Shown here: piece by piece, positions 1-51,600 of the stretch
Numbering within the stretch: position 1 is the first letter of the stretch
How the letters are laid out: each line of letters starts with the position of its first letter
Assembly: GCA_023254905.1 (NCBI GenBank)
Contig: JALRKF010000076.1
Span: 1 to 51,600 of the forward strand
Length of the DNA stretch: 51,600 nucleotides
DNA from: Crocinitomicaceae bacterium
Lineage (GTDB): Bacteria; Bacteroidota; Bacteroidia; Flavobacteriales_D; Crocinitomicaceae
Reading direction: 5' to 3'
Program-made: the position numbers and the translations under genes
The notes under the pieces: model-generated
Seen by the model: only the letters and a program-made list of their open reading frames with translations
What the model was told of the DNA's origin: nothing
The model's database searches: none

Positions 1-96
1 AATACGAAGGTCAGTTTCACTCAATGCCACTTGTGTCCAGCCCCGATAAGCGAAGCTGAACACAAGTAGTAGCAAGAAAGTAAATGACCTAACCAC
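1..96 (-). CDS. Secreted protein of unknown function, N-terminal fragment (runs off the left edge)
   Basis: On the minus strand an open frame begins with GTG at 96-94, six bases after the stop codon of the upstream M13 peptidase gene, and stays open for 32 codons to the window edge. The translation starts V/M-V-R-S-F-T and continues with a run of Leu, Val and Phe (LLLLVFSF) followed by Gly-Trp-Thr-Gln, which looks like a signal peptide. The short spacing suggests it is the last visible gene of the carboxylase-acetyltransferase-peptidase operon. The mature protein is not in the window, so no function can be given. A downstream start is possible but would lose the signal peptide. Confidence 0.55.
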   Translation of the reverse strand, partial: MVRSFTFLLLLVFSFAYRGWTQVALSETDLRI

Positions 97-102
97 GGTA
101 GA

Positions 103-2163
103 TTACCAAATTTTTGAAATCACGTCTTCCGAATTCCGCATCGGATCTCCTTCTTTCACATCAAACGCTTCGAAAAATTCCGGACAGTTCATTAATGGAC
201 CATTTACGCGGTACATTCCCGGGCTATGAGGATCTGTTGCAATGCGTTTTTTCAATTCCTCATCAGTATACTTGATTTTCCACAATTGTGCATAAGCAAT
301 AAAGAAGCGTTGTGCTGGAGTAAATCCATTAATGATTTCACCCTTTTTAAACTCGTCTGTTCGCGTATACGCATAGTAGGCCATCGTAAGACCACCGAGA
401 TCTGCTATATTTTCACCCATTGTTAGGTCGGGGTTCACACAGTGACCATCAATAGGGCAGAAGCCTGCAAATGTTTCTCCTAGTTTTGCAGTTCGCTCTT
501 CAAAAAGCGCGCGATCTTCAACAGACCACCAGTTTGTAAATGATCCATCTGCAGCAAATTTCGATCCCATATCATCAAAACCATGTGTGAATTCATGTCC
601 GATAACCATACCGATCCTTCCATAATTTACAGCATCCTCATATGAATCACTGAAGAAAGGAGCCTGCATAATCCCAGCTGGGAATGCAATCTCATTCAAC
701 AAGGGATGATAGTAAGCATTTACCATGTGTGGGGGCATACCCCATTCATCCTTATCTACCGGTTTTAAGAATTCTCCCATATTTTTATAATGCGAGTATT
801 TAGCCATATTATTGAGGTTGCCGATGTAATCATCTTTACTGAATCTTAAAGAACTAAAATCTTCCCACTTGTCAGGATATCCAAGCTTTCTTCCGATGGA
901 GGATAATTTCAGAAGAGCCTGATCTTTAGTCACCGCCGACATCCAGGTCAAATTCTTTATACGCTCTTCAAATACTATTAAAAGGTTGTCCACCATTTCA
1001 TTAACACGATCTTTTGCTGCTTCTGAAAAGTACCTTTCGATAAATGCTTTACCTAACAATTCTCCAATTGGAAGTCCTGTTATTGCCCGAATCGCACGTT
1101 CGTTCATTGGTTTCATCTCTGATTTACCCGAAAGTACGCCACCATAAAAATCAAAATTTGCCTTGTCTAAATCTGACGTTAAGTGACCTGCAAAATGGTC
1201 GATTACTTTCCATTTCAAATAAGACTTCCAAATTGACATTTCTGTGTTCTCAACCATATCACTTATCAGCTGAGCGAAATCTGGCTGACCAACGATTATT
1301 GTATCAAAACTTGGCACACCAACACTTGCGAAATACTTTTCAGCATCAAAGTACCTCGTCATCCTGATAAGCTCCTTTTTGTTAAACTTGTTATACGTAT
1401 TCTCCGGAACTCGCAATTCAGCTGGAGCCATCATTTTCGTCGCTAGCTTTGATTCAAAATCAACAACTTGATCTGCCCATTTGCTCGCTGCTTTTTCATC
1501 CATACCAATGATAGTTCCTATAGTTCTGATATGTTTTTTAAACTTATCCAGAATATCAGCTTTGTCTTCATTGAAATAATAATCTTTGTTAGGGAGGCTT
1601 ATTCCACCTTGACTGAAATAAATAGTATGATTGTCTACATCTTTTAAATCTTGCCCCACACCAAAACTGAATAAAGAATTGATCCCTAGTATGTGATGCT
1701 CAGCAATTACAACAGGGAAGTCTTTCTTTGAATCTATTGCCTCAATTGCATCTAGCTGATCTTTAATAGGGGAGAGCCCTTGGATATTTCTTCTTTCAAA
1801 ATCGAGCATTGCAGAATAAAAAGAACCAAGTATTTGATCTGTTGAACCTATTACTTCATTTTTCTTTTTTGCTTCTTCAAGAATTTTTGTCAGTTTTTCA
1901 TTGTTTGCCTTTTCGAGCTCATTGAAACTTCCCCAGCGTGATTCAGATGGTGGGACAGGATTATTCTTTATCCAATTTCCGTTTGAAAATTGGAAAAAGT
2001 CATTTTGAGGTTTAATTGAACGATCTATGTAGGACAAATTAATTGTCTTGTATTGATCTAGCTCCTCTTTTGTTCTTGATACATTTGACTCTACAACCTC
2101 AAAAGAAGGTTTACATGAGACGAATAAAAGAGCACCTGTTAAATAAATTAAATCTTTTCTCAT
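103..2163 (-). CDS. M13 family zinc metallopeptidase (neprilysin/PepO-like) lipoprotein
   Basis: Zinc endopeptidase that cleaves short peptides at the amino side of hydrophobic residues; probably a lipoprotein of the periplasm or outer membrane. The 686-residue length is normal for M13. Residues 1-17 form a lipoprotein signal with Cys17 in a lipobox (LLFVSC). The N-terminal M13 domain covers about 45-430. The catalytic domain contains NAYY (482-485), the zinc motif HEFTH (523-527), the third ligand in ENIAD (584-588) and a late Arg652, all expected for active neprilysins. Its start codon overlaps the stop of the GNAT gene by one base (TAATG), so the two are probably translationally coupled in a minus-strand operon led by the carboxylase gene. 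The exact substrate is not predictable. Confidence 0.93.
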   Translation of the reverse strand: MRKDLIYLTGALLFVSCKPSFEVVESNVSRTKEELDQYKTINLSYIDRSIKPQNDFFQFSNGNWIKNNPVPPSESRWGSFNELEKANNEKLTKILEEAKKKNEVIGSTDQILGSFYSAMLDFERRNIQGLSPIKDQLDAIEAIDSKKDFPVVIAEHHILGINSLFSFGVGQDLKDVDNHTIYFSQGGISLPNKDYYFNEDKADILDKFKKHIRTIGTIIGMDEKAASKWADQVVDFESKLATKMMAPAELRVPENTYNKFNKKELIRMTRYFDAEKYFASVGVPSFDTIIVGQPDFAQLISDMVENTEMSIWKSYLKWKVIDHFAGHLTSDLDKANFDFYGGVLSGKSEMKPMNERAIRAITGLPIGELLGKAFIERYFSEAAKDRVNEMVDNLLIVFEERIKNLTWMSAVTKDQALLKLSSIGRKLGYPDKWEDFSSLRFSKDDYIGNLNNMAKYSHYKNMGEFLKPVDKDEWGMPPHMVNAYYHPLLNEIAFPAGIMQAPFFSDSYEDAVNYGRIGMVIGHEFTHGFDDMGSKFAADGSFTNWWSVEDRALFEERTAKLGETFAGFCPIDGHCVNPDLTMGENIADLGGLTMAYYAYTRTDEFKKGEIINGFTPAQRFFIAYAQLWKIKYTDEELKKRIATDPHSPGMYRVNGPLMNCPEFFEAFDVKEGDPMRNSEDVISKIW

Positions 2164-2621
2164 TAGTTTTTAGTAAAAATCATTTCTACATGAGGAATTC
2201 CATCTTCCAGGTATTCCTTTCCAGTGGATTTAAAATTGTGTTTTTCGTAATATTGTTCTAAGTGTTTCTGGGCAGATATTAATATTGGTGTACCACCAAA
2301 TTCATTGACGCAGAATTCAACACATTTATTCATAAGAGTGTGACCATGTCCAGCACCTCTTAGATTTTCCCGAATCACAACTCGACCAATCGCGCAAGCG
2401 TCTTTGTAGGCAAGCCCGGCAGGAAGAATTCTTGCTGTCCCGGCAAGATTACCCATTCCGTCTCTGCAGATCATGTGATATGACTTTTTATCCTTGCCGT
2501 CTAGGTCCTGGTAAGGACAATCTTGTTCAACTACAAATATTTCCATTCTCAATGCAATCAAGTCATGAAATTCGTTTGTTGTCAAATCATTGTAATATTT
2601 AATTTGCCAATTTAAATGCAT
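2163..2621 (-). CDS. GNAT family N-acetyltransferase, ElaA-like
   Basis: Predicted acetyl-CoA-dependent N-acyltransferase of the small ElaA branch. The 152-residue protein has the ElaA-type N-terminus (ALRMEIFVVEQDCPYQDLD, about 22-40) and the acetyl-CoA pyrophosphate loop R88-G-A-G-H-G93 in place of the usual Q/RxxGxG/A. The substrate is unknown in most ElaA relatives. It sits five bases after the carboxylase gene and overlaps the peptidase start by one base, so it is the middle gene of that operon; there is no obvious functional link with either neighbour. The fold assignment is secure, the substrate is not. Confidence 0.9.
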   Translation of the reverse strand: MHLNWQIKYYNDLTTNEFHDLIALRMEIFVVEQDCPYQDLDGKDKKSYHMICRDGMGNLAGTARILPAGLAYKDACAIGRVVIRENLRGAGHGHTLMNKCVEFCVNEFGGTPILISAQKHLEQYYEKHNFKSTGKEYLEDGIPHVEMIFTKN

Positions 2622-2626
2622 ATTTA

Positions 2627-4270
2627 TCAGGTTTGAATTACACCAACATTATATTTCTTTTCTGCTTTTTTATGATTTGCCATTTCAATTCCAAGTGAAA
2701 TCACTTCCCTTGTTTCGACAGGGTCAATTATAGCATCTAACCAAAGTCTGCTAGCCGCATAATATGGAGAGATCTGTTTATCGTATTTACTTTTTATACT
2801 TTCAAAAAGTTCGTTTTCTCTTTCAGGTGTGATTTCCTCTCCTTTAGCCTTCATAGAGGCAACCTCAATTTGAAGTAATACCTTGGCCGCTGATGCTCCT
2901 CCCATTACTGCTATCTCTGCAGTTGGCCAACCTACGATCAATCTGGGGTCATAAGCCTTTCCACACATAGCATAGTTTCCTGCTCCATATGAATTACCAG
3001 TTACAATTGTGAATTTAGGAACTACTGAATTGGCCATTGCATTCACCATTTTGGCTCCGTCTTTGATAATTCCACCGTGCTCACTTCTTGAGCCAACCAT
3101 GAATCCGGTAACATCTTGAAGGAAGATCAAAGGAATGTTCTTTTGATTGCAATTCATAATAAAGCGTGAAGACTTATCTGCAGAATCCGAATATATCACT
3201 CCTCCAAATTGCATTTCACCTTTTGCATTTTTCACAATGTCTCTTTGGTTAGCAACTATTCCAACGCTCCAACCATCAATCCGCGCATAAGCACAAACAA
3301 TTGATTTGCCAAAATCTGATTTATACTCAGTGAACTTAGAATCATCAACAAGACATCTTATGATATCTTTCACATTGTATGGTTTCGATCGATTACTAGG
3401 CATAATGCCATAAATTTCCTTTGCATTCCTTTTTGGTGGTAACGGATCTTTTCTATCAAAACCAGCAAATTCTGGATGTCCAATTTTATCGATCAGGTCA
3501 CGTATAGTTTCAATACATTCTTCGTCATTTTCCGTTTTGTAATCGCAAACTCCTGATATCTCTGTATGAGTCGTTGCTCCTCCAAGAGTTTCATTGTCTA
3601 TAGATTCTCCAATTGCTGCTTTCACAAGATATGAACCTGCTAAAAAAATGGTTCCCGTCTTATTTACTATCAATGATTCATCTGACATTATTGGTAAATA
3701 TGCTCCCCCAGCAACGCAACTTCCCATTACTGCGGCAATTTGCACAATACCCATTGAGCTCATGACCGCGTTATTCCGAAATATTCGCCCAAAATGTTCC
3801 TTATCTGGAAAAATTTCATCTTGCATTGGTAGATAAACTCCTGCTGAATCCACCAGGTAAATTATCGGAAGATTGTTTTCCATCGAAATTTCCTGTGCGC
3901 GTAAATTTTTCTTTCCGGTAATTGGGAACCAAGCACCAGCCTTGACAGTAGCATCATTTGCAACAACGATACACTGTTTCCCATTTACATATCCAATAAC
4001 TATAACAACACCCCCCGCCGGGCAGCCACCATGCTCCTCGTACATTTCATATCCTGCGAACGCACCTAACTCAAACCGATTCGAATTTTTATCAAGAAGT
4101 AGATCTATTCTTTCACGAGCAGTTAATTTTCCTTTAGAATGGAGTTTATTTATTCGTTTTTTTCCGCCACCCTCCATGATCTTATCAAGCTCTTTCTGCA
4201 TTGCTGAGATCTTTAGACGCATTACATCCTCGTTTTTGTTGAATTCAAGTTCTTTCTTGGAAACAGCCAT
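2627..4270 (-). CDS. Acyl-CoA carboxylase beta subunit (carboxyltransferase), methylcrotonyl-CoA carboxylase type
   Basis: Biotin-dependent carboxyltransferase that moves a carboxyl group from biotin to an acyl-CoA, most likely 3-methylcrotonyl-CoA in leucine breakdown, in complex with a biotin carboxylase subunit that is not in this window. About 547 residues, as usual. The N-terminal acyl-CoA half includes the oxyanion-type stretch near VMGSCVAGGAYLP; the C-terminal half has VTGFMVGSRSEHGGIIKDG and GNSYGAGNYAMCGKAYDPR, typical of MCC beta chains. I start it at the ATG at 4270 (MAVSKKELEF); a longer frame opens at 4291 but would begin inside a promoter-like box at 4289-4296. It leads the minus-strand operon with the GNAT and M13 genes. 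HMG-CoA lyase, the later step of the same pathway, is at 48695-49546. Propionyl-CoA specificity is the main alternative. Confidence 0.9.
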   Translation of the reverse strand: MAVSKKELEFNKNEDVMRLKISAMQKELDKIMEGGGKKRINKLHSKGKLTARERIDLLLDKNSNRFELGAFAGYEMYEEHGGCPAGGVVIVIGYVNGKQCIVVANDATVKAGAWFPITGKKNLRAQEISMENNLPIIYLVDSAGVYLPMQDEIFPDKEHFGRIFRNNAVMSSMGIVQIAAVMGSCVAGGAYLPIMSDESLIVNKTGTIFLAGSYLVKAAIGESIDNETLGGATTHTEISGVCDYKTENDEECIETIRDLIDKIGHPEFAGFDRKDPLPPKRNAKEIYGIMPSNRSKPYNVKDIIRCLVDDSKFTEYKSDFGKSIVCAYARIDGWSVGIVANQRDIVKNAKGEMQFGGVIYSDSADKSSRFIMNCNQKNIPLIFLQDVTGFMVGSRSEHGGIIKDGAKMVNAMANSVVPKFTIVTGNSYGAGNYAMCGKAYDPRLIVGWPTAEIAVMGGASAAKVLLQIEVASMKAKGEEITPERENELFESIKSKYDKQISPYYAASRLWLDAIIDPVETREVISLGIEMANHKKAEKKYNVGVIQT

Positions 4271-4288
4271 CTTTAAAATTTTGAGTCT

Positions 4289-4296
4289 CAAATATA
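4289..4296 (-). promoter_or_regulatory. -7 box (TATATTTG) for the carboxylase operon
   Basis: On the minus strand the bases read TATATTTG, a full match to the Bacteroidota sigma-A -7 consensus TAnnTTTG, 18 bases upstream of the ATG at 4270. A TTG at 4314-4312 could act as the -33 element, with a slightly short spacer of 15. It supports the shorter start of the carboxylase. Confidence 0.5.
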
Positions 4297-4436
4297 ACTA
4301 TTTAGTGCCCACAATAAACAGAGAGAACTTTGCATATCAACTTAGTAATTAAATGATATCTGCTTTGCGATAAAATCTACTAACACTTGGATGTTCGTAA
4401 AAGGAAAAAAACTGTAATAGAGTAAATCGTACATTT

Positions 4437-5087
4437 ATGAGAGTGAATGATTCTTTCAAAAATAAAGGCATGCGAAGGAAGCTTATTCAGGAGCTTAAAG
4501 AAAAAGGAATTAAGAATGATTCTATTCTGAGAGCTTTCGATAAGATTCCCAGACACTTCTTCTTGGATAATGCATTTGTTGAACAGGCATATTCGAACAT
4601 GGCCTTCCAAATTGGTTCTGGACAAACAATAAGTCATCCTTATACGGTAGCATATCAAACAGAGCTTCTCGAGCTGAAAAAAGGTGATAAGGTCTTGGAG
4701 ATTGGTTCAGGATCTGGCTTTCAAACTTGTATTCTTTGCGAACTTGGAGCAAAAGTTTTTAGTATCGAAAGACACAAACCGCTTCATTTGAAGGCTAAAG
4801 GTATGGTGGAACATTTTAAATTCAATGCAAGAATGTCCTTTGGTGATGGATACAAGGGTCTGCCATTATTTGCACCATTCGACAGGGTATTAATAACATG
4901 TGGAGCTCCAGATATTCCAAAGATTTTATTGAATCAGCTTAAGGTTGGAGGAAGGATGGTTATTCCAATAGGGGAAGGAGAAAGTCAACAAATGAAGCGA
5001 ATAACAAAACTCGAAAACGACGATTTTGAAGTTGAAGACTTTGGAGTTTTTAAATTCGTTCCTATGCTTGAGGACAAAGTAAAATAA
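4437..5087 (+). CDS. pcm: Protein-L-isoaspartate O-methyltransferase
   Basis: Repairs age-damaged proteins by methylating L-isoaspartyl residues with S-adenosylmethionine in the cytoplasm. The 216-residue length fits the family. The SAM-binding motif I is VLEIGSGSGFQT (about 85-96), preceded by the conserved substrate-side segment QTISHPYTVAYQTELL; the DRVLIT motif II and the GGRMVIPIG segment near the C-terminus are also present. It is a single gene, divergent from the carboxylase operon and convergent with trxB, from which it is separated by a bidirectional terminator. Its place beside thioredoxin reductase suits a damage-repair role, but this is only proximity. Confidence 0.94.
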   Translation: MRVNDSFKNKGMRRKLIQELKEKGIKNDSILRAFDKIPRHFFLDNAFVEQAYSNMAFQIGSGQTISHPYTVAYQTELLELKKGDKVLEIGSGSGFQTCILCELGAKVFSIERHKPLHLKAKGMVEHFKFNARMSFGDGYKGLPLFAPFDRVLITCGAPDIPKILLNQLKVGGRMVIPIGEGESQQMKRITKLENDDFEVEDFGVFKFVPMLEDKVK

Positions 5088-5089
5088 AA

Positions 5090-5112
5090 AGTGGAGCCAA
5101 TATCGCTCCACT
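5090..5112. terminator. Bidirectional rho-independent terminator between pcm and trxB
   Basis: An 8-bp perfect inverted repeat, AGTGGAGC and GCTCCACT, with a 7-base loop lies three bases after the pcm stop. A-rich sequence (TAAAATAAAAA) on the left gives a U-tract for the minus-strand trxB transcript; the plus-strand tail is less T-rich, so it may work better for trxB. Confidence 0.7.
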
Positions 5113-5131
5113 TCGATCAAATACTAATTCG

Positions 5132-6082
5132 TTAGTGTCCCTTGGCTGCCAGATATCTTTCGGCATCCAATGCAGCAATACAACCGGTTCCCGCAGCAGT
5201 AACTGCTTGCCTGTAGGTTTTATCCGCAGCATCGCCTGCTACAAAGACACCGGGAACATTTGTTTTAGATGTTCCAGGCTCTTCGTACAAAATGTAACCA
5301 GTCTCATCAAGATGAATATAATCTTTGAAAATATCCGTATTTGGCTTGTGACCAATAGCAACAAAGAACCCAGTGCATGGGATCTCATTGATTTCACCAG
5401 ATTTATTGTTTCGAACACGGACACCTGTTACACCGTTCCCGTCGCCTAAAACTTCTTCTGTTTCTGTATTGAATAAAATTTCTATGTTATCTGTACCTTT
5501 CACCCTTTCTTCCATAATCTTGGAAGCACGAAATTCATCTCTTCTTACAAGCATTGTAACCTTCGTACAGAGTTTTGATAGGTAATGAGCCTCTTCACAA
5601 GCTGAATCTCCTGCACCTACAATAACAGTCTCTTGTCCACGGTAGAAAAAACCATCACATACTGCACATGCTGAAACTCCTCCTCCAATCTGCAAATAGT
5701 GCTGCTCAGATTCTAATCCGAGGTATTTTGCTGATGCACCAGTAGAAATAATTACTGTTTGCGCATGAATCTCAGTACCATCATCAGCCCAACATTTGTG
5801 AACATCACCGGAAAAATCAACCTTTGTAATGAACCCTGATCTAACATCAGTATCAAATCTCTTTGCCTGAGCTTCCAACTGAAGCATCATTTCAGGCCCT
5901 GTAACACCTTCCGGATATCCAGGGAAGTTTTCAACTTCATTTGTCGTTGTCAACTGCCCTCCTGGCTGTAATCCCTGATACATAACAGGTTTCATATCGG
6001 CACGTGCGGCATAAATAGCCGCTGTATAACCTGCTGGACCAGAACCAATTATTAAACAATCCATCATTTCGAAATCACTCAT
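5132..6082 (-). CDS. trxB: Thioredoxin-disulfide reductase
   Basis: FAD enzyme that reduces thioredoxin with NADPH in the cytoplasm. The 316 residues show the FAD-binding GSGPAG (13-18), the redox-active C139-A-V-C142, the NADPH-binding GAGDSACEEA and the second FAD motif near the C-terminus (GVFVAGDAADKTYRQAVTAAGTG), in the right order and spacing for the low-molecular-weight family. It is monocistronic on the minus strand, with a terminator after it and a divergent helicase gene before it. A TAAATTTG box at 6131-6124 may serve as its promoter. Confidence 0.97.
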   Translation of the reverse strand: MSDFEMMDCLIIGSGPAGYTAAIYAARADMKPVMYQGLQPGGQLTTTNEVENFPGYPEGVTGPEMMLQLEAQAKRFDTDVRSGFITKVDFSGDVHKCWADDGTEIHAQTVIISTGASAKYLGLESEQHYLQIGGGVSACAVCDGFFYRGQETVIVGAGDSACEEAHYLSKLCTKVTMLVRRDEFRASKIMEERVKGTDNIEILFNTETEEVLGDGNGVTGVRVRNNKSGEINEIPCTGFFVAIGHKPNTDIFKDYIHLDETGYILYEEPGTSKTNVPGVFVAGDAADKTYRQAVTAAGTGCIAALDAERYLAAKGH

Positions 6083-6123
6083 ATCTTAATTCGTTATAAT
6101 TATTGATCGATTTTTTTGAGCAA

Positions 6124-6131
6124 CAAATTTA
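6124..6131 (-). promoter_or_regulatory. Possible -7 box (TAAATTTG) for trxB
   Basis: The minus strand reads TAAATTTG, matching TAnnTTTG, 42 bases before the trxB ATG. No TTG is found at the usual -33 distance, so support is partial. Confidence 0.35.
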
Positions 6132-6223
6132 ATTGAAATATTGATTCTTAGTTATAATATAATTTATTCTCGTTTGATAAATAGGACTACAATTTAAATC
6201 TGAACAAAAGTCATACAAATTAC

Positions 6224-6254
6224 TTTGGATTTCCTTAAAAGAAACGTAGATTTG
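6224..6254 (+). promoter_or_regulatory. Bacteroidota sigma-A type promoter for the helicase gene
   Basis: TTTG at 6224-6227 and TAGATTTG at 6247-6254 are separated by 19 bases, a good match to the Bacteroidota -33/-7 arrangement. The start codon at 6278 lies 23 bases after the -7 box, leaving a leader of roughly 15-18 bases. Confidence 0.6.
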
Positions 6255-6277
6255 TTCGCCAATTTTGCTAGGACATA

Positions 6278-7789
6278 ATGATAGATAAGGATCTTTATAA
6301 AGCCAAAGTATTATATCCATTTCAGGAGAAAACAATAACTCAAATACTTGATGAGATAACTACTAATGGCAAGGATTTCAATTTGTTATATCAATTACCG
6401 ACAGGTGGAGGTAAGACGGTAATATTTTCAGAGATTGCCAAAAGATACATCTCTAAATTTCAAGAAAAGGTTCTAATTCTTACGCATAGAATTGAGTTAT
6501 CTATTCAAACTTCAAGACAACTGACAGCGATAAATGTTAGCAATAAGGTTATCAATAGTGAAGTAAAAGAAGTACCAAACCAGGAAAATTACAACTGTTT
6601 CATAGCAATGGTCGAAACTCTGAATAATCGTTTGCAAGATGATGAAAACTTTTTGAAGGGTATTGGTTTGGTAATAGTTGATGAAGCGCATTACAATAGC
6701 TTTAGAAAGATTTTTCAATATTATGTTGGTGCAAATATTCTTGGTGTAACAGCAACTCCGCTCAGTAGTAATCGTGCTTTACCATTAAATGATAATTATA
6801 ATAAGTTGTTGGTTGGAGAAAGTATTTCCTCTTTAATAGAAGGGGGGTATTTAGCTGATGCTGACACTTATACTTATGATGTAAATCTCCACGGTTTGAA
6901 GATTGGGTCTAACGGTGATTTTACTGTAAGTAGCTCAGAAGTAGTCTACGGAAACTATTTTATGCAGGAAAAGCTATTGTTTGCATACGAGGAAGTGTCT
7001 ATCGGACTGAAGACTTTGATTTTTAACTCAGGAATAGATACATCTATGCGTGTTGAGGAGACATTCAAAAAGAGAGGCTATAAAATCCGTCACTTAGATT
7101 CTACATTCAGCGATAAAGATAGAAAAGACGTTTTGAGTTGGTTTAAAGAAACTCCAGATGCGATTTTGACATCTGTTGGGATTTTAACGACAGGTTTCGA
7201 TGAACCCACAGTTCAATCGATAATATTGAATCGGGCTACCAGATCACTCACATTGTATCATCAAATGATAGGAAGGGGGTCTCGGAAGCTGCCGAAAAAG
7301 GATCGGTTTAAAGTTATAGATCTCGGAAATAACGTTCGTAGGTTTGGACTTTGGCAAGACTACTTGAATTGGCAAGATGCTTTTCGCTTTCCAGATAGGT
7401 TTTTAGAATCGCGTTTAAGTGAGGAGGATGACCTGCAATTTGAAGTGGAATATGAATTTCCTAGAGGTGCTGAACAAATTTTTGATCTTGAGCATTTAAT
7501 AAAATTTGACATCAAGGAAGAATATTACAATTGTGTCGATAATGGCGAAAAAGGAAAGAAAGCTATCGATCTCTCAATGGAGAACCATTTCTCTGCAATA
7601 AAAAAATCTGCGGATGATTATTTTCATGGCCTCGAACTTCTTGATAAACTCCAAGATCATATAGAGCATCGCGTGAAACACTATACAAAATGTATTACGA
7701 AAAGTACCCCTAATTATCACAAGTATATAATTGAAACTTATAATCGGCAATTAAGGCAGAAACTGCGAGAAGTCCTTGAAGATGAATAG
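6278..7789 (+). CDS. Superfamily 2 DEAH-box helicase, RadD-like
   Basis: Predicted ATP-dependent DNA or RNA helicase. In the 503 residues I see motif I PTGGGKT (41-47), motif II DEAH (135-138), motif III TATP (158-161), a TTGFDEP segment and motif VI QMIGRGSR. The domain order and the GRGSR ending resemble RadD/SSL2 proteins, which act in double-strand-break repair and single-strand-binding-protein metabolism in E. coli. The C-terminal 120 residues are charged and helical and lack the four-cysteine zinc finger of E. coli RadD, so the family label is tentative. It is monocistronic with its own promoter, and its stop is one base from that of the convergent lipoprotein gene. A defence or DNA-repair role are both possible. 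Confidence 0.88.
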   Translation: MIDKDLYKAKVLYPFQEKTITQILDEITTNGKDFNLLYQLPTGGGKTVIFSEIAKRYISKFQEKVLILTHRIELSIQTSRQLTAINVSNKVINSEVKEVPNQENYNCFIAMVETLNNRLQDDENFLKGIGLVIVDEAHYNSFRKIFQYYVGANILGVTATPLSSNRALPLNDNYNKLLVGESISSLIEGGYLADADTYTYDVNLHGLKIGSNGDFTVSSSEVVYGNYFMQEKLLFAYEEVSIGLKTLIFNSGIDTSMRVEETFKKRGYKIRHLDSTFSDKDRKDVLSWFKETPDAILTSVGILTTGFDEPTVQSIILNRATRSLTLYHQMIGRGSRKLPKKDRFKVIDLGNNVRRFGLWQDYLNWQDAFRFPDRFLESRLSEEDDLQFEVEYEFPRGAEQIFDLEHLIKFDIKEEYYNCVDNGEKGKKAIDLSMENHFSAIKKSADDYFHGLELLDKLQDHIEHRVKHYTKCITKSTPNYHKYIIETYNRQLRQKLREVLEDE

Positions 7790-7790
7790 A

Positions 7791-8420
7791 TCAATACTCA
7801 AGAATTATTTCAGTTGTATCAAATACTGTCGTCACCTCTGATTTTATTCCTTGAATACCAGTTCCAATAAGTTGATATAAGAATTGATATGTTGTGTTTC
7901 CATCATTTGCACAATAAAAACTCGTATCAACGGCTCCAAAAAAATCAATCTGTGAACTAGCACAACATTCGCTACAACCACTTTTTCCTTGCTGTTTTAC
8001 AATTGTCAAATGATCTGATTGCTGCGGATTTATATTTAACAAAGTGATTTTAGCCCAGCTTTTAGCTGTAGTCATAACATTTATGATGTTATCTTCTGTA
8101 ATTGTCAAATCATCAAAAGGAATTATCGTTTGATTATCAAAATAATTTTCTTTCTCCGCAACAAGAATATAGTTTTCTACTTGATTTCTAGGGAACGTAA
8201 ATGAGTATTGCCCATCAGCCCCAAGATTAAAAGAACCAACAAGATTTTGAGATCCGCCACCAGCTTGAATTTCGTAGAGTTTAACCAAACCACCGCTTAA
8301 TGGTTGACTAAATGTTGCGTCTGTAACAACACCAGTAAGTACAAAATTTGACTTTCCTTTTCTACAACCAACAAAAGTTGAAGCACTAATTAATAACAAG
8401 ATAAGTCCTTTCTTTCTCAT
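7791..8420 (-). CDS. Lipoprotein with carboxypeptidase-regulatory-like (Ig-fold) domain
   Basis: Unknown function. The first 19 residues are a lipoprotein signal ending in FVGC (Cys19). The next segment, LTGVVTDATFSQPLSGGLVKLYEI followed by GADGQYSFTFPRNQVENYILVAEKENYF, has the layout of the transthyretin-like CarboxypepD_reg fold common in Bacteroidota surface proteins. The C-terminal half has two Cys pairs (CSECC near 140, and one more Cys near 175) and no known domain. Its end nearly touches the helicase stop, with no terminator between them. Probably displayed in the periplasm or outer membrane; no partner is evident nearby. Confidence 0.8.
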   Translation of the reverse strand: MRKKGLILLLISASTFVGCRKGKSNFVLTGVVTDATFSQPLSGGLVKLYEIQAGGGSQNLVGSFNLGADGQYSFTFPRNQVENYILVAEKENYFDNQTIIPFDDLTITEDNIINVMTTAKSWAKITLLNINPQQSDHLTIVKQQGKSGCSECCASSQIDFFGAVDTSFYCANDGNTTYQFLYQLIGTGIQGIKSEVTTVFDTTEIILEY

Positions 8421-8564
8421 AAGATGGTACTAACATAAGACTTCACTAAAATAGGGAAAAGTAAAAGAAATTAAGAAGTGTATGTTGAAACTTTAAAGGT
8501 GTATCTTAATTTGACAGGAATGTAAATCTTTATCTTTCAAATCTAACTTAAAATTTATTTTGCT

Positions 8565-8975
8565 ATGGATTTAATGGGAATTTTAGCTGGCTACATGGTT
8601 TTTGTTTTGATAATTGTTGCTTTTGCAATTATTGTACAATGGAAAATTTTCACAAAGGCTGGACAACCTGGATGGGCAGTGCTGGTGCCCTTTTATAACT
8701 TGTATGTTTATACACAAGTACTTCAGCGACCTAAGTGGTGGATGGCGCTTTATTTTATGAGTATAATTCCATTAATAGGATCAATAGGGCTTTTGGTCGT
8801 TTTAATATTGGATGCTATACAGCTTTCCAAAGTTTTTGGAAAGGGAGGAGGTTTTGCCGTAGGATTGATATTTCTAGGAATAATCTTTCAAGCGATATTA
8901 GCGTTTGGAGATGCTGAGTATCAATCTATCGATGGCTCTGCGAGTAACGATAACTCAGACCTTCTAGATAGTTAA
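8565..8975 (+). CDS. DUF5684-like integral membrane protein
   Basis: Small membrane protein of unknown function, 136 residues. Three or four hydrophobic segments are visible (about 7-28, 50-62, 66-84 and 94-113). The sequence between them, KAGQPGWAVLVPFYNLYVY, is the hallmark of the DUF5684 family, which resembles a truncated signal-peptidase-associated membrane region. The hydrophilic tail (about 115-136) is acidic. It is followed by a strong terminator, so it is transcribed alone. The family match is from the motif; nothing in the neighbourhood reveals a role. Confidence 0.82.
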   Translation: MDLMGILAGYMVFVLIIVAFAIIVQWKIFTKAGQPGWAVLVPFYNLYVYTQVLQRPKWWMALYFMSIIPLIGSIGLLVVLILDAIQLSKVFGKGGGFAVGLIFLGIIFQAILAFGDAEYQSIDGSASNDNSDLLDS

Positions 8976-8998
8976 AAACTCAAATTTGAATTATTATG

Positions 8999-9023
8999 AA
9001 GCCCCTCTTTTGGGGCTTTTTTT
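8999..9023 (+). terminator. Rho-independent terminator after the DUF5684-like gene
   Basis: AAGCCCC and GGGGCTT form a 7-bp stem with a 6-base loop, followed by seven T residues (9017-9023). It lies 23 bases after the stop at 8975. Confidence 0.9.
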
Positions 9024-9106
9024 ATTTACCGAGAAAAGCTATTAAAATATTCGAGTCTTATTCTTTTTAATTCTTATTTTGCCTAGAAAATTATAAAGAA
9101 ATTTTT

Positions 9107-9463
9107 ATGAGTGAACAAAAAGATATTATTGACCCATCAATGGGAATAGACAATCAAAAGAACCTACCTAACTCAACAGCGGTTTTAGTCTTGGGTATTT
9201 TATCAATTGTCGGCTGTATTTTTTATGGAATCCCAGGCATTATTTGTGGTATAATAGCAATCGTGCTGCACGGAAAGGATAAGAAGCTGTATACAACTGA
9301 TCCCGCTTCGTATAAAAAGTCTTTCGGAAATTCAAAAGCTGGATTTATTTGTGGTATAGTTGGTTTATCTCTTTCAATCCTTTGGTTTTTATACTTTATT
9401 GTAATTCTCATATTTTTTGGAGCTGCAATAACAGCTGCAATAGGCGAGGTCGGTGCAATGTAG
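9107..9463 (+). CDS. CCC-motif/DUF4190-like small membrane protein
   Basis: Unknown function, 118 residues. It has a polar N-terminus (1-23), a hydrophobic helix with Gly and Cys (VLGILSIVGCIFYGIPGIICGIIAIV), a charged middle with the conserved YKKSFGNSKAGFICGIVGLSLS stretch and a final transmembrane helix. This layout is typical of the Bacteroidota DUF4190/CCC-motif membrane proteins, which are often found next to a DUF2752 gene, as here. It is the first gene of the five-gene operon, and its last codons overlap the start of the DUF2752 gene by 11 bases. Confidence 0.85.
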   Translation: MSEQKDIIDPSMGIDNQKNLPNSTAVLVLGILSIVGCIFYGIPGIICGIIAIVLHGKDKKLYTTDPASYKKSFGNSKAGFICGIVGLSLSILWFLYFIVILIFFGAAITAAIGEVGAM

Positions 9464-9719
9464 TTGGAAAGAAGGTTTTGGTGTAGAATGCCTTACATGT
9501 GGAGCTCAGAGGTCCTTTTGGAGTTTGGTGCAAGGTAACTTATGGGAGTCGTTCATTTTATTTCCAGGTCTATTCCCTTTGATCATCACCCTTTTATTGC
9601 TCATTTCTCATTTTGTTTTTAAATGGATGAACGGGGCGAAATTGATAACGTATTCGTTCATTTTTACGGCGATAACGATAGTAGTTAGTTATATAGTAAA
9701 AACATCTTATTTATTTTAA
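9453..9719 (+). CDS. DUF2752 membrane protein
   Basis: Unknown function, 88 residues. The N-terminal ECLTCGAQRSFWSLVQGN matches the DUF2752 signature (a Cys-x-x-Cys-Gly followed by R and a W/L-rich helix), and two membrane helices follow (about 37-56 and 64-82). The start is GTG at 9453, inside the end of the preceding gene, giving an 11-base overlap that suggests translational coupling. It ends one base before ettA. DUF2752 proteins with CCC-motif partners are common in this phylum, but their biochemical role is unknown. Confidence 0.85.
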   Translation: MQCSWKEGFGVECLTCGAQRSFWSLVQGNLWESFILFPGLFPLIITLLLLISHFVFKWMNGAKLITYSFIFTAITIVVSYIVKTSYLF

Positions 9720-9720
9720 A

Positions 9721-11409
9721 ATGTCAGACGATAAAAAGATAATTTTCTCAATGGTTGGTGTTTCGAAACAGACACCACAAGGAAAACAGATTATTAAAAA
9801 CATTCATCTTTCTTTCTTTTATGGAGCAAAGATCGGTATCATTGGATTGAACGGTGCTGGTAAGTCAACGGTGATGAAGATCATTGCTGGTTTAGATCAG
9901 GCATATCAAGGCGATGTTGTTTTTGCTCCCGGTTACTCTGTGGGTTATTTGCCTCAAGAGCCAGAACTTGACGGAAATAAAACCGTTAGAGAAATAGTAA
10001 TGGAAGGGGTGCAAGAAACTGTAGATATCCTGAAAGAGTACGAAGAGATTAATAACGCGTTCATGGATGAAGAAATCATGAATGATCTTGATAAAATGGA
10101 GAAGTTGATAGCAAGGCAAGGTGAGGTGCAGGACAAAATTGATGCAATGGATGCCTGGGAGTTAGATTCAAAGCTGGAAAGAGCGATGGATGCATTGCGA
10201 TGTCCGCCGGATGATCAGAAGATCGATTCGCTTTCTGGAGGAGAAAAAAGAAGGGTAGCATTAACACGCCTTCTTTTAAAGAATCCTGATATTCTACTCC
10301 TCGATGAACCGACCAACCATTTGGATGCAGAATCAATTGATTGGTTAGAACAACATTTGCAGCAGTATAAAGGAACAGTGATTGCTGTAACACATGATCG
10401 TTACTTCCTCGATAATGTAGCTGGTTGGATTCTTGAGCTGGATAGAGGAGAAGGTATTCCATGGAAAGGAAATTACAATTCTTGGCTGGAGCAAAAGTCG
10501 AAGCGATTGAAAGAAGAAGAGAAGTCTGAGTCTAAAAGACAAAAGATGTTGAGTCGAGAGCTCGAGTGGGTAAGAATGAATCCAAAAGGAAGGCATGCTA
10601 AGAATAAAGCCCGTATTGCAAACTACGAGAAGATGCTTTCGGAAGACGTGAAAATGAAAGAAGCGAAGTTGGAGATCCCGATTCCAAATGGTCCTCGTCT
10701 TGGAACAAATGTGATCGAAGCGAAGCATGTTGCTAAATCATTCGGTGATAAATTGTTGTATGATGATCTGAACTTCAATTTGCCTCCTGCTGGAATTGTT
10801 GGCATTATTGGACCAAATGGTGCGGGTAAAACAACAATATTCAAAATGATAATGGATGAGCTTCAGCCGGAATCAGGTGAGTTTGCTGTAGGTGATACAG
10901 TTAAGCTCGGTTATGTAGACCAAAATCATAAGGATATACATCCAGATAAAACAGTCTTTGAGGTTGTTTCAGATGGAATGGAGTATGTAGAGATCGGAAA
11001 TCAGAAGATTAATGCACGTGCTTATCTATCGAAATTTAATTTCAATGGTTCCGATCAAAACAAGAAAGTTGGCATTTTATCTGGTGGAGAAAGAAACAGA
11101 CTTCACCTGGCCATGACCCTAAAAATTGAAGCGAATGTTTTATTGCTAGATGAGCCTACTAACGACATCGATGTGAATACTTTGCGAGCACTTGAAGAAG
11201 GAATTGAAAGCTTTGCGGGGTGTGCTGTAGTAATTTCTCATGACAGATGGTTCCTTGATAGAATTTGTACTCACATCCTTGCATTCGAAGGAGATTCCAA
11301 TGTTTATTGGTTTGAAGGTTCTTATTCAGATTATGAGGAGAACCGCAAAAAGCGCCTTGGTGATGAAGGGCCAAAAAGAATTAAATACAGAAAACTGATC
11401 AAAGATTAA
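9721..11409 (+). CDS. ettA: Energy-dependent translational throttle protein EttA (ABC-F ATPase)
   Basis: Soluble ABC-F ATPase that binds the ribosomal E site and gates entry into the elongation cycle according to ATP/ADP. The 562 residues contain two nucleotide-binding domains: Walker A GLNGAGKS (42-49), signature LSGGEKRR (about 166-173) and LLDEPTNHLD, then Walker A GPNGAGKT (about 363-370), signature LSGGERNR and LLDEPTNDID. The linker region has the EttA-type arm and the MLSRELEWVRMNPKGRHAKNKAR segment. No transmembrane part exists. It sits one base after the DUF2752 gene and one base before pepD, in the middle of a tight operon. A second, different ABC-F protein is at 38756-40387. Confidence 0.96.
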   Translation: MSDDKKIIFSMVGVSKQTPQGKQIIKNIHLSFFYGAKIGIIGLNGAGKSTVMKIIAGLDQAYQGDVVFAPGYSVGYLPQEPELDGNKTVREIVMEGVQETVDILKEYEEINNAFMDEEIMNDLDKMEKLIARQGEVQDKIDAMDAWELDSKLERAMDALRCPPDDQKIDSLSGGEKRRVALTRLLLKNPDILLLDEPTNHLDAESIDWLEQHLQQYKGTVIAVTHDRYFLDNVAGWILELDRGEGIPWKGNYNSWLEQKSKRLKEEEKSESKRQKMLSRELEWVRMNPKGRHAKNKARIANYEKMLSEDVKMKEAKLEIPIPNGPRLGTNVIEAKHVAKSFGDKLLYDDLNFNLPPAGIVGIIGPNGAGKTTIFKMIMDELQPESGEFAVGDTVKLGYVDQNHKDIHPDKTVFEVVSDGMEYVEIGNQKINARAYLSKFNFNGSDQNKKVGILSGGERNRLHLAMTLKIEANVLLLDEPTNDIDVNTLRALEEGIESFAGCAVVISHDRWFLDRICTHILAFEGDSNVYWFEGSYSDYEENRKKRLGDEGPKRIKYRKLIKD

Positions 11410-11410
11410 C

Positions 11411-12856
11411 ATGATTGAGCAACTTGATCCCAAAGGGCTTTGGAGTAATTTTTCAAAGTTAAATGCAGTGCCCCGACCCTCCAAAAAGGAGGAGCGTGTA
11501 ATTGAATTCATGATGGATTTTGGAAAGTCTTTAGGACTAGAAACTGTCAAGGATGCTATTGGAAACGTGATCATTAAAAAGCCAGCCAGTCCGGGAATGG
11601 AAAATGCGAAGACTGTGATAATGCAGTCGCATCTGGATATGGTGCATCAAAAGAACAACGATACAGAGTTCGATTTCTTGAATCAGGGAATTGAAATGGT
11701 TATCGATAATGACTGGGTAAAGGCCAAGGGAACAACTTTGGGTGCTGATAATGGTATCGGTGTTGCAGCCATCATGGCGGTTTTAGAGTCTAAAGATATT
11801 GTACATCCAGCAATTGAGGCACTTTTCACCATTGATGAAGAGACTGGAATGACAGGCGCGATGGAGCTTGATGGTTCATTATTTGACGGTCAGATACTCT
11901 TGAATCTTGATACAGAAGATGATGATGAATTATCTGTAGGTTGCGCCGGTGGAATCGATACAAATACGAGTGTTTTATTGAAGACGGAGGATATAAATCC
12001 AGGTTCATCAATAGTTAGAATTGAGATCAAAGGATTGCTCGGTGGACATTCAGGAATGGATATAGATAAGGGTAGAGGCAATGGGAATAAACTGATGAAT
12101 CGTATATTGTTTGAATTGAGTTCATTGATAAAATATCAGTTGCTAAGTATCGATGGGGGCAGTTTACGCAACGCTATTCCAAGAGAATCAATTACTGAAA
12201 TCGCTGTCCGTGATATTTCTGAGTTCAATTCTCATTTTGTTAGAATTGCTGAGGAGATCAGGTCAGAATATAAATTTGTCGAGCCAGAAATGGTGTTACA
12301 GACAAGTCTATCAGCAGAATTCCCTTCGAATGCATTGACTCAATTAGATAGAGACAAACTGATACATGCTGTATATAGTGTGCATAATGGAGTCTTTCGA
12401 ATGAGTCCAGATATTGAAGGATTGGTAGAAGCTTCATCCAGTTTAGCTCGAGTAGTATTGAAGGACGGGTTATTCGAAACACAATCCTTACAACGAAGCA
12501 GTGTTGAGTCTTCAAAAAGAGATGTAGCAAATACTGTTGCTGCTCCATTCAGAGCATTGGGAGCTGATGTAGTGCAAAATGGCGATTATCCAGGATGGCA
12601 ACCAAATCCAAATTCTGAGATACTTCAGTTGATGGAAAAATTATATCGTGAAAAATTCAATGAAGCACCTAATGTAAAAGCTTGTCATGCCGGATTGGAG
12701 TGTGGTATTCTATTAAAGCATCTCCCAGGAGTTGATATGATCTCTTTTGGTCCAAATATTAGGGCGGCGCATTCACCTGATGAAAAGGTGCAAATATCTT
12801 CCGTTCAGAAGTTTTGGGATTATTTAATGAGTGTGTTACAGAAAATTCCTGCATAA
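11411..12856 (+). CDS. pepD: Aminoacyl-histidine dipeptidase (cytosolic non-specific dipeptidase)
   Basis: M20 family di-zinc dipeptidase that hydrolyses a wide range of dipeptides, including Xaa-His, in the cytoplasm. The 481 residues match the length of E. coli PepD. Metal-binding motifs are visible as SHLDMVHQ (about 77-84), the bridging Asp in LGADNGIGVAA, the catalytic Glu pair in DEETGMTGA, the Asp in NLDTED and a late His in HAGLECG / FGPNIRAAHSPDE. The dimerisation (lid) domain lies in the middle. It is one base after ettA and three bases before a DUF3820 gene. Confidence 0.95.
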   Translation: MIEQLDPKGLWSNFSKLNAVPRPSKKEERVIEFMMDFGKSLGLETVKDAIGNVIIKKPASPGMENAKTVIMQSHLDMVHQKNNDTEFDFLNQGIEMVIDNDWVKAKGTTLGADNGIGVAAIMAVLESKDIVHPAIEALFTIDEETGMTGAMELDGSLFDGQILLNLDTEDDDELSVGCAGGIDTNTSVLLKTEDINPGSSIVRIEIKGLLGGHSGMDIDKGRGNGNKLMNRILFELSSLIKYQLLSIDGGSLRNAIPRESITEIAVRDISEFNSHFVRIAEEIRSEYKFVEPEMVLQTSLSAEFPSNALTQLDRDKLIHAVYSVHNGVFRMSPDIEGLVEASSSLARVVLKDGLFETQSLQRSSVESSKRDVANTVAAPFRALGADVVQNGDYPGWQPNPNSEILQLMEKLYREKFNEAPNVKACHAGLECGILLKHLPGVDMISFGPNIRAAHSPDEKVQISSVQKFWDYLMSVLQKIPA

Positions 12857-12859
12857 TCA

Positions 12860-13072
12860 ATGCAGCAAAATCAGCTCGTTAAACTCGCTAACACAAAAAT
12901 GCCTTACGGAAAGTATAAAGGCAAATATTTAGTGGAATTACCCGAGCCTTATTTAGTCTGGTATAGATCAAAAGGGTTTCCAAAAGGAAGGCTAGGGGAG
13001 CAGTTAAGCTTAATGTTGGAGATCAAAATCAATGGTTTAGAGCGTTTAATTTATCCGTTAATGGAAAAATAA
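12860..13072 (+). CDS. DUF3820 family protein
   Basis: Small protein of 70 residues with the DUF3820 signature MPYGKYKGKYLVELPEPYL and WYRSKGFPKGRLGEQL. The domain is also found fused to exonuclease-like proteins in other bacteria; its own function is not known. It is the last gene of the operon that begins at 9107, three bases after pepD. No terminator is apparent directly after it. Confidence 0.85.
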   Translation: MQQNQLVKLANTKMPYGKYKGKYLVELPEPYLVWYRSKGFPKGRLGEQLSLMLEIKINGLERLIYPLMEK

Positions 13073-13236
13073 TTAACAAAACTAAATTTAATTTTATTCT
13101 ACTTATTTACAGTATATTATGATAGATTAACTAACTCTATAAATTAAGTTTATATTATACATAAGTAAATTTTTTTTCATTTTTTTGAAACCATCTATAG
13201 GTGTCGGCGTAAAGTGTTATGTAATCAAACACTGAT
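13073..13236. other. AT-rich intergenic region with a hairpin ahead of the small ORF
   Basis: 164 bases without a credible gene. The sequence is mostly A and T, with a T-rich run near 13170-13187. A perfect 6-bp inverted repeat AGTGTT/AACACT (13213-13218 and 13228-13233, 9-base loop) lies three bases before the ATG at 13237. No tRNA, riboswitch or full promoter was recognised. Confidence 0.5.
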
Positions 13237-13431
13237 ATGATGCAAATAACAACAATAAATATGATGATGAATAGAGTAAAGAATGCAAAGATCAAATTAT
13301 CTCAACACCGGGATCTAGGAAATAGAAGTTCATTGACTGTATATGAGGTAGCGCGATTGATGGACACCATAAAATACGGAGAGAAAGCTGAAGGGAATAC
13401 ACAAGATTCAATTTTCTTCTCATTGAATTAG
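13237..13431 (+). CDS. Possible small protein (64 residues), unknown
   Basis: An open frame of 64 codons starting with two Met residues, basic in its first half and acidic in its second. I recognise no domain or signal peptide. Its only support is context: a promoter-sized AT-rich region before it and a clean terminator at 13461-13489, thirty bases after its stop, which shows that something ending here is transcribed on this strand. It could equally be a non-coding RNA or the tail of the pepD operon transcript. Confidence 0.35.
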   Translation: MMQITTINMMMNRVKNAKIKLSQHRDLGNRSSLTVYEVARLMDTIKYGEKAEGNTQDSIFFSLN

Positions 13432-13460
13432 GTTTAGTTTAAGTATGAGTAAGTTTTGGG

Positions 13461-13489
13461 CCAGTCCATTTTACGGGCTGGTTTTTTTT
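13461..13489 (+). terminator. Rho-independent terminator upstream of the XRE gene
   Basis: CCAGTCC and GGGCTGG (one G-T pair) form a 7-bp stem with a 7-base loop, followed by eight T residues. It isolates the XRE gene from upstream transcription. Confidence 0.85.
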
Positions 13490-13490
13490 G

Positions 13491-13547
13491 TTTCAAATGT
13501 TAATTATATATTTACAATTGTAATAAATAATTTTTTTACAAATGTTA
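13491..13547. promoter_or_regulatory. Three copies of a palindromic operator-like motif over the XRE gene start
   Basis: TTTCAAATGTTA (13491-13502), TTACAATTGTAA (13512-13523, perfect palindrome) and TTACAAATGTTA (13536-13547, covering the start codon at 13542) share the form TWACAWWTGTWA. Related copies occur in the mnmA upstream region. They may be binding sites for the regulator encoded here; this is inferred from position and symmetry only. Confidence 0.45.
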
Positions 13548-13898
13548 ATTCAAGACAGGATACGACTAATTCTCAAAGCGAATCAAATGAATTCATCTCA
13601 ATTTGCGGACAGAGTAGGTGTCAACAGGGCTTCTTTAAGTCATGTGTTGAGTGGAAGAAATAAGCCTAGCCACGACTTTCTTTCTAAGATCATAAAAGAA
13701 TTTCCTAATGTGAATGCATCTTGGTTAATCACGGGTGAAACAAGGGATGGGGACTTTAAGAATGAAAAAGGAGAACCAAAGAAGGATACGATTATAAAAC
13801 AAAAAACAGAGGAAGTAGCTCTGGTATCAAAGACCATCGTTAAGATTATTCATTATTACGCTGACGGAACATTCGATACGTTTCTTCCTAATGCTTGA
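13542..13898 (+). CDS. XRE-family helix-turn-helix transcriptional regulator
   Basis: DNA-binding protein of 118 residues. Residues 4-60 form a Cro/CI-type [24 protein letters not shown], then [20 protein letters not shown] as the turn and recognition helix. It is followed by NASWLITGE, usual in Bacteroidota members, and by a polar linker. The C-terminal segment [16 protein letters not shown] also recurs in this phylum's regulators and may be a small sensing or dimerisation element. The gene overlaps the 3' end of mnmA by 11 bases in convergent orientation. Repeated palindromes over its own start suggest autoregulation. Target genes are unknown. Confidence 0.88.
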
Positions 13899-15069
13899 TA
13901 ACTCCTGAGCCTATTAGCGCTCCAGAATCGTTATAAAGCGCGATAAACTGACCAGAAGTAATTCCTCTTTGTACCCTATCAAATAGAAAGTATAAGCCGT
14001 CTTCTTTAACAAACACAGTGCATTTTTGTAATGGCTGACGATAACGAATCCTGCAATCAATGTGAAGCCTGTGCAAACTATTAATATCTCTACCAGCAGA
14101 AATGAAATGCCAATCTGATTTATCCACTTTAAGAGCATATCTATTCAGTCCTGGGTGTTCATCCTTTTGACCTGTATAGATAGTATTGGTTTGGACGTCA
14201 GTATCTATTACGAATGAAGGGAAGGGTCTTCCTCCAATGTGTAGCCCCTTACGTTGTCCTATTGTGTAGAAATGAGCCCCTTGATGCTCAGCAACTTTTA
14301 CTCCTAGATCTTTACTATATGTAAAAGGTGTGGCAAGTGCTTCAATATTTGCCTCGTTTCTTTCCAGCTTGTGGTATTTCTCAAACATATCGAGATCATC
14401 CTGGACTTCAATGATGTCGCCGTATTTGATTGTCAATTGCTGTTGTAAGAACTCAGGTAAACTTATTTTACCAACAAAACAAAGTCCTTGTGAATCTTTT
14501 TTATCCGCTGTATGAATACCAGCCTCTTCGGCCAACTGACGTACTTCTGGTTTTAATAGGTCTCCAATAGGGAATAGTGCCTTAACCAACTGTCTCTGAG
14601 AGATCTGACAGAGGAAGTAAGATTGATCCTTGTTTGGGTCCTTTCCTGAAATAAGTTCAAACGTACCGTCTTCATTTTCTCGTTTTCTGCAATAATGACC
14701 AGTTGCTACGTAATCTGCACCAAGCTCCATGGCTGCATCAAGAAATACATCGAACTTGATCTCTCTGTTGCAGAGTACATCTGGATTAGGTGTCCTACCG
14801 GCTTCATACTCAGAGAACATATAATCGACGATCCTTTCTTTATACTGTTCACTGAGATCAACAACTTGAAAGGGGATTCCTAAGTGCTGTGCGACAAGCA
14901 GAGCATCATTTGAGTCGTCAATCCACGGGCAATCATCGGATATAGTAACTGTTTCATCGTGCCAATTACGCATGAACATACCAATAACCTCATAACCTTG
15001 CTCTTTCAACAGATATGCGGTAACACTAGAGTCAACACCACCAGAAAGTCCAACAACAACACGTTTCAT
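13888..15069 (-). CDS. mnmA: tRNA-specific 2-thiouridylase MnmA
   Basis: Adds sulfur to the wobble uridine (U34) of tRNA-Lys, -Glu and -Gln, using ATP and a sulfur relay. The PP-loop GLSGGVDSS is at the N-terminus, the first catalytic Cys lies in [10 protein letters not shown] and the second in QGLCFVGK, spaced as in E. coli MnmA. The middle domain includes [13 protein letters not shown], and the C-terminal beta-barrel follows. I start it at the ATG at 15069 ([11 protein letters not shown]); the frame is open ten codons further but that stretch is not conserved. Convergent and overlapping with the XRE gene by 11 bases; divergent from a secreted-protein gene across a palindrome-rich region. 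Confidence 0.96.
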
Positions 15070-15107
15070 TGTGCGAAAATACAACTTATTTAAAATCATT
15101 CATATAA

Positions 15108-15165
15108 TTACATATGTTAACATATTAAATAAAATAGAGTAACATATGTAAATTAACAATTGTTG
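15108..15165. promoter_or_regulatory. Palindromic operator-like motifs in the mnmA divergent region
   Basis: TTACATATGTTA (15108-15119) and its exact reverse complement TAACATATGTAA (15140-15151) are followed by TAACAATTGTTG (15154-15165). They share the TWACAWWTGTWA form with the three sites at the start of the XRE gene 1.6 kb away, which suggests a common regulator. Confidence 0.4.
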
Positions 15166-15191
15166 TAATAATCTCTTGAAATGTATGGCCC

Positions 15192-15199
15192 TAAATTTG
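15192..15199 (+). promoter_or_regulatory. -7 box (TAAATTTG) for the secreted protein gene at 15213
   Basis: TAAATTTG fully matches TAnnTTTG. Transcription would begin near 15205, so the messenger would be almost leaderless relative to the GTG at 15213. The TAA of this box is also the in-frame stop just before the gene. Confidence 0.45.
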
Positions 15200-15212
15200 T
15201 ACTTTGGCTGCC

Positions 15213-15917
15213 GTGTTCAAACACCTCATTTTTATATCATCTTTATTGGCGGCTGGTGGAAGCCTGAATGCACAGGACTGTGAGAATGTGCTGTTTTCTG
15301 GGCGTGTATCGGATTCATTGCGCCCACAGAACTTCTATAATTTGATGGTGGTTAATATGTCCTCAGGAAGAGGTGTATTTGGTCAGCCTGATGGAAAGTT
15401 CAGTGTTTATGCGAATCAGGGCGATACATTGATTCTCTCTGTTCGCGATTACCCGAAGATATACACAACGATTGTTGCCGACTCTAATTGTCAGTTCAAA
15501 GGAGTTTTTTACCTTGAACCGAAGGTGCAGGAATTAGAAGCAGTTGAAGTAAGGCCGTTGAAATCACTCGAGCAGATTAAAGAAGAGCGTGCTTCGCTTG
15601 CTATGCGTGAAACGCGAATGGTTACGGGAATAGATGTGCTTCAAAGCCCAATAACGGCTTTGTATCAACGCTTCTCTAAACTTGAACGATCTAAAAGATG
15701 GGTGGCTGAGCAAGAATACAAGGATGACCAGAAGCGGATCCTTAAAGAATTATTGAGAAATTACGTAGTGTACGATATTATTGAACTTACCGATGAAGAG
15801 TTTCAGGAATTTATCGAATTTTTAAATATGGACGATCACTTCTTAAAAACGGCTTCAGAAATGGAACTGATCACCTTTGTTAAAGACAAGTACGAGCATT
15901 ATAAGCGACTCAAATAA
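15213..15917 (+). CDS. Secreted protein with CarboxypepD_reg-like N-terminal domain
   Basis: Unknown function. No ATG is available near the 5' end: the first usable codons are TTG at 15204 and GTG at 15213. I favour GTG because the resulting N-terminus (FKHLIFISSLLAAGGSLNAQ) is a clean signal peptide and a TTG start would sit on the predicted transcription start. Residues about 25-100 resemble the TonB-dependent-receptor-type regulatory Ig fold (VLFSGRVSDSLRPQNFYNLMV, then DGKFSVYANQGDTLILSV). The C-terminal half is long charged helices ending in KYEHYKRLK. A terminator follows the stop. Divergent from mnmA. Confidence 0.78.
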   Translation: MFKHLIFISSLLAAGGSLNAQDCENVLFSGRVSDSLRPQNFYNLMVVNMSSGRGVFGQPDGKFSVYANQGDTLILSVRDYPKIYTTIVADSNCQFKGVFYLEPKVQELEAVEVRPLKSLEQIKEERASLAMRETRMVTGIDVLQSPITALYQRFSKLERSKRWVAEQEYKDDQKRILKELLRNYVVYDIIELTDEEFQEFIEFLNMDDHFLKTASEMELITFVKDKYEHYKRLK

Positions 15918-15920
15918 AAA

Positions 15921-15944
15921 AAAGCACGAACTAAGTCGTGCTTT
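15921..15944. terminator. Bidirectional rho-independent terminator
   Basis: AAAGCACGA and TCGTGCTTT form a perfect 9-bp stem with a 6-base loop, with A residues before and T residues after it, so it can end both the secreted-protein transcript and the convergent M1 peptidase transcript. Confidence 0.85.
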
Positions 15945-15964
15945 TTGAATGTTCAATTCTATTA

Positions 15965-18259
15965 TTACTTTTTGTCTTCAAGTTCTTTAACTCGCTTGTC
16001 TCGTTGCATAGGATTTTCTCTCGATCTTTTTTGTTGGAACAATTCAAATCGAGAATTTTGTTTCTCGTGAGGCCAGCTGTTGTTGCCTAAATCTGTATCA
16101 GCTGTCTCCAAGAATGGATCTAATCGAATAGATCCAACCTCTTTTTCCACTATGAAAACTTTGGAAACCTTGTCTTCATGTCTTCTCCAAATTTCCGCGG
16201 GAATACGAACAACCTCCTCAGAACCATCAACATAATTGAACTCTATAATTAATGGCATAACTAACCCTCCAATATTGCTAAATTCTAATTCGTAAAACCA
16301 CTTACCTGCATTTAGAAGATTTAATTGCTCTTCTGTTAGACCATTTTTAAACTCTTCGTATTCCTTTCTGTGAAGCTCGTCCACCTCATAAATATCAAGA
16401 TTTGCGTAGAAATCATCAATATCCTCATCTCTCTCGTTAAAAGTTTCCTGGACATCAATTCTGTTTCTAGTAACCCCAATATGAACATCAGCATTTTCAT
16501 CTTTCTCTTTATTATATGCCATCTCTATCTCAGGATTCATTGTATTTAATTGGTAAACATTTACTGCGTCCAAAGAAATATCTACGTGGTCTGTGGTAAA
16601 GAACCAACCTCGCCAAAACCAATCCAAATCAACCGCGGAAGCATCCTCCATTGTTCTGAAAAAATCAGCAGGTGTAGGATGTTTAAAGGCCCATCGCTCG
16701 CAATAAGTTTTGAATGCATGATCAAATAACTCTCTACCCATAATTGTCTCTCGTAATATGTTCAGTGCAGTTGCTGGTTTTCCATATGCATTGTTACCAA
16801 ATTGCCATATAGACTCAGAGTTTGTCATAATCGGAGAGATACGACTTTTGTCACCTTTCATATAGTTTGTAATCATGTGCGCCGGACCTCTTCGCGAAGG
16901 ATAGTCTCTTTCCCATTCTTGCTCAGTTAGATATTGTACAAATGTATTTAATCCTTCATCCATCCATGTCCACTGTCTTTCATCAGAATTTATAATCATA
17001 GGAAAGAAATTGTGTCCTACCTCATGAATAATTACCCCCCACATCCCATATTTAGTTCTCTCTGAGTAAGTACCATCTTTTTCTGGACGACCGTAATTAA
17101 AACAGATCATCGGGTATTCCATTCCATTCGAGCCATCCACAGAGATCGCCACAGGGTAGGGGTAATCTATCGTATACTTGGAATAAACCTCTAATGTATG
17201 CGCTACTAGTTTTGTGGAATATCTTCCCCAAAGTGGATTACCCTCTTTTGGATAATAGGACATTGCCATTACATTTTTGTCACCGATCTTAACCCCCATA
17301 GCATCCCAGATTAATTTTCGGGAGGATGTGAATGCAAAATCGCGAACATTATCCGCTTTGTAAATCCATGTCTTTAATCCTTTTTCCTTGATCTTCTCAT
17401 TGGCCTCTGCCTCTTCCTGCGTTACAATAAGTACCGGTTCTGAACTCGAAATAGATTTTTTCAGTCTGTTTCTCTGTTCAGCGGAAAGAACTGCAGATTC
17501 ATTCTGTAAAACACCAGTTGATCCTACGATGTGATCCGAAGGTACTGTTATCTCAACCTCGTAATCGCCAAATGGTAATGTAAACTCACCACGTCCTAAA
17601 AACTGCTTGTTTTGCCAACCTTCTACATCATTGTAAACGCACATCCGAGGAAACCATTGGGCAATTGTATAAAGGTAGTTGTCATCTTCTTCAAAATATT
17701 CAAGTCCAGAGCGACCTCCGATTTTCATCCTGTCATTGATATTATACCACCATTTAATATCAAAGGAGACAGAACTTCCAGATCTTAAAGGTTTCTCCAG
17801 ATCAATTCTCATCATGGTTTTATTGATAAAATATTCCATATTTCTTCCAGAAGAGCTCTTTACGGATTCGATTTTAAATCCTCCATCGAAATGAAATAAT
17901 TTTCTTTCAACGTCACGAATTGATCTAAAGTCCTCCATTTTTTCAATTTGAATCAACTTAGAGTCAGAATTATCGGCACGAACATTCTGATCTAATTGAA
18001 TCCACAGATAATCGAGATTATCAGGTGAATTATTAGTGTATGTGATCGTCTCTTCTCCATACAACTTTTGTGTATTATCATCAATTTTTACTTTGATTTT
18101 ATAATCTGCTTTTTGCTGATAATATCCGTGTCCGGGAGCCCCTGCTGCATTACGGTATTGATTAGGTGTTGGCAATTCTTCTCCTAATTGGGCAAATTTC
18201 TTTTGTCCCATCGAAAGCAATGGAAGACCAAAAATTAAGGTTAAAATGAGTTTATTCAT
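15965..18259 (-). CDS. M1 family zinc metallopeptidase
   Basis: Gluzincin aminopeptidase relative, 764 residues, probably exported (signal peptide 1-18 ending SMGQ). The zinc site is HEVGH (412-416) with the third ligand Glu435, an 18-residue gap as in the family; the exopeptidase motif GMEYP is at 379-383 in place of GAMEN. The N-terminal saddle domain covers about 45-270. The C-terminal 200 residues are beta-rich and end in a very charged tail. The gene overlaps the DUF6702 gene by four bases (ATGA), so the two form a coupled unit. This pairing is common in Flavobacteriales. Peptide substrates are unknown. Confidence 0.93.
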   Translation of the reverse strand: MNKLILTLIFGLPLLSMGQKKFAQLGEELPTPNQYRNAAGAPGHGYYQQKADYKIKVKIDDNTQKLYGEETITYTNNSPDNLDYLWIQLDQNVRADNSDSKLIQIEKMEDFRSIRDVERKLFHFDGGFKIESVKSSSGRNMEYFINKTMMRIDLEKPLRSGSSVSFDIKWWYNINDRMKIGGRSGLEYFEEDDNYLYTIAQWFPRMCVYNDVEGWQNKQFLGRGEFTLPFGDYEVEITVPSDHIVGSTGVLQNESAVLSAEQRNRLKKSISSSEPVLIVTQEEAEANEKIKEKGLKTWIYKADNVRDFAFTSSRKLIWDAMGVKIGDKNVMAMSYYPKEGNPLWGRYSTKLVAHTLEVYSKYTIDYPYPVAISVDGSNGMEYPMICFNYGRPEKDGTYSERTKYGMWGVIIHEVGHNFFPMIINSDERQWTWMDEGLNTFVQYLTEQEWERDYPSRRGPAHMITNYMKGDKSRISPIMTNSESIWQFGNNAYGKPATALNILRETIMGRELFDHAFKTYCERWAFKHPTPADFFRTMEDASAVDLDWFWRGWFFTTDHVDISLDAVNVYQLNTMNPEIEMAYNKEKDENADVHIGVTRNRIDVQETFNERDEDIDDFYANLDIYEVDELHRKEYEEFKNGLTEEQLNLLNAGKWFYELEFSNIGGLVMPLIIEFNYVDGSEEVVRIPAEIWRRHEDKVSKVFIVEKEVGSIRLDPFLETADTDLGNNSWPHEKQNSRFELFQQKRSRENPMQRDKRVKELEDKK

Positions 18260-18774
18260 TTTGATTCTATATTAAAGTTCAAGGTTTGTTCGTTTTCTCT
18301 ATTCATGAAATACAGAGTCTCCTTCAGATCGCCATATTTGAATGCTATTTTATTTTGCTGTCCATCATAGTCACTCATGAGTAATTTAAATCCAAATTTT
18401 ACACTTCCGAGAGATTCTATTCTATCCGATTCAAAGTAAACATTAGTCGTTCCTGTCAAAAAGTTTTCAACTCCCAAAATTTCCAATTGAATATTCTCTT
18501 TTTGACCATTTACTTGAATAAAAAACCCATCCAAAATTGACTTCTTTAGAATTTCAAATTCAGGATTAGCCAGAGTCATGGCATCCATGATCGGGAATTG
18601 AGGATGATCTTTTTGTATGGATTTCTCCAAATCGTGTGTCGTAAAGATAATAGTACCCTCAAATCGTTTTGAAATCTCGTTGTATTCAACCTCTGCAAAT
18701 GCAAAATAATAATCATGAGCAGAACTCATGAGAGGAAGGTGGACAAGTAATATGAGAGTTACTAAAATTTTCAT
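18256..18774 (-). CDS. DUF6702 family exported protein
   Basis: 172 residues with a signal peptide (about 1-19, ending SSAHD). The pattern HDYYFAFAEVEYNEISKRFEGTIIFTTHDLE is that of the DUF6702 family of Bacteroidota, beta-rich secreted proteins usually encoded just before an M1 peptidase. Its stop overlaps the peptidase start by four bases. The function is unknown; a role as helper or inhibitor of the peptidase would be an inference from the constant pairing. Confidence 0.85.
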   Translation of the reverse strand: MKILVTLILLVHLPLMSSAHDYYFAFAEVEYNEISKRFEGTIIFTTHDLEKSIQKDHPQFPIMDAMTLANPEFEILKKSILDGFFIQVNGQKENIQLEILGVENFLTGTTNVYFESDRIESLGSVKFGFKLLMSDYDGQQNKIAFKYGDLKETLYFMNRENEQTLNFNIESK

Positions 18775-18912
18775 CTAGAAATAAGGAGCCACAATTTACA
18801 AAAACTTGATCAATTCTAAGGTGTACTGAATCACTAAACATTAAAGGGAATAGTTACTTCATATAAAAAGATCGAGAAGTAAGTGTTAAGAATAAACTAC
18901 CTATAAATTAGT

Positions 18913-20886
18913 TTATTTTTTTCGTCTCTTCATCTGTTCTTGCTGAGCTTTCTGCATCTGCTCTAGTCGCTGTTGAAATTTCGATTTTGTCTTACCTTTC
19001 TTTGAGTCAGAAGAGTTAGCAGCTTTTCTTGCCGCCATCTTCTCTTTCAATTTTTCTTCATCCACAAAGAATTTTTTAATTAGAATCATAATAATGATCG
19101 ATGTCAATGTTGAAATAAAGTAGTAATAACTAAGACCAGACGAGTAGTTATTAAAAAAGAAGATCATCATGATAGGGAAGAAGTACATGATAATTTTCAT
19201 GTTTGGCATGCCCGGCTGCTGTGGCTGCTGCATATTACCACTATTGATCACAGTGTAAATCAATGTAGTTCCTGCCATCAGAAGTGTAAACAAAGATATA
19301 TGGTCTCCGTAAAACCAAATGTCAAACCCCAAATCATATATGGAATCATACGAAGATAGATCCTCTGCCCACAAGAATCCTTTTTGTCTGAGATCAAAAG
19401 TACTTGGGAAAAATCTGAACACTGCAAGAAGGATTGGCATTTGAATGAGCATTGGGACACAACCAGAAAGAGGGCTAGCTCCTGACTCACGATAAAGCGT
19501 CATCATTTCCATCTGCTTTTTCATTGCATCATCTTTTTCTGGATACTTGGCATTCAACTCATCTATCTCCGGTTTCAAAATCCTCATTTTTGCTGACGAA
19601 GTATACATTTTCCATTGAATTGGCATTAATGCAAATTTTATAATAAGAGTAAGGAGAAGTATTGCAATACCTATTCCGGCACCTGTTGTGTTTAGAAGAT
19701 TGAACAGGGGTTGAACAGCATAAAGATTAATCCATCTGAATAATCCCCAACCGTAATTTAGAATATCATCGTAACCACTTTCGTACGAGGAAAGAGTCTC
19801 AAAATCATTTGGACCAAAATACCAATTGATTCGCGTAGTTGAATTCTCAAGGTTTTTCAAGTTAAGGTTTAAATAGGACGAAAAATCCTTGATATTTGTC
19901 TCTTCAAGAGAATGACCCTCTCCATATGATGAACTAAACAATTTTGTTCCACTTTTGGAGAATGGAATCTCCGGTTTCATGAAAGAGCTAAAATAACTCT
20001 GTTTAAAGCTAATCCAGTCAAGATCATCTTCCGCTTCCAGGTCATCATCTCCCATCTCGGACAAGTAAGAAAATCCGTCTTCTTTGTATTTGTAACAAAC
20101 GGTTGAAACGCGTCTTTGTTCACTCAGTAACCTTTCAGATTTTTTAAAGGATAAATCCCAATTAAGTATTACATTTTGAGGTGAAACTTTACCGTTTAAA
20201 TCTCTTAGAGTTATATCAAAGTCTATATCGTAAGCATTCGGTTTTAACTTATAAGCAAATAAAATAGTTCCTGCATTTACAGGTAATTGGAATATGATTT
20301 CCTCTTTTGATTGGCTCTTCACAGTGAAGAGTTTATCTTTTGTCCTTAGAGTATCACCACCAATCGGAAATATTAATCCATTGGATGCATCGCCTGAATC
20401 AAACAATAATAAAGGATCTATCTTTCCATCATTATTCGCAAAGTCATCATATGACTCAAACTCTTTCAAAAAGACGGAAGAAACTTGACCTCCCTTTGTA
20501 TCAAATTCAATTATCAGTTTTTCATTTTCAAGAGTAATTAATTCTCCCTTTACAGCCTCAGCTGGAGTTTCAGGTGTTATTTTTTCATTGTTATCAATCA
20601 GATCTTGCCGAAGGATAAGCGTATCAATATTGGTTGTTTTGTTTTTGTACCAGATACCTCCTGATGAGTCTTTTAGAGGATTTCCATCGTTATCCAGTTT
20701 TTGTACAAGATTCGAATCTAATTTTACAGCTGAGCTTTCTTTTGTTTCAGCTTTAAACTCTCCTTGTTCATTCTTTGCTTGTTCTAATTGAGCTGCAATC
20801 TCTTCTTCTGTCGGTTGATTGAAAATTGTAAAAACCGAAAGTGTCAGACCGATTAGGACAAGTCCTATGATAGTATTTCTATCCAT
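18913..20886 (-). CDS. yidC: Membrane protein insertase YidC
   Basis: Inserts and folds inner-membrane proteins, alone or with the Sec translocon. The 657 residues show a single N-terminal membrane helix (NTIIGLVLIGLTLSVFTIFN), a large periplasmic beta-supersandwich domain (about 60-370) and a cluster of five membrane segments beginning near residue 375, containing the 60KD_IMP signature around MPIQWKMYTSSAKMRILKPEI and SGCVPMLIQMPIL. The tail from about 610 is strongly basic and glutamine-rich, as in forms that contact the ribosome. It starts three bases after pyrG, so both are probably on one messenger. Confidence 0.96.
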   Translation of the reverse strand: MDRNTIIGLVLIGLTLSVFTIFNQPTEEEIAAQLEQAKNEQGEFKAETKESSAVKLDSNLVQKLDNDGNPLKDSSGGIWYKNKTTNIDTLILRQDLIDNNEKITPETPAEAVKGELITLENEKLIIEFDTKGGQVSSVFLKEFESYDDFANNDGKIDPLLLFDSGDASNGLIFPIGGDTLRTKDKLFTVKSQSKEEIIFQLPVNAGTILFAYKLKPNAYDIDFDITLRDLNGKVSPQNVILNWDLSFKKSERLLSEQRRVSTVCYKYKEDGFSYLSEMGDDDLEAEDDLDWISFKQSYFSSFMKPEIPFSKSGTKLFSSSYGEGHSLEETNIKDFSSYLNLNLKNLENSTTRINWYFGPNDFETLSSYESGYDDILNYGWGLFRWINLYAVQPLFNLLNTTGAGIGIAILLLTLIIKFALMPIQWKMYTSSAKMRILKPEIDELNAKYPEKDDAMKKQMEMMTLYRESGASPLSGCVPMLIQMPILLAVFRFFPSTFDLRQKGFLWAEDLSSYDSIYDLGFDIWFYGDHISLFTLLMAGTTLIYTVINSGNMQQPQQPGMPNMKIIMYFFPIMMIFFFNNYSSGLSYYYFISTLTSIIIMILIKKFFVDEEKLKEKMAARKAANSSDSKKGKTKSKFQQRLEQMQKAQQEQMKRRKK

Positions 20887-20889
20887 CTT

Positions 20890-22545
<1,656 letters not shown>

Positions 22546-22606
22546 TTAGTCCTATCAGAAGGTATAAAAATGCTAAATTTTAAATGCTTTACCGAAAACT
22601 GGATTG

Positions 22607-23509
22607 TTAATAGCTCCAATTATCATTCAATCCAATTTGCATGAACAATTTATCTCGACGGCGATCTTTTTTATCAAAAATACCTAATCCATTCTCATCA
22701 ATCATTGGATAATGTGGAGTAGTGCGCTTAATTTTTTTGGGTAAAAAGGGGAGATCATGCATAAGTCGATTTTGAAATACATGACGAATGACTTCACTGT
22801 CAATACCAGAGTAGAATGAGGCGTATTGATTATGTATCAGAGCTCCTGTCAATCCTGCATAAAAAATACCATGGCTTGTTCGGCCGTAAGCGTTGTCTTC
22901 AAGCGATTTATAACCATTAGGACAAGCATTATTATTGAATTTGATCCAATCAGTATGAGATGTTTCACCTGTCCATATCCTGACACCAGCTAAGAAGCGT
23001 AAATTATTGAGTCTGTATGCAAACTGAAAATCACCACTTCTATAACGATCTTTTCCTTGTCCCCCAAAAATATCATTTTCGTGATATACTGAGAATTGAC
23101 TCAAATGCACTACCCAGGCTCCAGATCTTTGCGATGTGCCAACCTTATCGAAATACCAAATATGGGAATACCCTATACCATTTCGGTAATTTGATTGGTG
23201 ATTTAAAGGCTGAATAAATGGATCGATCTGATTATCCCTCTTTCCTCCTAGTATTATTGCTCCAACAACTGTTCTTCCCTCAATGAAATTTGCTCTATTA
23301 CCAAGATCTTCCACATTAAAAATGAATTGTTGCCCAGCGTTCAACTGGAAAAAATAATTTTGATAATATCCATTTAATCTAAATCCAAATGAACTTTTAT
23401 GGGTACCGATTTTGATTACTACCCCAAATTGTCCTCCAAAATTATTCCAGGAATTTTTCTGTCCGAAAGAGACAAAATTTAAGATTACTATGATACCCAA
23501 AATTCGCAT
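22607..23509 (-). CDS. Polymorphic toxin type 23 (Bacterial toxin 23) domain protein, outer-membrane-like
   Basis: The protein has the family marks of what databases call toxin 23: a GIGYSHIWYFDKVGTSQRSG stretch, ENDIFGGQGKDRYRSGDFQFAYR, GIDSEVIRHVFQNRLMHD and a C-terminal GLNDNWSY. In Bacteroidota this is usually a stand-alone exported protein, not a warhead on a large carrier, and the alternating beta pattern with aromatic girdle residues suggests a barrel or surface protein. I start it at the ATG at 23509 (MRILGIIVILNFVSFGQ, a signal peptide); the frame is open to 23533. Divergent from the LytS-type kinase gene. No immunity-like gene is next to it, so a toxin role is doubtful. Confidence 0.7.
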   Translation of the reverse strand: MRILGIIVILNFVSFGQKNSWNNFGGQFGVVIKIGTHKSSFGFRLNGYYQNYFFQLNAGQQFIFNVEDLGNRANFIEGRTVVGAIILGGKRDNQIDPFIQPLNHQSNYRNGIGYSHIWYFDKVGTSQRSGAWVVHLSQFSVYHENDIFGGQGKDRYRSGDFQFAYRLNNLRFLAGVRIWTGETSHTDWIKFNNNACPNGYKSLEDNAYGRTSHGIFYAGLTGALIHNQYASFYSGIDSEVIRHVFQNRLMHDLPFLPKKIKRTTPHYPMIDENGLGIFDKKDRRRDKLFMQIGLNDNWSY

Positions 23510-23610
23510 CTTAGAAAATAATTCAAAAAACATTCCAATATCTTTATTTCCGCTAAAATTAAGATAATCACCTTACATCAATTATGTTACATCATTCATG
23601 AGAATTGAAT

Positions 23611-23618
23611 TAGATTTG
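23611..23618 (+). promoter_or_regulatory. -7 box (TAGATTTG) for the sensor kinase gene
   Basis: TAGATTTG matches TAnnTTTG and lies seven bases before the ATG at 23625. It supports the shorter start of the kinase, with a nearly leaderless messenger. Confidence 0.4.
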
Positions 23619-23624
23619 TACCTT

Positions 23625-24662
23625 ATGAGGACAAGTAAGTTTTATTGGATTGCGCAATTTTCAGGCTGGTTAGCTTATTGCATGTTGGTTTCCATCTCTG
23701 TGTTTACTCAAAGTCCTGAAAAACTTGACCTCAATTTTTTATTCAGTATATTCTCAATAATTGTATCAGGTATTATCGTTACACATGGTCAAAGAACTCT
23801 ATTTATTCGGACTGGTTGGCTAGATAAAAAACTACCACCGTTAGTCCCACGATTGTTAATTTCTTCCTTCATTTCATCTATAATTCTCACGCTGATATTA
23901 GTTCTTGTTGATTTTCTTATTCTCGATGAAAATTTAGAGGAATCATTGAAATTTTCTAGGCTATTGATTACTATCTTTTCTCTGTGGGTTCTAGTAATGT
24001 TTTGGAATGCAATTTATTTCACGTATCATTTCTTCCAGAAGTCAAGAAATCAGGAAGTAACCAATCTAGAGCTTGTGGCGAGCAATAGAGAAGGGGAACT
24101 TAGGAATTTGAGGTCGCAGCTAAATCCGCATTTTTTGTTCAACTCTCTAAACAGTATTCGTGCTCTCGTAGACATTGAGCCAGCCAAGGCAAAGAAATCA
24201 ATCACAACACTTTCATCTTTACTGAGACAATCTTTGCAGTACGGCAGAGAAAATCTTGTAACCATGGGGCAAGAGATAGATTTAGCTAAAAGCTATTTAG
24301 AACTCGAAAAAATACGTTTTGAGGAACGTCTAAGCATTGTTTGGGAACTTGATAATTCGTTGGAACAGTTTCAGATTCCACCATTTTCATTACAGATGCT
24401 TGTCGAAAATGCTATAAAACATGGTATTTCAGAATTAAAGAGTGGGGGAATAGTACGCGTTAGAACCTACAAAAATGATAAAGGTATATACATCCGAGTT
24501 GAAAATTCTGGAACCTTAAAGCATTCCAAGGATCCAGGTGTTGGCATCCAAAATATTAAACGACGATTGCTAATTCAATTTGGAACGCAAGCAGAATTTG
24601 AAATTAAAGAAATAGAAGAATTAGTAATAGCAGAAATACGTTTTAGTTATGAGGGAGTTTAG
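23625..24662 (+). CDS. LytS-type sensor histidine kinase (His_kinase family)
   Basis: Membrane sensor that phosphorylates the response regulator encoded right after it. From the ATG at 23625 it has 345 residues: four hydrophobic helices in the first 140, then the His_kinase domain with the phospho-acceptor His169 in LNPHFLFNSLNSI, and an HATPase_c domain with the N-box LVENAIKHG and a GVGIQNIKRRL G-box. A longer frame opens at 23598 but would begin before a promoter-like box. It overlaps the regulator gene by 14 bases, so expression is coupled. The signal it senses cannot be read from the sequence. Confidence 0.93.
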   Translation: MRTSKFYWIAQFSGWLAYCMLVSISVFTQSPEKLDLNFLFSIFSIIVSGIIVTHGQRTLFIRTGWLDKKLPPLVPRLLISSFISSIILTLILVLVDFLILDENLEESLKFSRLLITIFSLWVLVMFWNAIYFTYHFFQKSRNQEVTNLELVASNREGELRNLRSQLNPHFLFNSLNSIRALVDIEPAKAKKSITTLSSLLRQSLQYGRENLVTMGQEIDLAKSYLELEKIRFEERLSIVWELDNSLEQFQIPPFSLQMLVENAIKHGISELKSGGIVRVRTYKNDKGIYIRVENSGTLKHSKDPGVGIQNIKRRLLIQFGTQAEFEIKEIEELVIAEIRFSYEGV

Positions 24663-25392
24663 AACATTGATAATTGATGATGAACGTCTAGCAAGAGAAG
24701 AGTTGAAATCCTTACTAAAAGAATTCAATGAAATAGAAATTATTGGAGAAGCTCAAAACGGAGAGGAAGGGATTCAGAAAGTGAAAGACTTAAATCCCGA
24801 TCTTATATTTCTGGATGTTTCTATGCCTGAGATGACCGGTTTTGAGATGCTGAAACAGCTCGGGGATATTCCGAACGTTATTTTTGTAACTGCCTATGAC
24901 CAGTATGCCTTGAAGGCTTTTGAAGTGAATGCATTAGATTATGTTCTAAAACCTGTAGAGACAGAAAGGTTAGAGGACGCAATAAAAAAGTTAAAAGAGC
25001 GTGAAGACAACGATTTTGAGAGTGAAAATACCCTTAATCATAGAAAGGATAGACAGTTAACTATTGAGGATCGGGTTTTTGTAAAGGACAATGAGAAATG
25101 TTACTTTGTTCGATTAGGGGATATTCGAATGCTTGAGTCGGATGGTAACTACGTGAAAGTATATTTCGGTGAGAGCAGACCCTTGATATTGCGATCATTG
25201 AATAGTTTCGAGGAAAAGTTAGACCCTGAAGTATTCTTCAGAGCGAATCGGAAATTCATTGTTAATCTGCAATTCGTGCAAAAGGTAGAAAACTGGTTTA
25301 ATGGAGGTTTGCAATTTGAATTAGCGAGTGGAGACAAAATAGAAGTTTCAAGGAGGCAAGCAATTCGATTTAAGGAACATTTCGCCTTCTAA
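24649..25392 (+). CDS. LytTR-family response regulator
   Basis: Two-component transcription regulator, 247 residues. The receiver domain (1-115) has DD at 10-11, the phospho-acceptor Asp56 in FLDVSMPEM, Thr81 in FVTAYD and Lys101 in VLKPVE. After a charged linker comes a LytTR DNA-binding domain (about 140-245) with MLESDGNYVKVYF and FFRANRKFIVNL. These bind paired imperfect direct repeats in promoters. It overlaps its kinase by 14 bases upstream and the convergent cvfB-like gene by four bases downstream. Target genes are unknown. Confidence 0.95.
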   Translation: MREFRTLIIDDERLAREELKSLLKEFNEIEIIGEAQNGEEGIQKVKDLNPDLIFLDVSMPEMTGFEMLKQLGDIPNVIFVTAYDQYALKAFEVNALDYVLKPVETERLEDAIKKLKEREDNDFESENTLNHRKDRQLTIEDRVFVKDNEKCYFVRLGDIRMLESDGNYVKVYFGESRPLILRSLNSFEEKLDPEVFFRANRKFIVNLQFVQKVENWFNGGLQFELASGDKIEVSRRQAIRFKEHFAF

Positions 25393-26219
25393 GACTCAAC
25401 TAAAGTAATCTTATCTGGGTACAATTGTATCAATCTTTGCTTGTATAGTTTACCAACGACTTGTTTAAATGATTTCTTGCTCATATTCAGCTGTTTCTTT
25501 ATGTCTTCTGGTGAACTTTTATCAGAAAGGTTTATAATTTTTTGTTCTTTAAGTAGGGTCAATAATTTCACACTCATTTCTTCTACCTTCTCATAACCTT
25601 CTTGTTCTAGTTTAATATCTAATTTTCCATCAGATCTAACCTTGCCTACAAATCCTATTGTTTTGCTACCACGTCTTATATTTTTGGTAATGTCATTATT
25701 AAATATGAGTCCGTTATATTTTTCATTTACAATAACTTTCACTCCTAGTTCTGTCTTTTCACAGATAATTAATTGTACTTTATCTCCAGACTTGAGTTCA
25801 TTCTTACACGGTACAAGATGTTTGTTGGTTTTCGTAGTTCCTACTAGTCTATCTGTAGCTTCATCTAGGTAGAGATAAACCAAGTACTCCTTATCTTCTT
25901 GGATTTTTTGCGCTTGCTCACGAAACGGAATGAGCAAGTCTTTTTCTAGGCCCCAATCCATGAAAGCACCATAATAACTTACAGTCTTTGCTTTTAGATA
26001 TGCAAAACGATCAATAGTTATCTTAGGATATTCAGTAGTTGCCACGAGACGATCCTCAGAATCTCTGTAAATAAAAACACTAACTGTATCCCCAACCTCG
26101 AGTAACTCGGTTAAATATTTTTTCGGCAACAAGACATCACTTCCATCATTATCTCCAAGATACGCTCCGACAGATGTAAACCTTAATATTTCAAGGTCAT
26201 TATAATCTCCTATGATCAT
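25389..26219 (-). CDS. CvfB family S1/OB-fold RNA-binding protein
   Basis: 276 residues matching the CvfB layout: three OB/S1-like domains (about 1-65, 66-140 and 145-215) and a C-terminal winged-helix segment (about 220-276, LTLLKEQKIINLSDKSSPEDIKKQLNMSKKSFKQVVGKLYKQRLI). The repeat of LPKKYLTELLEVGDTVSVFIYRD and IPFREQAQKIQEDKEYLVYLYLD supports tandem OB folds. In Staphylococcus CvfB affects virulence gene expression; in Bacteroidota the role is unknown but RNA binding is likely. It overlaps the LytTR gene by four bases, tail to tail, and begins one base before the universal stress protein stop. Confidence 0.9.
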   Translation of the reverse strand: MIIGDYNDLEILRFTSVGAYLGDNDGSDVLLPKKYLTELLEVGDTVSVFIYRDSEDRLVATTEYPKITIDRFAYLKAKTVSYYGAFMDWGLEKDLLIPFREQAQKIQEDKEYLVYLYLDEATDRLVGTTKTNKHLVPCKNELKSGDKVQLIICEKTELGVKVIVNEKYNGLIFNNDITKNIRRGSKTIGFVGKVRSDGKLDIKLEQEGYEKVEEMSVKLLTLLKEQKIINLSDKSSPEDIKKQLNMSKKSFKQVVGKLYKQRLIQLYPDKITLVES

Positions 26220-26220
26220 C

Positions 26221-27024
26221 TTAAAAATATAAAGCGGAGGCCAATTTGGAGTTAATTATCAATACGGGTAAGGATTCTTTATTAATAATTAAGTTACGAG
26301 CAAAACTGTCAAATTGTGGGAAAAGACTTTCTGAATGATAAGCGATCGCTATCATATCTACTTGATTCGACTTTGCGTAATTCATTACCTTTTTACCATA
26401 ACTGCCACGCTTGACAAGATTTATAGTTGAGTTAACATTTCTTTCCTCGTATTTTTCTTTTACCAGCTTAATTCTATTTTGAATTCTGGTATTCAATATC
26501 TGATCTGATTGCTTTTCTGCTAAAACATGTACCTCAGCACCATAGATATTTGCAATATCACCAGCATAGTTAACAATCTGTAAACTTTCTTTTGTAAGAT
26601 CGATCGGTACAACAACTTTCTTTACATCTCTTGGCTTCGTGTTCTTTTGAACAACAATAAACGGACATTCAACGCTTATGATGACTTTCATTGCCCTGGA
26701 ACCAAATATTTTTTGCATTCCACTGAAACCGTGTGTTCCCATGATGACCAACTGAGCCGAACTTTCTTTTGAAATTCGTCCAATATCTTTGAAAAGATTC
26801 CCAACTACCACTTTTGTAGATACTTCAGTGCCTTCAGGAACTTTGAGAGTACTTTTTACCGTTTCCAGTTTTTGCGCCATTTCACGGCTTTTATCCTCGG
26901 AATCCGCAATGTGGAGAATCATAATCTCCGTGTGCACTCTTTCACCTAAAAATAATGCATATTCAAGTGCATTTTGTGTAATTGGCGTGAAGTCGTAGGG
27001 AACAATGTAAAGGTTCTTACTCAT
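26221..27024 (-). CDS. Universal stress protein, two UspA domains
   Basis: 267 residues with two tandem UspA-type domains (1-140 and 142-265). The first domain carries the nucleotide-loop signature VIMGTHGFSGMQKIFGSRAMKVI; in the second the corresponding G-x2-G-x9-G/S pattern is weak (IAIAYHSESLFPQFD), suggesting it does not bind ATP in the same way. Bacteroidota usually have several such cytoplasmic proteins, and a second is at 32601-33419. It lies one base before the CvfB gene and they may form an operon. The exact stress is not known. Confidence 0.92.
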   Translation of the reverse strand: MSKNLYIVPYDFTPITQNALEYALFLGERVHTEIMILHIADSEDKSREMAQKLETVKSTLKVPEGTEVSTKVVVGNLFKDIGRISKESSAQLVIMGTHGFSGMQKIFGSRAMKVIISVECPFIVVQKNTKPRDVKKVVVPIDLTKESLQIVNYAGDIANIYGAEVHVLAEKQSDQILNTRIQNRIKLVKEKYEERNVNSTINLVKRGSYGKKVMNYAKSNQVDMIAIAYHSESLFPQFDSFARNLIINKESLPVLIINSKLASALYF

Positions 27025-27143
27025 AGAAGTTCTTTTTGGTAATTTAATAATAAATTACGTGAGAAATTAATAAGACTAAACTCGACTGAGTAATTACTTG
27101 TGAACAATGAATATTTCATAAGAATGACTGATAATTGGAGGTT

Positions 27144-28241
27144 TCAATTTCTTTTTCGGCGTTTCTTACGTTTATTTCTTTTGACACCTTTCATTATGGA
27201 CAATTGGGACGGGTCGCGTTTATCTTTTTTACTTACTTTAGGCAAGCCTTGATCTAATATATCTTGTTTATCATCTAACGTATCATCTGGTGTTACTGCA
27301 GTATGAACATTACCTCCAGCCGGAGCATTGGGATTTGAGGGATCTTGCCATTCTATTTTGATTTCTTTGGCCTCAAGCTCACCGTTTTCATTCTTTGTAT
27401 ATACGATCTGTTTCTCTCTTTCATCTGAAGGATTAACTCCAATAACGTCCTCTATCAGATTCCAACGCTTACCATCAAACTCCATTGCATCATAGGATAA
27501 ATCAGGCACGTAAAACTCCCTAAAGTTGGCCATGCTTGGTGATTCAGGAGAAAGATGATCCATCATAATCCTCTCTCGATCGGTCTCATAATTGAGATAC
27601 ATGGATGTTTTCTCTGAGTGCTCAAAGAACATTCGACGCTTAATCACCGATCCTGATTTGAAAATCGGCATTCCTAATTTTACGTTATCACCAACAAAAT
27701 AAATAACATCTATCAATTTCGCTGTGCTCATTTCCGTGAAATGATCCCAACCAAGAACCGTGTAAATCGTTTTATTTCTTCGATTTTGAGGAATGATCTT
27801 ATAATAAAGTGCACCATACCACTGATCCGCCGCAATGGTCTCACTCGGTTGCATTGTCAATCCGAAGGAAATATCTTTCAGCTCTTGAAAATGATAATCA
27901 TTGCTCTTTTCATCTCTCCAAAGAACGTAACAATAGTACTTGTGTGAATAGTCTTCTTGCTCTACATTCCAGTTTATAATTCTCATCTTTTTATCTGGAC
28001 TGTCGATCACCCCAACCGAAGAAAGTTTTGAGAAAGGGTAGGACAGGGATTCCTCAATAGAAACTACCTTTTCTAGTTTCGCTCTAAATTTATTGTTTTG
28101 TAATTCTTTATCGCTATTCGTTTTAGCTGCTCTCAAATTTTCGAGTATTGAAGACAGTTCAACTTCGAAAGCAGCGATAGATCCTCCCTGCGCACTTATA
28201 AAAAGAGGGATAAGGGATATGAGTGCAATGATGTATTTCAT
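27144..28241 (-). CDS. Conserved exported protein of unknown function with a basic C-terminal tail
   Basis: I recognise no named domain. With the ATG at 28241 the protein has 365 residues and a signal peptide ending SAQGG. The middle is beta-rich with many aromatic residues (WNVEQEDYSHKYYCYVLWRD, and WYGALYYKIIP). The last 80 residues are low-complexity: a Pro/Asn/Asp-rich stretch and then KGVKRNKRKKRRKRN. It looks like a lineage-specific periplasmic protein of Flavobacteriales. It lies 51 bases after the DinB gene on the same strand, so it may be in the rpe operon. A basic tail is unusual for an exported protein. Confidence 0.75.
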   Translation of the reverse strand: MKYIIALISLIPLFISAQGGSIAAFEVELSSILENLRAAKTNSDKELQNNKFRAKLEKVVSIEESLSYPFSKLSSVGVIDSPDKKMRIINWNVEQEDYSHKYYCYVLWRDEKSNDYHFQELKDISFGLTMQPSETIAADQWYGALYYKIIPQNRRNKTIYTVLGWDHFTEMSTAKLIDVIYFVGDNVKLGMPIFKSGSVIKRRMFFEHSEKTSMYLNYETDRERIMMDHLSPESPSMANFREFYVPDLSYDAMEFDGKRWNLIEDVIGVNPSDEREKQIVYTKNENGELEAKEIKIEWQDPSNPNAPAGGNVHTAVTPDDTLDDKQDILDQGLPKVSKKDKRDPSQLSIMKGVKRNKRKKRRKRN

Positions 28242-28292
28242 ATTTTCAAAACGTTCATACAACTAATTAGTTACTACGTTCAAATATCATAC

Positions 28293-28733
28293 CTAATGAA
28301 AGGTAATAAAATTAAAACTAGGAACTTTAAGCCCAATATTTCTTAACTCTAGCGAAATTTGTCCCCTGTGGTAATTACTATGATTTAGTATATGATACAA
28401 AACATCGATGGTGTCTCTTGACATGATTGCTCCTTCTTCATCATGAAAATCAACTTTTGTTTGGTAATCCCAGTATTCAAGATAAGAAACGGTAACATTT
28501 CTATTCTGTGTCGCAAATTGAAGGGCAAAGTCAAGAGGTAATTTATCCCAAAGTCCTGATTCAGGCAGTGTTCCTAAAAGCCTACTATTCCAAATATGAT
28601 GTACATTTAAAATATGTGATATAGATTTGATTATAAATTCATTAACATGGCTTTCTTGTTGAATTACTTTCTCAATCCAGCGCTTGTTTGTTTGCAGATC
28701 ATAATCAAACTTGTCAACAAAAAAGTCTTTCAT
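28293..28733 (-). CDS. DinB family putative metal-dependent hydrolase
   Basis: 146 residues with the four-helix DinB fold. Candidate metal ligands are a His in SISHILNVHHIWN (about 40-46) and two in LYHILNHSNYHRGQISLEL, the hallmark NHxxYHRGQ ending of the family. Related proteins include thiol transferases dependent on bacillithiol or mycothiol, but Bacteroidota members are uncharacterised. It overlaps the stop of rpe by one base (TAATG), so the two are translated together; the functional link is not obvious. Confidence 0.88.
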   Translation of the reverse strand: MKDFFVDKFDYDLQTNKRWIEKVIQQESHVNEFIIKSISHILNVHHIWNSRLLGTLPESGLWDKLPLDFALQFATQNRNVTVSYLEYWDYQTKVDFHDEEGAIMSRDTIDVLYHILNHSNYHRGQISLELRNIGLKVPSFNFITFH

Positions 28734-29389
28734 TAGGATTGAAGACCTTTGAGAGCTTTGATAGTGTTTATTGGTTCTTCTGACTTGAAAACAAAACTAC
28801 CTGCTACCAAGGCACTTGCTCCTGCCTCAACAAGTCTATTTCCAGTCTCTAAATTGACACCTCCATCAACTTCAATTATTAGATCGGGATTTAAATTGGT
28901 TTTCATTTCTCTTAATTTTGCGACTTTCCCAATGGAGGACTCAATGAACTTTTGCCCCCCAAAACCTGGGTTTACTGACATTATCAAAACGAGATCCAAA
29001 GAATCTAGCACTTCCTCAAGCACAGTTACTGATGTATGTGGATTAATAGCAACACCGGCTTTCATTCCAGCTTCCCTGATAGCATTGATAGTTCTATGTA
29101 GATGCGTGCACGCCTCAAAATGAACAGTTAAAATATCTGCACCAGCACTCGCAAAATCCTCAATGTATTGATCAGGATTATCAATCATTAGGTGCACATC
29201 TAGAGGCTTCTTAGCATGTCTCTTTATAGCCTTCATCACAGGGAATCCAAATGATATATTTGGCACGAAAACACCATCCATGATATCAATATGAAACCAA
29301 TCCGCATCAGAATTATTAATCATTTCAACATCACGTTGAACATTTGCAAAATCACAAGAAAGGACAGAAGGGGAGATGATAAGACTCAT
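28733..29389 (-). CDS. rpe: Ribulose-phosphate 3-epimerase
   Basis: Interconverts ribulose 5-phosphate and xylulose 5-phosphate in the pentose phosphate pathway. The 218-residue TIM barrel has the catalytic and metal-binding segments SPSVLSCDFANV, HIDIMDGVFVPNISFG, DVHLMIDNP, MSVNPGFGGQKF and EVDGGVN in canonical order. It is preceded by a well-formed promoter at 29407-29437 that overlaps the end of the L,D-transpeptidase gene and is followed by a DinB gene with a one-base overlap. Confidence 0.97.
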   Translation of the reverse strand: MSLIISPSVLSCDFANVQRDVEMINNSDADWFHIDIMDGVFVPNISFGFPVMKAIKRHAKKPLDVHLMIDNPDQYIEDFASAGADILTVHFEACTHLHRTINAIREAGMKAGVAINPHTSVTVLEEVLDSLDLVLIMSVNPGFGGQKFIESSIGKVAKLREMKTNLNPDLIIEVDGGVNLETGNRLVEAGASALVAGSFVFKSEEPINTIKALKGLQS

Positions 29390-29406
29390 TAAAAATATAT
29401 TTAAAA

Positions 29407-29437
29407 CAAATTTATCGAATTAGCCGTTACTCTTCAA
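29407..29437 (-). promoter_or_regulatory. Bacteroidota-type promoter of rpe
   Basis: The minus strand has TTG at 29437-29435 and TAAATTTG at 29414-29407, with a 20-base spacer, matching the -33/-7 arrangement. It partly lies in the last codons of the upstream L,D-transpeptidase gene (stop at 29427) and points to independent transcription of rpe. Confidence 0.6.
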
Positions 29438-31040
29438 GTAATTTGATGTATTCTTCATCACGGCCATAAATATCAATGTGAAGCCTCATTTTTTGACCCT
29501 CACGCGCACCAGTTTCGTACTCAACAAAAATAGGTACTGGATCAATTAACTTAATCTCCACGTGCTTATCTTCAAATGGAATAGTATCTGATATACTAAA
29601 TAATAAACTATCCAGAGTATCGGGGCGAACTGGATTGAATCTTCTCGGACTTAAAGAATCTTTTTCTAAAATGATCTTTCCAAGCTGCACAGGGTTTTGA
29701 GTCCGCATACATCCATGCGAAAAAGCTCTTACTGGCAGAGAAAAAAGTGACTTCGCTGGAGAATCGTGAAAATATACACTGTGCTCATTATGAAAATCAA
29801 ATTTGATTATTCCTAATGAATTCTTTGGCCCAGGGTCTTGAATAAATTTAAAAGGAAAAGAGCGTATCCCATAATTTCTCCAGTTCACAGTGTATGGATC
29901 AATTAAATTGCCGCCTTTGTAAACTTTGTAATTATGTTTTGCCAAGTACCCAACATTACGCTTTGTTGCTGGTAAAATTTCCTTTGTCGCAATAGAGTAC
30001 GGAATATTCCAAAAAGGATACACTACAATCTTTCGTAATTTTGAGGTCAGTTCAGGCGTACTGTTTGCTGGTTTACCAACAACAATATTGTGTTCACTCC
30101 TTAATGTATCATCCTCAAAATATCGTAATTTGTATTCGGGAAGGTTAATCCTTAAGTACTTTTTAGGGTAAGGTTTTTTCGATCTAATTTTATCCATTGT
30201 AAGAATAACCCTTAGCATTTTATCATATGTGGATTCATTGAGTGCAGCGCAAGTATTGTAACCAATCTTTCCATCAGGCTTTATTAAATTGGCAATCTGA
30301 AAACTTTTTAGGGCATTTGTAATACCAAGACTATCCATAATAGAGTCATTCATGAAGCCTTTGGAAATAAGTGACTCTCGGGCTTCTCTCAATGAACCTA
30401 AAGTATCTTCTTTCGTTTGCGGTACATTAAACCGGTTGGTATCAATAGATTTCAAACTATCTGTCCATTCTATTAATCCATAGGCGAGGGCGGTGTAAAG
30501 AGAATCTTTTGGACCGAAATGCATAAATTTTATTTGTAAATCTCTTTTCACAGTATCTGAAAAATCAGCTAATAACTCTAGACTGTCTGGTGAAATAAAT
30601 TTCTTTGGTTTAGCAATTGTGGGTGCAGATTTAAAATCGATCATGCCGTAATGCAGATCGTGAATTGTTCGACCGAGACTAGCTGTTATAAAAAGCTCAT
30701 CCTGAATATAATTAGACGTATTAACCTGAATCATGCGTGCATTAGGTATACCAATGGCAATGTTTTGCTGTAATACTTCCTTCAGAGCAAGTCCATTACT
30801 TAACAGCATAGTATCATTTATCCATTTCGGCTCATGCTTACACTTTGAATAGTAATCCTGAAGAAATTGAATCGCAAGTTCATCGTAACCTTGCGCTTTT
30901 AAATAGGACTCGTCAGTAGCCAATTTTAATTTCTCTGAAGCCGAAATAGTACTGAATTCGAAAGGTATTACTTTGGTCTCTTTTTTATCAGAGCAACCCA
31001 GCGAGAATAATAGTAGAGTAAATACAAATAGTCTTCTCAT
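29427..31040 (-). CDS. L,D-transpeptidase (YkuD/YcbB-like) lipoprotein
   Basis: Crosslinks peptidoglycan or attaches proteins to it, acting in the periplasm. 537 residues with a lipoprotein signal (LFSLGC, Cys16). An N-terminal helical scaffold of the YcbB type covers about 50-230, a short peptidoglycan-binding domain about 235-270 (ALKSFQIANLIKPDGKIGYNTCAALN), and the YkuD catalytic domain about 295-470 with His425 and the active-site motif S441-H-G-C444-M-R446. A C-terminal extension of about 80 residues follows. Its domain set matches E. coli LdtD relatives. It is divergent from the rhomboid gene. Confidence 0.93.
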   Translation of the reverse strand: MRRLFVFTLLLFSLGCSDKKETKVIPFEFSTISASEKLKLATDESYLKAQGYDELAIQFLQDYYSKCKHEPKWINDTMLLSNGLALKEVLQQNIAIGIPNARMIQVNTSNYIQDELFITASLGRTIHDLHYGMIDFKSAPTIAKPKKFISPDSLELLADFSDTVKRDLQIKFMHFGPKDSLYTALAYGLIEWTDSLKSIDTNRFNVPQTKEDTLGSLREARESLISKGFMNDSIMDSLGITNALKSFQIANLIKPDGKIGYNTCAALNESTYDKMLRVILTMDKIRSKKPYPKKYLRINLPEYKLRYFEDDTLRSEHNIVVGKPANSTPELTSKLRKIVVYPFWNIPYSIATKEILPATKRNVGYLAKHNYKVYKGGNLIDPYTVNWRNYGIRSFPFKFIQDPGPKNSLGIIKFDFHNEHSVYFHDSPAKSLFSLPVRAFSHGCMRTQNPVQLGKIILEKDSLSPRRFNPVRPDTLDSLLFSISDTIPFEDKHVEIKLIDPVPIFVEYETGAREGQKMRLHIDIYGRDEEYIKLLEE

Positions 31041-31094
31041 TTAAACAATTTCTAAAGAAATGCTAACTTCGAGATGGCAAGATAATTTATTTCA

Positions 31095-31745
31095 ATGACC
31101 TACAACATCCTTTTAATAATAATTATTCTAACCGTATTTATTTCATACCTCGGATTTAACAACTATGAGTTGCGAAACAAGCTAATTTATTCGCCTTATA
31201 ATGTAAAACAACGCAAAAAATACGAAGGTATCCTTGGGCATATTTTAATTCATGGGGATTGGGGTCATTTGGCTTTCAACATGCTGTCTCTTTATTTTCT
31301 CGGAGATGTTTTATTAAATGCGCCAGGCGGAATTTATCAAGATGTCAATGGCGGATTAATTTATGAATATGGTAATTTAAAGGGTCAATTGCATTTTCTT
31401 ATTCTCTATATTTTCGGAGCGTTATTCGCAACTCTAATTCCCTATATACGAAATCAAGATAACCAAGGTTATATGTCACTTGGTGCTTCCGGTGCCGTTT
31501 CGGCTGTTATTTTTGCTGCGATACTTTGGAATCCAGGAATGGAACTAATGCTTTTCTTTATTCCTATACCAATTCCAGCATATATATTCGGCCCAATGTA
31601 TCTATTATTTGAATATTACATGGACAGGAGAGGGGGAACAGGAATAGCTCATGACGCACATATAGGAGGTGCATTATTTGGTTTATTTTATGTAGTCGTC
31701 ACAAACTTTGAACGAGCAAAAGGATTTATTGAGTATTTTGTTTAA
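31095..31745 (+). CDS. Rhomboid family intramembrane serine protease
   Basis: Cleaves membrane proteins within the bilayer. 216 residues with about six membrane helices. The conserved HxxxN appears as HLAFN (58-62), the nucleophile Ser132 lies in GASG (130-133) and the catalytic His189 in DAHIGGALFG, so a complete catalytic dyad is present. The insertion after TM2 (GDVLLNAPGG...) is longer than in E. coli GlpG. It is two bases before the aminotransferase gene and probably co-transcribed. The substrate is unknown. Confidence 0.94.
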   Translation: MTYNILLIIIILTVFISYLGFNNYELRNKLIYSPYNVKQRKKYEGILGHILIHGDWGHLAFNMLSLYFLGDVLLNAPGGIYQDVNGGLIYEYGNLKGQLHFLILYIFGALFATLIPYIRNQDNQGYMSLGASGAVSAVIFAAILWNPGMELMLFFIPIPIPAYIFGPMYLLFEYYMDRRGGTGIAHDAHIGGALFGLFYVVVTNFERAKGFIEYFV

Positions 31746-31747
31746 CG

Positions 31748-32596
31748 ATGTTCTATGTAAACTACAATGGCGAAATTCTAGAAAACTCAGGGCCTGTGAT
31801 GCGTTCCGGAAACAGAGGTTATCTGTATGGTGATGGTCTTTTTGAATCCATCCGCGTTATTAATGGACGACCTATTAATCTAGAAAATCACATAAGCCGG
31901 TTGTTGGAAGGTGCTAAGTTTCTTAAGATGAGAGTTCCATCTTTCTACAGCACTGAGTTTTTTGAGAAATATATTTCAGAACTACTCCAAAAATCAGACA
32001 TCCGATATGGTGCTAAGTGCAGACTATCTCTAGATAGAATTTCCGGAGGAACGTACGCACCTCAATCCAATGAGGTAGAATACTTTATCGAGGTTTACAG
32101 TCTTGAGAGAAACTTTTATGATCTGAATCAGAAAGGTTTGGAAATAGACCTCTACACTGAAATAAAAAAACCTAAGAATTTCCTTTCAAGGTACAAGATC
32201 AAGAATGGATTGATCTATGTACTTGCTTCGATTGCGGCAAAAGAGAAAGGTGTAGATGATTTTCTTTTACACAATGAAAATGGAGGTATTATTGAATCTA
32301 CATCCTCAAATCTCTTTGTCGTCAGTAATGGTGTTCTATACACTCCAGGACTGGAGGAGGGTTGTTTAGCAGGTACAATGCGAATGCAAATAATAAATCT
32401 AGCACTGGATAACGGAATTAAGGTATACGAGTGTAATCTGATGCCCCAAAACCTATTGGTTGCTGATGAAATATTTTTGACAAATGCCATAAAAGGTGTT
32501 ACTTGGGTATCGGGTTACAGAACCAAACGATATGTCAATACAATGTCAAAAAGATTTATTGATCTACTAAATTCCAAATGGGATCCAGAGCAATAA
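31748..32596 (+). CDS. Class IV aminotransferase (aminodeoxychorismate lyase / branched-chain or D-amino acid transaminase type)
   Basis: PLP-dependent enzyme, 282 residues. The start MFYVNYNGEI...GDGLFESIRV is typical of fold-IV enzymes. The catalytic Lys is Lys150 in SRYKIKNGL, followed at the expected distance by GVDDFLLHNENGGIIESTSSNLF, which binds the cofactor phosphate. The N-terminus resembles 4-amino-4-deoxychorismate lyase (PabC) as well as D-amino acid transaminase; which reaction it runs cannot be told from sequence. It lies two bases after the rhomboid gene, though no functional relation is known. Confidence 0.9.
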   Translation: MFYVNYNGEILENSGPVMRSGNRGYLYGDGLFESIRVINGRPINLENHISRLLEGAKFLKMRVPSFYSTEFFEKYISELLQKSDIRYGAKCRLSLDRISGGTYAPQSNEVEYFIEVYSLERNFYDLNQKGLEIDLYTEIKKPKNFLSRYKIKNGLIYVLASIAAKEKGVDDFLLHNENGGIIESTSSNLFVVSNGVLYTPGLEEGCLAGTMRMQIINLALDNGIKVYECNLMPQNLLVADEIFLTNAIKGVTWVSGYRTKRYVNTMSKRFIDLLNSKWDPEQ

Positions 32597-32600
32597 TATT

Positions 32601-33419
32601 TTAAAAGCTGTACAGTCCTTTTATTCCTGCTGCATCCGAATCAATTGTGATAACGGGAAGATACATTTGGTTTTCAAATAGATGTTGAACAAATTTTTGA
32701 GAAAAAGCATGAAAAGTATCAGGATAAAATGTAGCTGCAAGCATATCAATTTTTTCACTTTTACAAAAGTCTAGTAAGTTTTTTTCAAAATTATCCCTCT
32801 CTAACAATACAACCGATGAATCAACTCGTTGGTTTTTAAGATAATCCTTACTCGTGCGAACATGCGCAATTACCTTAGCTCTTAGGCTCGGATCAGAGTG
32901 TTTACCGCCAATAAGAATCACTTCAGCATTATACCTTTTACCCAAATCAGAGGCTGTCTTTACTACAGGAACGCTTTCTTTCTCTATATCTATTGTCATT
33001 CCGATTTTTCTTATTGGCTTATAGGGTGTGTCCTTTTGAATAACTATTACAGGTAAACTGCTATTCTGAACAATTTTCAAGGCATGGCTTCCTAGTAGTT
33101 TCTGAAGACCTTTCTCACCATGGGTAGCCATCAAAATCAATGATGTATTTAACTGTTCTGCAAATCGACCCATATCCTCGAAAACATCCCCAACCATAAC
33201 TCTGGATTCAACTCTAAGTTTATCCTCTTTATTTAACTTTTTAATAGTCAACTCCATATCAGCTTCGGCCTTGCTCACATTGCTCTCACTTTTTACTACA
33301 TGAAGTAGAGTTAACCTATCTTCATTCTCTTTTGCCATCTCCAGTCCGTACTTCAATGCATTTATTGTAACATCAGTAAAGTCCAAGGGTATCAGATAGT
33401 TTTGATTAGCCATTTTCAA
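32601..33419 (-). CDS. Universal stress protein, two UspA domains
   Basis: 272 residues with two UspA folds. The first has the full nucleotide-loop motif LMATHGEKGLQKLLGSHALKIV (about 98-120) and the second has lost it (MLAATFYPDTFHAFSQKF), the same asymmetry as the copy at 26221. A second ATG lies two codons inside (33413) and could be the real start, as MANQNYLIPLDFTD matches family starts. It is monocistronic, divergent from the cysteine-rich lipoprotein gene, and preceded by a TAnnTTTG box. Confidence 0.92.
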   Translation of the reverse strand: MKMANQNYLIPLDFTDVTINALKYGLEMAKENEDRLTLLHVVKSESNVSKAEADMELTIKKLNKEDKLRVESRVMVGDVFEDMGRFAEQLNTSLILMATHGEKGLQKLLGSHALKIVQNSSLPVIVIQKDTPYKPIRKIGMTIDIEKESVPVVKTASDLGKRYNAEVILIGGKHSDPSLRAKVIAHVRTSKDYLKNQRVDSSVVLLERDNFEKNLLDFCKSEKIDMLAATFYPDTFHAFSQKFVQHLFENQMYLPVITIDSDAAGIKGLYSF

Positions 33420-33429
33420 AAAATTTGTT

Positions 33430-33437
33430 CAAAGATA
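33430..33437 (-). promoter_or_regulatory. -7 box (TATCTTTG) for the universal stress gene
   Basis: The minus strand reads TATCTTTG, a TAnnTTTG match, eleven bases before the longer start at 33419. No -33 TTG at the usual spacing. Confidence 0.4.
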
Positions 33438-33506
33438 GAACAGATTTATAAATTACGGGATTAGAAGATATTTCTTATTTTATGCGAACATATTAAATAG
33501 TATCTT

Positions 33507-33866
33507 ATGAAAATGTTGAAATTAATTTTACCGGCAGTTGTTTCTTTCGCTTTATTTACCTCATGTGGTGAAACAGTAACGGCAGATGATACAGCAAAGC
33601 ACGAATGCACGGATGAGTGTGCGGAGAAGTGCAAAAAGATGGGGTGTGACGAGAATTGTGAAGGGCAATGCGAACACAAGGCCAGTGAGGAAGGACATAC
33701 CTGTGATTCAAAATGCGAAAAAGGCTGTTGCGCGGAAAAAACGGATAACACAGAATCTTCAGATTATACAGCAAAGCACGCATGTACGGATGAGTGCGCG
33801 GAGAAGTGCAAAGAGATCGGTTGTGACGAGAACTGCGAAGGACAATGCGAACACAAAGCTAGTTAG
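33507..33866 (+). CDS. Cysteine-rich lipoprotein made of a duplicated 59-residue unit, truncated by an in-frame stop
   Basis: 119 residues: lipoprotein signal with lipobox FTSC (Cys20), then a unit (29-87) with ten Cys in the pattern HEC, DEC, EKC, GC, NC, QC, TC, KC, GCC. A second copy of the unit starts at residue 88 but ends after six Cys at TAG 33864-33866. The same frame continues with the remainder of the copy to a second stop at 34017-34019. The dense Cys content suggests metal binding or disulfides outside the inner membrane. No named family was recognised. The stop corresponds to GAG in the first copy, a one-base change. The copy is probably a decayed gene end, but a base-calling error would also explain it. 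Confidence 0.75.
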   Translation: MKMLKLILPAVVSFALFTSCGETVTADDTAKHECTDECAEKCKKMGCDENCEGQCEHKASEEGHTCDSKCEKGCCAEKTDNTESSDYTAKHACTDECAEKCKEIGCDENCEGQCEHKAS

Positions 33867-33944
33867 AAAGGACATGCCTACAATTCAATATGTAAAAAAG
33901 GTTGTTGCACGGAAAAGGCGGAGGACGCAGAATCTGCGGAATCA
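33591..33944 (+). repeat. Tandem direct repeat, two 177-bp units inside the cysteine-rich gene
   Basis: Unit 1 (33591-33767) and unit 2 (33768-33944) are both exactly 177 bases (59 codons) and clearly homologous, beginning with the same ACAGCAAAGCACG. Differences cluster more heavily in unit 2 after its TAG. Confidence 0.85.
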
Positions 33945-34019
33945 GAAATAATCAATGGTATTAAACAGATTGAAGAAGAAGTATTCGGAAGTGGACAAGG
34001 AATAATACACCATCTTTAA
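33867..34019 (+). pseudogene. In-frame remnant of the cysteine-rich lipoprotein after the TAG
   Basis: The frame after the stop reads KGHAYNSICKKGCCTEK, clearly equivalent to EGHTCDSKCEKGCCAEK of unit 1, then a helical acidic tail of about 25 codons ending at TAA 34017-34019. One Cys of the unit (TGT to TAC) is lost here, in keeping with relaxed selection after the stop. No start codon allows separate translation of the entire piece. Confidence 0.6.
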
Positions 34020-34048
34020 ACATTAAGGTTCCTCTGAATTCGGGTATT

Positions 34049-34825
34049 TTATATCTTCTTCACGAAGATATCGCGATCAAAACGTATTCGTGGACCGTAG
34101 ATTCCATTGGAAGCTCGTTTCCCAACACTTATTGCCATACATACCTCCTCGGAACTTTTTAGCTCCAGTAATCGTTTTACTCTCTTCTCATCCAATCCTT
34201 CCATTGGACAGGTATCGTATCCATAGGCACGAAATGCTAACATCAAGTTCTCACATGCTAGCGCTGTAGACTTATGCGCCCAAGTTTTCATATGTGAAAT
34301 AGAAAGAGGCTTCCTTGGCATTGGTTTAAATAAACCTTGCACCCAAACATATACTCTCTTTATCAAGCCAAAGATTCCAAGTGGTCCCTGCGAATATACC
34401 AACGGTACTAATTTATCGTAATAAGCGTATGCCGCTTTCGGTACCTTGAGCTTATCTTGTTCTTTAAATTTTTGGAGCATAAGTGTTCTTGTTTCTCTCC
34501 AATTTTCCGGACAAGCAATAGCTACGATAATTTCAGGAGCTGTAGTTGCAGCGGGTTGATCTAGACAGTATTTATTCAATTTAGTTCTTTTCTCAGGATT
34601 TTTTACCCAATAAAATTTCCATGGTTGTAGATTAGAAGAATTCGGAGCCAGTAAGGCTAGATCTAAACATTTATCAATTATTGATTCAGGTACAGGTTCA
34701 TCCATATAAACTCGGCAACTTCTTCTGGCTTCAACCAATTCAGTGAATTCTTGGGCGGAATAATGCTTTGATCCCTCTGTGTAATCTCCTGCGGATATTT
34801 TGTTTAAAATCTGTTCGTCTGCCAT
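34049..34825 (-). CDS. Nitroreductase family flavoprotein
   Basis: FMN-dependent oxidoreductase of the nitroreductase fold, 258 residues from the ATG at 34825 (MADEQILNKI); the frame is open further to 34933 but that extra N-terminus is not like the family. The FMN phosphate-binding RRSCRVY lies near 35, ALLAPNSSNLQPWKFYWV in the first third, and GYDTCPMEGLDEKRVKRLL plus SVGKRA near the end. A central segment of about 60 residues between the two halves, with basic and aromatic residues (IKRVYVWVQGLFK), is an insertion. Substrate unknown. Divergent from the NqrB/RnfD-like gene. Confidence 0.9.
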   Translation of the reverse strand: MADEQILNKISAGDYTEGSKHYSAQEFTELVEARRSCRVYMDEPVPESIIDKCLDLALLAPNSSNLQPWKFYWVKNPEKRTKLNKYCLDQPAATTAPEIIVAIACPENWRETRTLMLQKFKEQDKLKVPKAAYAYYDKLVPLVYSQGPLGIFGLIKRVYVWVQGLFKPMPRKPLSISHMKTWAHKSTALACENLMLAFRAYGYDTCPMEGLDEKRVKRLLELKSSEEVCMAISVGKRASNGIYGPRIRFDRDIFVKKI

Positions 34826-34970
34826 AATTCTCTCTTTCCATAAAACTACATATTCCTTCTTAGATAAAAGAGCTAGATTGAACCAATTATTTATCACGTT
34901 GTACTGATAGAAAAAAATAATTTGTTGATTCATTTTATGGAATCGAGAATTGTTTTGAATCTAACGGTAT

Positions 34971-35816
34971 ATGAATACGCTTATCAGTTTTAGAACACAT
35001 TTAATTACCTCGCTCAAGGATGCGAGAAATATCCAGATAATTTATCTTGCCTTATTTCTGGTATACGGTATTTCAAGCCTTCAATGGGATATAAGCCCAT
35101 TAAAAGTATTATTGCTTTTAGGTTCTGTAATCGTTACCCAAGCTATTTGGATTTTGATCGTAAAAGCATCTTTTAAGAGTTTAAAAAGCGCATTGATCAC
35201 AGGTTTAGGTTTAAGCATCTTGTTGCAAACTGGGTCAGATCTCACATTGATAGTCGCAGGTGTGCTCGCGATAAGCAGCAAATTCATAATTCGTGTGAAC
35301 AATAAACATCTTTTCAACCCAGCAAATTTTGGGATTATTGCAGGTATTTTTCTTTTTCAGGATGCATGGATCTCACCAGGGCAGTGGGGGAGTGATACAT
35401 ACTTTTTATTGATCCTATCGCTCCTGGGCGGGTTTATCCTATTTAGGATCGGAAGGCTTGATACCTCTCTAATATTTCTAGGAAGTCTTTTTCTTTTTGA
35501 GTTCTTAAGAACCTATCTCTATCAAGGATGGGGTATGGATGTGCTACTGCATAAATTTTCAAGTGGTACGCTTCTTTTATTTGCTTTTTTTATGATTACA
35601 GATCCTATGACCATTCCTGATTCTCGCAAAGGAAGAATTCTATGGAGTCTAATGGTCAGTTTATTAACCTTTGTGTTTAGCAATTGGATACAGATCTATA
35701 CAGCGCCCATTTGGGTGATCTTCTTCTTGACTCCTTTAACAGTATTAATCGATAAAGTTTATCCAAGTTCCAAATTTCAATGGAACGCCTTAACCAATAA
35801 AACAACACATGTATGA
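34971..35816 (+). CDS. Orphan NqrB/RnfD-family integral membrane protein
   Basis: 281 residues, nearly all membrane-spanning (about nine hydrophobic helices). The features KHLFNPANFGIIAGIF and FSSGTLLLFAFFMITDPMTIPDS match the NqrB/RnfD family, subunits that carry flavin in sodium- or proton-translocating redox pumps. The S/T-G-A-T site where RnfD binds FMN covalently was not found, and the other Rnf or Nqr subunits are absent from the window, so it is an orphan and probably does another job. It overlaps the DUF2330 gene by four bases (ATGA). The start at 34971 follows an AT-rich divergent region shared with the nitroreductase gene. Confidence 0.87.
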   Translation: MNTLISFRTHLITSLKDARNIQIIYLALFLVYGISSLQWDISPLKVLLLLGSVIVTQAIWILIVKASFKSLKSALITGLGLSILLQTGSDLTLIVAGVLAISSKFIIRVNNKHLFNPANFGIIAGIFLFQDAWISPGQWGSDTYFLLILSLLGGFILFRIGRLDTSLIFLGSLFLFEFLRTYLYQGWGMDVLLHKFSSGTLLLFAFFMITDPMTIPDSRKGRILWSLMVSLLTFVFSNWIQIYTAPIWVIFFLTPLTVLIDKVYPSSKFQWNALTNKTTHV

Positions 35817-37333
35817 AAAAGTTATTCCTATTATCCGGACTTGTCGCTCTAATTACACTTAATGCCGCCTCGTTTTGCGGTTTTTATGTAGCTAAAGCAG
35901 ATGCGAAACTATTCAACAAAACGTCACAGGTAATTCTTGTGCGCGATGGAAACAAAACGACCGTAACCATGTCAAATGACTTCCAGGGAGACGTCAAAGA
36001 TTTTGCCATGGTCGTCCCAGTTCCAACAGTACTCAAACGTGAAGATATCCGTGTATCCGAGGCTGCTTTGTTTAAAAAATTGGATGAGTACTCAGGGCCT
36101 CGGCTTGTTGAGTACTACGATGAAAACCCATGTGAACCCCGCATATATTATGACTTGGTAGAAATGGCCGCCCCAATGTCAGAGGTACAATCTATATCCA
36201 TGAAATCAATCAGAAGAGCAAATAACTTAGGTGTAAAAATTGAAGCTCAATATGAAGTTGAAGAGTACGATATCTTAATCCTCTCTGCGAAACGTTCCGC
36301 TGGATTGAAAACGTGGTTGATTGAAAATGGGTATAAGATACCTGAATCTGCGGAAGAAGTTCTTGATCCATACATCAAGAATAACCTCAAGTTCTTCGTG
36401 GTAAAAGTAGATGTAGAGAAACTTGACAAGATTAACGGTGTCGGTAATGTAAAAAAGTATATTAATGATCCGGAGTTGGCAAATACAAGAAGTTTGCGTC
36501 CCTTACAGATTACATATGACTCACCGAAGTTCATGCTACCCATCCGTTTGGGTATGGCGAATGCGGAAACTGACCAAGATATGATCGTTTACGCCTTCTC
36601 GAAAGAGGGAAGAGTTGAATGTACGAACTATAGGACGGTAAAGATCCCAACCAATAAAAATGTACCTCTTTTTGTCAAAGATGAGTTCGGTAAGTTTTAT
36701 GTTGATCTCTTCGATAAAGTAAATCAGAAGGAAAACAAGGAAGCCGTCTTCTTAGAATATGCTTGGAATGTCTCTCCACAGTTCTCTGGTGTAAAATGTG
36801 ATCCTTGTGTTGGACCTCCACCTATATTTGCTGACTTCCAGAAAGCTGGAGTAGACTGGGCAATTAACTCTAACAACACAGCAAGTAATCAAGTGTTCTT
36901 TACGCGATTACATGTAAGATATGCACGTGAGACACATCCGCAGGATCTTCAATTCCATGTCACACCAAATAGGGAGCATTTCCAAGGACGCTATATTCTT
37001 ACTAATCCAGCGAAAGGTGATTTAAGTTGTGATGACGGTCAGCGTTATTTGGCAGGGTTGATCAAAAACAGAGCCAATGAGCTCGAAGAATTATACGCTT
37101 TGACTTCTTGGAACACCCATCAATACAGTAATTATATTCAAGAATATTATGGTTTGTTAAAAGATAAATCATTATTAAATGAAGTTGATGAGAAACGAAA
37201 TGAGCTTATTCCAGGCTTTCAACCTAAAGATAAGGATCCGAACAACTGGCTTAAATGGTTAGTTTTAGTCATAATTGCTCTTTTAATGGTGAAAACAGCT
37301 TTTAAAATGAGAAAATTACGAGTAAGTAATTAG
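35813..37333 (+). CDS. DUF2330 family membrane-anchored extracytoplasmic protein
   Basis: 506 residues with a signal peptide (about 1-19), a large extracytoplasmic domain, and a C-terminal membrane anchor (about 480-495, WLVLVIIALLMVKTA) with a short basic tail. The DUF2330 marks are the first mature Cys22 in FCGFYVAKADAKL, the segment DFAMVVPVPTVL and the CDPC pair (329-332) followed by VGPPP. Six Cys in all (22, 107, 270, 329, 332, 406) suggest disulfides or a metal or cofactor site. Function unknown. It is translationally coupled to the NqrB/RnfD-like gene, and a strong terminator follows. The two likely act together in the membrane. Confidence 0.87.
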   Translation: MKKLFLLSGLVALITLNAASFCGFYVAKADAKLFNKTSQVILVRDGNKTTVTMSNDFQGDVKDFAMVVPVPTVLKREDIRVSEAALFKKLDEYSGPRLVEYYDENPCEPRIYYDLVEMAAPMSEVQSISMKSIRRANNLGVKIEAQYEVEEYDILILSAKRSAGLKTWLIENGYKIPESAEEVLDPYIKNNLKFFVVKVDVEKLDKINGVGNVKKYINDPELANTRSLRPLQITYDSPKFMLPIRLGMANAETDQDMIVYAFSKEGRVECTNYRTVKIPTNKNVPLFVKDEFGKFYVDLFDKVNQKENKEAVFLEYAWNVSPQFSGVKCDPCVGPPPIFADFQKAGVDWAINSNNTASNQVFFTRLHVRYARETHPQDLQFHVTPNREHFQGRYILTNPAKGDLSCDDGQRYLAGLIKNRANELEELYALTSWNTHQYSNYIQEYYGLLKDKSLLNEVDEKRNELIPGFQPKDKDPNNWLKWLVLVIIALLMVKTAFKMRKLRVSN

Positions 37334-37360
37334 ACTCTCTTACTATCGTATCGTGGATTT

Positions 37361-37392
37361 AAATGGAGGTAAGTTTTACCTCCATTTTTTTT
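37361..37392 (+). terminator. Strong rho-independent terminator after the DUF2330 gene
   Basis: AAATGGAGGTAA and TTACCTCCATTT form a perfect 12-bp stem with a 3-base loop, followed by more T residues to 37392. It ends the NqrB/RnfD-like/DUF2330 transcript and shows that the helicase gene cannot start at 37363. Confidence 0.93.
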
Positions 37393-37488
37393 CATACCTA
37401 TGAGATATCCATCTATGAACAAGTTGACGGTTATAACATTCAGATTCATCCTAGGAACGAGACGATATTAACATTAACTTCATCCGCA

Positions 37489-38709
37489 ATGAAATTTACA
37501 GAACTTAATCTCGATCAAAGTTTAATAGAGGCACTTTCCTATATGAATTTTGTGGATGCCACGCCTATTCAGGAAAGCGCCATACCAATAATTTTAAATG
37601 GTAATGACTTGATCGCATGTGCACAAACAGGCACTGGAAAAACTGGAGCATTTGTAATCCCAATTTTACATAAATTGGCTTCTAAGGAGAAGAATTTTAC
37701 AGATACGCTTATAGTAGTTCCAACGCGAGAACTTGCTATTCAAATAGACCAGCAGATTCAAGGACTGTCATACTTTATTTCAGTAAGCTCTCTTGCTATA
37801 TATGGTGGAGGAGAAGGGCAGGACTGGTCACTGCAAAAAAATGCATTAGCAGAGGGTTGCAATGTCATTGTTGCAACACCTGGCAAATTATTATCCCATA
37901 TAAAAATGGGCAATGTCAAGTTTGACAAGGTCAAACATTTAATCCTAGATGAAGCAGATAGAATGCTAGATATGGGGTTCATTCATGATTTAACGATGAT
38001 CGTAAAAGAGCTACCAAAAGATCGACAAACACTTATGTTCAGTGCAACAATGCCTCCGAAAATAAGACAGCTAGCTAAAACTATCCAAAGGAATCCAAAG
38101 GAAATTAGCCTTTCTATTTCAAAGCCAGCAGAAGGAGTGAAACAAACTGCAATTATGACATTGGATGAGCAAAAGATTCCAATAATCATTGATTTATTAA
38201 ATGAAAGACAAGGATATGACAGCGTCCTCATTTTTGCATCAAGAAAAAATAGTGTTTCTCAAATAGTTCATAAGCTCAAACGTGCTAGGCTAGATGCCAA
38301 AGGACTTTCCTCCAATTTGAAACAAGAAGATAGGGAAGAGGTCCTTCGGAAATTCAGAGCAAAAAGAGTACGCATACTTGTTGCAACGGATGTAATGAGT
38401 CGAGGAATTGATATAAAGGAGATCAACATGGTGATCAACTATGACGCCCCTTCAGATCCGGAAGATTACGTCCATCGAATCGGCAGAACTGCAAGAGCAA
38501 ACACGAAAGGGGAGGCAGTTACCTTGATCAATGAAAAGGACATACCAAAGATCTGGAGAATCGAACAACTTATAGAATCTTCCATAGCGAAAGAGCAGCC
38601 TTCAGAAGAGTTTGGTCCTGGACCAGAATGGAGAGAGAGAAAACCGGGAGGTTCAGGAAAAGGGAATCGAAGAAAATTTCGAGATAAAAAGAAGTACTCG
38701 AATAGATAA
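37489..38709 (+). CDS. DEAD-box RNA helicase, RhlE-type
   Basis: ATP-dependent RNA helicase for ribosome assembly or RNA turnover, 406 residues from the ATG at 37489 (MKFTELNLDQSLIEAL). The Q-motif region with TPIQ, motif I AQTGTGKT, Ia PTRELA, GG, TPGKL, motif II DEAD, motif III SAT, and the C-terminal RGIDI and HRIGRTAR are all present. The end is Gly/Arg/Lys-rich (GGSGKGNRRKFRDKKKYS), usual for RNA contact. The frame is open upstream to 37363, but that part begins inside a terminator. Convergent with the ABC-F gene. Confidence 0.95.
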   Translation: MKFTELNLDQSLIEALSYMNFVDATPIQESAIPIILNGNDLIACAQTGTGKTGAFVIPILHKLASKEKNFTDTLIVVPTRELAIQIDQQIQGLSYFISVSSLAIYGGGEGQDWSLQKNALAEGCNVIVATPGKLLSHIKMGNVKFDKVKHLILDEADRMLDMGFIHDLTMIVKELPKDRQTLMFSATMPPKIRQLAKTIQRNPKEISLSISKPAEGVKQTAIMTLDEQKIPIIIDLLNERQGYDSVLIFASRKNSVSQIVHKLKRARLDAKGLSSNLKQEDREEVLRKFRAKRVRILVATDVMSRGIDIKEINMVINYDAPSDPEDYVHRIGRTARANTKGEAVTLINEKDIPKIWRIEQLIESSIAKEQPSEEFGPGPEWRERKPGGSGKGNRRKFRDKKKYSNR

Positions 38710-38755
38710 ACTATTTGATTATCAATAACTTAAATAATTTAACCTAAAGTAATAT

Positions 38756-40387
38756 CTAAAGATCAAGATGTCTTATTTGTTCGATTCTGTTTCTTTCCAG
38801 AAATTCATCTATCGTTTCAAAATGCTCGATAACGCGTTGATCTTTGAACTCAAAAACCTTATCTGCTAAACCTTCAAGGAATGCACGGTCATGCGATACG
38901 AGGATCAAAGTCCCTTCAAACTTCTTCAAAGCCTCCTTTAATACATCTTTTGATTTTAGATCGAGGTGATTCGTAGGCTCATCCAGGATTAATACGTTAA
39001 CAGGCTGTAACAATAAGCGAACCATTGCTAACCGTGTACGTTCTCCGCCAGATAGAAATCCTACCTTCTTATCAATAGCATCACCAGAAAACATGAATGC
39101 CCCTAGTATATTCTTGATCTCTTTACGGATTTCGCCTTCAGCTACATTATCCACCGTTTCAAATACTGAAAGCTCAGAGTCGAGCAGGGAAGCTTGATTC
39201 TGTGCGAAATATCCCACATGCGCGTTATGACCTAAGGCACAGTGCCCATCAAAATCAATCTCTCCCATGATTGCTTTGATCATTGTGGATTTACCTTCTC
39301 CGTTTCGTCCGACAAAACAAACCTTTTCACCACGTGCAATGGAAAGATTGGCGTCTTTAAAAACTACTTTATCTCCATAAGATTTACTCAAATCCTTTGC
39401 TAATACTGGGAAATCACCAGAACGCTGAGAAGGAGGGAAGCGCAATGAAATAGAAGATGTATCGATTTCATCGACCTCAATGATCTCTAATTTCTCCAGC
39501 ATCCGCTGACGAGAACTCACTTGATTTGTCTTTGAATATGTTCCTTTAAACTGATCGATAAAACGCTTCGTTTCAACAATCATCTTTTGCTGATCCTGAT
39601 ATGCTTTTAATTGCTGCGTTCGTCTTTCTTCACGTAATACGAGGTAATGAGAGTAGTTCGCTTTGTAATCGTAAATACGACCGTTAGTCACCTCGATCGT
39701 TCTATTCGTAATGTTATCAATAAAGGTTTTATCGTGTGATATAACAATCACAGCTTTAGCCTTGTTCTTTAAGAAGTCTTCTAGCCATATTACTGATTCA
39801 ATATCAATGTGGTTCGTTGGTTCATCTAATAGAACTAGGTCGGGCTTTTGAAGTAGGATCTTTGCAAGCTCAATTCGCATACGCCAACCACCGCTGAATT
39901 CACTTGTGCTTCTTGATAGGTCAGAACGCTTGAAACCGAGTCCCATCAAAGCTTTTTCTACTTCCGCATCGTAATTCACTTCCTCGATTGAATAGTATTT
40001 CTCTCCCAACTCTGTAACACGCTCAATAATATCCATATACGCCTGAGATTCATAATCCGTGCGTGTTTCAAGCTCCTTATTCAACGCATCCATCTCGGCC
40101 TTCATCTCGAAGATCTGACCAAATGCTTTCGCAGTTTCCTCAAATACGGTACAATCGTCTTCAGTCAACAAGTGCTGCGGTAAGTAAGCGATCTTTGTGT
40201 CCGGAGCACACTGGATATTCCCACGGTTAGGTGTTTGTTCTGCGGCAATGATCTTCATCATAGTCGACTTTCCAGCACCGTTCTTACCCATCAAGGCAAT
40301 TTTATCATTTGGATTGATGACAAAACTTACATCCTTGAATAACGTGCGGGAACTAAACTCTACGGTAAGGCCGTTAACTGTGATCAT
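38756..40387 (-). CDS. ABC-F family ATPase, YbiT/Uup-like
   Basis: Soluble ribosome-associated ATPase with two nucleotide-binding domains, 543 residues. The first Walker A is GKNGAGKS (about 35-42), with LLDEPTNHID downstream and the first signature FSGGWRMR; the second Walker A is GRNGEGKS with LSGGERTR and LLDEPTNHLD. The GKNGAGKS/FSGGWRMR pair fits the YbiT-like branch rather than EttA, which is encoded separately at 9721. It may rescue stalled ribosomes or assist translation; antibiotic protection is possible but has no specific support. Preceded by a TAnnTTTG box. Confidence 0.93.
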   Translation of the reverse strand: MITVNGLTVEFSSRTLFKDVSFVINPNDKIALMGKNGAGKSTMMKIIAAEQTPNRGNIQCAPDTKIAYLPQHLLTEDDCTVFEETAKAFGQIFEMKAEMDALNKELETRTDYESQAYMDIIERVTELGEKYYSIEEVNYDAEVEKALMGLGFKRSDLSRSTSEFSGGWRMRIELAKILLQKPDLVLLDEPTNHIDIESVIWLEDFLKNKAKAVIVISHDKTFIDNITNRTIEVTNGRIYDYKANYSHYLVLREERRTQQLKAYQDQQKMIVETKRFIDQFKGTYSKTNQVSSRQRMLEKLEIIEVDEIDTSSISLRFPPSQRSGDFPVLAKDLSKSYGDKVVFKDANLSIARGEKVCFVGRNGEGKSTMIKAIMGEIDFDGHCALGHNAHVGYFAQNQASLLDSELSVFETVDNVAEGEIRKEIKNILGAFMFSGDAIDKKVGFLSGGERTRLAMVRLLLQPVNVLILDEPTNHLDLKSKDVLKEALKKFEGTLILVSHDRAFLEGLADKVFEFKDQRVIEHFETIDEFLERNRIEQIRHLDL

Positions 40388-40404
40388 GCGCGAAAATTAG
40401 ATTG

Positions 40405-40412
40405 CAAAGCTA
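40405..40412 (-). promoter_or_regulatory. -7 box (TAGCTTTG) for the ABC-F gene
   Basis: The minus strand reads TAGCTTTG, a TAnnTTTG match, 18 bases before the start at 40387. No -33 TTG at the usual spacing. Confidence 0.45.
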
Positions 40413-40454
40413 CGAATAGATTGGTACAGAATTTAAACTCCTGTGGTTTTATGA

Positions 40455-40488
40455 AATAAAAAAAGAGTCACCGCTGAGATGACTCTTT
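40455..40488 (-). terminator. Rho-independent terminator of the metallophosphoesterase gene
   Basis: AAAGAGTCA (40462-40470) and TGACTCTTT (40480-40488) form a perfect 9-bp stem with a 9-base loop; on the minus strand it is followed by seven or more T residues. It lies 23 bases beyond the stop at 40511. Confidence 0.85.
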
Positions 40489-40510
40489 ACTTGTGTTGAT
40501 AATAATTGGA

Positions 40511-42103
40511 TTAATTCCCAATAATGATACGATGTGATTCTACCAATCCATCTTCAAATTTGATGTATACGTAGCTCACACCTGAACAGTTCTCATCCAG
40601 TACAATCGTTTGTTTTGCTGAATTCGAGACATTGTGCTTTTGACAAAGTTTCCCAAGACTATTATAGATCTCAACAGCCGCATTGCTCACTGTTTGTCCA
40701 AATTCAACTGTAAATGTTGATTTGGTATTGGTAGGGTAGACACTTGTTGCTAATTTTTGATTCTCCTTTATTGCGATTGATGCTGTCGGATTAGTAATAA
40801 TGATATTATCACCATTCGAAGGGTTCCATAAAACGGCATTTGAAGGTAAACCTGTGCCAAGCTCATCGTTTTGAATATCCAATACACTGTTTACGTTTTC
40901 GAACTTCACACAGCGAATAAGTGTAGTATCTCTGTTCACCTCGATAAAGAAGAAGTTATCGAATGTTCCGGCATCTTTTACGTAGGGCTTTGCACTTGAT
41001 CCTGTGTAATAAACATCACGGTGAGGAGCACCCCATTGTCCTTCACCAATATATACAACACCGTCTTCTGGCTGCGCAGCAATTTCAAAGTCGTCTCCTG
41101 CAGCATTACGAACCGCAGGAAGTGTCCATTTTGTTGTATGGGAATCTGACTCCATCACCAAACGCACCTTATTCTGTTGAAATAAAGGTATCCAGCAATT
41201 CATTTGATCGACTTCCAGCGTACCGTCTTTACCAATTGCCAGAGTAGGGCTGTGGTACGTTGCAAATTTCCAATAAGGATCACTCGGAGAACCAGTGTTT
41301 GACTGAAGGTCATTGGTCAACCAGCTAAGCTGAGCCGCATCTGTACAGGCATCAAGCTCTGTATTTAACATGTACATTTTGATCAAATCATTGTGAATAT
41401 TCAACGTGTAATACTCATCAAAAGGGATGTCGAACATTTCGTGGACATCAAAGATATCTTCATGATTCCCTCTGGAAAAAGCTACCGGAAAGATTCTACC
41501 GTCAGGCGTGATCGTTAATTGCCAGTCATTCAACCATGTAGACCATTCAGCTGTAGTGTTTGAAGTGATCTGGTTCATTACATAGTCTCCCGTGAAAGCA
41601 ATAAAATCAGGTCGAATTTTCGCTACCAGTTTATTACCGTCGCGTCTTTTTTCCAAACAATTTCCACTGGGACAATTTTCTGTATAAATTCCAAACAAAG
41701 AAAATCCATCACGTGTATCACCACCAGAAATAAATGACACCGGATCGTTGCTATCATTTGATAGTGTTCTAAAATAAAAGCGTTGACTGGTTTGTCCTGA
41801 TTGATCATAGATCACAAAATAGTATATTGAGTTTGGAGCAAGTCCAGTTAATCTCGAAAAATGTCTTGTAATACCATGAGCGCCACCAGTGCGGTCAATA
41901 CCATGACTGTTGGTGTAAGCCGTGTAATTTGTTCCTTGGTCTACAAGTCCGTAATGTACAGTTCCAAGATCACCGCTCCAGCCAATAACTACAGAAGTTG
42001 CTGGGTCATTTCTGTAGGCAAGTGAATAATATTCAGTTGCAGCTTTTGAACTTGAACTAAATACAAAAAGGAACGATAGTAGTAAGAGTTGATTCATATC
42101 CAA
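40511..42103 (-). CDS. Secreted metallophosphoesterase with N-terminal FN3-like domain and T9SS sorting domain
   Basis: Exported phosphatase of the purple-acid-phosphatase-like type, 530 residues. Signal peptide (1-21), a fibronectin-like domain (about 25-118, FSRLTGLAPNSIYYFVIYDQ) and a calcineurin-like phosphoesterase domain (about 125-390) with metal motifs GGDTRDG, FTGDYV, SRGNHED and a late HSPT and SDSHTTK. The last 80 residues are a Por/type IX sorting domain (SVYPTNTKSTFTVEFGQ ... VEIYNSLGK ... IIIGN), so it is secreted by T9SS across the outer membrane. The phosphate ester it cleaves is not known. The gene is single, with a terminator after it. Confidence 0.92.
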   Translation of the reverse strand: MDMNQLLLLSFLFVFSSSSKAATEYYSLAYRNDPATSVVIGWSGDLGTVHYGLVDQGTNYTAYTNSHGIDRTGGAHGITRHFSRLTGLAPNSIYYFVIYDQSGQTSQRFYFRTLSNDSNDPVSFISGGDTRDGFSLFGIYTENCPSGNCLEKRRDGNKLVAKIRPDFIAFTGDYVMNQITSNTTAEWSTWLNDWQLTITPDGRIFPVAFSRGNHEDIFDVHEMFDIPFDEYYTLNIHNDLIKMYMLNTELDACTDAAQLSWLTNDLQSNTGSPSDPYWKFATYHSPTLAIGKDGTLEVDQMNCWIPLFQQNKVRLVMESDSHTTKWTLPAVRNAAGDDFEIAAQPEDGVVYIGEGQWGAPHRDVYYTGSSAKPYVKDAGTFDNFFFIEVNRDTTLIRCVKFENVNSVLDIQNDELGTGLPSNAVLWNPSNGDNIIITNPTASIAIKENQKLATSVYPTNTKSTFTVEFGQTVSNAAVEIYNSLGKLCQKHNVSNSAKQTIVLDENCSGVSYVYIKFEDGLVESHRIIIGN

Positions 42104-42243
42104 AAGTTTATGCTGTAAATTTAAGCATTCAGAATATAGTTTGTAGTTAAATTAATATCGAGTAATGGTTAGTTCTATAATTATCACAATTGTCATATAA
42201 TTAATATTATGTTAAATATAAACAACGGCATTATTCCCTTACT

Positions 42244-43707
42244 CTAATGCATAGCCAAAAGTTCAAGTAAATTGTCATTAATATTTTTATTGTTCAGTTT
42301 ACTTCTCAGCCACGAATAAAAGGATAAGAAAAATAGGTCGGTTTCTTTAATATTGGTAAGACCAATTTGATATAATCTTTGTTCCAATTTACCATTTGTG
42401 ATTTCCTCTGGATAATTTAACATTCGTTTTACCACCTTAATAAAAGGTTTTACTTGTTTATTCTGTTCCATAGAAAGTGTTTTACTATGCAGGTTTAAAA
42501 GACTTCGAATTTTTGACTCAATAAGATCTTCGTAATTTAATTCAATATAAAGGATCACCTCCAAGAACTTTTTATTCAAAAGCCATTCCACTCCTACCCT
42601 TTTTTCATACCATGAATCTCGATGAGAAAGTCCATGATTTATTCTGAGCGCTTCTTTAAATGCTCCTCTTTGTATGTATAGCATCATTCTGGTCAATTGA
42701 ATCGAGGGATACATTCGGTTAGATTCCTCAATATCTATGAGGTTTAATAAATTCTCTGCATCTTCCGGTTTACCAACATAGTTTAGATTTAGAGATAAAA
42801 GCAGAGAATGCTTGAAATAAAATGTCTCGGTAAGTTTCTCAGGGTAAAGATCGATCAATTCTAGGAGATTCTCAAGATATTTGAGACTCCGTTTAAAATC
42901 CATTTTTCTCAGTTCAATATTCGCAAGAGAATAATAAAGTTGTGCACTATTAATAATTTGTGAAATACTCTCATGTCCATTCGGCGTAAGTCTTTCAATA
43001 TGATGGTCAAAAAACGATTCTATTTCATGATAAGCTCTGTTCTTCTCTCCAAAAAGATCTGCAAGTTGTGCAAGTCTGCTAAGCGTCTGTATATCAATAA
43101 CATTATCTATCTCCATTTTAAAACGATCAAAACTTTCCTTTATTAATTCCCCAAACGAAATTTTAGATTCTTCAATTTTCGTTCTTTTTAATTCATTCTT
43201 GATAAGAGCAAATATTACATTCAATTGCTGTTGATATTCATATTTTTTTTGCAACTCACGATATTCTACTAATGCCATATCTAGATCAAAATCCTCCATT
43301 TCCGAGGAGACCTCTATCATCAAGGAAAGGACCTCTATCTGAAGATTTAATTCATGAATTTTTAAGCTTTTCTTCAGTGTTCGCAATACTTTTAGTCCGT
43401 CTCGAAAGAAACCATCATTTATAAGAGAACGTCCTAGGAAGAATCTTTTATAATTTGAAATATCCGAATTAGATTCGTTCTCCATCACTTCAATTACCAT
43501 AAAATCCAATAAAGCATCTAATAGTCTCTTCTTTAAGACATTGTAAGCATTTGAAGACATTTTATTCTTCAATTCTGGAGTATTTGAATTAATAAGTTGT
43601 TTGTACAACTGGATATTCTTGGTGTCTATTCGTTTATTCCTTCTCTGCAGATTAGAAATAAATTTTTTGTGAAAATCACTATCCTGTTTTTGTATAAAAT
43701 CAATCAA
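42244..43707 (-). CDS. Large all-helical protein of unknown function
   Basis: 487 residues, cytoplasmic by appearance (no signal peptide or membrane helix). The sequence is dominated by charged helices in roughly 35-residue pairs (for example FKRSLKYLENLLELIDLYPEKLTE and LLNLIDIEESNRMYPSIQLTRMMLY), like a divergent tetratricopeptide solenoid. I do not recognise a catalytic motif. It is a single gene with a 140-base AT-rich gap before the phosphoesterase and a very AT-rich upstream region that it shares with the YiaAB gene. It may be a Flavobacteriales-specific scaffold. Confidence 0.8.
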   Translation of the reverse strand: MIDFIQKQDSDFHKKFISNLQRRNKRIDTKNIQLYKQLINSNTPELKNKMSSNAYNVLKKRLLDALLDFMVIEVMENESNSDISNYKRFFLGRSLINDGFFRDGLKVLRTLKKSLKIHELNLQIEVLSLMIEVSSEMEDFDLDMALVEYRELQKKYEYQQQLNVIFALIKNELKRTKIEESKISFGELIKESFDRFKMEIDNVIDIQTLSRLAQLADLFGEKNRAYHEIESFFDHHIERLTPNGHESISQIINSAQLYYSLANIELRKMDFKRSLKYLENLLELIDLYPEKLTETFYFKHSLLLSLNLNYVGKPEDAENLLNLIDIEESNRMYPSIQLTRMMLYIQRGAFKEALRINHGLSHRDSWYEKRVGVEWLLNKKFLEVILYIELNYEDLIESKIRSLLNLHSKTLSMEQNKQVKPFIKVVKRMLNYPEEITNGKLEQRLYQIGLTNIKETDLFFLSFYSWLRSKLNNKNINDNLLELLAMH

Positions 43708-43858
43708 TATATCGTAATATTTAAATGCTTATAACATCAATTATAACTAAATATAATATATTTATTTATTTAATATATATCATAATAAATATGAATTTAT
43801 TTGATTTTTTCAATTGAAAAGAAGACTCAACTTTGAACCGAACTTAAAATTGAATGTT

Positions 43859-44323
43859 ATGTCAACAGAGAAATTTACAACAACGTATGAAGTGAAATCA
43901 GAAACTTCAAAAGAAATGAAACAAATGAACAATATCTTGAAGCCAACACCAGCTTTTATTGGAGCCTCTTGGGTAGCACTTGGGATTGGAGTTATAACCT
44001 ACTGTATAGGCCTTTGGAATGCTGAAATGCAGTTAAGCGAAAAAGGTTATTACTTCACACTCATTTTATTCGGTTTGTTCTCAGTTGTTTCAGTACAGAA
44101 AAGTGTTAGAGACAGAGCCGAGGGAATCGAAGTGACAGACCTTTATTACGGAATAAGCTGGTTTGCAACGATCATATCCATAGTTCTATTAGTAATCGGA
44201 TTAAGAAATGCTGAGCTTCTGCTTAGCGAAAAAGGATTCTATGGTATGGCTTTCACGCTTTCCTTATTCTCAGCCATTGCGGTTCAGAAGAATACAAGAG
44301 ATTCAAAACTATTGAAAGACTAA
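43859..44323 (+). CDS. YiaA/YiaB-type inner-membrane protein with two YiaAB domains
   Basis: 154 residues from the ATG at 43859 ([12 protein letters not shown]); the frame extends upstream only with a TTG. It has four membrane helices arranged as two copies of the YiaAB two-helix domain: [16 protein letters not shown]...VQKSVRD (about 53-90) and [16 protein letters not shown]...VQKNTRD (about 110-148), clearly duplicated from each other. The function of the family is unknown; E. coli YiaA and YiaB are inner-membrane proteins. Its terminator lies inside the 3' end of the convergent P450 gene. Confidence 0.88.
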
Positions 44324-44329
44324 CATCTT

Positions 44330-45754
44330 TCAATTTAAGTTAGTTGGGAGGTTTCGGCCTCCCTTCTTTTTTTTCAATCGCACCTTAAATTCTGATGCCA
44401 TCATTGTAAACGCCATGATCTCTTTGACATCATTGGCTGGCGTCACTAGCTCAACTTCAAAGTTCTTAAATAACATAGCGATAACATTTTTTATTTCCAA
44501 TATCGCAAGATTTCGACCGGGGCAATAGCGAGGGCCAGAACCAAACGGAGTGAATGCATCAGTATTATGAACGGGGCATCGAGATTCTTTTAACCAACGC
44601 TCGGGTTGGAACGATTTTGCGTTAGTGAAGTATTTATCATTCAATGCACTATGCCTATGCTGAGTAAGAATCATCTGACCTGACTTGATCTCGTAACCTT
44701 CAATTACAGTATCTCTGATCGCTTCATGCAAAATAATTGGTGCAACAGGTCTGAAGCGAAGAGATTCATTCGTAACGGCCTCGATATATTTTAATTTACT
44801 ATTCAACGTATACTCCTTGATATATTCGTCATTTAGAAGTACCTCGTCTAATTCTTTACGAATTGATCGTTGAATATCTGGTAGTGAGGCGAGCTCGAAA
44901 ATCATCCAATTCAAGGTATGTGCAGTGGTATCCTCTCCGGCCATCAGTAACGTTAACAAATCACCCCTCACCTCTTTTGGACCTATCTTGGACTCGGTTT
45001 CAGAGGCAACTAAAATTGCCTGAATTAAGTTTGATGGATGCTCTTTTAATTCAGGATCTTGCTCAATTTTACTTTTAGCATCTGTAATAAACTTGTCTAC
45101 GAGCTTATTGATTTCCAAAACCGCATTATCAAATTCACGACTTTCTCTGCTTCTAATAATTCTATACCACGGAATGGGATCATTTATCCTTTTAAAAAGT
45201 GTTGGAAATATTTTTTCCATATGATCTTGAATAACTCCCCCTTTCTGCTCTAGTGTGTTTATTTCGTAACCGAATGCCAGCCAAACACTAACATCTACTG
45301 TAAATCGCAATAAATCTTGTTGAATACTAAAAGGTTCACCTGAAACGGCATCTTTTTTCCATTTTTCGAATAACCTTTCAATAGTAGAGACCAAATGCGG
45401 GAAGAACTGTTTTTGATGTTTCACATCAAGTCCTTTAGTTACCAGGCTTCTATGAATCCTCCACTCCTCACCTTCTGCATTGAAAACGCCATGAACCCCT
45501 CCTTCCTGAAGTATGGTGTTCATTTTCTTTGCTCGAACAAATCCTTCCGGTCGATCGGCTGAAATGGCTTGGATCATACTTGGTCTCGTAACGACCATCT
45601 GATTCTTAATTGGCAGATCTAGCCGAAAAACATCGCCATAAGTATCCGCCCATTGTTCAATTTGCTGATGTAATATTGGCAGATCGAGGTCGAACATCGT
45701 ACCAACCAAAGGAAGGCCTTTAGGACCAGGTAAATCTTTTATTCCCTTTAGCAT
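44330..45754 (-). CDS. Cytochrome P450
   Basis: Heme-thiolate monooxygenase, 474 residues, cytoplasmic by appearance. The oxygen-binding I-helix motif is AGEDTTAHT, the K-helix ExxR is ESLR, followed by FRPVAP, the PERW segment FQPERW and the heme-ligand loop FGSGPRYCPGRNLA. The N-terminus has LPGPKGLPLVG, as in proline-rich hinge forms. Electron-transfer partners are not encoded next to it. The C-terminal end KKKKGGRNLPTNLN is encoded by the terminator hairpin of the convergent YiaAB gene (44346-44374), so it is probably not conserved. Substrate class cannot be told. Confidence 0.95.
   Translation of the reverse strand: MLKGIKDLPGPKGLPLVGTMFDLDLPILHQQIEQWADTYGDVFRLDLPIKNQMVVTRPSMIQAISADRPEGFVRAKKMNTILQEGGVHGVFNAEGEEWRIHRSLVTKGLDVKHQKQFFPHLVSTIERLFEKWKKDAVSGEPFSIQQDLLRFTVDVSVWLAFGYEINTLEQKGGVIQDHMEKIFPTLFKRINDPIPWYRIIRSRESREFDNAVLEINKLVDKFITDAKSKIEQDPELKEHPSNLIQAILVASETESKIGPKEVRGDLLTLLMAGEDTTAHTLNWMIFELASLPDIQRSIRKELDEVLLNDEYIKEYTLNSKLKYIEAVTNESLRFRPVAPIILHEAIRDTVIEGYEIKSGQMILTQHRHSALNDKYFTNAKSFQPERWLKESRCPVHNTDAFTPFGSGPRYCPGRNLAILEIKNVIAMLFKNFEVELVTPANDVKEIMAFTMMASEFKVRLKKKKGGRNLPTNLN
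44346..44374 (+). terminator. Rho-independent terminator of the YiaAB gene, inside the P450 coding region
   Basis: GGGAGG and CCTCCC form a 6-bp stem with a 6-base loop (TTTCGG), followed by TTC and nine T residues. It is 22 bases after the YiaAB stop and codes on the other strand for the Lys-Lys-Lys-Lys-Gly-Gly-Arg end of the P450. Confidence 0.85.
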
Positions 45755-45784
45755 TGTTTAAGCTACTTTTAGAAAAGAACTAGG

Positions 45785-46219
45785 TTATTCAGACCAATTG
45801 CTATATCCACCTTCTAAATCGTACACCTCTAAAAAGCCTAAATCTTTGAGCATAGCTGCAGTTTTACCTGATCTACCTCCTGCTTTGCAATAAACCATAA
45901 CTGGTTTATCTTTAATTAAAGTTGACATTTTATCCTCAAAATCAGAGTCATAAAAATTAAAATTTATGGCTCCTTCGATTTTACCTAAAGCTACTTCTTC
46001 TGAGGTTCTGACATCTACGATCTGTGCCCCTGGAACAGACAGCAACTCTTTAAATTCTGCTGCTGATACAACTTTATTTATGACACTTACTGTGGGTTCT
46101 TGATCAGTAGCTTCAAATACTTCATTATTATTTACTAAGTCATTGGAACTTTCTCCGGTACATGATATAACTCCGAAAGAAATACCTGCCAATGCTAGTG
46201 CAAAGATTAATTTATTCAT
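45785..46219 (-). CDS. Rhodanese-domain lipoprotein
   Basis: 144 residues with a lipoprotein signal ending GVISC (Cys20). The rhodanese fold covers about 48-142, with IVDVRTSEEVALGKIEGAINF, the active-site Cys in YCKAGGRSGKTAA and a final YDLEGGYSNW. It is a single-domain rhodanese outside the cytoplasm, which could transfer sulfur or act on thiols in the periplasm; the donor and acceptor are unknown. It lies 30 bases upstream of the P450 start on the same strand, so they may share a transcript. Confidence 0.92.
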   Translation of the reverse strand: MNKLIFALALAGISFGVISCTGESSNDLVNNNEVFEATDQEPTVSVINKVVSAAEFKELLSVPGAQIVDVRTSEEVALGKIEGAINFNFYDSDFEDKMSTLIKDKPVMVYCKAGGRSGKTAAMLKDLGFLEVYDLEGGYSNWSE

Positions 46220-46310
46220 TTTGCTTTCTTTTGTTTCGTGCTAAAATAAGGAATACTTTACGGAATTCGAAGTCAATTGGCTTAACATAGGATACCAAAG
46301 AAATTCAATT

Positions 46311-46318
46311 TATTTTTG
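46311..46318 (+). promoter_or_regulatory. Possible -7 box (TATTTTTG) for the DUF4268 gene
   Basis: TATTTTTG matches TAnnTTTG four bases before the ATG at 46323. The transcript would be leaderless if used, so this is weak. Confidence 0.25.
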
Positions 46319-46322
46319 TCAC

Positions 46323-46787
46323 ATGTTATCGAAAGAAGCCAAAAAAAAACACAACGAGAAATTTTGGAACTCTCTAAAAAGAGAGATGAGATCAATCAAT
46401 TCATCAAATGGTCGATCCATAAATTGGCTCAATTATCCCTCTGATGTGAAAGATATCTACATCCGATTAGAGGCTGATAGTAAGGGCGCTAAGTTATGTT
46501 TTGACATACAGCCGAAGGATGACGGGATTCGATCTATCCTTTGGGAGCAAATGAATGAACTAAAATCAGTAATGGAGTCAAAAATAGGTCCTGCCGATGG
46601 GTGGAATGAATTTAATCATTACATCGGAGACCGAGCAGTTTCCCGAATATTCTGGGAAATGAAAAATATAAATTACTTAAAAGAAGAAGATCAGACATCG
46701 TTCAATAATTTCTTCAAAGAGAAGCTACTTTTGTTTGATGAATTTTATCAGGAATTCAAGGAGATTTTAATTTTGCTCACTCAGTAA
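46323..46787 (+). CDS. DUF4268 family protein
   Basis: 154 residues, cytoplasmic. The sequence pattern EKFWNSLKREMR, LNYPSDVKDIYIRLEADSKGAKLCFDIQPKDDGIRSILWEQM and a late ISRIFW-like segment is that of DUF4268, a domain often attached to restriction-type or nucleic-acid proteins but here alone, as in many Bacteroidota. The function is unknown. It is 24 bases before the T9SS-sorted protein gene on the same strand. Confidence 0.88.
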   Translation: MLSKEAKKKHNEKFWNSLKREMRSINSSNGRSINWLNYPSDVKDIYIRLEADSKGAKLCFDIQPKDDGIRSILWEQMNELKSVMESKIGPADGWNEFNHYIGDRAVSRIFWEMKNINYLKEEDQTSFNNFFKEKLLLFDEFYQEFKEILILLTQ

Positions 46788-46811
46788 ATCATTTAAACGT
46801 ATTTTTACGGC

Positions 46812-47606
46812 ATGAATCGCATACTTATAATCTTATTTCTTGGTGCAACTCTGAATACAAATGCGCAAACGATAGTATATTCTGAAGATTTTCAAAATGG
46901 TCTTCCATTGTCATACACGATTGTAGATAATGACATGCAAACCCCAGATGTATCTACTGCAGATTTTGCAGATGCATGGATCGAGTTGGCAGATCCCGAT
47001 AATCCCTCGGATACAATCGTAGGTTCTACATCTTTTTTCTCACCAATTGGAAGAGCAGATAGATGGCTTATTACGCCTCCAATTAACCTTGGTGCATATG
47101 GTAATATTTTAAGTTGGGAGGCGAAATCACATGACGCGTCCTATCTTGACGGATATGATGTGTATATCTCAACAACCGATACCGACCTAAATAGCTTTTC
47201 GGATACAATTGGAGTTGTATCTTTTGAAAATGCGACTTGGACGTCAAGAGAAATTAATTTAAGTGATGAAGGTTACAACAATCAAACGGTGTTTATCGCC
47301 TTTGTAAATAGGACATATGATGGCTTCAAGCTCTATTTAGATGATATTCAAATGATAATAGAGGATCCTGTGAAACTTGACGAGTCTAATCTCGATGTTG
47401 TAGAGCTATACCCAAATCCCTCCGAAGGAATACTAAACATAACTTGTGAAGAGTCTGCACTAATCTCAATTAGTACTATGACAGGAACTATGGTATACCG
47501 TTCTAAAGGTGCACTCCACGATCTTTCTGGTCTGAAGGGAGGCTTATATGTGATAGAAGTACGGATAAATGATTCCTCCAGACAATTACGCTGGTTGAAG
47601 CAATAA
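46812..47606 (+). CDS. Choice-of-anchor J protein with T9SS sorting domain
   Basis: 264 residues: signal peptide (1-18, NTNAQ), a jelly-roll choice-of-anchor J domain (about 22-175, FQNGLPLSYTIVDNDMQTPD, ADRWLITPPINLG, FVNRTYDGFKLYLDDIQ), and a Por/type IX sorting domain (about 190-264, VVELYPNPSEGILNITCEE ... LRWLKQ). It is exported through T9SS, either to the medium or cell surface. The domain usually accompanies peptidases or adhesins but stands alone here. It ends two bases before the convergent lipoprotein gene. Confidence 0.92.
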   Translation: MNRILIILFLGATLNTNAQTIVYSEDFQNGLPLSYTIVDNDMQTPDVSTADFADAWIELADPDNPSDTIVGSTSFFSPIGRADRWLITPPINLGAYGNILSWEAKSHDASYLDGYDVYISTTDTDLNSFSDTIGVVSFENATWTSREINLSDEGYNNQTVFIAFVNRTYDGFKLYLDDIQMIIEDPVKLDESNLDVVELYPNPSEGILNITCEESALISISTMTGTMVYRSKGALHDLSGLKGGLYVIEVRINDSSRQLRWLKQ

Positions 47607-47608
47607 TA

Positions 47609-48031
47609 TTAGTATTCAGGAAAAGGTTTGATCTGGAAATCTTGTTTTATTTCCGAATTTTCCGTGTGAACAAGCATAACGCTGTCTTCGCTAACATATG
47701 GCATTCTTAAAACCCAATCTTGCTCATTTATGTAAATATCCATTCGCTTCTCATCAGAATCTACATAAAACGAACCAACTAAGGGAAGTTGTTCTCCCAA
47801 GGCCTTTACTGGAATAAAATAAACCTTACCTGTATTGAAGAAGATTACTAGATTCTTTTCATGCCAATTATAAGGTGCGATATTTACACTATCAACAATA
47901 TGTTGATTCATGATCCATACTTTACTGTTCGAATCGTGAAAAAGAGTGTCGATTTTAACTGAATTCAGTTCAAATCCAGCTGTGCAACCTAAAAGCAATG
48001 ATGCAATGAGTATAATAAGATGGTTTCTCAT
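47609..48031 (-). CDS. Putative lipoprotein, unknown function
   Basis: 140 residues with a lipoprotein signal (LLLGC, Cys16). The rest is beta-rich and has many aromatic and acidic residues (WIMNQHIVDSVNIAPYNW, FYVDSDEKRMDIYINEQDW). I recognise no domain. Its start codon overlaps the stop of the lipoprotein gene at 48031-48666 by one base, so they form a pair at the end of the pyrD operon. The two may act together, but no evidence of function is visible. Confidence 0.75.
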   Translation of the reverse strand: MRNHLIILIASLLLGCTAGFELNSVKIDTLFHDSNSKVWIMNQHIVDSVNIAPYNWHEKNLVIFFNTGKVYFIPVKALGEQLPLVGSFYVDSDEKRMDIYINEQDWVLRMPYVSEDSVMLVHTENSEIKQDFQIKPFPEY

Positions 48032-48666
48032 TAGAATATCATGGATTTATCCATCAGTAATTGATATACCTCGTTAGATACATCCGAAAGTTGTTCTTCT
48101 TTTACAGGTTTTGGACCTGAACCAAAGTCTATAGATACTACTTCTTTAAAATTGAACTTTCTCTCTTTCCATTCAAACAAACAATGAAACATTACATCAT
48201 CTTGTGCATCGTAAAATAGTACAATGATATTTTCCACATCAGTTCCAGAATTTTCAAAAGAATCAAGATCACCGACAAAACCATTCACACGAGTCAATAA
48301 ATTATTCTCACGCTCAAAGACAAGCAAACGCCTCACAGGAAAAGGTTCAGGATCTCCCTTAAGTCTAACTCCTCCTCTTACTTGTAATATAAATGCATCC
48401 TTCAACTGTTTATCCTTTCTGAAGGGTTTAAGTGAGAAAAATTTAGCTTCACAAGGGGTGAATAACAAATCATCGCCAGTTGAGCAAATGTTTAGCTCTC
48501 TTAGGATTTGATCCTCCTCTTGTACCTTAAAAGTATCACTTTGAAATGGTTTCTCAACATTGATTATTTCAACTGTTTCTTTGTTCTTTTCTGATACTGT
48601 TTTTGTGTCGTTTCCTCCACAGGATTGGAGTATAGCAAGAATAAAGATTAAGAAGAGTTTTTTCAT
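48031..48666 (-). CDS. Putative lipoprotein, unknown function
   Basis: From the ATG at 48666 it has 211 residues with a lipoprotein signal ending ILQSC (Cys15). A longer frame opens at 48768 but overlaps the HMG-CoA lyase gene. The mature part has a charged N-terminal stretch, then mixed beta segments (FVGDLDSFENSGTDVENIIVLFYD). I recognise no family. It lies 28 bases after the HMG-CoA lyase gene and overlaps the next lipoprotein by one base. Confidence 0.75.
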   Translation of the reverse strand: MKKLFLIFILAILQSCGGNDTKTVSEKNKETVEIINVEKPFQSDTFKVQEEDQILRELNICSTGDDLLFTPCEAKFFSLKPFRKDKQLKDAFILQVRGGVRLKGDPEPFPVRRLLVFERENNLLTRVNGFVGDLDSFENSGTDVENIIVLFYDAQDDVMFHCLFEWKERKFNFKEVVSIDFGSGPKPVKEEQLSDVSNEVYQLLMDKSMIF

Positions 48667-48694
48667 ACTTGTATAATTCAATTGATACATTTCG

Positions 48695-49546
48695 TTACTT
48701 GAATATTTTTGAGGATTCCCGCATCGCAATTTGAAACTCCCTCTGATTAAGTCCTGTTTCGATTCCATTCTGTTCGAACCATTGAATCATTTTTTCAGTA
48801 GGCATATTTCCTGTTAATTCATTCTTCGCCATAGGACAACCTCCATAACCCTTGATAGCTCCATCAAATCTTCTACAACCTGCATTGTATGACGCCTTAA
48901 TTAAAGATTCGGCATTGTCAGTAGTGGTGTGCAAATGTGCTCCGAATTCAACAGCAGGTAATTCATGAATTATACTAGTAAACACATCATTGACCAGTTC
49001 AGGTGTTGCAGAACCTATTGTATCCGATAGAGCAAGAATCTTCACGCCAAATAGATTATATAATCGTTCAGACCACATGGATACAATATCTGGATGGTAA
49101 TGCTCCCCATAAGGATTACCAAATCCCATAGATAAATACAATACGACCTCTTTGTTGTTATTTGCCGCAATATCTGCAATAGCCTCTACTCTACCTAATG
49201 ATTGCTCAATCGTAGCGTTCGTATTTCTTTGCTGAAATTCTTCTGAAATTGAAAAAGGGTATCCTAAATAATGGATTCGCTGAAAACTTGAAGCATCACT
49301 TGCCCCCCTTTCATTCGCTATAATTGCCAATAACTTTGTTCTCGATTCATCTAATAAATTAAGTACATCAGCGGTATCCTTCATTTGAGGAATCGCTTTT
49401 GGTGAAACGAAACTTCCAAAATCGATCGTATCAAAGTCACATTTCAACAATTGATTTATGTAGACTGCCTTCTGATCTGTTGGAACAAAATCATGCATCC
49501 CTTGCATTGCGTCACGTGGACATTCGATTAGCTTCACATCGTCCAT
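48695..49546 (-). CDS. Hydroxymethylglutaryl-CoA lyase
   Basis: Splits 3-hydroxy-3-methylglutaryl-CoA into acetyl-CoA and acetoacetate, the last step of leucine breakdown. 283 residues forming a TIM barrel of the HMGL family, with the catalytic Arg/Asp in ECPRDAMQG (metal-binding Asp), the barrel motif DFGSFVSPKAIPQMKD, metal His residues in AHLHTTTD, and the C-terminal signature DGAIKGYGGCPMAKNELTGNMPTE with its Cys. It is nine bases after pyrD on the minus strand. It pairs metabolically with the carboxylase at 2627-4270. Homocitrate-synthase-like lyases share the fold but the signature is HMG-CoA lyase. Confidence 0.92.
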   Translation of the reverse strand: MDDVKLIECPRDAMQGMHDFVPTDQKAVYINQLLKCDFDTIDFGSFVSPKAIPQMKDTADVLNLLDESRTKLLAIIANERGASDASSFQRIHYLGYPFSISEEFQQRNTNATIEQSLGRVEAIADIAANNNKEVVLYLSMGFGNPYGEHYHPDIVSMWSERLYNLFGVKILALSDTIGSATPELVNDVFTSIIHELPAVEFGAHLHTTTDNAESLIKASYNAGCRRFDGAIKGYGGCPMAKNELTGNMPTEKMIQWFEQNGIETGLNQREFQIAMRESSKIFK

Positions 49547-49555
49547 GATTCTAAG

Positions 49556-50587
49556 TTAATATTTTTCCAGAATGGCTTTGTTAATGCGCTTTATTAGAGA
49601 AGGACCTTCATATATGAAGCCAGTATAAAGTTGAACAAGACAAGCTCCTGCATTTAGTTTTTCAATTGCATCCTCCGGAGAATGAATACCACCAACTCCA
49701 ATAATCTTTATAGTACCATTTGATCTATCGTAGAGATATTTTATGACTTCCGTTGATCTTGATCTTACAGGTCTTCCAGATAAACCTCCAGCGCCTATTT
49801 TTTCTATATTTTCAATTGATGATTTCAATCCATCTCTATTTATAGTAGTGTTTGTAGCAATTACACCATCCAGATTCACTTCGTCAACAATGTCTACAAT
49901 GTCATTTAACTGCTCATCTGTCAAATCCGGTGCAATCTTCAACAGAATTGGTTTTCGATTTTCCTTTAAATCATTTAATTCCTGAAGCGTTTTTAATAAT
50001 TGTTTTAAAGGTTCCTTTTCTTGAAGCTCACGTAAATTTGGTGTATTAGGTGATGATACATTCACTACAAAGTAATCAACATAAGGAAACAAAGATTCAA
50101 AGCATATCTTGTAATCTTCAGTTGCCTGATCATTCGAAGTCATCTTATTTTTTCCAATATTTCCACCAATTATAATGTTGACATTTTTTCTCTTTAAATT
50201 TTTGATCGCAGCATCAACACCATCATTATTAAATCCCATTCGATTTATAATAGCGCGGTCTTCCTTCAATCTAAATAGTCTAGGTTTAGAATTACCAGGT
50301 TGAGCTTTTGGTGTTACAGTTCCTACTTCGATAAATCCAAAGCCACAGTAAGCCAAATCATTATACATATTAGCATTCTTATCAAATCCTGCGGCTAATC
50401 CCACAGGATTCGGAAATTTAAGTCCGAATATATCACGCTGAAGTTTTGGGTCATTAACACGGTATAACTTATTCCATAGAAATTTCATACCAGGTATAGA
50501 GAGTAAAAAATGAATCAGCCCTGAAGTAAAATAATGTACCTTTTCTGGATCGAAAAGAAAAAGGAAAAAGCGGATAATCTTGTACAT
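49556..50587 (-). CDS. pyrD: Quinone-dependent dihydroorotate dehydrogenase (class 2)
   Basis: Oxidises dihydroorotate to orotate with quinone in pyrimidine synthesis, on the inner membrane. 343 residues with an N-terminal helical quinone-tunnel segment ([23 protein letters not shown]), the [19 protein letters not shown] region, the catalytic Ser in [14 protein letters not shown], the [15 protein letters not shown] loop and [13 protein letters not shown], as in class 2 enzymes. It heads the minus-strand operon with HMG-CoA lyase and two lipoproteins. A TAnnTTTG box is 15 bases upstream. Confidence 0.96.
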
Positions 50588-50601
50588 GGATGATGTTTAT
50601 G

Positions 50602-50609
50602 CAAAGGTA
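50602..50609 (-). promoter_or_regulatory. -7 box (TACCTTTG) for pyrD
   Basis: The minus strand reads TACCTTTG, a TAnnTTTG match, 15 bases before the pyrD start. No -33 TTG at the usual spacing. Confidence 0.4.
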
Positions 50610-50619
50610 TAAACGAGAA

Positions 50620-50641
50620 CGAGGTGACTAAAGTCACCTCG
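50620..50641 (-). terminator. Probable terminator after the DUF6089-like gene
   Basis: CGAGGTGAC and GTCACCTCG form a perfect 9-bp stem with a 4-base loop. The minus-strand tail (TTCTCGTTT) is only partly T-rich, so termination may be incomplete. It lies 30 bases beyond the stop at 50671 and just above the pyrD promoter. Confidence 0.6.
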
Positions 50642-50670
50642 CTAAAACTATCAATAAAATATTAACATTC

Positions 50671-51600
50671 TTAAAATTTATATCTTCCCCTCCATTTGTT
50701 CATTCGGTGCTGCTTCGCATAATCTTTGTATGTTACGTTCTTCGCAAAAACCAAATTGACATAGAAATAAGCATCTTTTTGCTTTTGTCCTCTTACTTGA
50801 CCAGGAGCAAACCAATTCGTATTCTCAGTGGCTGGATTGGATAAATAAGCTGATTCTGCACCAAACTGCTGTCCAAGTACTTCAGGGTCATAGTAATAAC
50901 CACCCACATCATCCATATAATCGGTAAATGTTTTCACATACGTAGCTTCGATTCCCATTCTCCACATCCTACCAATTCCCATTCTCATTCCAATTCCCAT
51001 AGGAATTGTTGCAGTTATTGGTAAATATTCTTTAGGAGGTGTATACATGAAAGGCTCTGGATCAGGATTTTGTTTTGTTGGTATTGGATAAACCATGTGT
51101 GCTTCGAGTCCTTGACCCTCCGTATGTAGCTTTCTCAATTTGACCCACTCGCCATCGTATTTTGCTTTGGGCTCGAAGTAGTTAATACCCGCACCCACAA
51201 ACAAGTATATTTGCTCGTTATGATTCTTCATACCTTTCAGTCCAGGTATTCTGTATCGAGCCCCGAATTTTTCATTTGCAACAATTATGCATTCTATTCT
51301 CTGGTGAAATTCTACCACTAAAGACCTGAAATGAAGATTTCTTGATTCACGAACAACTTCATTTGTCAAAGCATCACTACCTCTCACCATCCCAATGTTA
51401 AATGAGGATGTAGTAGCCCAATAAGGGTGAAATCTATATCTATAACCCACCATACCACCAATATGAGTGGATGGCCAATCAATATCTACCAAGCTATAGT
51501 CTGTACCAACTCTATCCCTTCCACCAAGATCTCCTAGAAATTGCGTGGCTCCTATACCAAACATGATTTCCTTTTTATTCAGAGACCAGTTACGCTGGGT
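50671..51600 (-). CDS. DUF6089-type outer-membrane beta-barrel protein (5' end cut by the window)
   Basis: The reading frame stays open past the Met at 51562-51564 to the edge. Its preceding residues (RNWSLNKKEI) read like the start of a mature protein just after a signal peptide, so the true N-terminus lies outside. The body shows FGIGATQFLGDLGG, GMVGYRYRFHPYWA, IECIIVANEKFGARYRIPGL and many alternating beta strands, in the style of the DUF6089 outer-membrane proteins of Bacteroidota. The final strands end in KWRGRYKF. Function unknown; probably a structural or transport-associated barrel of the outer membrane. Confidence 0.85.
   Translation of the reverse strand, partial: TQRNWSLNKKEIMFGIGATQFLGDLGGRDRVGTDYSLVDIDWPSTHIGGMVGYRYRFHPYWATTSSFNIGMVRGSDALTNEVVRESRNLHFRSLVVEFHQRIECIIVANEKFGARYRIPGLKGMKNHNEQIYLFVGAGINYFEPKAKYDGEWVKLRKLHTEGQGLEAHMVYPIPTKQNPDPEPFMYTPPKEYLPITATIPMGIGMRMGIGRMWRMGIEATYVKTFTDYMDDVGGYYYDPEVLGQQFGAESAYLSNPATENTNWFAPGQVRGQKQKDAYFYVNLVFAKNVTYKDYAKQHRMNKWRGRYKF

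Follow-up and report, generated by a model that had tools for sequence, protein, structure and literature searches.

An orphan NqrB/RnfD-like membrane protein and a DUF2330 protein that very likely form one membrane complex in Bacteroidota

What does an NqrB/RnfD-like membrane protein do when it is encoded outside any ion-pump operon, directly ahead of a gene for a DUF2330 protein? The question is raised by the window, a stretch of 51,600 nucleotides from a Crocinitomicaceae bacterium (assembly GCA_023254905.1, contig JALRKF010000076.1), for which an initial annotation had proposed that the products of two such genes form an undescribed membrane complex, perhaps in redox chemistry. The two genes (ORF1 and ORF2) overlap by the four bases ATGA and are followed by a terminator with a perfect 12-bp stem and a run of T's, both as first described (Table 1).

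Table 1. Positions of the gene pair and its main features in the window
Feature	Position	Strand	Basis
ORF1, orphan NqrB/RnfD-family membrane protein, 281 aa	34971..35816	+	ORF; PF03116, 51.9 bits (gathering score 27.7)
HLFNPA motif, residues 113-118; equivalent of NqrB N200xxN203PA205, Asn200 replaced by His	35307..35324	+	Profile alignment
FFMITDP motif, residues 206-212; F207 and D211 equivalent to NqrB F342 and D346	35586..35606	+	Profile alignment
ORF2, DUF2330 protein, 506 aa: N-terminal export segment, ectodomain, C-terminal membrane helix	35813..37333	+	PF10092, 228.5 bits (gathering score 24.7); model
Signal-peptide-like segment, residues 1-20, ahead of conserved FCGFYV	35813..35872	+	Hydrophobic before FCG in 89/90 rows
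Cys22, near likely mature N-terminus	35876..35878	+	89/90 rows
CDPC motif, Cys329-Cys332	36797..36808	+	Both Cys in 90/90 rows
C-terminal membrane helix and basic tail, residues 478-505	37244..37327	+	Model helix; hydrophobic segment in 86/90 rows
Intrinsic terminator, perfect 12-bp stem, then T tract	37361..37387	+	Sequence

At E-values up to 1, PF03116 is the only Pfam family matched by ORF1; the score lies above the gathering threshold, and the best stretch is the C-terminal half. Against the NCBIfam rnfD model TIGR01946, ORF1 reaches 37.8 bits, far under the curated cut-off of 207.05. The motifs FNPANF and FFMITDPMT, which had led to the original assignment, are both present. For the fold comparison a naturally fused relative, L040, was used instead of ORF1 itself: its membrane half matches NqrB and RnfD structures with Z 21.5–24.6, the best match being RnfD (8rbq_D; Z 24.6, rmsd 3.2, 249 aligned); transporters for ammonium, Rh and urea rank next (Z 9.8–12.1).

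In NqrB, riboflavin is contacted by T162, N200, N203, A205, F342 and D346 (PMC10643135). The corresponding positions were followed in an alignment of 78 RnfD-like rows, made of hits over 200 bits plus the window, G045 and G292, with three fragments omitted (two from L065 and the N-terminal one of L108); two further alignments, A3 and A4, hold 69 and 125 rows. T/S77 is found in 77 of the 78 rows, and N116, F207 and D211 are invariant, as are H113 and P117, so that the equivalents of N203, F342 and D346 are shared with NqrB/RnfD. The N200 position is His in 78/78 rows, as against Asn in 13/13 NqrB/RnfD rows, and the A205 position is Ala in 37 rows and Ser, Gly or Thr in the other 41. The segment that carries covalent FMN, a linker between the two five-helix halves, falls in a gap in the profile alignments of ORF1, which agrees with the earlier observation that the protein has no S/T-G-A-T flavin-attachment site; SGAT-like strings occur in 3 of the 78 hits and none is conserved, that of L046 lying directly after SPGQWG. 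The Glu of the PGSxGE motif, present in 13/13 NqrB/RnfD rows, is replaced in the RnfD-like family by Ser, Asn, Thr or His and is never acidic. This residue (274 by our own count) is likely the ion-exit acid, for which the side chain of E273 has been named (PMC10643135). Because most of the riboflavin-contact residues are retained, the alignment favors the binding of flavin by the RnfD-like protein without covalent attachment.

ORF2 lies well above the gathering score of DUF2330, and its predicted structure has a mean pLDDT of 82.9. It had been described as exported, anchored at its C-terminus and provided with six Cys including CDPC, and the hydrophobic N-terminus and C-terminal helix that this implies were both found. 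The family was compared in 90 rows, 87 of them from 80 loci and the others from the window, G045 and G292. Five of the six Cys are invariant or nearly so, among them Cys107 and Cys406 (90/90 rows each), and Cys270 is not; residues 113-137 form a variable loop modeled with low confidence. No flavinylation motif of the form [ST]GA[ST] is conserved in the 90 rows, which contain two scattered strings of this kind, no haem or iron-sulphur motif was recognized by eye, and no Pfam match to UnbV_ASPIC was obtained for ORF2 at E-values up to 1. Weak Pfam matches of DUF2330 (e.g., TssO and OST3_OST6) were put down to chance, as was one hit to a solved structure (E 0.83). A search of the open-access literature found no paper naming DUF2330 or PF10092.

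The two genes, at first taken for one unit from their layout in the window, are kept together far beyond it. Among 80 loci, which are the best 80 of 508 confirmed relatives and not a random draw (several with short flanks), the RnfD-like gene lies upstream of DUF2330 in 59 and is fused with it into a single ORF in 17. In the remaining four, the partner is elsewhere in the genome (L058, L084) or is a fragment at a contig edge (L079), or the locus itself is cut at a contig edge (L110). The patterns used to scan the genome collection came from Bacteroidota proteins and all 80 records are Bacteroidota by title, so the pairing is claimed for this phylum. It was also followed in order-level samples of two larger groups (199 genomes in the first, 149 in the second), with adjacency scored by script in the first and by eye in the second. 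The RnfD-like type was counted from at least 319 bits in the first order and at least 324 bits in the second, where hits of 145–152 bits (G007, G517, and G528) were omitted; G007 is the UnbV-type locus L016. Across these 348 genomes, DUF2330 was found in 58 and this RnfD-like type in 56, with both in 55 and adjacent in 53; the four genomes with one gene alone all have it at a contig edge. The genes are on different contigs in L058/G543 and in G559, and L084 is a copy away from its partner. Pairing is therefore near-obligate within these samples, and the adjacency is not limited to one species. DUF2330 also occurs on two plasmids of Deinococcus and in a Nocardia record, where a search of about 8 kb around it gave no gene of the RnfD-like kind, which indicates that DUF2330 can stand without such a neighbor. 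These are the three plasmid records with DUF2330, and in the viral collection eight pattern matches yielded no confirmed relative; there is no sign of a viral or plasmid origin.

Fusion is repeated: when the fusion label is placed on the tree of the 90 rows, about seven changes are needed, at least six of which are forced by well-supported branches. An indirect guide to an interface is the model of the fused L040 protein (764 residues; mean pLDDT 85.9, pTM 0.82), whose confidence scores we interpret as a definite position of the two predicted halves relative to each other. A signal-peptidase-like site persists at the junction of 17 of the 18 fusions, which suggests that the fused chain may be cut.

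Around the pair, the divergent gene noted earlier as an FMN nitroreductase does belong to that family (PF00881, 117.7 bits) and is placed as described, but a link to the module was not supported, a relative being present in 0 of the best 80 of 508 loci. The neighboring Cys-rich, Usp and helicase genes were likewise rejected as members (0, 0, and 3 of 80 loci). As the initial annotation had it, no other Nqr or Rnf gene is near: inspection of the 31–41.5 kb ORFs by eye revealed none, and neither did the neighbor clusters listed for the 80 loci. PF03116 matches two places only in the whole genome, ORF1 and the NqrB of an nqrABCDEF operon on another contig, in which NqrB was assigned by profile and the five other subunits were named by eye. 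This operon is not missing its NqrB, and a split Nqr operon was rejected.

ORF1 thus resembles NqrB and RnfD in fold, as judged on the fused relative, and differs from them in having no covalent-FMN segment, no acid at the PGSxGE position and no surrounding nqr or rnf operon. Another complex of two parts, with an NqrB/RnfD-like membrane protein that likewise has no flavinylation site, has been proposed (PMC11334425). Such two-subunit complexes (PMC8238504; PMC11334425) are similar to the present pair in this membrane part and in having one extracytoplasmic partner; however, they include a cytosolic NAD-binding domain (PF00175) on the membrane part and an NqrC/RnfG-like FMN-binding partner, and neither was found in ORF1 or ORF2.

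A related orphan type of RnfD-like protein adjoins UnbV/ASPIC (FG-GAP) proteins, as seen in 9 of the 9 neighbors scanned against Pfam among 15 such orphans; four more (L015, L020, L021, and L022) were judged by eye, L017 is near a contig end, and L019 has no such neighbor in the available stretch. The two types share H113, N116, P117 and D211 (78/78 and 15/15 rows), that is, an HxxNP plus Asp signature, as well as a similar length and a stand-alone pairing with a large second protein. They differ in the partner and in gene order, since the UnbV_ASPIC/FG-GAP gene comes first (13/13 seen) and the DUF2330 gene second. The names UnbU and UnbV are in use for enediyne clusters. Among the matches listed in the open-access literature, no paper on UnbU/UnbV treats such a pair and none joins UnbV with RnfD. 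Neither this second orphan type nor the P35-like fold of DUF2330 described below had been foreseen.

Given shared inheritance and frequent fusion across many Bacteroidota, the RnfD-like protein and DUF2330 are very likely two parts of one membrane machine, in which the original view of DUF2330 as the extracytoplasmic partner finds support. We infer a redox role for the pair, contact between the proteins, a bound flavin, and a flow of electrons with its direction and substrate. The RnfD-like protein would be an NqrB/RnfD fold that has lost its covalent FMN site and all ion-pump partners and kept most of the non-covalent riboflavin pocket. DUF2330, exported and with a hydrophobic segment at either end, would sit on its outer face. 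Most likely, the membrane part would hold flavin and electrons would shuttle between the quinone pool and the Cys-bearing ectodomain. As a whole, this model of a membrane complex passing electrons by flavin between quinone and DUF2330 is held tentatively, with somewhat less than even confidence. Three observations speak against a redox function: the His at the N200 position in all rows together with the partial retention of A205, the best fold match of DUF2330 to a caspase inhibitor rather than to a redox protein, and the DUF2330 motif searches, which gave neither a haem or iron-sulphur motif by eye nor a conserved flavinylation motif. The DUF2330 records with no RnfD-like neighbor, the three genomes in which the genes lie apart and the possible cleavage of fused chains count against the model as a whole.

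Other readings of the pair can be weighed on the same evidence. Mere inheritance of the region as a block would fit a compact pair with one terminator, but has next to no probability, as no other gene is common to more than 15 of the 80 loci (best 80 of 508, with flanks of unequal length), occurrence is patchy (43 of the 199 genomes sampled from the order, with DUF2330 absent from four listed genomes of the same genus), and fusion recurs on the tree. Since the fold is common to urea and ammonium transporters and the flavin chain is absent, the RnfD-like protein may instead pass a small solute or ion as a channel or carrier, with DUF2330 as an outer gate or capture domain. The transporter matches that follow NqrB/RnfD, the missing covalent FMN segment, and the resemblance to transporters noted for NqrB (PMC10643135) and RnfD (PMC9588780) are in line with this; yet the invariant residues include riboflavin contacts of NqrB and the likely exit acid is never acidic in the family, and we regard a channel as unlikely. 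That two unrelated exported partners, DUF2330 and UnbV/ASPIC (the nine scanned neighbors), accompany the same kind of orphan could also mean that each RnfD-like protein assists the assembly or export of its partner with no redox role. Such a helper would not be expected to keep the four flavin-pocket residues common to both orphan types, which makes it distinctly improbable.

The resemblance of the modeled DUF2330 ectodomain to baculovirus P35/P49 raises a further reading. Each of two separate models has P35 as its best solved-structure match (Z 10.8, rmsd 4.7, 221 aligned; for L040, Z 11.2, rmsd 4.5, 215 aligned), with low TM-scores of 0.2–0.4 and other beta-rich domains ranking next at Z 7–8; the top four viral matches by Foldseek (E 3.3e-4 to 6.0e-3) include P49 and two P35s. 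Gingipain-K comes from a member of the Bacteroidota, and the N-terminal Cys of P35 has a role in its mechanism of inhibition. One study reports that this mechanism uses a loop and the N-terminus, and that P35 inhibits gingipain-K, a bacterial protease (PMC3375223). The variable loop 113-137 and the near-invariant Cys near the mature N-terminus of DUF2330 recall these elements, so that DUF2330 might be a bacterial relative of P35/P49 that inhibits caspase-fold proteases in the envelope or serves them as a pseudosubstrate, with the RnfD-like protein as membrane platform or redox switch. However, the fold resemblance is remote, DUF2330 is bacterial and membrane-anchored with conserved Cys that this reading does not explain, no role is given to a near-obligate RnfD-like partner, and Pfam comparison of 69 DUF2330 proteins gave no P35 family (weak matches were mostly filtered out, and the library may lack a P35 model). 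We consider it very unlikely. A long shot would be that DUF2330 is cellular kin of P35/P49 which, in Bacteroidota, is held and controlled by a quinone-linked flavin membrane protein derived from NqrB/RnfD; the two would then work as a redox-gated switch in the envelope that might act on caspase-fold proteases.

To our knowledge, the origin of the P35 family of viral inhibitors is unresolved; if the resemblance is homology, it would bear on where this family came from, and DUF2330 would perhaps be the first relative of a viral apoptosis inhibitor known from cells. More generally, the membrane complex proposed here assigns DUF2330, so far a domain with no known function, to a fixed partner and a likely location in the membrane, and gives it a chemistry that can be tested. 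Away from ion pumps, the NqrB/RnfD fold persists as a subunit of its own, joined by one of at least two types of partner, DUF2330 and UnbV/ASPIC, and what such a bare subunit does can be tested directly on a pair of genes or on a single natural fusion.

The gene for an orphan NqrB/RnfD-family (RnfD-like) membrane protein (ORF1) and the DUF2330 gene (ORF2), both on the forward strand, share an ATGA overlap and are followed by a terminator. Their sequences contain the motifs and six cysteines described in the initial annotation. The closest DUF2330 relatives in the tree come from Crocinitomicaceae, and on this basis we take the assembly, of which the window is one contig, to belong to Bacteroidota. 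The assembly (2.27 Mb, 167 contigs, 83% complete) also holds an nqrABCDEF operon on another contig (non-NqrB subunits named by eye). Since this operon keeps its own NqrB, the possibility that ORF1 is a displaced NqrB was ruled out.

Coordinates of the RnfD-like/DUF2330 unit in the window
Feature	Position	Size	Description
ORF1	34971-35816	281 aa	PF03116 match, 51.9 bits
ORF2	35813-37333	506 aa	PF10092 (DUF2330) match, 228.5 bits
Terminator ending the ORF1-ORF2 unit	37361-37387		12-pair stem

Elsewhere in the window, positions 33507-33951 encode a small, probably exported protein with Cys-rich repeats (ECTDECAEKCKxxGCDENCEGQC). The repeat seems to continue in another frame (ORF 33586-33951), and a frameshift is possible. 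This protein had no Pfam match (E up to 1), and its NCBIfam matches were weak and below cut-off.

The proposal that ORF1 and ORF2 form a two-gene unit extends beyond one species. DUF2330 is found in 3 of 296 genomes of the phylum (the window's genome counted), all three with a relative of ORF1 directly adjoining, and in one of them, G292, the two occupy a single 774-aa frame. A scan of GTDB contigs yielded 508 confirmed DUF2330 relatives, the best 80 of which were taken as loci. Of these best 80, 76 carry an RnfD-like gene: in 59 it lies upstream in the same orientation as DUF2330, and in 17 the two are fused. Four-base overlaps occur at 10 of the 59 junctions, and most other genes are at most 75 bases apart (largest gap, 542); we take longer negative values to be an artefact of counting from the first possible start codon. 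Among the four loci without such a neighbour, L058 has its RnfD-like gene on another contig of the genome; the genome of L084 holds five DUF2330 copies, three of them adjoining an RnfD-like gene; L079 retains an RnfD-like fragment at a contig edge; and L110, whose genome gave no RnfD-like match, starts at base 3 of its contig. Clustering of 919 ORFs around the 80 loci revealed no third common gene (next cluster, 15/80), and the divergent nitroreductase had a relative in none of the 80 related loci.

Some loci depart from the simple arrangement. One RnfD-like gene is followed by five tandem DUF2330 genes and a sixth that is truncated where the contig ends (L055:4996-12343). In a natural insertion (L108:4426-7926), the RnfD-like gene is split in two by ORFs, one of them transposase-like by eye. 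In three records from outside Bacteroidota (two Deinococcus plasmids, one from Nocardia), no RnfD-like gene lies within about 8 kb of DUF2330. On the plasmid of Deinococcus sp. QL22 (L117:7905-9274), a DUF2330 gene without an RnfD-like neighbour runs over several frames and is apparently broken.

Co-occurrence is close within two orders. In the window's order (199 genomes), DUF2330 occurs in 43 and the DUF2330-type RnfD-like protein (cut at ≥319 bits) in 40. Every one of these 40 genomes also has DUF2330, and the two genes adjoin in 40/40, their domain matches lying 56 to 177 bases apart. The remaining three DUF2330 genes (G300, G311, G445) are truncated at contig edges; the G311 genome also holds a short piece of RnfD-like sequence on a different contig. 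In the order of G292 (149 genomes), 15 have DUF2330, 16 the RnfD-like type and 15 both, adjacent in 13 and on different contigs in two (G543, G559). The sixteenth RnfD-like gene (G623) lies at most 380 bases from a contig edge, on the side expected for DUF2330. G543 has the same matches and coordinates as the genome of L058 (G492), so this exception is counted in both sets. Four genomes of the window's genus (G442, G446, G480, G487; 98-99% complete) are without DUF2330 among the genomes listed. The module is thus patchy even within a genus, through loss or transfer.

The fused state occupies 18 of 90 rows in the DUF2330 tree and requires seven changes, at least six of them forced by well-supported branches; in this tree, made by a quick method, gains and losses of fusion are indistinguishable. 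G337, G320, G370 and G451 are fused and their congeners are not, judged by open-frame length. A signal-peptidase-like site (rough small-X-small pattern) precedes FCG in 17 of 18 fusions and 54 of 71 single genes; because fusions keep it, the fused chain may be cut after translation. In a model of the fused relative L040, one hydrophobic helix joins the halves, which would set DUF2330 on the opposite side from the RnfD-like C-terminus. Since RnfD termini extend into the cytoplasm, according to a passage in PMC9588780, DUF2330 is placed outside the cytoplasm, as initially predicted. Distances in the two families correlate (r 0.76 over 78 loci or genomes), as expected for co-inherited genes.

The L040 model (125-row alignment; mean pLDDT 85.9, pTM 0.82) has a membrane half close to Azotobacter RnfD (Z 24.6 over 249 aligned residues) and Vibrio NqrB (Z 21.5-22.8), followed by ammonium, Rh and urea transporters (Z 9.8-12.1). 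Residue equivalence between the ORF1 family and the numbered chain of Vibrio was established by way of the NqrB encoded in the window's own genome. In the Vibrio chain, riboflavin contacts G198, N200, T162, D346, A205, F342 and N203 (PMC10643135). N203, F342 and D346 are unchanged in 78/78 RnfD-like rows; T162 is T or S in 77/78; the A205 position holds A, S, G or T; and G198, which makes a backbone contact, is conserved as G in 54 of 78. N200 is His in 78/78, whereas it is Asn in 13/13 NqrB/RnfD rows. The linker bearing covalent FMN is deleted, and the Glu of PGSxGE, present in 13/13 NqrB/RnfD rows, is never acidic in the RnfD-like family. By our count this Glu is residue 274, adjoining E273, which is named at the ion exit in PMC10643135. 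The RnfD-like protein thus resembles a flavin-site subunit that has lost the covalent FMN and, probably, the acid at the ion exit.

ORF1 matches were found in 31 of 296 genomes: 3 with DUF2330, 14 (L009-L022; E 8.7e-30 to 5.8e-18, mostly 275-320 aa) and 14 weaker. L009-L022 and the weaker L023 make up a second orphan type of 15 proteins; the other 13 we take to be true NqrB/RnfD. Set against the ORF1 type, all 15 have HxxNP and the Asp in common, and their upstream neighbour is instead an FG-GAP/UnbV_ASPIC protein (9/9 scanned against Pfam; four more by eye). L017 lies near a contig end, and L019 is without this neighbour in the stretch examined. The names UnbU and UnbV come from enediyne clusters, UnbU being a tentative label here. 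No paper on the function of this type was found among the open-access papers searched, judged by their listings.

In DUF2330, Cys22 is kept in 89 of 90 rows, Cys107, 329, 332 and 406 in all 90, and Cys270 in 53. No sequence relative of solved structure was found, apart from one chance match (E 0.83). The model of the window's protein (mean pLDDT 82.9) best matches baculovirus P35, a caspase inhibitor (Foldseek E 4.7e-4; Z 10.8, rmsd 4.7, 221 residues), ahead of Legionella lpg2210 (Z 8.2) and ribophorin and M1-peptidase domains (7-8). The L040 model also resembles P35 (Z 11.2), more weakly by Foldseek alone (E 0.023 or worse). In a comparison with predicted viral structures, P49, two P35s and a Tupanvirus protein gave the four best matches. 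TM-scores reach only 0.2-0.4, however, and the P35 family is absent from Pfam matches of 69 DUF2330 proteins. We treat this likeness as a notable but remote resemblance.

Both parts belong to known families; their near-obligate, repeatedly fused combination was found in none of the open-access papers covered under the names searched, mostly judged by listings. The two genes are paired, and we strongly infer that their products are in contact. Most likely, they form a redox complex in the cytoplasmic membrane, with DUF2330 above the RnfD-like part; its cofactor, electron direction and substrate are inferences. The RnfD-fold part would bind flavin without covalent attachment. A similar layout, in which a membrane part without a flavinylation site meets an extracytoplasmic flavoprotein, has been proposed for Nqr/Rnf-like complexes (PMC11334425), in which a cytosolic NAD domain supplies the electrons. 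This domain is missing in the RnfD-like/DUF2330 pair, so quinone is proposed as the partner with which the RnfD-fold part would exchange electrons, and DUF2330 would serve as electron donor or acceptor, perhaps via its conserved cysteines.
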